Source of the DNA: a virus
DNA: 34,164 nt
IMG/VR virus record: IMGVR_UViG_3300018426_000080
Span: 1-34,164 of that record
Reading direction: 5' to 3' (one strand)
Positions 1 to 34,164 of the stretch are shown here, piece after piece (position 1 is the first letter of the stretch; each line of letters starts with the position of its first letter). The position numbers and the translations under genes are program-made. Below the pieces are notes generated by a model. That model had not been told where the DNA came from, searched no databases, and was given only the letters and a program-made list of their open reading frames with translations.

Positions 1-307
1 GTTTAACATTTTCTTACACAACTTTCACAAAGGAGACCCGGATGATTTACATGATCACCCTTGGCCTTATTGCACTATTATCCTTAAAGGTGGCTATTAC
101 GAGTACACGCCGACTGGCAAGCACTGGAGGTCCAGAGGTACGATACGCTTTGCAGGCAGTCGTAGCCTACACCGTATTGAGTTGGAACCTGGCGTTGATA
201 CTTGGACTCTTTTTATCCCAGGCCCCCAATTAAGAGAATGGGGATTTGTTGATAATGGCGAATGGAAACAACACGAACAATACTTGGCAGAGAGATATAA
301 AGGATGA
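1..307 (+). CDS. Cupin-like protein, 5'-truncated by window edge
   Basis: The open frame starts at base 2 and runs to TGA at 305-307, giving 101 residues with no start inside the window, so the N-terminus is missing. An HDHPW metal-binding-like motif is followed by a beta-rich stretch (TIILKGGYYEYTP) and a second block (RFAGSRSLHRIEL). This is the two-motif pattern of a small cupin barrel. The C-terminal part (GPQLREWGFV) resembles small cupin-like proteins seen in many phages. A competing frame at 42-233 begins with a good ribosome-site-like sequence, but its protein is featureless, so I judge it a shadow. The stop overlaps the next ATG (ATGA), which supports this frame. Function is unknown; a metal-dependent sugar or amino-acid role is only a guess. 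Confidence 0.75.
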   Translation, partial: FNIFLHNFHKGDPDDLHDHPWPYCTIILKGGYYEYTPTGKHWRSRGTIRFAGSRSLHRIELEPGVDTWTLFIPGPQLREWGFVDNGEWKQHEQYLAERYKG

Positions 308-435
308 TTGATTTAGGATTAATTGGTTTACTTTTTATATTTCTCATGCCTATGATATTTGGTGGAATCACCTTTTGGTACAGTTGGAAATCAACCGATG
401 AAGTTACCAAGAAATGGTGGAGCAAATATAAATGA
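304..435 (+). CDS. Small single-pass membrane peptide (43 aa)
   Basis: This short frame has one hydrophobic helix at about residues 3-26 and a basic, tryptophan-rich tail (KKWWSKYK). Its ATG overlaps the stop of the cupin gene (ATGA), and its own TGA overlaps the ATG of the next gene in the same way. The three genes therefore look translationally coupled. The sequence before the start (ATAAAGG) is only a weak ribosome site. I do not recognise the family. It may sit in the inner membrane, with the basic end inside. Confidence 0.55.
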   Translation: MIDLGLIGLLFIFLMPMIFGGITFWYSWKSTDEVTKKWWSKYK

Positions 436-584
436 TCATCTGTATCTGCAATAATATAAAGCAATCGGACATTCAGAGGAATCCAAATCTTATATTTAAA
501 TGTGGAACACAGTGTGGCAAATGTAAGGAGGTAGTAAAAGATGAAGTTAGTCGTATGCGGTTGCAGTTGGTCAAGCAGAGATAA
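432..584 (+). CDS. BFD-like [2Fe-2S] protein (50 aa)
   Basis: The peptide opens with MIICICNN and continues to GTQCGKCKEV. It therefore has Cys4 and Cys6 (C-x-C) and Cys28 and Cys31 (C-x2-C), the four-cysteine pattern of the bacterioferritin-associated ferredoxin (BFD) fold that binds a [2Fe-2S] cluster. Bacterial BFD helps release iron from bacterioferritin; related domains also occur in other redox proteins. Its ATG overlaps the stop of the preceding membrane peptide, and its 3' end overlaps the SGNH-like gene by 44 bases. That overlap carries the SGNH gene's AAGGAGG ribosome site. It is complete at 50 residues, against about 60 for free-standing BFD. An iron-mobilising role during infection is inference. 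Confidence 0.75.
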   Translation: MIICICNNIKQSDIQRNPNLIFKCGTQCGKCKEVVKDEVSRMRLQLVKQR

Positions 585-1371
585 CACATTACCTGATACA
601 GAGTTCGGCGCATTAGCGGCTAAACATTTTGATTTAGAATATACTAATCTTGCCACAGTAGGTGCAAGCAACTTTGTAATTAGAAATCAAATAGATTACG
701 CAATCAACACACTTAAAGCAGATTTTATTATTGTTAATTGGACAACACCGTGCAGAACAGAGTGGGCAAAAACAGATGCTCTTTACGATTTTAGTAAAAC
801 CATAGAAAACTTTGATTACACAATAAACCCTACGTCACCAGTTAACCACTCACACCCTGCAAACCCTACTAAAAATCCAAACTTTTTATTTAACAGTATA
901 ACAACAATCTTAGACCAAGAGTCATACAGCGATTGGTTAGAGAATGAATTACATAGTCGGGGTTTAACAGTAACCGAAAAACAATTTCTAACAATGAAAA
1001 ATTATTTTTTACATTGGTATAGAGAAGACCTTGATGTTGCTAAACAGATGCACTATGTAAAAAGTGCAATATATGATTTAGAAAAAAGCAATACAAAATA
1101 TTTAATGAGTCTCAATACATTATTGTTTATGCAAGCATCAAACAGTAACTTGTATGATTACGAACATCTGATAAATCCGATACCAGAAGAATTTAATATA
1201 CAGGGAATTGCCAGTATGCTGAGGTTTCATGATATAGAAATAAAAGGCTGGACCGATTATGCTGACAATCCTGGTAAAGATCTAACATACCATATTAGCC
1301 CAGAAGCACAGCAATACTATTTTAACTCACTTTTAAAAGATCGTGTTTCTAAAATTTTGTGCATAGTATAA
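541..1371 (+). CDS. SGNH-hydrolase-like protein, copy 1
   Basis: This 276-residue protein begins MKLVVCGCSWSSRD. The GCS at residues 7-9 sits where SGNH/GDSL hydrolases have GDS, with Ser kept and Asp replaced by Cys. A mid-protein beta-strand (ADFIIVNWTTPCR) resembles the oxyanion-loop region, and a histidine near the C-terminus (YHISPEAQQ) could be the catalytic His. A strong AAGGAGG ribosome site lies 9 bases upstream. It is a paralogue of the gene at 2313-3188: the first 40 bases of both genes are nearly identical. Its 3' end overlaps the convergent glycosyltransferase gene by 55 bases. Proteins of this type are common but uncharacterised in marine phages; esterase activity on glycans is possible but unproven. 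Confidence 0.7.
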   Translation: MKLVVCGCSWSSRDNTLPDTEFGALAAKHFDLEYTNLATVGASNFVIRNQIDYAINTLKADFIIVNWTTPCRTEWAKTDALYDFSKTIENFDYTINPTSPVNHSHPANPTKNPNFLFNSITTILDQESYSDWLENELHSRGLTVTEKQFLTMKNYFLHWYREDLDVAKQMHYVKSAIYDLEKSNTKYLMSLNTLLFMQASNSNLYDYEHLINPIPEEFNIQGIASMLRFHDIEIKGWTDYADNPGKDLTYHISPEAQQYYFNSLLKDRVSKILCIV

Positions 1372-2288
1372 GGGTATTCGTCGAATCTAGTCATTATATT
1401 TGCATTATGCTCTAAAACATCGTTCAGTTTAGGTTTAATGGTTTCTGCATTTTTTTCAATATAGTTTATTACATCAAAAATAGCAAGTATTCGATCATTT
1501 GTACTTTTGATAGAATCGTAACTTTCATCCCACCAATTGCTAAAAGTCTTAAAGCCTATGTCTCTGAGATGTTCTAAGGTATATGGCTGACCGCATAAAA
1601 TAAAAGGAGTGTGGCTAGAAAAACAGTTATACGTTTTTTCTGTAATAAATGTATAATTAGGATCGTACCATGTGTCAGTTTCGTTTACTATATGAAAGTC
1701 TGCCAATTGATATAACTCTAGAGGTGTCATCATGGGCTCTCCAATTTTAGTAAAATCTGTATCTACTGTTTTTGGAAATAGTTTCATGGTTTCACGTAAA
1801 TCTTTAGTTATGTTAGGATCTTCTTCATCGCAGTGCCCTGCACTCCAAATACAATTTTTATCTTTTAAAAAATCTATAATCTTTAATCTTGCAAGAGATA
1901 CTCTTCTATTAAACGTGCTAAACATGTAAGGCCTGGACGATACATTAGGGATTATTGTTCTACCGAATAAATAATTTGGCATATATATGCAACGTTCAGG
2001 ATACAACTCTTGGTTTCTATGATTGCAATCCATCCATATGTAATCTTCTAATTTGTTTTTATCCAAAAAATTTTTTAAATTTTCATATATAGGATCTTGC
2101 ATTGGATCAGTTTCAAACAAATCATATTCAGTAAGATTTTGAAAATCTGTCATATTGAAAAATCTGGCTTCTTGCTTATACCAAAATACAACTGTAGTAC
2201 TATCATCGAGTTTACTTGTGTCCGGTGCTACAGCCCATGGTACAATTATGAGTGCATATTTCTGATTACCGATATGTAGAATATCCAT
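1317..2288 (-). CDS. Putative glycosyltransferase, GT10/fucosyltransferase-like
   Basis: The 323-residue protein has FITEKTYNCF at 214-223 followed by a hydrophobic strand and PYTLEHLRDIGF. This resembles the donor-binding E-K...N/F segment of GT10-type fucosyltransferases and related phage glycosyltransferases. Residues 121-141 (FSTFNRRVSLARLKIIDFL) also match the N-x-R-x3-R pattern before the C-terminal Rossmann half. It would transfer a sugar to a glycan or protein, possibly a virion protein or host surface polymer; the acceptor is unknown. It lies on the minus strand between two plus-strand SGNH-like paralogues and converges with the first, overlapping it by 55 bases. This suggests insertion between duplicated copies. 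The family call rests on motif resemblance only. Confidence 0.6.
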   Translation of the reverse strand: MDILHIGNQKYALIIVPWAVAPDTSKLDDSTTVVFWYKQEARFFNMTDFQNLTEYDLFETDPMQDPIYENLKNFLDKNKLEDYIWMDCNHRNQELYPERCIYMPNYLFGRTIIPNVSSRPYMFSTFNRRVSLARLKIIDFLKDKNCIWSAGHCDEEDPNITKDLRETMKLFPKTVDTDFTKIGEPMMTPLELYQLADFHIVNETDTWYDPNYTFITEKTYNCFSSHTPFILCGQPYTLEHLRDIGFKTFSNWWDESYDSIKSTNDRILAIFDVINYIEKNAETIKPKLNDVLEHNANIMTRFDEYPYTMHKILETRSFKSELK

Positions 2289-2312
2289 ATACTTATTTAA
2301 CTAAATATTGTT

Positions 2313-3188
2313 ATGAAATTAGTCGTATGTGGTTGCAGTTGGAGCAGTAGAGATCCGAGTTATCCGGACACCGAGTATGGCTATTTTATAGCCAAGCACT
2401 TTGGATGGGAATACGAAAATATTGCTAGGGTAGGATGTGATAATTTTGGCATAAGGTTACAAATTGATTATGCTATTGATGTGCTTAAAGCAGATTTTAT
2501 TGTGGTTAATTGGACCACAGCATGTAGAGTTGTTTGGAATCACAAAGGTAAAAAATATAGTCCTACCAAAGGATTAAAACAGTTAGACTACTCTGTTGAC
2601 AAATTCTTTGACAACGAAAGATGCCATCCTGAATACGGTAAAGAAGATTTTGATCCTACCATAATTTCGCAAAGTATTACTGGATTAGTTACATTTGGTA
2701 ACCTCATGAGCTCCTACGAGGAAGCACTCAAAGAGTGGCCTGAACTAGATTGGCATATGAATGCTGAACAGTTTTATGCATTTAGAAACTACTATTTAAA
2801 TCTTTATGATGATGACATAGAAGCACACAAACAATATTACATGATGGAAAGTGCTGTTACAAAAATGCAGAGGCACAATGTAAAATTTTTATTCTGCCCT
2901 AATACATTTAATTATATGCAAAGTGTTCATATTTCAAAAGATGAAAATTGGGAATACGAGAAACACGAAAGAAATGTATACGATGAAATGTATAATGATT
3001 GGATATTTGTACCAGAAGAAAGTTTATGTATAACTGGAGTTGCTTTTGCTCTACAATGGGACAACAACCGACAAGGTGGTAATGCCGCAGAGCACCCAGA
3101 TCATAATCATTGTCATCACTTATCTGCTTGGGCTCAGGAGAAATGGGCCACCGAAGTGGCCATTCCGCAGATTACAAGTTTACTATAA
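2313..3188 (+). CDS. SGNH-hydrolase-like protein, copy 2
   Basis: This 291-residue paralogue of the 541-1371 gene shares MKLVVCGCSWSSRD and the ADFIVVNWTTACR strand. GCS again replaces GDS in block I. The C-terminus holds a His-rich segment (EHPDHNHCHHLSAW) that fits the D-x-x-H of SGNH block V better than copy 1 does. There is no clear ribosome site before the ATG; the upstream bases are AT-rich (CTAAATATTGTT). It converges with the lipoprotein gene, overlapping it by 17 bases, and its 3' end contains the hairpin at 3146-3161. The substrate is unknown. Association with the neighbouring glycosyltransferase suggests a glycan. Confidence 0.7.
   Translation: MKLVVCGCSWSSRDPSYPDTEYGYFIAKHFGWEYENIARVGCDNFGIRLQIDYAIDVLKADFIVVNWTTACRVVWNHKGKKYSPTKGLKQLDYSVDKFFDNERCHPEYGKEDFDPTIISQSITGLVTFGNLMSSYEEALKEWPELDWHMNAEQFYAFRNYYLNLYDDDIEAHKQYYMMESAVTKMQRHNVKFLFCPNTFNYMQSVHISKDENWEYEKHERNVYDEMYNDWIFVPEESLCITGVAFALQWDNNRQGGNAAEHPDHNHCHHLSAWAQEKWATEVAIPQITSLL
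3146..3161 (-). terminator. cUUCGg tetraloop hairpin after the lipoprotein gene
   Basis: On the minus strand the sequence GGCCAC-TTCG-GTGGCC forms a perfect 6-bp stem closed by the very stable C(UUCG)G tetraloop. It begins 10 bases after the lipoprotein stop codon (3172-3174). No T-run follows, so this is more likely an RNA-stabilising or end-protecting hairpin than a classic intrinsic terminator. cUUCGg hairpins are a known feature of T4 transcripts. The same bases encode the C-terminus of the opposite SGNH-like gene. Confidence 0.55.
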
Positions 3189-5526
3189 ATCCTAATTCGT
3201 ATGTATTTAAGGACTCTGTATTGGCACTTGCCTTAAAGTATAGTGGACCAAAACTATGTACAAAGTCAATAGAACCTACTGTTAAACGATCTTTAAATTC
3301 ATATTTTAGATAGTCTGCAAAGTTAATATCTGAAGTACTTAGACTTTGATAATGATCTAATCCAATACCAAAAGCAGTGGTGCCAAATTTACTTTGTATA
3401 ACATATTTGGCATCTGCAAACAGTGTCATATCAAGCATAGTGAAACTGTTTACTTTAACATTCACTGCAGAATCACGCTCTGTGAAGCTCTGTACCGTCG
3501 TGTAAGCAAAGCCTGCACCAAGAGTATACACAAAGTTATCTTTTGCAAAAGCAAACTCTGTGAAGGTGTTAATGCTGTTATAATCGACATCAGCAGTACC
3601 GGTACCGTACCAAATAGTGTCGTTAAATGCTTCTAGTGTATTATCTACATAGTATACACCAGTGTGTACATTGTCATAATCGAAGTCAAATCCAACTACA
3701 CCACCTGTACTAGTACCGTCTAATTGTGCAATAAAAAACCCGTATTGGTCGTTTATATTGCCACTATAACCAAGCATACTAGAACCTTCTGTGTGGTTAA
3801 ACAGTATATTAGACCCTCTAGTAGCGTCTCTAACGCCGTCTAACAGCATCTTAGAGTTAAACACGGTCTTTGCATACCCTTGTGGTTTAGTTGTTATATC
3901 CTGCATCATCTGCATTAGAGGAGGATCTAACACCTGAAAAAATGTGGCAGTAAAACTATCGTAACCAGGCTCATCAGTATAACCTATAAAATCATATTGC
4001 CACTTACCGTCTATTTCTACTGGAAAATACATACAACCACCGCATTCGTTCATACGTGGATAGTCGTCATACATTTCAAACACACCGTTACCATCATTAA
4101 GTAAAACATAAGTGTTGTTCACACTATCAACGATGTCCATATCACCGTCTCTGTCAAAATCTAGAATGTGCAGAGACCCTTCACCGTTCCACCAACCGTT
4201 ACCACTACCCGTATCATACTTACCAATACCTGGATTATAAGAGCTAGTAACATCAGTAAAAGTTTCGTCGCCATTGTTTAAGAAAAACTGTACTGCTCTA
4301 CCTTGATAATAAGGCTCCCAACGTGTAGATGCTAGTACAATATCTAGTAACCCATCTCCGTTGATATCTATAACTTCCATATCATTGGCATTGCCCTGAG
4401 CACCATAATAATTATCCGGCAGTTCTGACCACCTAGTGCTCCAATCGTTGTTACCGTCGTTCCAAAAAACTGCACCTGCACTATGTTGATAGGTGTTACC
4501 AAAGCCCTCATCAAAAGCATACTCTGGTCTCATCCAGCCTACTGCAACATCTCCCATACCGTCATTATTAAAATCTCCGATGACCGCAGTGTTAGCACTC
4601 ATTCTTCCTGTGTCCATAAAGTTAGTATTCACTGTCTTAAATGAGCCTGCGCCATCGTTTATTAGCATGGACATTCCACCATGATAGTTACCAAAGATAT
4701 CTAGATCACCATCACCATCAGCATCACCTGCATATTGATCATGAGTGTATTGTCCGGACATCCACGAATCTTCAAGCGGGTCAAAAAAGAAATCTGGTTG
4801 TAAATCATCTTGCCTTACAATTTTACCATCTGAACTTAGAAAATAAACGCCAGTTCTCCAAAAGTCGTCAATGCCATCACCGTTAAAGTCTGCTACCAGT
4901 CCCCTTTGCAAATGAGTATTGAATCCGCACTCGTGATTAGGATCGTCTTTAAAGTCTAAATTGCCGTAATTAATACATGTCGAGCCTTCAAATAGGTCAG
5001 GTGAATATACAAAGTGCCCGTTTCCGTCATTAATAAATGCATGTAAAAATGAACGTGGCATATCTTCTCGGTTACCTTCGAAGAAGTCTTCATAATAAAA
5101 GTCTTCATGGCCATCACCGTTAAGGTCCGCTCTATGAACAATACCAGCAACTCGGAAAGGCCCTGGATCCTGTGCTTCAACACCTGTTACACCAGAATGT
5201 CTACCAGTGGTAGTGATTTCAAAAAACCCATAGTCAGCAATTTTATATTTGTCTGTCTTAGGAAACTGCGACTCGTCTCGATATGTGCTACTTTGATATG
5301 TGACACTAAAATCACTTGGAGTACCATCACCATCTGGATCTAGTGAGTAGTTATAAACAATTGGTTGAATTGTTTGGTACGGTTGTGTTGGTGTGCTACC
5401 ACCAGTGCTACCGGATGGCGGGGTATTAGTTGTAGAGATTCCAGCACTCCCACCACCACTAGCACAACCAACTACAGCAAAAATTACTGCACCGATTAAA
5501 ATAATATCAACTATTTTCTTTGACAT
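3172..5526 (-). CDS. VCBS/FG-GAP repeat lipoprotein with probable C-terminal beta-barrel
   Basis: The protein is 784 residues from the ATG at 5526, which has AGAGGGA 9 bases upstream; a longer frame to 5574 lacks this support. Residues 1-21 form a lipoprotein signal ending in the lipobox VVGC, followed by a Gly/Ser/Thr-rich linker to about residue 50. Aspartate-rich, calcium-binding-like repeats follow: DLNGDGHEDF (134), DFNGDGIDDF (213), DADGDGDLDI (268), DFNNDGMGDV (318), DINGDGLLDI (387) and DFDRDGDMDI (456). They are interspersed with INDGNG/LNDGNG turns, as in FG-GAP/VCBS beta-propellers. From about 560 to the end, alternating aromatic strands (for example NFVYTLGAGFAYTTV) look like an outer-membrane barrel. 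It is probably displayed on the host surface, for adhesion, receptor masking or superinfection exclusion; the role is inference. Confidence 0.75.
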   Translation of the reverse strand: MSKKIVDIILIGAVIFAVVGCASGGGSAGISTTNTPPSGSTGGSTPTQPYQTIQPIVYNYSLDPDGDGTPSDFSVTYQSSTYRDESQFPKTDKYKIADYGFFEITTTGRHSGVTGVEAQDPGPFRVAGIVHRADLNGDGHEDFYYEDFFEGNREDMPRSFLHAFINDGNGHFVYSPDLFEGSTCINYGNLDFKDDPNHECGFNTHLQRGLVADFNGDGIDDFWRTGVYFLSSDGKIVRQDDLQPDFFFDPLEDSWMSGQYTHDQYAGDADGDGDLDIFGNYHGGMSMLINDGAGSFKTVNTNFMDTGRMSANTAVIGDFNNDGMGDVAVGWMRPEYAFDEGFGNTYQHSAGAVFWNDGNNDWSTRWSELPDNYYGAQGNANDMEVIDINGDGLLDIVLASTRWEPYYQGRAVQFFLNNGDETFTDVTSSYNPGIGKYDTGSGNGWWNGEGSLHILDFDRDGDMDIVDSVNNTYVLLNDGNGVFEMYDDYPRMNECGGCMYFPVEIDGKWQYDFIGYTDEPGYDSFTATFFQVLDPPLMQMMQDITTKPQGYAKTVFNSKMLLDGVRDATRGSNILFNHTEGSSMLGYSGNINDQYGFFIAQLDGTSTGGVVGFDFDYDNVHTGVYYVDNTLEAFNDTIWYGTGTADVDYNSINTFTEFAFAKDNFVYTLGAGFAYTTVQSFTERDSAVNVKVNSFTMLDMTLFADAKYVIQSKFGTTAFGIGLDHYQSLSTSDINFADYLKYEFKDRLTVGSIDFVHSFGPLYFKASANTESLNTYELGFIVNL

Positions 5527-5812
5527 GTTTACAATTCCCTCTAAAAGTAAAACCAGGACAACTACACTTACCATCTTCTATGGTGTATGTTTTGCCCCCT
5601 GAACCTTGAACCACAATTACATCTTTGCTAAACTCTTCTGGACGCTCACCAATTTTAGTAAACTTCCTACGAGCCTTGCTAAAGCCTTTAAGTGGATTCT
5701 TAAACACAACGTCATTGTGCTGAACAAGATGTCCAGCACTGTTGACATGATATATTCCATTGGCGACTGGGTACTTGCCCCAGTCGGTTGTTTCTTGAAG
5801 TATCTCAATCAT
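5507..5812 (-). CDS. Small SWIM-type zinc-finger protein
   Basis: This 101-residue protein ends with CSCPGFTFRGNCKH (Cys83, Cys85, Cys94, His96), the C-x-C-x8-C-x-H pattern of SWIM zinc fingers, which bind nucleic acid or protein. The preceding residues (VQGSGGKTYTIEDGK) form the usual short beta-hairpin before the finger. The N-terminal 70 residues are basic and unrecognised. The ATG overlaps the upstream stop (TAATG), and the 3' end overlaps the lipoprotein start by 20 bases, so it is translated as part of that operon. SWIM domains occur in SWI2/SNF2 ATPases and MuDR transposases; here the finger stands alone with a short N-terminal extension. Confidence 0.7.
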   Translation of the reverse strand: MIEILQETTDWGKYPVANGIYHVNSAGHLVQHNDVVFKNPLKGFSKARRKFTKIGERPEEFSKDVIVVQGSGGKTYTIEDGKCSCPGFTFRGNCKHVKENS

Positions 5813-6324
5813 TATTGAATAATACCGTTAGCCAAATCATATTGGGTAGCAATACTTTCGTACAATCTGTAGTACTCAGCATCGCTGTTTGGTCTGTGCT
5901 CTGAACTGTAAAGATCAGCATCAACAAAGTTCCAGTTAATTGAACCATCTTCGTTGATATTCTCAGGTGAACTAACAGCATTATTAAATGCTCTAGCAAA
6001 CTCTGGTCTATACTCAGCAGTCCTGTAGTTTACACTTTTAGCAAAGAAACCTAATTTCTCAAGTTGCAATACCAAAGTATTCATACCAGGAAATTTACCA
6101 GTATCTTCATACTCACCTAAAGTGATTTGCATTGGGTCATCAATGATGTAGAACTCATCATCTGCAGGAACAAAATCTAAGTTAGCAACAAACTCTTCTA
6201 CAAGTTGTTTACCCTTTTCAAATGCTTCAGCATCTCTGGTTCTGTATTGGAAGTCGTGGATTTCACACCCTTTCTGTAAGCCTGTTGGCTCTTTTTGCAT
6301 ACCTAAAATTCTAATATTCAACAT
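5812..6324 (-). CDS. Conserved-looking phage protein of unknown function (170 aa)
   Basis: I chose the ATG at 6324 because GGTAGGAG lies just upstream; a longer frame reaches 6357 with no such site. The protein (MLNIRILGMQKEPTG...) is acidic, soluble and without membrane segments or motifs I recognise. It is the first gene after the promoter at 6360-6387, with a leader of about 30 bases. It is followed by the SWIM protein and the lipoprotein in one apparent operon. No function is assigned. Confidence 0.75.
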   Translation of the reverse strand: MLNIRILGMQKEPTGLQKGCEIHDFQYRTRDAEAFEKGKQLVEEFVANLDFVPADDEFYIIDDPMQITLGEYEDTGKFPGMNTLVLQLEKLGFFAKSVNYRTAEYRPEFARAFNNAVSSPENINEDGSINWNFVDADLYSSEHRPNSDAEYYRLYESIATQYDLANGIIQ

Positions 6325-6359
6325 AAAAACTCCTACCTTTTTATTTAAACTATACATAT

Positions 6360-6387
6360 ATTATAGCAAAAAAGTAGGATTTGTCAA
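6360..6387 (-). promoter_or_regulatory. Sigma70-type promoter P1 (extended -10)
   Basis: The minus strand carries TTGACA (6387-6382), a 16-base spacer, and TGC-TATAAT (-10 at 6365-6360). It drives the 170-aa, SWIM and lipoprotein genes. All bases of both hexamers are consensus. Confidence 0.85.
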
Positions 6388-6400
6388 CCAGAATTTCTGG
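6388..6400. repeat. 13-bp palindrome abutting the P1 -35 box
   Basis: CCAGAATTTCTGG is a perfect inverted repeat (CCAGAA-T-TTCTGG) placed directly upstream of the TTGACA of promoter P1. It is a candidate operator. No copy with both arms intact sits at the other promoters; a partial match (AGAATTTCTGG) lies in the end of the gene at 7736-7972. Confidence 0.4.
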
Positions 6401-6429
6401 TTTTTTATAGGTGTAAGTGCTTGATTTTA

Positions 6430-6768
6430 TTAGTTTTCGAAATGTTTGCCCAGAAAAGAACTGCTCTTTTCCTCTAGATCTTTGGTGATATAGTCCAAAT
6501 CTAGTGCTATTTCTATAAGTTCTACTTTGTCTGTGGCTTTGTATTCTTTGAGGAAATCGTGTACTTCTTCTAATGAGAAGTTGCCCTTTAAATTTTTAAC
6601 ATTAAAAGGGACAACTTCTTGATTAGAAAACGTAACAGTAATAGAGTCTATAAACTCTTTTGGTACTTCGGTGGGTTGAATGTTGTTAAGTATTTCCTTA
6701 TGTACTTGCTTGCTCTTTTTTGTTGTGCTTTTACCCAAAAGTACAACCTTCGTACTAAACGACGGCAT
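6430..6768 (-). CDS. Unknown protein (112 aa)
   Basis: This is a soluble protein with a basic N-terminus (STTKKSKQVHKE) and a more acidic C-terminal half. GGTGG precedes the ATG at a short distance. It follows the 206-aa gene after a 20-base gap and is the last gene before promoter P1. I do not recognise a family. Its order downstream of the VWA gene suggests that it belongs to that transcription unit. Confidence 0.7.
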   Translation of the reverse strand: MPSFSTKVVLLGKSTTKKSKQVHKEILNNIQPTEVPKEFIDSITVTFSNQEVVPFNVKNLKGNFSLEEVHDFLKEYKATDKVELIEIALDLDYITKDLEEKSSSFLGKHFEN

Positions 6769-6788
6769 TTATCCACCTTGTATTTTTA

Positions 6789-7409
6789 TTAAGATTTTTT
6801 AGGTCTGCCAGGACCTTTCTTTGGCTTTAGCGAAGGATCTAATGCGTATGCTTCTTCTCTCTTTGCTTCTGCTTCTGCTAACATTCTATTTGCATCTTCT
6901 ATCATTAGGTCTGCTTGGAATAAAATGTTTTGGGCAACCGACTCTGGTTCACTACCGTTATCAGTAGTAGTAGTGGTCTCAACTATTTCGTTTGGTAACG
7001 GACTAGTATCGACACTAACAGGATCTACCTCAGTTTTAAGTGGTGGATTAGAGTTGTTTTTAATTTTATTAATCTCTAGATTTACTTCAGTAAGAGGTAC
7101 ACTTTGACCAGGAACAGGAGTTAGCATAACTAAATTAGTTGCTACTTTTTCAATCTTGTTCATAGTATGCAATGCTGTGAGCATGTTAGTACCGTCTGGG
7201 AACTGACGTCTGTGCAACACTTCTGATACTTCGTTTGCTTCTTGTGCTTCTGCACTCTGTACAACGTTCATAAGAGCATCATGTTGCTCATCAGTTAGAT
7301 TGCTAGTTTTAACAACTAGAGCATTTTCTGGTTCTGTTGGAACTTCTCTAAAGATTACGACACAAGGCTTCTCGCCTACTTTGCCGACATGTTTCATTAC
7401 TTGTGCCAT
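6789..7409 (-). CDS. Unknown protein with C-terminal AT-hook-like tail (206 aa)
   Basis: The N-terminal half is a compact alpha/beta-looking region (KPCVVIFREVPTEPENALVV...). The middle is a Thr/Pro-rich linker. The C-terminus has an alanine/glutamate helix (MIEDANRMLAEAEAKREEA) and ends GPGRPKK, the core of an AT-hook DNA-minor-groove motif. A GGAGAAG ribosome site precedes the ATG, which overlaps the previous stop (TAATG). It may bind DNA through the tail, but its role is unknown. Confidence 0.75.
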   Translation of the reverse strand: MAQVMKHVGKVGEKPCVVIFREVPTEPENALVVKTSNLTDEQHDALMNVVQSAEAQEANEVSEVLHRRQFPDGTNMLTALHTMNKIEKVATNLVMLTPVPGQSVPLTEVNLEINKIKNNSNPPLKTEVDPVSVDTSPLPNEIVETTTTTDNGSEPESVAQNILFQADLMIEDANRMLAEAEAKREEAYALDPSLKPKKGPGRPKKS

Positions 7410-7681
7410 TATTCTTCTCCACTATCTGCTTCAGCATCAGCAGGTGCTTCTTCCGCTCCTTCTTCTGCATTGGCTTCTTGTTGCTGTTGAATGTAACTTA
7501 GGAAAGTGTTTAACTTATCATAAATTGCACCAACTTGTGATAATTCGTTGCCTCTGAATGCACCTCTTTGGGTAGCAAGGTCAACAATTTGTAAAAGTGT
7601 ACCAAGTTCACCAAGTCCTAAACTAGGAGCGGGATTTTCTTGTCCTTCTACTGCTTCATTTGTAATTTGTTCGTCTGTCAC
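7409..7681 (-). CDS. Acidic unknown protein (90 aa, GTG start)
   Basis: The start is GTG at 7681, with AGGAG seven bases upstream. The protein has a hydrophobic central helix region (LGELGTLLQIVDLATQRG) followed by a strongly acidic Glu/Ala tail. The stop overlaps the next ATG, coupling it to the AT-hook protein. No family is recognised; the acidic tail beside the basic-tailed neighbour could indicate a pair, which is only a guess. Confidence 0.7.
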   Translation of the reverse strand: MTDEQITNEAVEGQENPAPSLGLGELGTLLQIVDLATQRGAFRGNELSQVGAIYDKLNTFLSYIQQQQEANAEEGAEEAPADAEADSGEE

Positions 7682-7735
7682 GTTTAAACTCCTGTAAAGT
7701 TAGTAATACTATTTAACAGGTATGTTAATTATAAA

Positions 7736-7972
7736 TTAGAATTTCTGGTTAGGATTTGATTGAATTTGCATTACATTACCGTAATCTATGCCGTTTAAAA
7801 AATAAAAAACACGGCCACTACTATGCCACAGATCTTGTGCATTAACTTCTAAAAAGTCTTGTACTGTATCAACTAAATCGGTGTCTACTAATACTCTATT
7901 TCTTAGCATAGTGATTACTTCTGGTGTACCTTGCATTAATGCAAGTTCTTGAGAGGTGAGTTTAAATCCCAT
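7736..7972 (-). CDS. Unknown small protein (78 aa)
   Basis: This short soluble protein (MGFKLTSQELALMQG...) is encoded 6 bases after the stop of the VWA-metallopeptidase gene. It has no strong ribosome site of its own, which suggests translational coupling. No motif is recognised. Confidence 0.65.
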   Translation of the reverse strand: MGFKLTSQELALMQGTPEVITMLRNRVLVDTDLVDTVQDFLEVNAQDLWHSSGRVFYFLNGIDYGNVMQIQSNPNQKF

Positions 7973-7978
7973 AATAAA

Positions 7979-9310
7979 TTATCCCATTAATTTAGCATCG
8001 TTTCTTTCATATGGAACAGTGATACCAAACGGTGCTACAGGAGGCTCGCCATAACCGCCACCGTGTACAATAAACAGTGTGTCACAGTAAGATTCGTCAC
8101 CCCAACTGTCCCAAGGGTAACCATCTGTGAACATCACAAATTTCTTAGGCTGAATGCCTTGTTCTTTCATGTAATCGAAACAACAATCAAAGTCAGTACC
8201 ACCACCTCCAACAAGTTCATAATTCATAAAATCATCCATAGTACTTTGATCAAATTGCTGTGGATTATGTACACTAGTATCAAAACAGAACAAGTGAATT
8301 CGGAAGTCAGTGTACTGATCCATAATGCCTTTTACTTCTGATAAGAAGTCTCGACTCATTTCGTCGCAAATACTACCAGACATATCAAGTGCAAGTGCAA
8401 TATCAATTGTGGTCTCACGGTCCATACCAGGTAACCAAATGCCTTCGTTCATGCCCTTACGTGAAGGTGTCTGGAAAGTGTAGTCGGATCGAATAACACT
8501 TTGAATCTGCATAGCAAGAAGTTGCCTCCAATCTAATTGCGGATTCAACAAGTCCTTGAGCATGCGTTTTACACCACCCGGTAAATTGCCAGCACCAGCC
8601 GCCTTAGCAGATTGCATAACAGCATTCTGAAATTCTTGTTTGATGTTTTCTTTTTCTTCAGCAGTATACTTAACAGGACCTTTAGAGCCGTCGTTATCAC
8701 CTTCGCCCTCGGTGCCCTCACCTGAGCCTTCGTCATCGCCATCTTCACGATCTAGATGCACATCAAATGAATCTACATATTGAATACGACCTTGCTCTTC
8801 CATTTCTTTGAACAGCTCGTCATAAATTTCTTCTGATACCTTGCCACGATATTTCCAATCATGACAAATTTCAACTAGTCTAATTTGCTCACCAATGTTA
8901 GCATCAATTAGATCTGCATTGATCACATAATCGTTAGCAATGTTCCAAAGTGTAGGATTACGATCACCACGTCTTGCAGAATCCATATGGTCGTATACGC
9001 AATGAAGAATCTCATGACCCATACCAAAGATACGTTCTTTCTCATTCATTGCGGCAACAAAATGCCTATTGTAATAAAAATACTTGCCGTCTGTAGCAAG
9101 TGTAGGACACCACTCAGTTGCGTCCTTTAATCTGAGCCTAGTTGCTAGGTTACCAAAGAAAGGAGCATCCATAAGCATATCGATACGAGCCTTAATGAGC
9201 ATATCCATTACTTCATCATGCGACAAAGTAGTTTCTGGGATATGTGCGGTGGTCTTAGCAATACGATCTTTTGCTGTTTCTTCGCGTGTCTTAGTTGCTG
9301 ACTGTGACAT
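7979..9310 (-). CDS. Metallopeptidase-like/VWA-domain protein (DUF2201 type)
   Basis: This 443-residue protein starts at the ATG at 9310, which has TTTAGGAG 5 bases upstream. A longer frame to 9373 would run through promoter P2 and is rejected. HEILH at 99-103 followed by ANDYVIN at 126-131 is the zinc-peptidase-like N-terminal domain. An acidic Gly/Glu/Asp linker spans about 185-212. A von Willebrand A domain carries the MIDAS motif DMSGS (309-313), with FTDG further on. This architecture pairs with MoxR AAA+ ATPases, and the MoxR gene lies just upstream. Together they probably form a chaperone or protein-remodelling machine; the phage target is unknown. Confidence 0.85.
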   Translation of the reverse strand: MSQSATKTREETAKDRIAKTTAHIPETTLSHDEVMDMLIKARIDMLMDAPFFGNLATRLRLKDATEWCPTLATDGKYFYYNRHFVAAMNEKERIFGMGHEILHCVYDHMDSARRGDRNPTLWNIANDYVINADLIDANIGEQIRLVEICHDWKYRGKVSEEIYDELFKEMEEQGRIQYVDSFDVHLDREDGDDEGSGEGTEGEGDNDGSKGPVKYTAEEKENIKQEFQNAVMQSAKAAGAGNLPGGVKRMLKDLLNPQLDWRQLLAMQIQSVIRSDYTFQTPSRKGMNEGIWLPGMDRETTIDIALALDMSGSICDEMSRDFLSEVKGIMDQYTDFRIHLFCFDTSVHNPQQFDQSTMDDFMNYELVGGGGTDFDCCFDYMKEQGIQPKKFVMFTDGYPWDSWGDESYCDTLFIVHGGGYGEPPVAPFGITVPYERNDAKLMG

Positions 9311-9341
9311 GTATACTCCTAAATTCCTAACTAATATGTAT

Positions 9342-9369
9342 ATTATAGCATCTTTTGTGATCGTGTCAA
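9342..9369 (-). promoter_or_regulatory. Sigma70-type promoter P2 (extended -10)
   Basis: The minus strand has TTGACA (9369-9364), a 16-base spacer and TGC-TATAAT (9347-9342), with the VWA gene start 32 bases downstream. It sits just after the terminator of the MoxR gene, so VWA transcription can be independent. Confidence 0.85.
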
Positions 9370-9394
9370 CCATTATAAGTTGCTGATTTTGAAT

Positions 9395-9417
9395 AAAAAA
9401 ACCCCCGTTTCCGGGGG
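9395..9417 (-). terminator. Intrinsic terminator after the MoxR gene
   Basis: On the minus strand CCCCCG-GAAA-CGGGGG forms a 6-bp GC stem with a GNRA (GAAA) loop, followed by seven T. The flanking A-run makes it weakly symmetrical, but the tetraloop and T-run favour the minus strand. Between the MoxR stop and this hairpin (9423-9488), a long-range AAAAACCT/AGGTTTTT pairing encloses about 36 bases. I see no gene there. Confidence 0.9.
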
Positions 9418-9488
9418 TTTAAAAACCTCATGCTTAGGTAGGGAGTAACATAGGTAGGCGCACAAGGTTTTTGATCGTTCACCCTCCC

Positions 9489-10595
9489 TTAGGTGATGTA
9501 TTTAACGTACCTCTCTTGGAATGTTTTTTGGAGAGTTTTGTCCAACGTAGTTCTCAAGTTGAACATAATCTTGTAGTCCTTCATGATAGTTCTCAAAAAG
9601 AACACTACCATTTCGGGCTCAAAGTTGTCAAACGCAAATTTAACAACATTGTTGATCGCAGGCTTAAACGCACCATCAACACCATCTTTCTGATAGATGT
9701 CATTCAGCTCATAAGCAAGACTAACAGTCAGCGAATATTTTGCTGAAATTTCTTTAGCCACTTTGCTATCAAGGGTATCTACTTTACCATCGATAACGTC
9801 TTGTGGGTTAGGCAGTTTAGAAGCAATCTTACGATGTTCTAAAAACTTAATAGCCATGCCTTCACCAATAGCACCAGCAACTTCAGCCTTTTGCTCTCTG
9901 GGACTTGCTTGCTCGAAGCCATCTACATTCAGCATGTCTGACGTAAATACCCAAGACCTTGGAGTTGGGAAAGATTGTGAACTAGTCTTTGCATCAAACT
10001 GAAATAGATCCTGTTTAGCAAATGACAAGTAACCAACTACATCAGGGTGAACATCGTTGTTCACTGCCCATTGTTGCCAGTCTTCGAAGTTCACGTCCAT
10101 GTTAATATGACGGAATCTGTTAGCCAAAGGTGCTGGCATTCTAAATGTAACACCTCGGTCAGTTTCTCTGTTACCTGCGGCAACAATTTTTACATTCTTA
10201 GGAAGAACGTATTGGCCAATTTTGCCATTAAGGACAAGTTGGTAAGCCGCGGCCTGCACACTTGGAGGTGCAGAGTTAAGTTCGTCCAGGAACAAAACAA
10301 TGTTGTCATAGGCTTCAGCCATTTCTTCTGTAGGAAGATCAGCCGCTGGTGCCCACTCCATTTGATTTGTATCTGGGTTACGGAAAGGATAGCCACGCAA
10401 GTCAGTTGGCTCCATAAGTGCCAAACGCATGTCTATCATAAGATTGTTACCAGGAAGTTCATTATAAGTAATGTCTTCTACTAGTTCAGATTTACCAATG
10501 CCCGGAGGCCCCCAAATAAAGATTGGACGGTGTGCCTGCATTGCACGGAGTACAATCGGCTTCACTTCGCTTGGTCTTGATGTTAATGTGTCCAT
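9489..10595 (-). CDS. MoxR-type AAA+ ATPase
   Basis: The 368-residue protein has Walker A GPPGIGKS at 29-36, Walker B VLFLDE at 100-105, a sensor-1 region VAAGNRETDRG at 138-148 and an arginine-finger-like segment (LANRFRHINM). The order and spacing fit MoxR/RavA-type AAA+ proteins. These ATPases work with VWA-domain partners to remodel or load cofactors into protein complexes. The partner here is the downstream VWA gene, separated by a terminator and its own promoter, so the two may be made in different amounts. AAGGTAGG lies before the ATG, and promoter P3 is 35 bases upstream. Confidence 0.88.
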   Translation of the reverse strand: MDTLTSRPSEVKPIVLRAMQAHRPIFIWGPPGIGKSELVEDITYNELPGNNLMIDMRLALMEPTDLRGYPFRNPDTNQMEWAPAADLPTEEMAEAYDNIVLFLDELNSAPPSVQAAAYQLVLNGKIGQYVLPKNVKIVAAGNRETDRGVTFRMPAPLANRFRHINMDVNFEDWQQWAVNNDVHPDVVGYLSFAKQDLFQFDAKTSSQSFPTPRSWVFTSDMLNVDGFEQASPREQKAEVAGAIGEGMAIKFLEHRKIASKLPNPQDVIDGKVDTLDSKVAKEISAKYSLTVSLAYELNDIYQKDGVDGAFKPAINNVVKFAFDNFEPEMVVFFLRTIMKDYKIMFNLRTTLDKTLQKTFQERYVKYIT

Positions 10596-10629
10596 TTATT
10601 ACCTACCTTGTTTTCTAAGTTACCTATAC

Positions 10630-10657
10630 AGTATAGCACCGTATTAAGATTTGTCAA
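10630..10657 (-). promoter_or_regulatory. Sigma70-type promoter P3 (extended -10)
   Basis: TTGACA (10657-10652), 16-base spacer, TGC-TATACT (10635-10630) on the minus strand. It overlaps the 3' end of the 61-aa gene and drives the MoxR gene. Confidence 0.83.
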
Positions 10658-10829
10658 CCGAAACATTAAACATTTTTTCAAATATTTCTACTGCTTCGTC
10701 CCTAGTTAAAGTTGCTTCTTGAAAAGCAGAACGCTCTTCGCAATTGAGTGTATACCACTCTGTGAAATTGGCATCAACGGTTTTATCGTTGTCCCAAGTA
10801 AATTTAAATGTTGGTTCTAAAATTGACAT
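10644..10829 (-). CDS. Unknown small acidic protein (61 aa)
   Basis: A single-gene unit lies between promoters P4 and P3. AAGGAG lies 6 bases before the ATG. The protein is soluble and rich in Glu, Thr and Phe (ILEPTFKFTWDNDK...); the C-terminus (EIFEKMFNVSV) is a likely helix. No family is recognised. Confidence 0.7.
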   Translation of the reverse strand: MSILEPTFKFTWDNDKTVDANFTEWYTLNCEERSAFQEATLTRDEAVEIFEKMFNVSVDKS

Positions 10830-10857
10830 AAGTTACTCCTTAATTAACTATACATAT

Positions 10858-10885
10858 AGTATAGCATCAAATAAGAAGTTGTCAA
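10858..10885 (-). promoter_or_regulatory. Sigma70-type promoter P4 (extended -10)
   Basis: TTGACA (10885-10880), 16-base spacer, TGC-TATACT (10863-10858) on the minus strand, 29 bases before the 61-aa gene. The flanking sequence closely matches P2 and P11. Confidence 0.83.
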
Positions 10886-10895
10886 CCATTATAAG

Positions 10896-11471
10896 TTATT
10901 GATTTTCAAGTAAAATAGCAGTAGGATTAGCAGTTTTGCTAGGTTTCCACGTGAAAAGTTGTAATCCTACTCTAGTTTTCTGTGATAAATTGACCGGCAT
11001 TCCGTGATATGAAGATTTAGTATCCATGCTACCCTTGTAAAAAACACCGCAATTAAATTTAGGTTGTACTAACTGTAAGATATTTGTTTCGTCATCACGC
11101 CAAGCAAACTGGCCGCCGTCTTCCGCAGTCCAATCCTTGTTCAAAAATATAGTTATAGAGTATAATGCACTATCCCTGTGCATTGGTAGGATTGAACCGG
11201 TTGGGTATTTTTGTACTGCACCATCAGTGTTTCTTATTAATTTATCGTCGTAAAATGGAGAATTAGGATCATTATATAAGTGTGTGGTTATCTCTAGTAC
11301 TACACTCTTTGATAACGGCTCTATGTAAACTTCTGGTAATGTCTTATTGCCTGTTGAAAAATCGTTCCATCGGTCGTAACTACTTTTATCAGTATCTTTA
11401 ATTTCAAAGTGATCTTTATGTATTTTTTCTGCTAGGGCTAGAGGTAAGATATTTTCTATATATGTGAACAC
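10896..11471 (-). CDS. 2OG-Fe(II) oxygenase, copy A
   Basis: The 191-residue protein is a prolyl-4-hydroxylase-like dioxygenase. His98 and Asp100 (MHRD) with His156 (YHGM) give the iron triad, and Arg167 (KTRVGL) would bind 2-oxoglutarate. It begins with GTG at 11471, preceded by GGAGG inside the upstream gene's last codons. It is a tandem paralogue of the next gene (both start MFTYIEN). Substrates of phage oxygenases of this family are mostly unknown; proline or lysine side chains, or nucleobases, are possible. Confidence 0.85.
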   Translation of the reverse strand: MFTYIENILPLALAEKIHKDHFEIKDTDKSSYDRWNDFSTGNKTLPEVYIEPLSKSVVLEITTHLYNDPNSPFYDDKLIRNTDGAVQKYPTGSILPMHRDSALYSITIFLNKDWTAEDGGQFAWRDDETNILQLVQPKFNCGVFYKGSMDTKSSYHGMPVNLSQKTRVGLQLFTWKPSKTANPTAILLENQ

Positions 11472-11472
11472 T

Positions 11473-12027
11473 CTATACCATCCTCCATCTATTTTCCATT
11501 ATAAAAAGTTGTAATGCTATTCTATTCTTTTGTGATAAATTTGCTGGAACTCCATGGTACGGACATTTTTTTCCGCTAGTGTTTTTATAATATACACCAC
11601 AATTAAATTTTGGTTGCACAACATTGAGTATATTTGTATCTTCATCTTGCCATACAAATTGCCCTCCGTCTTCTGCAGTCCACTCTTTATTTAAAAAAAT
11701 AGTAAAAGTGTAACCGGTATTATCTCTGTGCATCGGTAATACCGAACCTGGTAGATATTTTAATACAAGTGCATCTGTATTTTTTATTAACTTATCGCCG
11801 TAAAATGGAGAGTTCTGATTAGAAAATAAGTGATTAGTTATTTCTAAAATAACTGAACCTGGAAGTTGTTCTAAAAATACTTCCGGAAGTATTTTATTTT
11901 GTGAATTCCAGTCAGTATAGTTCCAACGTTCGTGACTACTTAGGTCAGTAGATTTAACTTCAGAATGGTTTGAAAAGATTCTTTCTGCTAGTTCTGTTGG
12001 CAGAACATTTTCTATATATGTAAACAT
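11473..12027 (-). CDS. 2OG-Fe(II) oxygenase, copy B
   Basis: This 184-residue paralogue of the preceding gene has His100, Asp102, His158 and Arg169 in the same arrangement, so both copies look catalytically intact. The last residues (MENRWRMV) diverge completely from copy A. Those codons also hold copy A's ribosome site, suggesting that the tail was reshaped by the junction of a tandem duplication. The ATG overlaps the stop of the upstream gene (TAATG) and has no good ribosome site. A TATAAATA sequence at 12035-12042 lies immediately upstream. Confidence 0.85.
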   Translation of the reverse strand: MFTYIENVLPTELAERIFSNHSEVKSTDLSSHERWNYTDWNSQNKILPEVFLEQLPGSVILEITNHLFSNQNSPFYGDKLIKNTDALVLKYLPGSVLPMHRDNTGYTFTIFLNKEWTAEDGGQFVWQDEDTNILNVVQPKFNCGVYYKNTSGKKCPYHGVPANLSQKNRIALQLFIMENRWRMV

Positions 12028-12404
12028 TATATGATATTTATAAAATTAGAAAGAGAACTGCCGTTAATTTTAAACCAAGCCGCATCAGTTTGATTGAAAA
12101 GTATTACTGTTTTTTTGTTTACATAGTATGGCCATATCATAGCCTCGTCTAACTTTATTAAAATCTTTCCTGTGAGCTCTGTATCAGTTTCGAATTTATA
12201 TGAATCAAATGACTTTTCAAGTCTAGACTTACCCCAAGTTGTTAGTCTAAGGCCTTTTGGTTGGTTATTGGAATTTCGATAGTTTGCAAAAACTCTGTAG
12301 CACTTCTCATGCAATGAGCAGTCTGAAAAGTCCTTTATTGGTCGTAAAAGATTTTTATCAATGTAGTTTACAATTTGATATTGTATAGGTTCATTAGATG
12401 TCAT
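12027..12404 (-). CDS. Unknown protein (125 aa)
   Basis: This soluble, mixed alpha/beta-looking protein contains TTWGKSRLEKSF and WPYYVNKKTVILFN. It overlaps the preceding gene by 11 bases and the oxygenase start by one. No family is recognised. It may be linked to the oxygenases through the operon. Confidence 0.7.
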   Translation of the reverse strand: MTSNEPIQYQIVNYIDKNLLRPIKDFSDCSLHEKCYRVFANYRNSNNQPKGLRLTTWGKSRLEKSFDSYKFETDTELTGKILIKLDEAMIWPYYVNKKTVILFNQTDAAWFKINGSSLSNFINII

Positions 12405-12690
12405 CTTCCGTAATTATCTCACCCTGTGTATATCTAACAACTTTAAAATCATCAGTTTGAAATATTTTATTAAGACGCTCTGCTAAGTTAAAAGCATGAC
12501 CCGGATTACTAAAAGATACCTTTTTGTATTTAGGCCCTGGGTAGCTCACTAATGTATTAAGTGTTCTTAGATTAATAGGTTTGCCGTTGTGTAGGACACT
12601 GTAGATTGCATCGGCAGAAAGCACCTGCTCTGCTTTATATGTGTTCTTATTTACGACTTCTAGTAAAACTGTTGGTTTTGGTCTGCTCAT
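12394..12690 (-). CDS. Unknown small basic protein (98 aa)
   Basis: I chose the ATG at 12690 because TTAGGAG lies 8 bases upstream; the longer frame to 12723 lacks this. The protein (MSRPKPTVLLEVVN...) has a beta-rich N-terminus, then NLRTLNTLVSYPGPKYKKVSF. No family is recognised. A GATAAATA late-promoter-like sequence lies 24 bases before the start. Confidence 0.7.
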   Translation of the reverse strand: MSRPKPTVLLEVVNKNTYKAEQVLSADAIYSVLHNGKPINLRTLNTLVSYPGPKYKKVSFSNPGHAFNLAERLNKIFQTDDFKVVRYTQGEIITEDDI

Positions 12691-12713
12691 GTGTATGTCT
12701 CCTAATACACATG

Positions 12714-12721
12714 TATTTATC
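12714..12721 (-). promoter_or_regulatory. Candidate T4-type late promoter
   Basis: GATAAATA on the minus strand differs at one base from the T4 late -10 element TATAAATA. It leaves room for a leader with AGGAG before the ATG at 12690. In AT-rich DNA such 8-mers arise by chance, so support is modest. Confidence 0.35.
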
Positions 12722-12744
12722 ATTTTTTGCAGTTAAAACGTCAC

Positions 12745-12972
12745 TTAATTATTTTTGATGTAGTCTTTGAATTCTTTGAAACCGCCAACAATTTTGCCGT
12801 CGATTTTAATTTGTGGGAATGTTCTAGCATCGGGAAACTGCTCAAACAACTCATCTCTTGTAAAGTCAACGTCGAGTTTTTTCACAGTAAAATCTAAAGA
12901 TCTCATCTCAGATTCTTTAACTGCCATATCGCAAAATTGACAATTATCCTTACTATATATTTCAACTTTCAT
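12745..12972 (-). CDS. Glutaredoxin
   Basis: The 75-residue protein has the CQFC active site (Cys11, Cys14) after a YSKDN strand, then TFPQIKIDG with the conserved cis-proline, and GGFKEFK for glutathione binding. It is a full-length small glutaredoxin of NrdC/GrxC type. It would reduce disulfides, classically in ribonucleotide reductase; no reductase is in the window. AGGAG lies before the ATG. Confidence 0.9.
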   Translation of the reverse strand: MKVEIYSKDNCQFCDMAVKESEMRSLDFTVKKLDVDFTRDELFEQFPDARTFPQIKIDGKIVGGFKEFKDYIKNN

Positions 12973-12998
12973 TTTATCTCCTGTTTAAATACTTATAA

Positions 12999-13823
12999 TT
13001 ATAGTTCAATAAATTTATCTAAAAATGGCATCAAAACTTCATATGTAAAATGTCTATGTGCTAACTCACTAGGGTGAGAGTTGTCGCCAGCATGCCAATT
13101 ATGTTTAGATTTAAACAATCTATTTTTACACCAGTTAGCCATTCCCTCATGAGTTATGCAACGTGAAAAATCTAATTGTGTATACATCCAATCTAGTATA
13201 CCTGACTCTTTTAGTGAACTATTATAAAAATTTTTCCACTCATCAGTATAGTTACACCAAAAATACTCTATGTTGTTTGCTTTGCAGAAATTTTGTAAAG
13301 CAAGCATACTAAACGTATGTCGATCCCAATCGTCGTATTGATTAGTAAACTTTTGATAAAATTCTTCTACTCGGGGTACTTGATGCCCTGGAGTCCAATA
13401 AATATAGCCTGGAGTTCCTGCAGGCGAAACAGAGCCATCTAATAATATATTTTGAGTAGTAGACATATTAATGTTAAATTTTTCGACCAGGGTTTCATAG
13501 TTTGGGATTGATGCTAACTTTTTATTTCCTTCTTCGATTAACATATTACTAGTTATATAATCATTGTTATTAGAAGATAAAAATGCTTTACGGCTGTGGC
13601 CGCTCCACATAGCAATAACAACAATTTTTTCTTCAGGATTAGTTTTCATTGCATGTGATGCTCGGTACATTAACTTTCGAGAAATTAGGTCGTGCCCTTG
13701 TGCATCATAACCGGTATGTAAAAACGAATGTTTTGATGATAGTTTATTTTCTAGAAAAGAATTCCAAGTAGTAACTGTATCACCGGTATATGAAAAACTA
13801 CATCCGCCGGTTAAAAATATCAT
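12999..13823 (-). CDS. SGNH-hydrolase-like protein, third member
   Basis: The 274-residue protein begins MIFLTGGCSFSYTGD, again with GCS in place of GDS. It has a strand KIVVIAMWSGHSR where SGNH proteins carry their oxyanion residues, and DNSHPSELAHRHF near the C-terminus. DNSHPS is a good SGNH block V (D-x-x-H-P). It is only distantly related to the two left-end copies. Its ATG overlaps the upstream stop (ATGA). Substrate is unknown; similar proteins in bacteria act on acetylated glycans. Confidence 0.7.
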   Translation of the reverse strand: MIFLTGGCSFSYTGDTVTTWNSFLENKLSSKHSFLHTGYDAQGHDLISRKLMYRASHAMKTNPEEKIVVIAMWSGHSRKAFLSSNNNDYITSNMLIEEGNKKLASIPNYETLVEKFNINMSTTQNILLDGSVSPAGTPGYIYWTPGHQVPRVEEFYQKFTNQYDDWDRHTFSMLALQNFCKANNIEYFWCNYTDEWKNFYNSSLKESGILDWMYTQLDFSRCITHEGMANWCKNRLFKSKHNWHAGDNSHPSELAHRHFTYEVLMPFLDKFIEL

Positions 13824-14080
13824 ACACTAACTCTCAATCTAGCATGAATGAAGTCCCATTTATTTTGAAAAGTGAGAACTAGTGTTTGATTTTCATACCA
13901 GTTTTCACGTGAGTAATTCATGTTTTTGTGAGGTATGAAATGCCAGCCCCATTTACCTACACACATTTTATCTAGTTTATGAGAAGTTGACATGGGTAAT
14001 GCATAAGTAGAAGTTGTCCATTGATACTTGAATATTTTGTTGTATCCACAATCTTCTCTGATTCCTATTTTAGTCGTCAC
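13820..14080 (-). CDS. Unknown protein (86 aa, GTG start)
   Basis: This small aromatic-rich protein (KWGWHFIPHKNMNYSRENWYENQTLVLTF) starts with GTG at 14080, preceded by GGGGAGAG in the end of the upstream gene, which it overlaps by 11 bases. It is coupled to the SGNH-like gene. No family is recognised. Confidence 0.6.
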   Translation of the reverse strand: MTTKIGIREDCGYNKIFKYQWTTSTYALPMSTSHKLDKMCVGKWGWHFIPHKNMNYSRENWYENQTLVLTFQNKWDFIHARLRVSV

Positions 14081-14258
14081 TGAACTCTCCCCCGTCGACG
14101 TTCATTTTGTTAGAAGGCTTTTCTTTCTTTTTTACAGGGATAGCAGAAGGAATGTTTAGCAAATCAATTAAGAAGTCTACATCAAGGGTTACTTGTTTAA
14201 CATTTGTAGATTGTAAATTTCTTAAATATTGTGCAAACTGTGTAACGTCTTTAGCCAT
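14070..14258 (-). CDS. Unknown small protein (62 aa)
   Basis: The N-terminal 40 residues (MAKDVTQFAQYLRNLQ...VTLDVDFLIDLL) look like helix-strand-helix. The rest is a lysine-rich stretch and an acidic end. It overlaps its upstream neighbour by 8 bases. No family is recognised. Confidence 0.65.
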   Translation of the reverse strand: MAKDVTQFAQYLRNLQSTNVKQVTLDVDFLIDLLNIPSAIPVKKKEKPSNKMNVDGGEFSDD

Positions 14259-14760
14259 TTACTTTTTTGGCTTTGTTAAGTTTTTTCAACATAGCACGAC
14301 ATTCTTCTTTGGTTTTAAATGGGCCTTCGTAACCATAATTAGTTAGAGTTGTATACTTTGGACCGTGACCATGTTTCCAGCCTTTTTCAAAATTAATGCA
14401 ATACCAGCCTGCGGCGTATAATACGTCACTTGATTCTGTTTTTAGATACAGTGGTATTTCTTTGTTATACCTAGGATCGTTCTCTTCAATAGGAATAGGA
14501 TTGTTTATATCAATCTTATGGCCGTTAATAAAAAATTCATCTGGTACACTAGAAGGCGTATCTATCTGTTCTTCGAATAACTTAATATTACCAAAGTGAT
14601 CCCTTACTTCTAGATCATCAGTAAAGACTTGAATAGTCTGACCTGTAATGTAAGTGTAATGTTCTCTTACATCTTTGTTTAAAATACCTAACTTTTTCTC
14701 ACCTTGTCTTACTAACCAGGCTTCGTCTGAGATTTGTTGCAATTTAGTTTTAGTTACCAT
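14251..14760 (-). CDS. Unknown protein (169 aa)
   Basis: I chose the ATG at 14760 because AGGAGA lies just upstream, within the end of the previous gene; a longer frame to 14799 has no such site. The protein has a beta-rich N-terminus (EAWLVRQGEKKLGILNKD), GWYCINFEKGWKHGHG in the middle and a basic helical C-terminus. No family is recognised. Confidence 0.7.
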   Translation of the reverse strand: MVTKTKLQQISDEAWLVRQGEKKLGILNKDVREHYTYITGQTIQVFTDDLEVRDHFGNIKLFEEQIDTPSSVPDEFFINGHKIDINNPIPIEENDPRYNKEIPLYLKTESSDVLYAAGWYCINFEKGWKHGHGPKYTTLTNYGYEGPFKTKEECRAMLKKLNKAKKVNG

Positions 14761-14989
14761 TGTGTTTCTCCTGTGTGCCGTAGTCGTCGTCTGTCGCAAC
14801 TACATTACCGTCTACTGAGTATAATTGTCTAATTGGTTGTCCATGTATATCTCTGAATACATCAGGACAAACATCAGTTCTCATTGCTCTGTAAACATGT
14901 TTTCCGTTATCGGGAGATGTATAAATCCAATAAGGATTCATAGGCCAATCTCCACGCAACCTTCTTTCAGCATGATCAAGGACGTCCAT
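14750..14989 (-). CDS. Unknown small protein (79 aa)
   Basis: The ATG overlaps the 3' end of the exonuclease gene and has GGAG seven bases upstream. The sequence is soluble with a central YWIYTSPDNGKHVYRAM segment. No family is recognised. Confidence 0.65.
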   Translation of the reverse strand: MDVLDHAERRLRGDWPMNPYWIYTSPDNGKHVYRAMRTDVCPDVFRDIHGQPIRQLYSVDGNVVATDDDYGTQEKHNGN

Positions 14990-15968
14990 TTAAAAACTCC
15001 GTATAATCATTTGCTGTATCACTCATTTTTACAAGATTCCATTTGCTACAGAATTTCATAAAATGAATGCCAATTTGACTGACCGGCTCTTTATTTACCG
15101 CTTCAGTTACTCTAGCCTTACATTCAGCCTTAATTTCGTCAGGTTGTGCTGTAAGATCTATAAGTGTTCTATTACGTTCAAAATCATCTCTAACTCTATG
15201 TTCAACTTCTTCGTGGTCTACCCAACGTTGGAGCATAAAGTTATTATAATTATAACCTGCATTGAGTCTATCTTCAAATGCTTCTGTTATACCAGTTTTG
15301 TTTTTACTGCCTTTAAGTCTTGCACCTGGGTATGCACTAAATACATTGTCACTAGCATCACCTCTAATACATTTCTCAAACAAAACAAATTCTGGATCAA
15401 TTGCTTTCTTAGGCTCGCCTGTCTTTTTATCTATAACCCATTCACCTGTCTTAGCATTTTTAAAGCCTTCTAAACTTACTATTTGATCTGTAGTGCCGTT
15501 ATACTGTGTAACATTTTCTGCAAGTAATTGATAAAAGTCACTGTCTGTGCTCACAATAACATGATCGTCTTCTGGATGTTGTTGTATCCATGTAGCAATC
15601 AAATCATCTGCTTCTGCATTTTCCTGTCTAATAACACTGCAATTAGACTTGTTTTTAAAGAACTCTATTAAGTCATTGTATGCTTCAAAGAACAGTTCAT
15701 CATCTTCTTGTTCTTTTACACTGCGTTGATCTCTGATCACTTTACGATTTGCTTTATAAGGAGTATAAAAGTCCTTACGCCAACTGCGACCTTCTAGGCA
15801 CATTACTACATGGGTACCACCAAAGTCTCTCCAACACTTCTTAATGCTGTTGAACATGATGTGCATAGCCATGCCTACACGCATGTCAATGTCTTTGCCG
15901 CCGCCTACATGTTTAGCACGGAAGAACATGTTTAAACTGTCTACAAGAATATAAGTATTCTTACTCAT
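14976..15968 (-). CDS. 5'-3' exonuclease, FEN/T4 RNase H-like
   Basis: The 330-residue protein begins with VDSLNMFFRAKH, whose Asp is a metal ligand of the PIN/FEN fold. It continues with YKANR (helical-arch basic residues), ENAEADDLIATW and VSTDSDFYQLL. These are the acidic metal-binding motifs of 5'-nucleases such as T4 rnh, which removes RNA primers from lagging strands. Length is close to T4 RNase H (305 aa). The ATG overlaps the upstream stop (ATGA). It fits with the polymerase and clamp at 25770-29507 as the replication set. Confidence 0.85.
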   Translation of the reverse strand: MSKNTYILVDSLNMFFRAKHVGGGKDIDMRVGMAMHIMFNSIKKCWRDFGGTHVVMCLEGRSWRKDFYTPYKANRKVIRDQRSVKEQEDDELFFEAYNDLIEFFKNKSNCSVIRQENAEADDLIATWIQQHPEDDHVIVSTDSDFYQLLAENVTQYNGTTDQIVSLEGFKNAKTGEWVIDKKTGEPKKAIDPEFVLFEKCIRGDASDNVFSAYPGARLKGSKNKTGITEAFEDRLNAGYNYNNFMLQRWVDHEEVEHRVRDDFERNRTLIDLTAQPDEIKAECKARVTEAVNKEPVSQIGIHFMKFCSKWNLVKMSDTANDYTEFLNGRP

Positions 15969-16213
15969 GCCTGTTTCCTTTTAAAATACATTATTACACC
16001 GTATAAACTAATTAAAAACCAAAATACTTCTATAACTATACTTGCAATGTTAGGCGTATAAATCAAACTAACAGTAACAAGTATTGCAACTAATAGATTA
16101 TTAAAACTGTACCAAAACCCTTTAGGATCTATCTTATCAAGTTGTAGCAAGGCGTATGTAACAACTAATAGTGCTACGCCTGTTAATCCTATAATGTCTG
16201 TAATACTAACCAT
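15965..16213 (-). CDS. Small membrane protein (82 aa), CBU_0592-like
   Basis: Three hydrophobic segments are visible at about residues 5-23, 36-52 and 57-77, ending in FKRKQA. The order LTGVALLVVTYALLQLDKI...NNLLVAILVTVSLIY resembles the CBU_0592-like family of small bacterial membrane proteins, whose function is unknown. The promoter-like sequence P5 lies in the upstream gene just before it. The stop overlaps the exonuclease ATG. Confidence 0.7.
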   Translation of the reverse strand: MVSITDIIGLTGVALLVVTYALLQLDKIDPKGFWYSFNNLLVAILVTVSLIYTPNIASIVIEVFWFLISLYGVIMYFKRKQA

Positions 16214-16454
16214 TAATCCCTAAGTCATCATTTATAATAGCATCAAATGGAGATTCTGTCAAGTTCTTAGTTCTTGCTTCTTCAAAATCTCTATTTAGAT
16301 CGTATTTTAGGTGTTTGGAGTAGTTGGTCATGATATATGCTATTTCATCCGAAGACATTTTATCGATGCCCTCTTTAACTACTTGATCAATATCTCTGAC
16401 CAGTTCAGCAAGTTTAGTCTTTGCTCTCGTCTCTATCGTTTTTGATGACGACAT
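16206..16454 (-). CDS. Unknown small helical protein (82 aa)
   Basis: The ATG at 16454 has AGGAG seven bases upstream, so I prefer it to the longer frame at 16478. The protein is helical and charged (MSSSKTIETRAKTKLAELVRDIDQ...). It overlaps the upstream gene by 41 bases. Its last codons double as promoter P5. No family is recognised. Confidence 0.65.
   Translation of the reverse strand: MSSSKTIETRAKTKLAELVRDIDQVVKEGIDKMSSDEIAYIMTNYSKHLKYDLNRDFEEARTKNLTESPFDAIINDDLGING
16234..16262 (-). promoter_or_regulatory. Sigma70-type promoter P5 inside a coding region
   Basis: TTGACA (16262-16257), 17-base spacer, TGC-TATTAT (16239-16234) on the minus strand, within the 3' end of the 82-aa gene. It would drive the CBU_0592-like gene and the exonuclease. 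Confidence 0.65.
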
Positions 16455-16920
16455 CTGCTCGCTCCTGTTGTAATCCATAATCTAAGTCAGCACGTTCCTG
16501 TAGTAATACAGTTTTGCACACATCATTAAACCACTTATTAACTACATCTTCGTCGCTTTTACCAGTATATCCATTCTCATGTAAAAACTTAACAAATTGG
16601 TCGTTCCAGTCTAATTCAATAAAACCTGCTGTTGCATTCTCTGGATTAATATCCATTTTAATAACATTAACATAAGGTTCGTTTTTAATTCCTGCAACCT
16701 TCTTATCGTAATCTGCTCGACTAATCTTTTCGTTTTTAAGATCGATATCTAGTTCTGCTATCAGTTTGTCGTTTTCAGTTTCAGCCTCAATGCCTGCTAA
16801 AACTTTTTCGAGTTCTTCGCCTTCATAATAGTATTCTGCTTCTGCTCTAGCACGAGCCTTGCCCTTAAGACCCCAACTAGCAGGCATCATACTAAACGGT
16901 AATTTTGTTTTCTTTGCCAT
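16414..16920 (-). CDS. Unknown charged protein (168 aa)
   Basis: The ATG at 16920 lies 2 bases after the queE stop. The N-terminus is basic (MAKKTKLPFSMMPASWGLKGKARARAEAEYYYEG) and the rest is an acidic helical protein. It is followed by an overlapping 82-aa gene. No family is recognised. Confidence 0.7.
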   Translation of the reverse strand: MAKKTKLPFSMMPASWGLKGKARARAEAEYYYEGEELEKVLAGIEAETENDKLIAELDIDLKNEKISRADYDKKVAGIKNEPYVNVIKMDINPENATAGFIELDWNDQFVKFLHENGYTGKSDEDVVNKWFNDVCKTVLLQERADLDYGLQQERADVVIKNDRDESKD

Positions 16921-16921
16921 A

Positions 16922-17806
16922 TTATGTACCCCACGCATTACCAAACAGATTAATATGTAGTCTAGGACTAAACTTATAACCTGTATTCATGCATATTTCT
17001 GCTACATTACGTTCTGTTAATGTTTGTTGTTCCAGTGTAGCACCTTCTGGCATTAAGTATACAGAGTCAAGATTTACACCTGACTCTTTATAACTGTTAA
17101 CAAACATATCTACTTCGCTTAAACATTCGTTGTCTCTCACAACAAATTTGTTATATAAAAAACTGTTATCAACTTGATTCATTGTTAGCAATACATCTGG
17201 CTTTAGTGCGTCATCTGTAGTTTCGCCACTAATACTTAGTTTAGGAGATGTACTCCAAGTAACATGCAAGTTAGGTTGCGTTAGGTTAAAGTATGTTACT
17301 AGTTCACTTTTAACATCTTGTGTACCATTTGTTTCAAATGTAACATTCTTTAGTCCTTTCTTTACACAAAGATCTAAAAGGCCCGGCCAAACACGTTGCC
17401 ACCCTAGTAGCGGTTCACCACCTGTGATCACCAAGTGTATGTCTTCACCGTGTTGGCCGGTGAACGTACCGTTGGGAAGTAAACTGGTGATGTGATCAAA
17501 CACCTCTTCAACAGATTTAGTCATCTGTAAATGTTTATACTTCATTGCCCAACTGGCACTGGAATCGCAACCTATTGGCGTAACAGGAAGTTCGTCAATA
17601 GATTTATATGCTTCTGGATGTTCTTTATCCGCTTTAGGATCAGTTGCATATGGCATTTCGTGTACAGGTATAAGATCGCCACGTGGCTGACCAAAACCTG
17701 CACATTCAAAATTACAGCCAAATACTCTAAGGAATACACTAGGCACACCAACAAATCTGCCTTCTCCTTGTACTGAGTAAAATGCTTCGCTATATCTTAG
17801 TTTCAA
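16922..17806 (-). CDS. queE: 7-carboxy-7-deazaguanine synthase (radical SAM)
   Basis: QueE converts 6-carboxy-tetrahydropterin to 7-carboxy-7-deazaguanine (CDG) using S-adenosylmethionine and a 4Fe-4S cluster. The N-terminus (YSEAFYSVQGEGRFVGVPSVFLR) is typical of QueE, and the SAM-binding ITGGEPLL motif follows near residue 127. The cluster cysteines are unusual: Cys31 and Cys35 are C-x3-C as usual, but the usual third Cys two residues later is absent. Cys80 (GCDSSASW) probably replaces it after a 44-residue insertion. The start is TTG at 17806, overlapping the upstream TGA. At 294 residues it is longer than most QueE proteins (about 210-250). It belongs with folE and queD in this window. 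Confidence 0.88.
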   Translation of the reverse strand: MKLRYSEAFYSVQGEGRFVGVPSVFLRVFGCNFECAGFGQPRGDLIPVHEMPYATDPKADKEHPEAYKSIDELPVTPIGCDSSASWAMKYKHLQMTKSVEEVFDHITSLLPNGTFTGQHGEDIHLVITGGEPLLGWQRVWPGLLDLCVKKGLKNVTFETNGTQDVKSELVTYFNLTQPNLHVTWSTSPKLSISGETTDDALKPDVLLTMNQVDNSFLYNKFVVRDNECLSEVDMFVNSYKESGVNLDSVYLMPEGATLEQQTLTERNVAEICMNTGYKFSPRLHINLFGNAWGT

Positions 17807-18318
17807 TGTAAAGTACCTGTTGCGTTATCATCGAATGTCATTGATTTAAGTACATCACTGGGATCAAACTGTCCAATTACATTCGTTAGTTCGTTGTAAA
17901 CCACAGTATGTAGATTACTTACTTCTGAAATATCTCCGTTATCAAGTAGTTCTTCGCAAACTTCTGTAATAACCATTTCTAGCCCTTTTGTAAATAAAAG
18001 TCTAGTATCATCTGATTCTGGAAGAAATACTTTACCAAAGTTAATTAATCCAAAATACATTGTGTCTGAAACTTTCGATACCTCAATATCAATATCGGTG
18101 TCATTACCAATATTTTCTAATTTAAAATTCTTATCTTTAGGAGGAACTTTGTCTGCATAGTAATCAATTACTTCCCAAATTTCCACATAAGATACAGGAT
18201 AACGCTTTTGCACCCATTCAAATGTTTTACCGTCAATCAAACTATCAGCAATGTCTGAAACAATTACACCATTGCCAGATGTTACTACTACGTTTTTACC
18301 TCTAGTCTCTAAACCCAT
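17803..18318 (-). CDS. Unknown protein between folE and queE (171 aa)
   Basis: The gene is locked between folE (TAATG overlap) and queE (TTGA overlap), so all three are likely co-translated. Residues 8-55 contain VVTSGNGVIVSDIADSLIDG, then KRYPVSYVEIWEVIDYY, faintly recalling DUF433-type helix-turn-helix proteins. The rest is acidic and helical. I assign no function; tight coupling suggests a role connected to the 7-deazaguanine pathway. Confidence 0.7.
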   Translation of the reverse strand: MGLETRGKNVVVTSGNGVIVSDIADSLIDGKTFEWVQKRYPVSYVEIWEVIDYYADKVPPKDKNFKLENIGNDTDIDIEVSKVSDTMYFGLINFGKVFLPESDDTRLLFTKGLEMVITEVCEELLDNGDISEVSNLHTVVYNELTNVIGQFDPSDVLKSMTFDDNATGTLH

Positions 18319-19007
18319 TATTTACCACACGCAAATTCTTGTTGAAGTTTAATATTATCCATAAATTCTTTTTTAGTTGCAGGATCGTTTGCAAAAGCAC
18401 CTTCTAATACAGTTGTTTGCGTTAAACTGCTAGTTGCCATGATGCCTCTATTTTCACAACAACCATGTGTTGCTTGAATGTAAACACCAACGTTATCACT
18501 GCCAGTTGCCTTCATAATTTCTCTGGCAACATCATTGCACAATTCTTCTTGTAGTGTACCGCGTCTTGCACACCATTGTGCTATTCGAGTATACTTGCTC
18601 AAGCCGATCAATTTCTCACCTGCAATAATACCAATGTATGCAACGCCTTTTACTGGCTGGTGATGATGAGAACACATGCTAACAAGTTCACTGCGAACAA
18701 CTAACATGCCTTTATATCCTTCTTCAACTTCATTAGGAAAAGCAGTTGCATTAGGCATTGGATCATATCTGCCACTCATTAATTCGTTGATATACATCTT
18801 AGCAAGACGTCTGCCAGTTGCCTGACTGTTAGGATCGTTTTCGATATCAATAACTAAACTGTCTAGTACACTTTCGAACTTAGGCGTCAGTTCATCGATA
18901 AGTGCTTCTTTATCACCTTCGTACATAAACTGAGATATATTATCACCTGCCCAAAACTTACCGTTTGCTTGTTTAATTCTACCTTTTATTACATCACTTA
19001 TCGCCAT
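18318..19007 (-). CDS. folE: GTP cyclohydrolase I
   Basis: The 229-residue enzyme converts GTP to dihydroneopterin triphosphate, the first step of the 7-deazaguanine pathway as well as of folate synthesis. Zinc ligands Cys112, His115 (CSHHHQP) and Cys183 (HGCCENRG) are all present, with spacing as in the E. coli enzyme (Cys110, His113, Cys181). The GLSKYTRIAQWCARRGTLQEEL segment is also typical. It overlaps the DUF465-like gene by 14 bases. A perfect TTGACA-N17-TATAAT promoter (P6) lies about 100 bases upstream, inside that gene. Confidence 0.95.
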   Translation of the reverse strand: MAISDVIKGRIKQANGKFWAGDNISQFMYEGDKEALIDELTPKFESVLDSLVIDIENDPNSQATGRRLAKMYINELMSGRYDPMPNATAFPNEVEEGYKGMLVVRSELVSMCSHHHQPVKGVAYIGIIAGEKLIGLSKYTRIAQWCARRGTLQEELCNDVAREIMKATGSDNVGVYIQATHGCCENRGIMATSSLTQTTVLEGAFANDPATKKEFMDNIKLQQEFACGK

Positions 19008-19197
19008 CTTCTAATCCTTTTATACGCCTTTCTAACAGTCTAATTTCGTCTTTAAGCCTAAGTTTTTGAATCTTATGCTTCTCGACAATATCATCTCTAG
19101 TATAGTTATTATACTCGAGATCTACTTGTTTGTCAAGTTCTTTGTGTTTAATTTTCAGTGCTTCTAGGTGGTTGTGCAAACTTTGTAATGAACTCAT
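18994..19197 (-). CDS. DUF465/YdcH-like coiled-coil peptide (67 aa)
   Basis: The protein is almost entirely helical and charged. It ends with LRLKDEIRLLERRIKGLE, matching the K-x-L-x-L-K-D-E-I pattern of the small YdcH (DUF465) family, whose function is unknown. AGGAGA precedes the ATG, which overlaps the upstream gene by 50 bases. Promoter P6 is embedded in its middle codons. Confidence 0.75.
   Translation of the reverse strand: MSSLQSLHNHLEALKIKHKELDKQVDLEYNNYTRDDIVEKHKIQKLRLKDEIRLLERRIKGLEDGDK
19108..19136 (-). promoter_or_regulatory. Perfect-consensus promoter P6 inside the DUF465-like gene
   Basis: TTGACA (19136-19131), 17-base spacer, TATAAT (19113-19108) on the minus strand, without an extended TGN. 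It would give folE, the 171-aa gene and queE their own transcript. Confidence 0.75.
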
Positions 19198-19381
19198 TGT
19201 CTTCTCCTAAGATTCCGTTCTGCCAATTTTCTACAACATCTTGAGCATAATATATACTTTTGTTTGAAACATCTACAGTACCAAAAAACTCTTTGTCTTT
19301 ATATAAATCTACAAAGTATAACATATCTGGGCCTTGGCTTGTTACCCAATTAGGTTCTCGCCTAATCTCTGCTGTTCTCAT
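19148..19381 (-). CDS. Unknown small protein (77 aa)
   Basis: The ATG at 19381 follows GAGGAG by 8 bases and overlaps the stop of the phosphoribosyltransferase gene; a GTG at 19390 is the alternative. The protein has beta-strands (MLYFVDLYKDKEFFGTVDV) and the helix YAQDVVENWQNG. No family is recognised. Confidence 0.65.
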   Translation of the reverse strand: MRTAEIRREPNWVTSQGPDMLYFVDLYKDKEFFGTVDVSNKSIYYAQDVVENWQNGILGEDNEFITKFAQPPRSTEN

Positions 19382-19842
19382 TTCCACCACTCCTCATAAG
19401 GAAAAACAATCCACGGATCATAATCCGGTGTTAGTTCAGTTGAATAAAAGTCTACATTTTTAAAACTGCTTTGGGTTTTATTAAATAGTGTTGCTACCCT
19501 CCAATCTGCATAGCCAACTTCTTCTTCCATAATAGAAACGATCTCCTTTAATGTTGTTCCTGTGTCGTTTATATCGTCTACAAGTAAAATATTACTGTGG
19601 ACATACTTATTTAGAATTTCTCGCAAATGATTTTTGTTTTTCTGGGACCCGTCTCTAGTCTGCCAATTAAATGCTTCAAACGGTACATTCCAGTAATGAC
19701 TTAACATTACGCCAGGAATATATGCTCCTCTGCCAGGTCCTATAATTATTTCAGGATTATATCTATCATGTGATATTTGTTGATTTATATCTGCTAGTTG
19801 CTTTTCTAAATCTGTGAATGATACATATAACTTATTTGGCAT
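19378..19842 (-). CDS. Purine phosphoribosyltransferase-like protein
   Basis: The 154-residue protein has the PRPP-binding loop ILLVDDINDTGTT (about 85-97), the upstream GPGRGAYIPG loop and the C-terminal WIVFPYEEWW. Together these resemble xanthine-guanine type phosphoribosyltransferases. It would join a purine base to PRPP to make a nucleotide. I chose the ATG at 19842 because GGAG lies 10 bases upstream; an ATG at 19851 is too close to that site. It overlaps galE by 11 bases. Sitting between galE and folE, it could salvage guanine toward GTP for FolE, which is inference. Confidence 0.8.
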   Translation of the reverse strand: MPNKLYVSFTDLEKQLADINQQISHDRYNPEIIIGPGRGAYIPGVMLSHYWNVPFEAFNWQTRDGSQKNKNHLREILNKYVHSNILLVDDINDTGTTLKEIVSIMEEEVGYADWRVATLFNKTQSSFKNVDFYSTELTPDYDPWIVFPYEEWWK

Positions 19843-20788
19843 TAGTTGCATACTCCAATTCTGTGCTAATAATAGTTTCTAAGGTTTGTGTAGGAGACCA
19901 ACCTAACAGGTCATTTGCTTTTGATATGTTTGCACTGGTTACAGCAGGATCACCTATTCTTTTAGGACCGACTACTTGTTTGATAGTTTTACCTGTTTGT
20001 TTTTCTACTTCAGAAATAACTTGTTTAATACTTGTAGTATTACCGCCACCCACATTGAATATATTGCTATCACCGCCATCAAACAAATAGTTAAGTGCGG
20101 CAACATGGGCCATAGCAATGTCTAATACATGAGTATAATCTCTTTGACATGTACCGTCAACAGTAGCATAGTCATCTCCATTGATGGTTAGTTCTTTATC
20201 ATTTAATGCACATTCAACAACAATAGGAACTAAATGCTCTTTAGGATCTAAGCGATATCCTAAGCCTTCGTAACTACCAGCGGCATTAAAATATCTTAAA
20301 CTTGCAAAAGTAAATTCAAATGCATTAGAAAAGTCTTCGAGGATACTTTCCACTATTGCTTTGCTTTTGCCATATGGGGTTATTGGATTAGTAGAATCTA
20401 TCTCTTCGCTTGGAGTACCGTCAGTGTTTCCGTATACAGAACTTGAACTACTGAATACAAAGTACTTAACTCCAGCATCAACAGCATGTTTAAGTAAACT
20501 CACACTATTAGCAACATTATTAAAATAAGTACTATCAGGTGAACTGATGCTGTTAGGCACACTGTGATCAGCGGCTAAATGTATAATAGCATCAGGTTTA
20601 GTTAATTGTATTACACCTTTGAGTTGATGATTATCAATATCAAAAGGATACTGACTTACACCAGGTTGTTCTCGTTTTACTCTATCGATATTAATAACAT
20701 TATATCCGCTATCAACCAACAGTTTACAAGTTACACTACCAATGTATCCGCTACCTCCTGTTACTAAAATTGTTTTATCTTCATTCAT
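19832..20788 (-). CDS. galE: UDP-glucose 4-epimerase-like SDR
   Basis: The 318-residue protein starts with the NAD-binding VTGGSGYIGS (9-18). It continues with the SSSSSVYG strand and the catalytic YGKSK (Tyr-x-x-x-Lys), then RYFNAAG and GTCQRDYTHV typical of GalE. GalE interconverts UDP-glucose and UDP-galactose, or the N-acetyl forms, in the cytosol. Length is slightly below the usual 330-340. The next gene upstream encodes a glycosyltransferase whose stop lies one base before this start, so the epimerase probably supplies its donor sugar. Confidence 0.88.
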   Translation of the reverse strand: MNEDKTILVTGGSGYIGSVTCKLLVDSGYNVINIDRVKREQPGVSQYPFDIDNHQLKGVIQLTKPDAIIHLAADHSVPNSISSPDSTYFNNVANSVSLLKHAVDAGVKYFVFSSSSSVYGNTDGTPSEEIDSTNPITPYGKSKAIVESILEDFSNAFEFTFASLRYFNAAGSYEGLGYRLDPKEHLVPIVVECALNDKELTINGDDYATVDGTCQRDYTHVLDIAMAHVAALNYLFDGGDSNIFNVGGGNTTSIKQVISEVEKQTGKTIKQVVGPKRIGDPAVTSANISKANDLLGWSPTQTLETIISTELEYATNAK

Positions 20789-20789
20789 T

Positions 20790-21833
20790 TTACTTTCCTT
20801 GGATTACTTCGTATAGTGCTTTGCCACTAAAGAAGTCTGATGATAAACTATTAGCCAACTTATCAATTTCTTGTTCATGGTCTATATGTAAAATAAGATT
20901 GATATGTTTGATAAGTTTATCTTTGTTAGCCAAATAACTGTCCCAATTTTCAGTCCAACTACTTGGGTATTTAAAACTATGTCCATACATTTCTGTATAA
21001 CTTAGCCTGTCGGGTACCATAGGGTATGCACCTACTAAAGCACCTTCGAAACAACTAATACCTAGTGTTTCTTGTGTGTTAGCACTAAACACAATTTTAC
21101 TTCTACTTAACAACATATGATATTCATCTTTTGATAAGTTTCGTTCTTGTGCTACAACAAACTCTACATCGGGTATTTCCTTTGCTAAGTCTTTGAATAT
21201 TTCAACTTGCTTTTCAGGAGCAACCCTATGCGGGAATAAGACTAGATCCATTTTGTTAGTTGGAATGTCATATTCTCTTAAAAGGGGTTCCATATATTCC
21301 ATAGGCCAGCCTACTCGATGTATCTTAGATTTATCTACATTAGGAAATGCTTCTAAGAACATGTCTATATGGAATTGTGTTGCAAAGAAATTATGATCAA
21401 ATACATTGAACATACTTTCCTCTGCCAGTCTGCACCATGGTGCATCACCAATCAAACGACCTAGGAAGTCTGCAGGATCATAACTGCCAGCATGCCACAT
21501 GCCGCCAAGTTTAATGTTAACCCCTAACAGTTCTGCCATATATTTTAATTGCAGAACTGTGGGGTTCCATGCATCAGTGTATAAGAAATAATCACCATCT
21601 TTAACTGTACCGTCAGCGAACATTTGACTTATGGTCTTGAGTTGTTCACTTTTCCAGTAATTAGTGCCACTAAAATTTAGAAATGCACCTGGTGTTGTAT
21701 CTTGCGGAGCATCATCAGGACCTGTAATAACTTCCACATCTAATCCAGCATTAGCCATTTGTTTAGGCAAATGTTCTTTCCACTGGGCAGTGTATCTTGT
21801 TTCTACTGGTTCTAGCTCTACAATATATATCAT
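20790..21833 (-). CDS. GT-B fold glycosyltransferase (GT4-like)
   Basis: The 347-residue protein has a C-terminal Rossmann half with VLFPHRVAPEKQVEIF. A donor-site segment (SRSKIVFSANTQETLGISCFEGALVGAYP) contains the paired glutamates (ETLGISCFE) of GT4-like enzymes. The N-terminal half has YFLYTDAWNPTVLQLKY. It probably transfers galactose or glucose from UDP-sugar made by the adjacent GalE. The acceptor is unknown: modified DNA base, virion protein or host glycan. The ATG overlaps the stop of the upstream 51-aa gene (ATGA). Confidence 0.8.
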   Translation of the reverse strand: MIYIVELEPVETRYTAQWKEHLPKQMANAGLDVEVITGPDDAPQDTTPGAFLNFSGTNYWKSEQLKTISQMFADGTVKDGDYFLYTDAWNPTVLQLKYMAELLGVNIKLGGMWHAGSYDPADFLGRLIGDAPWCRLAEESMFNVFDHNFFATQFHIDMFLEAFPNVDKSKIHRVGWPMEYMEPLLREYDIPTNKMDLVLFPHRVAPEKQVEIFKDLAKEIPDVEFVVAQERNLSKDEYHMLLSRSKIVFSANTQETLGISCFEGALVGAYPMVPDRLSYTEMYGHSFKYPSSWTENWDSYLANKDKLIKHINLILHIDHEQEIDKLANSLSSDFFSGKALYEVIQGK

Positions 21834-21985
21834 TTCTTTTTGCCTTTTCCCTCAACAAGACCTCCATAGTCAACAACTTTAGTAACAGGATCGTTTAAAT
21901 TTTGTGCATAGTCATCCAAACGATCTGCTTCTTCTTTGCTGATTACTTCAGGCTTTACTTCGGTATTTGATTCGGTTTCAGCCAT
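21830..21985 (-). CDS. Small acidic peptide (51 aa)
   Basis: The frame reads MAETESNTEVKPEVISKEEA and ends in GKGKKK. It starts 3 bases after the Hc1-like gene's stop and its TGA overlaps the glycosyltransferase ATG (ATGA). No family is recognised, but the coupling on both sides supports it as a gene. Confidence 0.6.
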   Translation of the reverse strand: MAETESNTEVKPEVISKEEADRLDDYAQNLNDPVTKVVDYGGLVEGKGKKK

Positions 21986-21987
21986 AA

Positions 21988-22164
21988 TTACATACTATTT
22001 TTCTTGTCTTGGATCTCGCCTCTTCTTGTTTTAGCAAGTTTGGTAATTTCCATAAGAGCTTTTCTTGCTCTTGCCGCAGATGCTTTAACACCTTTGATTT
22101 CAAAATTGTCTTGTTCTGCTTGATACTCTTCGAAAAGAGCTTTTAGTTTTAAATGTGTTTCCAT
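21988..22164 (-). CDS. Histone H1-like Hc1-type peptide (58 aa)
   Basis: The frame begins METHLKLKALFEEYQAEQ and continues with KASAARARKALMEITKLAK, then RRGEIQDKK. This follows the small Hc1-like family (helix, then R-x-R-K-A-L/M-x-E-x-x-x-L-A, then R-x-E-I-Q), related to the chlamydial histone H1-like protein Hc1. These basic helical proteins bind DNA. AAAGGAG lies before the ATG, and it follows the queD-like gene. It could affect packaging or compaction of the phage or host chromosome. Confidence 0.7.
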   Translation of the reverse strand: METHLKLKALFEEYQAEQDNFEIKGVKASAARARKALMEITKLAKTRRGEIQDKKNSM

Positions 22165-22175
22165 CACTTTCTCCT

Positions 22176-22625
22176 TTATTTTAAACTTTCGAATACATCT
22201 GCTATTGCGTCTGTATCTTCAAAATTTGGACCATCCTGTTCTTCTACAGGATACTCCATTTCGCAACCGTTTTCATTATCTTCGGCTACTGAAATCTTTA
22301 ACCAGCGATTAGGATACATTGCTTGTACATGCTCCGCTAGTTCATCTGCGATCATCTCGCACGATTTATAATCTAATTGTAGTACACTGCTACTGCTGTC
22401 TACTTCAGCATACAGTCTTTCCATCCATCTCTTGAACTGTATAAATTCTACGTCTCTGTCATCATGAAACACTTCAAGCCATACCTTAAAGTGAAAGATG
22501 TGTCTGTGTGGATATCCTAAGAAACTTACATCATCCCAATCGCCTGTTGCTAAATTAGGATCTTCCAAGGCGGCAGGGTACTTGTGAATACCCTCTTTAC
22601 TAAATGTTACCCAAATACTTCTCAT
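22176..22625 (-). CDS. queD: QueD-like 6-carboxytetrahydropterin synthase
   Basis: QueD converts dihydroneopterin triphosphate, made by FolE, to 6-carboxy-tetrahydropterin for QueE. In this 149-residue protein, His14 (GIHKYPAA) with His40 and His42 (YPHRH) fit the three zinc histidines. FKVWLEVFHDDRDVEFIQFKRW matches the strand plus D-x-x-x-x-x-D-F segment. SCEMIADEL matches the usual P-T-x-E-N-L-A region, with Cys89 in it. It is divergent, so the call rests partly on context: folE and queE lie downstream on the same strand. The start overlaps the stop of the 38-aa gene. Confidence 0.72.
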   Translation of the reverse strand: MRSIWVTFSKEGIHKYPAALEDPNLATGDWDDVSFLGYPHRHIFHFKVWLEVFHDDRDVEFIQFKRWMERLYAEVDSSSSVLQLDYKSCEMIADELAEHVQAMYPNRWLKISVAEDNENGCEMEYPVEEQDGPNFEDTDAIADVFESLK

Positions 22626-22738
22626 CTTATACTCGCTGTTCTTGCCTTAGCAATTCTTTTCCTTGCGGCTTTCTTTGCGTGATTTGCATTGTTCTTTTTA
22701 TTATTAAACATTCTTAGTTTGTTGCTCAGTTTTTTCAT
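22622..22738 (-). CDS. Very basic peptide (38 aa)
   Basis: The frame MKKLSNKLRMFNNKK...KKAARKRIAKARTASIR has about fifteen Lys/Arg in 38 residues. ATGA overlaps join it to both neighbours, and GGAG lies before its start. It is probably nucleic-acid binding by charge alone; no family is recognised. A second basic peptide, the Hc1-like one, lies two genes downstream. Confidence 0.6.
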   Translation of the reverse strand: MKKLSNKLRMFNNKKNNANHAKKAARKRIAKARTASIR

Positions 22739-22929
22739 GTGTTGTCTCCGTCTCTATACTTGACTTGATTTTTGTCAAATACTTTCCTCAATTTACTGCC
22801 CTTTTCCCATGGCAAAGGAATTGTATGTCCTGCTTTCTTTTCACTTACTAAGTGTGAACTCATATATGCAAAAAACAGCATAACCACAATGAGCACTGCA
22901 CCTAAAATAAAATTTATTACTTCAATCAT
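22735..22929 (-). CDS. Single-pass membrane protein (64 aa)
   Basis: One hydrophobic helix lies at about residues 4-24 (INFILGAVLIVVMLFFAY), followed by a basic soluble tail (EKGSKLRKVFDKNQVKYRDGD). It overlaps the upstream gene by 8 bases and the downstream one by 4. Function is unknown. Confidence 0.65.
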   Translation of the reverse strand: MIEVINFILGAVLIVVMLFFAYMSSHLVSEKKAGHTIPLPWEKGSKLRKVFDKNQVKYRDGDNT

Positions 22930-23101
22930 ATTCGTCCAACAAATCTAACAGTTCGTCGGGCAATTCGGCACCCATCGCTTGTAAGAAATCAAAAAATTCT
23001 AAGATAACTTCTTGTAAATTTTCTTCGCTACTAAGGTCTCCTACTTCAATATCATTTGTTACAGTAGATCTGCCTTTTTTGCCTGATAGAGTTATTTTCA
23101 T
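22922..23101 (-). CDS. Small acidic protein, probable leaderless mRNA (59 aa)
   Basis: The frame MKITLSGKKGRSTVTNDIEV...LPDELLDLLDEYD starts 9 bases after the -10 box of promoter P7. There is no ribosome site. The first gene of this transcript is therefore probably translated from an mRNA with almost no leader. The C-terminal half is an acidic helix. No family is recognised. Confidence 0.65.
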   Translation of the reverse strand: MKITLSGKKGRSTVTNDIEVGDLSSEENLQEVILEFFDFLQAMGAELPDELLDLLDEYD

Positions 23102-23109
23102 ATTAGTTT

Positions 23110-23137
23110 ATTATACTATAAAACAATGGTTTGTCAA
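23110..23137 (-). promoter_or_regulatory. Perfect-consensus promoter P7
   Basis: TTGACA (23137-23132), 16-base spacer, TATAAT (23115-23110) on the minus strand, overlapping the stop of the PsiE-like gene. The expected transcription start (about 23103) is two bases before the next ATG. It would drive the segment containing the queD-like gene. Confidence 0.85.
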
Positions 23138-23553
23138 CCACTTTTTTTGGTCCTTTCCAATTTTTCTAGGCTTAATTTATCCTTTAGACTCATTACATAA
23201 GCCGCACCTGCTAGTATTAAAATTGCACCTGCTTCACCTAATAGGTCCATACTTTCCATTTCCTTGCTGTGCAACACTATAAGTCTGCATAGTGCTGTGA
23301 TAGCAATAATAATGGGCAATGTAACTGGTATGCGTTCTGTATTATAAAAAGCACCAATCATTGCTACAACCTCTGCAAAGATAAACAGCATAAACAAATC
23401 TGCTAAAACAACAGATTGTGCTATCCACATACCGTACATGTAATCACCGATTGCAATCACAGTGCAAACACCAATGAGAGCAATAATAGCCCTTTCAGTA
23501 ATCACTGTAGTCCAATGCAATTTATTTGTTTTTTTCAATAGTTCCTTTATCAT
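23134..23553 (-). CDS. psiE: PsiE-like membrane protein
   Basis: The 139-residue protein has four hydrophobic segments (about 21-40, 46-66, 75-92, 105-121). Its central loop ERIPVTLPIIIAITALCRLIVL followed by HSKEM is the signature of the phosphate-starvation-inducible PsiE family. PsiE is an inner-membrane protein of unclear biochemical role, induced by low phosphate in E. coli. GGAGATGG precedes the ATG, which overlaps the upstream stop (ATGA). The C-terminal charged tail contains the -35 region of P7. A link to phosphate-limited hosts is inference. Confidence 0.82.
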   Translation of the reverse strand: MIKELLKKTNKLHWTTVITERAIIALIGVCTVIAIGDYMYGMWIAQSVVLADLFMLFIFAEVVAMIGAFYNTERIPVTLPIIIAITALCRLIVLHSKEMESMDLLGEAGAILILAGAAYVMSLKDKLSLEKLERTKKSG

Positions 23554-23675
23554 ATTTCATCTCCATCTCTTACTCCTGCGATGTCTCCTTTAAAATAACC
23601 GTCAATGAGTATATACATTACAGTATTCACAATCCCTAACAGCACAAAAAACAGCCAGCCTGCTAAAGTTTCCAT
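23550..23675 (-). CDS. Single-pass membrane peptide (41 aa)
   Basis: The frame METLAGWLFFVLLGIVNTVM has one hydrophobic helix at 4-25 and an acidic tail (AGVRDGDEI). The ATG overlaps the preceding stop (TAATG) and the TGA overlaps the psiE ATG. Its tail codons carry the psiE ribosome site. Function is unknown. Confidence 0.6.
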   Translation of the reverse strand: METLAGWLFFVLLGIVNTVMYILIDGYFKGDIAGVRDGDEI

Positions 23676-24190
23676 TAATCAATAACCTCGTCTTTGGTAT
23701 ATTTGGTCCAATCGGTAAATGTTTCTCTAGTTTGTAGTGCAGGTAAACTGTGGCACCATACGCCTGGATTACTTGCTTTAAATCCCTTGTCGTCAATTTT
23801 TAATGTAGCATTATATCCTAACTGGTTAATGTAAGGAATCTTTACACTAATCTGAGGAATAAAATTATGATACTCTGTTGCACCACTTTCTAATACCCAT
23901 TCTGTATCTGCTACATCAAAGTCCAATGTAGTCCACACACCTTCTTTGACCAGAGTCATTATGATATGATCCCATTCTTTGCTGTCCTCTTCTGTGTGGT
24001 CAGGAGCAAAACTTTGGTTAGCACCTAAGTATACATGAGGACAATCGCAATTAAGTGCTCTGGCGAGGATCTCCTTAGGGTTTTGTTTACCTACAACAAA
24101 CAATGTTTTTTGTCCGTAAGCAGGTGTTTGTTCTACTTCAATACCAATAAAGAATTTGGTATCATCTGTGTGTCCGTCTCTATTCTTCAA
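23675..24190 (-). CDS. Unknown protein coupled to dpdA (171 aa, TTG start)
   Basis: The frame starts with TTG at 24190, inside the last codons of the dpdA-like gene, with AGGAG five bases upstream. Visible features are FFIGIEVEQTPAYGQKTLFVVG, a cysteine pair region (NCDCPHVYLGANQSF), and the strands FIPQISVKIPYINQLGYNATLKI. The fold looks alpha/beta with no membrane segment. It is not QueC: the PP-loop SGGxDS is absent. I do not recognise the family. The tight coupling makes it a candidate partner of the transglycosylase, perhaps processing or delivering the base. Confidence 0.75.
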   Translation of the reverse strand: MKNRDGHTDDTKFFIGIEVEQTPAYGQKTLFVVGKQNPKEILARALNCDCPHVYLGANQSFAPDHTEEDSKEWDHIIMTLVKEGVWTTLDFDVADTEWVLESGATEYHNFIPQISVKIPYINQLGYNATLKIDDKGFKASNPGVWCHSLPALQTRETFTDWTKYTKDEVID

Positions 24191-25766
24191 AGAAATCTCC
24201 TGTCATTGCTGGGTCCATCATCACATCTGCAAAGTCTCTTTCCTCATCTTCGTGTACTTCACTAACCACTGTTTCTTCCTCAAAGAAACTGTTAATAGCA
24301 TCTTGAGGGTTTTCACTTTGTACCTTGTAAATGCCAAAGTTAATATGTTGTATTAATTTGTCGTATTGATCAATAAGTTCGTGTGGATTAGGACATGCAG
24401 GGTCTAATACTTCCTGTACAAAACTGTCAAATGCAATTACATCTGCAGGCACATACGGAGAAATATCATTGGTTGCTTTGCTCTTCTTATCAAAGATAAA
24501 GTCTTTATGACTCCAATCAATCCTATACTTTTCTACATCAGTGAGTCTGTTTGCTTCTTGTACTGCTGTAATATGATTAAATACACTGTGACCCATATAG
24601 AACAAGTAACTTAATGTATCCCAACTTGTACTGTCAGCACCTTTTGCTTTACCATTTCTATCTAAGTCACCTTCAGCCATACAACATAGATCGCCCATTG
24701 TGAGTCTGCTCATCACAGGTGAATGTCCAAACGGCACTGGTTGTTTAGATCCCTTCCACCTTTGATTATCAAATGCTCGATCCATAAAGTAACCAAACCT
24801 TTTGCCTTTGTTTTCAAAGATGTTATATGCATAAGTTTGTCCGTATGCTGTATTAACAAAAGGAGATGCCGCATCAAAACTTAGTGTGATGTTAGGTGAA
24901 TCATGCTTACGCAACATTCTTTGAATACTAGTTAAGTGACATGCCCATTGCAGTCTACCAGTACCAAGAAAGTGAATCCAGCCCTTGTCTTTTAACAAGC
25001 CATCTTCACGAAGTTTAAGCAATCGCTTTAACACACATCTCATGTTACGCATGTTAATACCTGCAAATGCGTAACCTTCTAGTGTTCTCGATTCATCTCC
25101 GTAAGCATCTTTTACAAATGCTGGATCACTAAAATGTTTTACTGCTTCGTACCATTGATCTGATGTGTATTCATCAGAACCGGATAGTACATTTAAGAAC
25201 TTACACTTTTCAGGATTTCTGTTCCTCATATAATAATCTAGGTTAAGAACTGAGATATCAACTGTGTCCTGGAAACTGGTAAGTCCTGTTTTGGCACTGT
25301 AAGGTGGAGCCGCCGCAAAGCCTGGAATATCAAGAGTCATTGCCCAATCGGCCGTGTGTTCTTCCCACTTGAGAATCTTTTCACACAATGCTAATCTTGC
25401 AGGGTCATTAGGATCTTTGGCGTTCGCCCAATCCATTTTAAGTACACCTGTAGCAATTTGGAAACCGCCTGAGTCTCCTAATATCATTGTTTTGCTTTGA
25501 TCTCTGCCTTGCACCATTGCTTCTTCTTTGTTGCTCTTCTCAATATCTAAGTGAGCATGGCCTGCAGAGTACAGTCCATATGGATAATGAAAGTAACTGT
25601 TATCCGGATCTAGGAAGTTGAGACCTTCTAGGCCCTTTTCAAAGCCTTCTGGTACACGCCATTCATCAGGATTATCAATTGCCTTTTGTAATTGTTTTGT
25701 ATAAAAACTAGATATAGCAGGCAAATAAACTGCATAATCTGATTGTGTTTTTCCTAAATCACTCAT
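24180..25766 (-). CDS. dpdA: DpdA-like 7-deazaguanine DNA transglycosylase
   Basis: The 528-residue protein belongs to the tRNA-guanine transglycosylase (TGT) superfamily. GDSGGFQ at 97-103 is the TGT signature with the conserved Asp98. MTLDIPG (143-149), YAFAGIN (232-238), HFLGTGR (265-271) and SFDAASP (296-302) match, in order, the substrate-pocket strands and the nucleophile Asp of TGT (here Asp298). The canonical C-x-C-x2-C-x25-H zinc site is not visible. Phage TGT relatives of this kind (DpdA) exchange guanine in DNA for a 7-deazaguanine, protecting it from restriction. It lies 3 bases from the clamp gene and shares a genome segment with folE, queD and queE. A tRNA role is the alternative. 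Confidence 0.85.
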   Translation of the reverse strand: MSDLGKTQSDYAVYLPAISSFYTKQLQKAIDNPDEWRVPEGFEKGLEGLNFLDPDNSYFHYPYGLYSAGHAHLDIEKSNKEEAMVQGRDQSKTMILGDSGGFQIATGVLKMDWANAKDPNDPARLALCEKILKWEEHTADWAMTLDIPGFAAAPPYSAKTGLTSFQDTVDISVLNLDYYMRNRNPEKCKFLNVLSGSDEYTSDQWYEAVKHFSDPAFVKDAYGDESRTLEGYAFAGINMRNMRCVLKRLLKLREDGLLKDKGWIHFLGTGRLQWACHLTSIQRMLRKHDSPNITLSFDAASPFVNTAYGQTYAYNIFENKGKRFGYFMDRAFDNQRWKGSKQPVPFGHSPVMSRLTMGDLCCMAEGDLDRNGKAKGADSTSWDTLSYLFYMGHSVFNHITAVQEANRLTDVEKYRIDWSHKDFIFDKKSKATNDISPYVPADVIAFDSFVQEVLDPACPNPHELIDQYDKLIQHINFGIYKVQSENPQDAINSFFEEETVVSEVHEDEERDFADVMMDPAMTGDFFEE

Positions 25767-25769
25767 AAA

Positions 25770-26522
25770 TTAACTCTTTGCTGGTAACAAGTATGTGTAT
25801 TCGCCAAGTCCACTATCTACAACAATTTGTAATAGTCCTTGATCGTTGATGCTCAATGTTGCAATGCCATTATCACCTAAACGTAAAATTTTAAGAACAA
25901 TGTCTAGAGGCCATTTCCAGTCTTTACTAACAGAACCATCAATAGCATCACTGATCTTAATCTTTGTTCTATCACTTACACCATCACCGATATGGAACCA
26001 CAAACTAGTGCCATCTGTTTTAGGAGTAAAGTTTTGCTCGTATGCTCCTAATACACCATTCCAGTATGTTAAGTCCTTAAGATTCTGAGGAGTTGGTATA
26101 AATTCAATATCAAACTCTGCACCTTTAAACTTGATTGCTTTAAGTTGCTGATTAATAACATCCGCTAACATAAATCTATAATGTGCATCAGTGCCATCAG
26201 GAGATTTAAATTCTATCTCTACTGGAACTTCAGTTCCGTTTCTGTCTTGTTTTAGAATACTCACAGTTGCATTCTCATCACTAAAGCCAGGATATTTTAA
26301 TGAGCCGTCTAATACGCCCATTCTACTTAGACCTACTGTTGAATCAATAAAGTCTGGAACTGGATTCTTTAGTTTACCTTTAAAGATAACAGTTTTTTCA
26401 GGATCAACCGATTCTAATACAGTTTCGTCCAGTGTACCTGTAATCTTCACCATTTCAAAGATACCAAGACTATGTGTGTGCTTTAGTACGTCCTTGAAAA
26501 TATCATTTACATAATTTGCCAT
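25770..26522 (-). CDS. gp45: Sliding clamp, T4 gp45-like
   Basis: The 250-residue protein has DSTVGLSRMGVLDG in the N-terminal half and matches the T4 clamp in overall layout (T4 gp45 is 228 aa). It would encircle DNA and tether gp43; in T4 it also activates late transcription. A strong TAGGAGG site precedes the ATG, and promoter P8 lies 27 bases upstream. It is followed after 3 bases by the dpdA-like gene, so clamp and DNA-modifying enzyme are likely on one transcript. Confidence 0.88.
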   Translation of the reverse strand: MANYVNDIFKDVLKHTHSLGIFEMVKITGTLDETVLESVDPEKTVIFKGKLKNPVPDFIDSTVGLSRMGVLDGSLKYPGFSDENATVSILKQDRNGTEVPVEIEFKSPDGTDAHYRFMLADVINQQLKAIKFKGAEFDIEFIPTPQNLKDLTYWNGVLGAYEQNFTPKTDGTSLWFHIGDGVSDRTKIKISDAIDGSVSKDWKWPLDIVLKILRLGDNGIATLSINDQGLLQIVVDSGLGEYTYLLPAKS

Positions 26523-26548
26523 ATGGGCCTCCTAGATTATTGTTTTAT

Positions 26549-26576
26549 ATTATACATGTATATTTAGATCTGTCAA
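26549..26576 (-). promoter_or_regulatory. Sigma70-type promoter P8
   Basis: TTGACA (26576-26571), 16-base spacer, TATAAT (26554-26549) on the minus strand, overlapping the end of the 82-aa membrane gene. It drives the clamp and dpdA genes. Confidence 0.83.
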
Positions 26577-26821
26577 GCATTTTTTGTCCGTTTTTTTAGA
26601 TCTTTTTTAAAGAAATAAAGTCGTACCCAAGTCTTTCTAAGTATAGCAACAACACTAAACACCACAGTAAAGAATATACTTGTTTGCAAGATTGTTAATT
26701 CTAATGCTCTAGCAATAGTAACTAACAATAAGTTTAATGGAAAGTTTAATACAGTTGCTAAAGCAGTATCACTTACTGCTTCTTTGAATGCCGCTAGTTT
26801 TTGCTCTTTGGTAGTACTCAT
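26573..26821 (-). CDS. Small membrane protein between pol and clamp (82 aa)
   Basis: The ATG at 26821 lies just after the polymerase stop; a longer frame to 26860 would run inside the polymerase gene. Two hydrophobic segments (about 20-36 and 42-58) are followed by a very basic end (FFKKDLKKRTKNA). The sequence KEAVSDTALATVLNFPLNLL recalls small phage membrane proteins of unknown function. Confidence 0.7.
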   Translation of the reverse strand: MSTTKEQKLAAFKEAVSDTALATVLNFPLNLLLVTIARALELTILQTSIFFTVVFSVVAILRKTWVRLYFFKKDLKKRTKNA

Positions 26822-26822
26822 T

Positions 26823-29507
26823 TTAAAACTCAAAAAAGTTCTGCAGAGTTTCGCTTTCATTAATACGTTTTAGATCAAAACCCATTTGACCAATAACGTT
26901 TTCAATCTTACGATCTAGAACTGCTTCTTCCATTGCTTCTTCATCAAACGGCAATTCTTTGAACCATTGTGGCAGTTGTAGTTCATCTGTAGGATATGCA
27001 ACACTGGTATAACCCATAGGGTTACTTTTCATTCTGCACACAATAACTTTTGCACCGTCTGTGATCTTCATACTGTAGTTGTCACCGTTTACTTTTAGCA
27101 AGTTATTATAATTGATACTTGCTCTAACATGTCCTGGAATCATATTGTTAGACTTTTCTTCCTTAAGAGCATCTAATTTATGCAGTCTATAATTCTCAGG
27201 TACTTTTGCTTGCTTTAACATCTTTTCTTCGTACATGGTCAAGTTGTTTACACGTTTAGGCATACCTTTCTTCCACGGATCTAAACTTTTAAAGTATGCT
27301 TTATAGTCTTTGATCTTTTGTATAACTTCATCTTCACCGTGTTTATTTAGGCAATCAAGCAGTATCTCTTCTAAGAAATCTTGTACAAATTCAGGAGTAT
27401 CACTTCGCTTGATGTCGAGACCCATGATCTTTAGTTTACCACCTTCTGGTTGCCAACCTTCTAAATCTAATACATTGATTGCATAACGCTTCTTGGTAAT
27501 AAACAAACCAGCACGACCAACTACTTCTCGTCCTGCTTTCATTACTTGCCCTGCTTCTAATGGCACATTAAATGTGTCTTTTAAGAACTGCGGGAAAGTA
27601 TCGCTAACAGTATCTGATATATGGTCGTACAGTTTAACAGCACTTTCTAAGTCAAGTACTGTGTCTTCTGGCAAGGCTGGAACGGCTGTGAAATAAACTG
27701 AATCTGTGTCGCCGTATATAATTGTATCTCCTGTATGGTCATATTTTCCAGTAAACATCTTATTTGTTTCTGCTCCCATGTGCCGGGTAATGGCCCGTCC
27801 AGTAAGTGTTGTAGATTGACCGATTCTTTTGTCGAAGAATCTACAACCAGGATTAAGAATAGCACCATACAAACTGTTGAGATTAATCTTTTTAACCAAC
27901 TGCCTCTTATCCCAAAATGCGTTTTCAGCGTCTGTTGTTGCTTGTTTTTTCTTTGCTTGTAGTTCTTTTCTTTCTGCATACCATCTCTCCAATAATCCAG
28001 GTACAATACCCTGGAAATCTGTTTTAAAAATAGTCCCGTTAGCACTGATGTTCCAAGGTTGACCACTATTGAATACTAAGTTATAGACATCGGCACCGGT
28101 TACCTCAACACTTGAGCCATCTTCCATATCCAAATGCATTTTATGATTTACATCTTTGGACATAACCATTTCATATTCATTACTGCCAAACTTACCTAAC
28201 CAAGCATCAGCGAATGATTTCTTTTCTAGTTTTATTTTATTTTTAATTTCTTCTTCTGTGTAGTCTTGTCGCAGTTGGCCAACAATAGTTTCAGGGGCCA
28301 TGTTCAACGCCCTAAACACACTAGGGTACAGACTGTTTAAGTCCATTGATCCTACCCATTCATGTAAGCCTTTCTTTGGAAAGGCCACATAAGCACCTGC
28401 GGCTTGTGTATCAGTTTGCCGCTCCCTGATTCTATCGGGCACAACATAACCACGTCTATGTGATTCGTTGATAATTGCTTGTTCGGTAGTTGCCACAGCA
28501 CCCATTGTTACTGGTAGAAGTACGGTGTTATCATGTGCAATAGTATTAGCAAGATCAATAAACTGTAATTTTTGATCCAGTTTATACAAAAGAATTGTAT
28601 CCTGAATGTTGTATTCTAAAAACTTGAGAAAGTCGTGATTGTAAAGTCTATCCAACGAACCTTCATAGGCTACCTTCTTCTCACCTATTTCCATTTCACC
28701 GATATAGTCTAGTCTGTAACTGTGTCGCTCTTCATAGTTGTATTTGCGATAAAGTTGCATATAGTCTAAGTGTACACGCCCTACTAAATCATAACTAGTT
28801 CTTTCTGAGCCATGACTTTCGAAGTTACGCTCTTTAGGAAATTGATCCCACAAACATAACTTGCGAGTTTGTGCTTTACCTAATGTACGCACAATACGAT
28901 TGTATGTGTAAGGAATATCATATCCTTCACTATTCCAGCCACTTAATATATCTGCATCTTCAATTACTGCCAAGAAGTGTTCTAGCATCTCTGTTTCAGT
29001 TCTGCATAATATGACCTCTGGTAAATCTTTTGCAATCTCTTGTGCTTGCTCCCAACTGAGGGTCTTTGGTGGAACTGCTAAACAAATCATTGCTTGGAGC
29101 CAGTCCAAGTATATACCTATTGCAGTAATTGGTGTGAATGGATCATCAGGAGAACTGTAACCGCGTTCTGGGTCAAAGTCTACCTCGATATCAAAAAATG
29201 CAGTTTGTAGTTTGGGAGGCTCTGCTCCGTTGAAATGTTTTTCTAGTGTTTTGTTTATAGGTCTAATATCGCTTTCAAACAATTTATTATGATTGTTTAT
29301 AGCAACATTTTTGCGAAAGTCCTTGAGAGTCTTACAGCGAATCTCTGTAACCTTCTCGCCATATATACTTTGTTTTGAACCTTTTGGATCTGCAATGTAA
29401 AAGTTATATTCTGGCCTTAAGTCTGTTAAGATTCTCTTGCCATCAATCCTTTCACATACACGAACAATATCTTTGTTCTTGTCGTAGAATGCATCTACAT
29501 AACTCAT
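26823..29507 (-). CDS. gp43: Family B DNA polymerase, T4 gp43-like
   Basis: The 894-residue enzyme is full length compared with T4 gp43 (898). Exo I FFDIEVD (104-110), Exo II LSGWNSEGYDIPY (188-200) and Exo III YNIQDTILLY (299-308) make an intact 3'-5' proofreading domain. Motif A SMDLNSLYPS (387-396), motif B KKINLNSLYG (539-548) and motif C YGDTDS (598-603) make the polymerase site. The C-terminus (QNFFEF) looks like a clamp-binding tail. It replicates the phage genome with the adjacent clamp. Promoter P9 lies upstream. Confidence 0.97.
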   Translation of the reverse strand: MSYVDAFYDKNKDIVRVCERIDGKRILTDLRPEYNFYIADPKGSKQSIYGEKVTEIRCKTLKDFRKNVAINNHNKLFESDIRPINKTLEKHFNGAEPPKLQTAFFDIEVDFDPERGYSSPDDPFTPITAIGIYLDWLQAMICLAVPPKTLSWEQAQEIAKDLPEVILCRTETEMLEHFLAVIEDADILSGWNSEGYDIPYTYNRIVRTLGKAQTRKLCLWDQFPKERNFESHGSERTSYDLVGRVHLDYMQLYRKYNYEERHSYRLDYIGEMEIGEKKVAYEGSLDRLYNHDFLKFLEYNIQDTILLYKLDQKLQFIDLANTIAHDNTVLLPVTMGAVATTEQAIINESHRRGYVVPDRIRERQTDTQAAGAYVAFPKKGLHEWVGSMDLNSLYPSVFRALNMAPETIVGQLRQDYTEEEIKNKIKLEKKSFADAWLGKFGSNEYEMVMSKDVNHKMHLDMEDGSSVEVTGADVYNLVFNSGQPWNISANGTIFKTDFQGIVPGLLERWYAERKELQAKKKQATTDAENAFWDKRQLVKKINLNSLYGAILNPGCRFFDKRIGQSTTLTGRAITRHMGAETNKMFTGKYDHTGDTIIYGDTDSVYFTAVPALPEDTVLDLESAVKLYDHISDTVSDTFPQFLKDTFNVPLEAGQVMKAGREVVGRAGLFITKKRYAINVLDLEGWQPEGGKLKIMGLDIKRSDTPEFVQDFLEEILLDCLNKHGEDEVIQKIKDYKAYFKSLDPWKKGMPKRVNNLTMYEEKMLKQAKVPENYRLHKLDALKEEKSNNMIPGHVRASINYNNLLKVNGDNYSMKITDGAKVIVCRMKSNPMGYTSVAYPTDELQLPQWFKELPFDEEAMEEAVLDRKIENVIGQMGFDLKRINESETLQNFFEF

Positions 29508-29554
29508 TTAGTTTTCTCCAAGCAACACTTTTAGGCTGTCGCAACACCAAATAT

Positions 29555-29582
29555 ATTATAACAAATTTTATATTTTTGTCAA
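29555..29582 (-). promoter_or_regulatory. Sigma70-type promoter P9 (extended -10)
   Basis: TTGACA (29582-29577), 16-base spacer, TGT-TATAAT (29560-29555) on the minus strand, overlapping the stop of the oxygenase gene. It drives the polymerase gene. Confidence 0.85.
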
Positions 29583-30265
29583 TCAACAAAAATAAAATCA
29601 CTTAGCTCTAAGGTATACTGCGTACCAGGAACCTCGCCCTTTTCGATCCTTCTACTTTCGTTACTGGATCCGTCCTTTCTTTTTATTAACTTAGGACTTA
29701 TTGTATATCCCGCATAAAGTGTTAATCGTTGTACGTCATCACTAGGGACAATTGGCTCGTGTAAACTTCTAGCATCCATTAGTATTAAACGATTAAATTT
29801 ATTGTGTACAACAAAGTCTCTAGTACCAAAACTATTGTTTACAACAAAGCCACAATCTTGCGGATTTTTTATATAGTTATCTGGAGTTAAAAATACTAGT
29901 GCTACACAGTATGTGTCTTCATCTCCATAATCACGATCATCTAAATCGGCATGCACCCGTATATAATCGTTTTTTTGATAAAGATTTATAAACGATCTAG
30001 CAAATCCATCTGCTGTGAGATCCGGATGCCACTGCTTTAAATACGGAACTATCCAATCATGTAAATTAAACAATGATTTTCTTTCTCGCCAATTAACAGC
30101 ATGTACCCTAAAACTCATGGGTATTCTTTGCTGTTTTGTTTTATAAAATTTTACAGACTGTCTCTGCTCTAACCAAGTGTTTGCAACATCATCGGGCATG
30201 ACGTTGTCGAACACCATTGTTTTGTAGCCTCTAGAGTCTGTGAACGTGGCGATGGGATCGTACAT
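29579..30265 (-). CDS. 2OG-Fe(II) oxygenase (228 aa)
   Basis: The iron ligands His105 and Asp107 (VHADLDD) and His169 (SLHEP), with Arg180 for 2-oxoglutarate, are all present. A double-stranded beta-helix pattern lies between them (YCVALVFLTPDNY, CGFVVNN). It is not closely similar to the tandem pair at 10896-12027. Its start overlaps the dsbA stop by one base. The substrate is unknown: nucleobase or protein hydroxylation are both possible. Its position next to the polymerase does not decide this. Confidence 0.85.
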   Translation of the reverse strand: MYDPIATFTDSRGYKTMVFDNVMPDDVANTWLEQRQSVKFYKTKQQRIPMSFRVHAVNWRERKSLFNLHDWIVPYLKQWHPDLTADGFARSFINLYQKNDYIRVHADLDDRDYGDEDTYCVALVFLTPDNYIKNPQDCGFVVNNSFGTRDFVVHNKFNRLILMDARSLHEPIVPSDDVQRLTLYAGYTISPKLIKRKDGSSNESRRIEKGEVPGTQYTLELSDFIFVD

Positions 30266-30528
30266 TAGAGGGTTTTGCCAACAGCCTCTAAAATAGTTTC
30301 GAGTTCATCAAATTTATCAAACTCTTCTTGGAACTTGGCTTTATGTGCAACTTTAATTGCTTTCATAAGTACACCAGGCTTGAGTTCCATTTCTTCTGCA
30401 ATAGCCTTTACTGTTTCTCTGAGGCCCTCATTGAGAGCATCAACTTCAAACAGTACTTGGTCACCTTCTTGAATTAATTTTTTAAGTCTTGCAACTTCTT
30501 CTGCGTTGAATGTTTTGTTAAATGCCAT
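30265..30528 (-). CDS. dsbA: DsbA-like dsDNA-binding protein
   Basis: The 87-residue all-helical charged protein (NAEEVARLKKLIQEGDQVLFEVDALNEGL...) aligns by eye with T4 DsbA (89 aa). Both have an early I-x-E-x-x-D helix, then a run reading K-x-I-x-E-E, then V-A-H-K and a closing E-L helix. T4 DsbA binds double-stranded DNA and helps late transcription. AAGGAA lies before the ATG. Upstream are both promoter P10 and a late-promoter-like CATAAATA. Identity is tentative. Confidence 0.6.
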   Translation of the reverse strand: MAFNKTFNAEEVARLKKLIQEGDQVLFEVDALNEGLRETVKAIAEEMELKPGVLMKAIKVAHKAKFQEEFDKFDELETILEAVGKTL

Positions 30529-30548
30529 ATTATTTCCTTGTGTGTGAA

Positions 30549-30556
30549 TATTTATG
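30549..30556 (-). promoter_or_regulatory. Candidate T4-type late promoter before dsbA
   Basis: CATAAATA on the minus strand is one base from the T4 late -10 element TATAAATA, with the ribosome site and ATG at a plausible distance (20 bases). Chance occurrence cannot be excluded. Confidence 0.4.
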
Positions 30557-30567
30557 TGGACGAAACA

Positions 30568-30595
30568 AGTATAACAGAACTTTATGGTTTGTCAA
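30568..30595 (-). promoter_or_regulatory. Sigma70-type promoter P10 (extended -10)
   Basis: TTGACA (30595-30590), 16-base spacer, TGT-TATACT (30573-30568) on the minus strand, overlapping the end of the 67-aa gene. It drives dsbA and the oxygenase. Confidence 0.83.
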
Positions 30596-30785
30596 GATTT
30601 ATTTTAATATCGAGTGGTACAATCTCTTGGGTTGGTTGGTCCGGAATTTTTAAGTGTATAACACCTTTATAGCCTGGGAATGGCTCGAACGAAATTTGTT
30701 CTAGTATTGCTCTATTTGTTATACTATTTCCATTTTCGTCAAAAGCAACGAATTCGTTGTCTAGATAATGAACTGTTACAATCAT
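30582..30785 (-). CDS. Unknown small protein (67 aa)
   Basis: The beta-rich peptide (MIVTVHYLDNEFVAFDENGNSI...) overlaps the stop of the virion-protein-like gene (TAATG). Its last codons (KINLDKP) contain the -35 box of P10. No family is recognised; position suggests a companion of the upstream structural gene. Confidence 0.65.
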   Translation of the reverse strand: MIVTVHYLDNEFVAFDENGNSITNRAILEQISFEPFPGYKGVIHLKIPDQPTQEIVPLDIKINLDKP

Positions 30786-31615
30786 TAGTTGTCGATGAGA
30801 ACAAGATTAAATGTGCTACTGACTAAACTGTTGTTAGTAGATGAGTATCCTCTAACCTCAATGTCTGTTTTTTCTTCAAACATCATCGGGATAGTGTAGT
30901 TTTTAAATGATGTGGTAGCACTGACTGTGATCACATCCTTGCTGTTCCAACTGCCACCAAATGGTCTAGATGCTAAGAAACAGATAGCATCTGTGTTCTG
31001 CTTGCCAGAACCCACAGTCCATTGTGTGATATATGCTGTTTTACCTGCAGGCACTGTGTATAATGCCATGAATGTTTGTCCTAACCCACTGCCGCCTGAC
31101 ACAACAATTTTTGCAAGTGTTTTGGCAGTGCCTGTACTGGTAACGCTGATAACACCAGCATTAGTATTAAGTGTTCCAGATGTTACAACTAGCACACGAA
31201 ACACACGAAGGAATTGCTGTGACCCTGCTGGACCACCCACAGTGAGACTCTCTGTTACCACGTTATAGTCAGCATCTAACCCTTGTACTTCAACAGTTCT
31301 AGCACCTGTGCCAGATGCACTGTCGTTACCGCTACTGCTGGTCACACTCACAGTTTCGGGAGCAGTCAAATAATCGTAAAGTGCGCCACCGTCCCATATG
31401 GTTTCTTTGGTGCTGTCTACATCTTCGTTCATGCCAAACTTTTCAATGTATGCAACACCTTCTAAATTACCGCTTGATATACTGATGCTGTAATCCAATG
31501 AACCGCCCACTGTGCGAAGAACTGGCTCGCCAGTGCTGTTGCGATCCATTGCAGTGTGCAAATTGTTTAATTGCCAGTTTGCGCCTGTTCCTGTTGATGG
31601 GTGATTATATGCCAT
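30785..31615 (-). CDS. Probable virion structural protein (276 aa)
   Basis: The protein is rich in Gly, Ser, Thr and Val, with many beta-strands and almost no charge clusters (VSVTSSSGNDSASGTGARTVEVQGLDA in part). This is the pattern of phage fibre, decoration or head-surface proteins. PAGKTAYITQWTVGSG and FEEKTDIEVRGYSS are typical of beta-sandwich modules in such proteins. It begins MAYNHPSTGTGANWQLNNLHTA. It lies 3 bases from the 102-aa gene. No specific family is recognised. Confidence 0.6.
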   Translation of the reverse strand: MAYNHPSTGTGANWQLNNLHTAMDRNSTGEPVLRTVGGSLDYSISISSGNLEGVAYIEKFGMNEDVDSTKETIWDGGALYDYLTAPETVSVTSSSGNDSASGTGARTVEVQGLDADYNVVTESLTVGGPAGSQQFLRVFRVLVVTSGTLNTNAGVISVTSTGTAKTLAKIVVSGGSGLGQTFMALYTVPAGKTAYITQWTVGSGKQNTDAICFLASRPFGGSWNSKDVITVSATTSFKNYTIPMMFEEKTDIEVRGYSSTNNSLVSSTFNLVLIDN

Positions 31616-31618
31616 ATG

Positions 31619-31927
31619 TTATATCTCTACAGATGCTTCAAAAGTAAAGGTGACATCATCAAATTCGTCAAACAACATTTTTGAAATTTCATCACCTTCA
31701 TCAGCATCGATTTCTTCTTCGAGTATAATTTCGTAGATGAATATCTCTCCATTGTCATCTTCGGATTCATACCCTATAACTTCTATGCCTACTTGTTCTT
31801 TATCTTCATCGTAGGCTGTTACTAGTTTTGTAGGTACAACACTTTGCACGATGTCGAAATAGATGATAACCTCTTCATCTGTGAGTTCATCTCGAGTTAA
31901 CATTCTTGCAAAGTGTTTAATAAACAT
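31619..31927 (-). CDS. Unknown acidic protein (102 aa)
   Basis: The protein is strongly acidic (EVIGYESEDDNGEIFIYEIILEEEIDADEGDE) with beta-strand character. It overlaps its upstream neighbour by one base (TAATG). No family is recognised. Its place before the structural gene suggests a virion-related or assembly role, which is inference. Confidence 0.7.
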   Translation of the reverse strand: MFIKHFARMLTRDELTDEEVIIYFDIVQSVVPTKLVTAYDEDKEQVGIEVIGYESEDDNGEIFIYEIILEEEIDADEGDEISKMLFDEFDDVTFTFEASVEI

Positions 31928-32250
31928 TATTTTTTACCTGACCAAGCCTGAGCACCAAAGAATGCGGCAACAATACCTGCTACTGCAATAAAGTATACTC
32001 CGGCCATATCTCCTAAAATTCTAGCACCATCTTCTAGTTTTGCTACATTAGCACCAACAACTAGAACAGGGTATGCTAACATTCCATATAATGAGAACCA
32101 CGCCATTTTACGTTGTGCGTCTCTCATTGCGTCTTGGTCTTCTAGTTCTTTACGTCTGAATTCCAAGTACATATCTTGTTCTGCTTTACTTACTTTACCA
32201 TCCCCGTTTATATCTGCTGGATGGTGAACAGATGCATTACCTTCTGCCAT
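31927..32250 (-). CDS. EF-hand plus two-helix membrane protein, holin-like
   Basis: The 107-residue protein has a canonical EF-hand calcium loop: Asp13, Asn15, Asp17, Lys19, Ser21 and Glu24 (DINGDGKVSKAE). A charged helix follows, then two membrane segments at about 51-70 and 84-104, ending WSGKK. Small two-helix membrane proteins with a charged tail are often holins, which permeabilise the inner membrane at lysis. The EF-hand is unusual. A strong AGGAG precedes the ATG, and a GATAAATA late-promoter-like element lies 33 bases upstream. No endolysin is seen in the window, so holin is only a possibility. Confidence 0.65.
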   Translation of the reverse strand: MAEGNASVHHPADINGDGKVSKAEQDMYLEFRRKELEDQDAMRDAQRKMAWFSLYGMLAYPVLVVGANVAKLEDGARILGDMAGVYFIAVAGIVAAFFGAQAWSGKK

Positions 32251-32281
32251 ACTATAACTCCTCTGCCTATGTGTTATAGTA

Positions 32282-32995
32282 CTATTTATCGAATCTTTTA
32301 GTTACAGCAGACGGTAAGCCCAATCTCCTAAATTCGTTGTAAAATGCTTTGAATTTTCTATCTACTTCAAATTGAGGGTTATTAAATGTATAAACTTGTT
32401 TGTATGGTTTACTCGGTAAGTCCTCTTCCAAGCAGATCACTTCAACTTTGCCATTATATTTTTTGATAAAGGATATAGTATCAACATAACTATTATACAC
32501 CTGTTCCGCTGTTGAATCAAATTCCTTTTTAGTTATGTTTATAGATTGTTCTAACCTATTAGGACTCCAATTATTTGTTTTTTGTGCGGCTAATATACTG
32601 TAAACTACTGCTGTATAATCTTTCCTAAACAAAACAAATACCTTGTCAGTTTTTTCTAAAAGATAATTTATATTAGTAATACCTTTTGCTAATAGATGAT
32701 TAGGAAATACTTTAACTACCCTCAGTGTGTTCTCAGGATCAGTCTTGTACCACCAATCCCATTCAGCATACATAAGATTTTTATCTATTGTTGCCCAATG
32801 CTCACCGTAGAGATGTATTTCTCCATATGGAGATACATGCATGGTATGATCGAGTTCAGGCGGAGATGTTAACCACATTTTATCTCTGCCCTCAGGTGTA
32901 TAAGAAAAATTTTCAAAATACCTTTCAGGTATTAAAGCGTCTTGGAGGTATGTTGATCCTGTTCTAGGAGAAGCCGCTAGTATGAGTATGTTCAT
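32282..32995 (-). CDS. Sulfotransferase-family protein
   Basis: The 237-residue protein starts MNILILAASPRTGSTYLQ. SPRTGST (9-15) is the phosphosulfate-binding loop of PAPS-dependent sulfotransferases. VFVLFRKDYTAVVYSIL further on matches the 3'-phosphate-binding R-x(n)-S segment. It would move sulfate from PAPS to a hydroxyl or amine, such as a glycan. There is no ribosome site; TATAAATA at 33001-33008 lies directly before the ATG. Together with the glycosyltransferases it suggests surface or virion glycan decoration. Confidence 0.72.
   Translation of the reverse strand: MNILILAASPRTGSTYLQDALIPERYFENFSYTPEGRDKMWLTSPPELDHTMHVSPYGEIHLYGEHWATIDKNLMYAEWDWWYKTDPENTLRVVKVFPNHLLAKGITNINYLLEKTDKVFVLFRKDYTAVVYSILAAQKTNNWSPNRLEQSINITKKEFDSTAEQVYNSYVDTISFIKKYNGKVEVICLEEDLPSKPYKQVYTFNNPQFEVDRKFKAFYNEFRRLGLPSAVTKRFDK
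32283..32290 (-). promoter_or_regulatory. Candidate T4-type late promoter before the EF-hand gene
   Basis: GATAAATA on the minus strand overlaps the end of the sulfotransferase gene. It leaves a leader of about 27 bases with AGGAG before the EF-hand protein ATG. It differs from the T4 consensus at one base. Confidence 0.4.
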
Positions 32996-33000
32996 ACTAG

Positions 33001-33008
33001 TATTTATA
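33001..33008 (-). promoter_or_regulatory. Exact TATAAATA late-promoter match at the sulfotransferase start
   Basis: TATAAATA on the minus strand ends 5 bases before the ATG at 32995. If used as a T4-type late promoter, transcription would begin at or near the start codon and give a leaderless mRNA. A similar arrangement exists at 12035-12042. Confidence 0.35.
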
Positions 33009-33016
33009 GAAACAAA

Positions 33017-33685
33017 TTATAACTTTTCTACAAACTTGATGCGGTTAAGCATGGTTTCTTTGAAGCCTGTGTAGTTACTGACCTGCTGACTTTTTACATA
33101 AGCAGTTACAGAATAAGTTTCGTTAGGCACTAGTGTACCGACATTAGTGTTTGTGGTCTGTGCAAAGAACTTAACAATGTTACCATTACTATTAGCGGTA
33201 ACTAAATAACTACCAGTTCGAGGTATAAATTTGATGAACTCAATGTCTAAATCAAATGTTCCTCGCTCATTTAAATTACCTAAATAACCACTGTTCCTGC
33301 CCAACTGGTTTTCTCTGTCCTGCCAAGTATCTGCTTCTAATTTATTTAGATAGACTTTAGGTAAACTTGCGGCAATACCAATTGATTCCTTGCCAACTGA
33401 TTCAGACTGAACAAATTTAAGAACATTAGATTCGAAATCAGTAAGTTTGCGTTCTAGTGCCTTGAAGCCTAAACCCTGCAGATACTCAATAATTTCTTCT
33501 GCACGAGCGTGATCTTCTTTGAGAACTTTTACATCCTCACCCTCAAAGAAATGTTTATACAGTAAAGAACTATTAGATTTTTTCTTATCGCTTAATACAT
33601 CATCGTCAAACTTTTTGAAAAAGCCACCATTTAAACGATGAATTGCACAACTTGCGGCTACTACTAATTTTGTTGGAAATTGCAT
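33017..33685 (-). CDS. Unknown protein with possible OB-like C-terminus (222 aa)
   Basis: The N-terminus (FPTKLVVAASCAIHRLNGGFFK) looks helical, followed by a charged linker. The C-terminal 90 residues (TGSYLVTANSNGNIVKFFAQ... then ETYSVTAYVKSQQVSNYTGFKETMLNRIKFV) have a strand pattern like OB-type nucleic-acid-binding modules. The terminal ETMLNRIKF pattern recalls phage replication proteins. Promoter P11 lies 28 bases upstream, and AGGAG lies 6 bases before the ATG. DNA or RNA binding is inference. Confidence 0.65.
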   Translation of the reverse strand: MQFPTKLVVAASCAIHRLNGGFFKKFDDDVLSDKKKSNSSLLYKHFFEGEDVKVLKEDHARAEEIIEYLQGLGFKALERKLTDFESNVLKFVQSESVGKESIGIAASLPKVYLNKLEADTWQDRENQLGRNSGYLGNLNERGTFDLDIEFIKFIPRTGSYLVTANSNGNIVKFFAQTTNTNVGTLVPNETYSVTAYVKSQQVSNYTGFKETMLNRIKFVEKL

Positions 33686-33712
33686 GTTCTACTCTCCTAA
33701 CCCTATAAACAT

Positions 33713-33740
33713 AGTATAGCATCTTTTATGGTTTTGTCAA
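33713..33740 (-). promoter_or_regulatory. Sigma70-type promoter P11 (extended -10)
   Basis: TTGACA (33740-33735), 16-base spacer, TGC-TATACT (33718-33713) on the minus strand, just after the HAD-like gene. Its surroundings resemble P2 and P4. Confidence 0.84.
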
Positions 33741-33750
33741 CCACTGTAAG

Positions 33751-34164
33751 TTATTGATTTATAATGATATTGTAAACTTCTTCCCAATTTTTACATACAT
33801 CTGCTGGGCCATTATAATGCATATTGTGTCCATGCTCAATTAAGATGCCTTTAAAGCCTGCATCAATACCCCAATCAACATTTTGAGGCTTGTCCTCAAT
33901 CCAAAAGTTTCCAGGATATTTTTTACCAAATTCATTTAGAATTTGGTCTTTGTCTGCACCAGTGTCTAAACAAATAACTTCTTTAAAGCAGTCCTCACCA
34001 AATAACTTGTTGAGATTTTTAGTTCTTAATTCTTGTGCATAAGGATCTAAACTCAAACTTGTGATTGCTATAAATTGATACTGGTGTTTTTCATGCAAAA
34101 GTTTTACATAGTATTGTGCATCTCTGAGAGGAGGAAGGAATCCTATTGCGGCACTTTCATTAAA
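33751..34164 (-). CDS. HAD-like phosphatase/nucleotidase, 5'-truncated by window edge
   Basis: The open frame continues to the right edge (reading FNESAAIGFLPPLRDAQYYVK before the first possible internal start, TTG at 34098). The N-terminus with the catalytic Asp therefore lies outside. HAD motif II (FIAITS) and motif IV (FWIEDKP) are visible, followed by GFKGILIEHGHN. Phage proteins of this type are annotated as 5'(3')-deoxyribonucleotidase-like; the reaction cannot be settled without the N-terminus. Confidence 0.72.
   Translation of the reverse strand, partial: FNESAAIGFLPPLRDAQYYVKLLHEKHQYQFIAITSLSLDPYAQELRTKNLNKLFGEDCFKEVICLDTGADKDQILNEFGKKYPGNFWIEDKPQNVDWGIDAGFKGILIEHGHNMHYNGPADVCKNWEEVYNIIINQ

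What the first reader, a model, noticed from the sequence alone, without database searches (positions are those of the whole stretch)
3172..5526. Phage-borne surface lipoprotein with calcium-type propeller repeats and barrel
A lipobox, at least six D-x-N/D-x-D-G repeats and an aromatic strand-rich C-terminus are combined in one 784-residue protein. A phage has little use for a lipoprotein except to alter the host envelope, so superinfection exclusion, receptor masking or cell adhesion are candidates. It may also be a recently acquired bacterial gene.
Basis: partly seen in the sequence, partly recalled or inferred. Interest (0 to 1): 0.68.

Follow-up and report, generated by a model that had tools for sequence, protein, structure and literature searches.

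The report
Phage-encoded lipidated propeller autotransporter
A marine T4-type (probably jumbo) phage carries an early-type gene for a lipid-anchored, calcium-binding beta-propeller fused to a self-export barrel, so it probably coats the surface of the cell it has infected, most likely to keep competing phages off.

Summary
The 784-aa protein is real, at 3172-5526, but on the minus strand. The lipobox holds: the stretch CASGGGS is invariant in 10 of 10 close phage homologs. Six Dx[DN]xDG calcium motifs lie in a VCBS/FG-GAP propeller, and a seventh lies N-terminal to it (0.28 expected by chance).

The C-terminus is more than "a barrel". AlphaFold2 predicts a pore-type helix plus 12 strands. All of the 16 best structural matches are autotransporter translocators (NalP Z 22.2, EspP 21.4, EstA 19.6). 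The protein is therefore best read as a phage-encoded lipidated autotransporter with NalP-like architecture and an integrin/VCBS-type propeller as passenger.

It is an established phage gene, not a recent bacterial acquisition. Its codon usage matches the phage, more than 20 IMG/VR contigs carry it, and a SWIM zinc-finger ORF precedes it in nearly all of the close family. Seven related contigs encode T4-like Gp23.

A perfect sigma-70 promoter heads its operon, in the class that precedes polB, and a terminator follows it. Propeller and barrel have been reshuffled between phages (for example 87% against 35% identity).

Surface display is well supported. Superinfection exclusion or receptor masking is the likeliest purpose, but it is inferred. 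Close isolates are lacking.

The parts
3172..5526 (-). CDS of the 784-aa lipidated propeller autotransporter
5464..5526 (-). Signal peptide and lipobox, residues 1-21 (AVVG|C21); C21-A-S-G-G-G-S invariant in 10 of 10 homologs, +2 residue not Asp
5362..5463 (-). Ser/Gly/Thr/Pro-rich tether, residues 22-55, low-confidence disordered in the model
3922..5253 (-). FG-GAP/VCBS beta-propeller passenger, residues 92-535
5110..5127 (-). Ca motif DLNGDG (res 134)
4873..4890 (-). Ca motif DFNGDG (res 213)
4708..4725 (-). Ca motif DADGDG (res 268)
4558..4575 (-). Ca motif DFNNDG (res 318)
4351..4368 (-). Ca motif DINGDG (res 387)
4144..4161 (-). Ca motif DFDRDG (res 456)
3823..3918 (-). Pore-type alpha-helix, residues 537-568, between propeller and barrel
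3175..3810 (-). 12-stranded autotransporter-type translocator barrel, residues 573-784, ending in an OMP-type C-terminal signature
3583..3633 (-). Tip of hairpin 5-6 (NxTxWYGTGxAD), the most conserved part of the barrel; extracellular under autotransporter topology
5507..5812 (-). 101-aa SWIM zinc-finger ORF overlapping the lipoprotein start by 20 nt; conserved partner gene
5812..6324 (-). First gene of the operon, 170 aa from the ATG with an AGGAG site (ORF listed from 6357); no family match
6360..6387 (-). Perfect sigma-70-type promoter TTGACA-N16-TATAAT with TG before the -10 box
3146..3161 (-). Terminator-like hairpin GGCCAC-TTCG-GTGGCC just after the stop codon (z -3.6 for 3135-3175)

Best explanation
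The gene encodes a lipidated type V (autotransporter-like) outer-membrane protein made by the infected cell. Proposed steps. (1) The early-type sigma-70 promoter at 6387 drives a three-gene operon ending in this gene (promoter, overlaps and terminator are seen; timing is inferred). (2) The signal peptide takes the protein through Sec, and Cys21 is acylated by the host lipoprotein enzymes (inferred from the invariant lipobox). (3) BAM inserts the 12-strand C-terminal barrel into the outer membrane, and the propeller is passed through or with it to the outside, leaving the helix in the pore (inferred from the autotransporter fold, as for NalP). (4) The calcium-loaded propeller folds outside, held at both ends by lipid and barrel. 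(5) The propeller, perhaps with the conserved outer hairpin of the barrel, binds or covers the adsorption receptor or an incoming tail protein and so excludes further phages. Step 5 is the likeliest purpose but is inference. My estimates: lipoprotein 0.95, autotransporter-type architecture 0.85, display on the cell surface 0.75, superinfection exclusion or receptor masking 0.4.
For: Lipobox Cys and CASGGGS invariant while the signal peptide varies. Propeller: Pfam, integrin alpha-V by profile E 5e-9, Agrocybe lectin by Foldseek E 9e-9, 7-bladed propellers Z about 21. Barrel modelled alone, pLDDT 83: the 16 best VIA-align rows are all autotransporters (NalP Z 22.2, rmsd 3.1 A, 228 residues; EspP 21.4; EstA 19.6; AaaA 18.9; AIDA-I 18.8), ahead of FapF and KdgM at 16.3. 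Long loops (679-694, 729-746) fall on the outer side and turns of 2-3 residues on the periplasmic side under that topology. OMP-type C-terminal signature. Early-type control: 6 perfect promoters in the window against 0.075 expected, heading polB, folE and this operon; promoters only upstream of this gene and none in the ~13 kb down to gp23 in three related contigs; none before gp23 in 7 of 7. Precedents: lipidated NalP, SphB1, AlpA and CapA stay on the cell surface (PMC9289746, PMC7857515); T5 Llp and Rtp45 are phage outer-membrane lipoproteins for superinfection exclusion (PMC9586334, PMC12685063).
Against: No sequence-level match to any autotransporter family or PDB chain; the case rests on predicted models made from 19 sequences. 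Overall TM-scores to EspP and EstA are moderate, about 0.5-0.58. Known superinfection-exclusion lipoproteins are small and periplasmic, not large and surface-displayed. In several relatives the gene lies beside baseplate and portal genes, so a structural role is not excluded. Propeller-only lipoprotein relatives (L028, L029, L032) suggest that the barrel is dispensable in some phages.
Confidence: 0.5

Rival explanations
1. Same surface-displayed autotransporter, but its job is adhesion: the propeller binds neighbouring cells or particles (glycans or proteins), clumping infected cells and easing spread of progeny.
For: Many autotransporters are adhesins (review PMC9289746); the propeller belongs to the VCBS/integrin/PVL-lectin supercluster (PMC8023676) and its top Foldseek hit is a GlcNAc lectin.
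Against: The Trp/His sugar-pocket pattern of the lectin (PMC4483166) is not seen repeated before each Ca motif in the window sequence (read by eye); early-type expression is less expected for a spread function.
Confidence: 0.2
2. The barrel inserts but the propeller stays in the periplasm, anchored by lipid on the inner leaflet, and acts there on an outer-membrane receptor or BAM, like a large Llp or Rtp45.
For: The structurally studied phage exclusion lipoproteins Llp and Rtp45 act from the periplasm; propeller-only relatives without a barrel keep the lipobox.
Against: Helix plus 12-strand barrel is the fold of proteins that export their N-terminal passenger.
Confidence: 0.15
3. A virion component (tail or baseplate adhesin) whose hydrophobic N-terminus is misread as a signal peptide.
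For: Neighbours in relatives include a gp26-like baseplate gene and portal.
Against: Invariant lipobox Cys with variable hydrophobic stretch; outer-membrane barrel with OMP signature; sigma-70-type promoter and terminator isolate it from the structural block.
Confidence: 0.08
4. A recently captured bacterial surface gene kept for host fitness (nutrient or polysaccharide capture), not for phage competition.
For: One cellular relative, 48% identical, in a Piscirickettsiaceae MAG.
Against: Phage-like codon usage; deep divergence and conserved SWIM linkage among phages; no barrel match in 274 genomes of that class, though that search had no positive control.
Confidence: 0.07

Closest known systems
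NalP (Neisseria; lipidated type Va autotransporter; also SphB1, AlpA, CapA)
   Same: Lipobox N-terminus, passenger, helix, 12-strand C-terminal barrel; NalP translocator is the top structural match (Z 22.2)
   Different: NalP is bacterial and its passenger is a subtilisin protease; here the passenger is a VCBS/integrin-type propeller, the gene is phage-borne, and sequence identity is about 10%
EspP, EstA, AaaA, AIDA-I autotransporter translocators
   Same: Barrel and pore helix superpose (Z 18.8-21.4)
   Different: Different passengers, no lipid anchor in the classical ones (own knowledge), no detectable sequence similarity
T5 Llp, T1 Cor, Rtp45 superinfection-exclusion lipoproteins
   Same: Phage-encoded outer-membrane lipoproteins; Llp is expressed early
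   Different: Small (Rtp45 ~6 kDa), Llp and Rtp45 periplasmic, no barrel or propeller (PMC9586334, PMC12685063)
Uncultured Caudovirales phage proteins A0A6J5KUW0 ('Autotransporter beta-domain') and A0A6J5L9S5 ('VCBS repeat', 831 aa) in BFVD
   Same: Phage proteins with a matching predicted barrel; the second carries a VCBS-type annotation
   Different: Known only as automatic annotations; sequences not available here, relation untested at sequence level
Integrin alpha-V, PVL and AAL2 propellers (VCBS supercluster)
   Same: FG-GAP-type propeller with Dx[DN]xDG calcium loops
   Different: No repeated lectin sugar pocket seen; different architecture and context

Membership tests
Type Va autotransporter | C-terminal 12-stranded barrel preceded by a pore helix | tested here: met
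   AF2 of the domain, helix 5-36 plus 12 strands, pLDDT 83; 16 best structural matches are autotransporters
Type Va autotransporter | N-terminal signal peptide and passenger before the barrel on one chain | tested here: met
Type Va autotransporter | C-terminal OMP beta-signal for BAM | tested here: met
   Hydrophobic/aromatic alternating C-termini in the barrel members; window ends in L rather than F/W
Type Va autotransporter | Sequence match to Autotransporter family models | tested here: not met
   No Pfam, NCBIfam or PDB-sequence match for the barrel; hence described as autotransporter-type by fold, not filed as a member by sequence
Type Va autotransporter | Passenger actually exported to the surface | not testable with these tools
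   needs cell-surface accessibility assay
Bacterial lipoprotein (SPase II substrate) | Signal peptide with lipobox and invariant Cys | tested here: met
   Cys and CASGGGS invariant in 10 of 10 close homologs, Cys in 19 of 19 of A2
VCBS/FG-GAP integrin-like propeller | FG-GAP repeats with Dx[DN]xDG motifs and propeller fold | tested here: met
PVL/AAL2-type GlcNAc lectin | Asn/Asp...Trp...His sugar pocket repeated in the blades | tested here: inconclusive
   Residues from PMC4483166; pattern not evident by eye before the Ca motifs, no structure-based alignment made
Phage superinfection-exclusion lipoprotein | Blocks adsorption of further phages | not testable with these tools
   no isolate
Phage superinfection-exclusion lipoprotein | Expressed early | tested here: inconclusive
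   Early-type promoter present and absent from the structural block in three contigs; no transcript data

The most novel reading that the evidence does not exclude
Marine T4-type phages run their own surface-display secretion device: a lipidated autotransporter with interchangeable modules that presents an integrin-like propeller on the infected cell as an exclusion shield, with barrel and propeller reshuffled between phages as in an arms race.
Probability: 0.4. Interest if true: 0.82.

Novelty: new variant of a known kind. Interest (0 to 1): 0.66.

Why it matters
If true, phages carry type V secretion proteins of their own and use them to remodel the outside of the host early in infection, a larger and different device from the small periplasmic lipoproteins known to exclude superinfection. 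It would give a testable function to a gene family now seen in more than 20 marine phage contigs, and a natural example of module exchange between autotransporter passenger and translocator.

Tried and rejected
Recent bacterial capture: rejected on codon usage and distribution. Virion adhesin: disfavoured (lipobox, promoter class). T4-type late promoter TATAAATA: only 2 in the window, fewer than expected by chance, none at this gene, and none before gp23 of relatives either, so it is uninformative. Defence-system protein: no PADLOC match. Isolate relatives: none in 50,697 phage records by tblastn, none in four jumbo phages with the nearest polB by profile. Barrel in bacterial genomes of the class of the MAG hit: none in 274, no positive control. 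Literature: no paper with 'phage-encoded autotransporter' nor with VCBS repeat + phage + marine in the open-access library; subscription papers and preprints were not searchable. Lectin reading of the propeller: sugar pocket not evident.

Full report
Observation. The protein lies at 3172-5526 on the minus strand and is 784 aa long; the plus strand is closed. It has a signal peptide ending in AVVG|C, a Ser/Gly/Thr/Pro tether, FG-GAP repeats (Pfam E 1e-20) and seven Dx[DN]xDG motifs against 0.28 expected. Six of the motifs lie in the propeller.

Phage context. The window is a 34,164-bp virus record. Its family B DNA polymerase is nearest to those of jumbo myoviruses (Sinorhizobium phage Phosso, Vibrio phage 2.275.O, Atu_ph07, 121Q; 42-46%). 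Seven of 16 records searched (the window and 15 that carry the gene) have T4-type Gp23, including contigs of 250 and 340 kb. Neighbours in relatives include late sigma gp55, gp46/47-like nuclease subunits, portal and a gp26-like baseplate protein. The window itself is a fragment, so 'jumbo' is likely but not shown for it.

Family. The protein query found 9 IMG/VR loci of 44-58% identity in the best segment. Profile queries brought 38 and 23 loci, overlapping each other and including distant propellers. In close members Cys21-Ala-Ser-Gly-Gly-Gly-Ser is invariant (10 of 10) and Cys is invariant in 19 of 19, while the hydrophobic stretch before it varies, which is what lipidation predicts. A ~100-aa SWIM zinc-finger ORF (Pfam E 1e-4, over cut-off) precedes the gene in 24 of the 30 loci examined, including propeller-only relatives L028, L029 and L033. 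It is absent in L026/L027, in the distant L034-L036 and in the MAG hit L049. No match exists in 50,697 isolate phage records.

Structure. With 19 family sequences AlphaFold2 gives a propeller, a helix at 537-562 and twelve strands from 573 to 780 (pLDDT 75.6). The C-terminal domain alone, with its own 19-row alignment, gives pLDDT 83 and the same helix plus 12 strands. VIA-align ranks 16 autotransporter chains first: NalP Z 22.2 (rmsd 3.1 A over 228), EspP 21.4, EstA 19.6, AaaA 18.9, AIDA-I 18.8; then FapF and KdgM at 16.3. Foldseek agrees at E about 4e-5. Under autotransporter topology the long loops fall outside and the periplasmic turns have 2-3 residues, as in real outer-membrane proteins. 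C-termini carry the alternating hydrophobic signature. The most conserved parts of the barrel are the outer hairpin 5-6 (NxTxWYGTGxAD, mean entropy 1.11) and the pore helix (1.26), opposite to barrels under antigenic pressure and compatible with a docking site for the propeller. The propeller matches integrin alpha-V by profile (E 5e-9), a mushroom lectin by Foldseek (E 9e-9) and seven-bladed propellers (Z about 21). In BFVD two uncultured phage proteins match the barrel, one named 'Autotransporter beta-domain', one 'VCBS repeat', so phage-borne autotransporters sit in databases as automatic annotations.

Module exchange. Propeller and barrel have separate histories: L004/L019 are 87% identical in the propeller and 35% in the barrel; L001/L003 88% and 41%; L003/L004 53% and 74%; L014/L020 83% and 39%. 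At nucleotide level L004 and L019 return to 72-87% identity downstream of the swapped barrel, with the break near the propeller-helix boundary. Some relatives lack the barrel and remain lipoproteins.

Expression. The window has six perfect TTGACA-N16/17-TATAAT sites, all on the minus strand, against 0.075 expected. They stand before polB (29582), folE (19136), the DUF2201 gene (9369) and others, and one at 6387 heads the operon of a 170-aa protein, the SWIM ORF and this gene. A hairpin terminator follows the stop codon. Homologs have an 11- or 12-of-12 promoter 340-1260 nt upstream, except L026. In three related contigs all such sites lie upstream of this gene and none in the ~13 kb down to gp23, and none precedes gp23 in seven contigs; a fourth contig has one or two in the structural block. 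This points to early or middle expression by host-type sigma, without proving it.

Origin. Codon usage is about as close to the rest of the window as that of the polymerase. The scan of 84,980 species genomes gave one close hit, a 594-codon frame without lipobox or barrel on a 3.1-kb contig of a Piscirickettsiaceae MAG. A recent bacterial origin is not supported.

Mechanism. Lipidated autotransporters (NalP, SphB1, AlpA, CapA) hold their passengers on the cell surface (PMC9289746, PMC7857515). By analogy the phage protein should be inserted by BAM and show the propeller outside, held by lipid and barrel. Phage lipoproteins of the outer membrane with known function exclude superinfection: Llp of T5, a lipoprotein expressed early according to a title cited in PMC9586334, and Rtp45 (PMC12685063). 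Jumbo cyanophage-like marine phages are also thought to alter the host surface against further infection (PMC9123017). Exclusion or receptor masking is therefore the best guess, at about 0.4; adhesion 0.2, periplasmic action 0.15.

Verdict. Observation confirmed; interpretation partly supported and sharpened. Filed as a new variant of a known kind: autotransporter-type by fold, not by sequence family.

Noticed in passing
window minus strand 29582, 26576, 23137, 19136, 9369, 6387: Six perfect sigma-70 promoters (0.075 expected), suggesting that the phage's non-structural genes use near-consensus host promoters.
   Followed up: partly
window 18318-19007, 16922-17806, 24180-25766 (minus): GTP cyclohydrolase I (Pfam E 3e-39) beside genes that look by eye like QueE and a TGT/DpdA-type enzyme, hinting at 7-deazaguanine DNA modification; the latter two had no Pfam match.
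   Followed up: partly
window 541-1371 +, 2313-3188 +, 12999-13823 -: Two paralogous ORFs starting MKLVVCGCSWSSRD lie on the gene's downstream side, with a third similar-looking one elsewhere; no Pfam or PHROGs match (first two) or Pfam match (third).
   Followed up: partly
window 10896-12027 (minus): Two adjacent, similar ORFs; the first is a 2OG-Fe(II) oxygenase, the second resembles it by eye.
   Followed up: no
L003, L004, L014-L016, L019, L020: Propeller and barrel swapped between phages at the domain boundary, with conserved flanks.
   Followed up: yes
L026/L027 (G008): Divergent member without SWIM neighbour, lipobox YGC-K; its C-terminal barrel profile match runs through one TAA, so the barrel may be truncated.
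   Followed up: no
L035 5230-6996: Distant phage propeller lipoprotein that looks as if it carries a peptidoglycan-binding domain after its lipobox (by eye).
   Followed up: no
L002 14380-18273, L007 11543-15757: Very long ORFs (1297-1404 aa) near the cassette with no Pfam match and at most a weak PHROGs match.
   Followed up: partly
L049: Only close cellular relative, in a MAG labelled SI034, with a signal-like N-terminus but no lipobox and no barrel; the 3.1-kb contig could itself be viral.
   Followed up: partly
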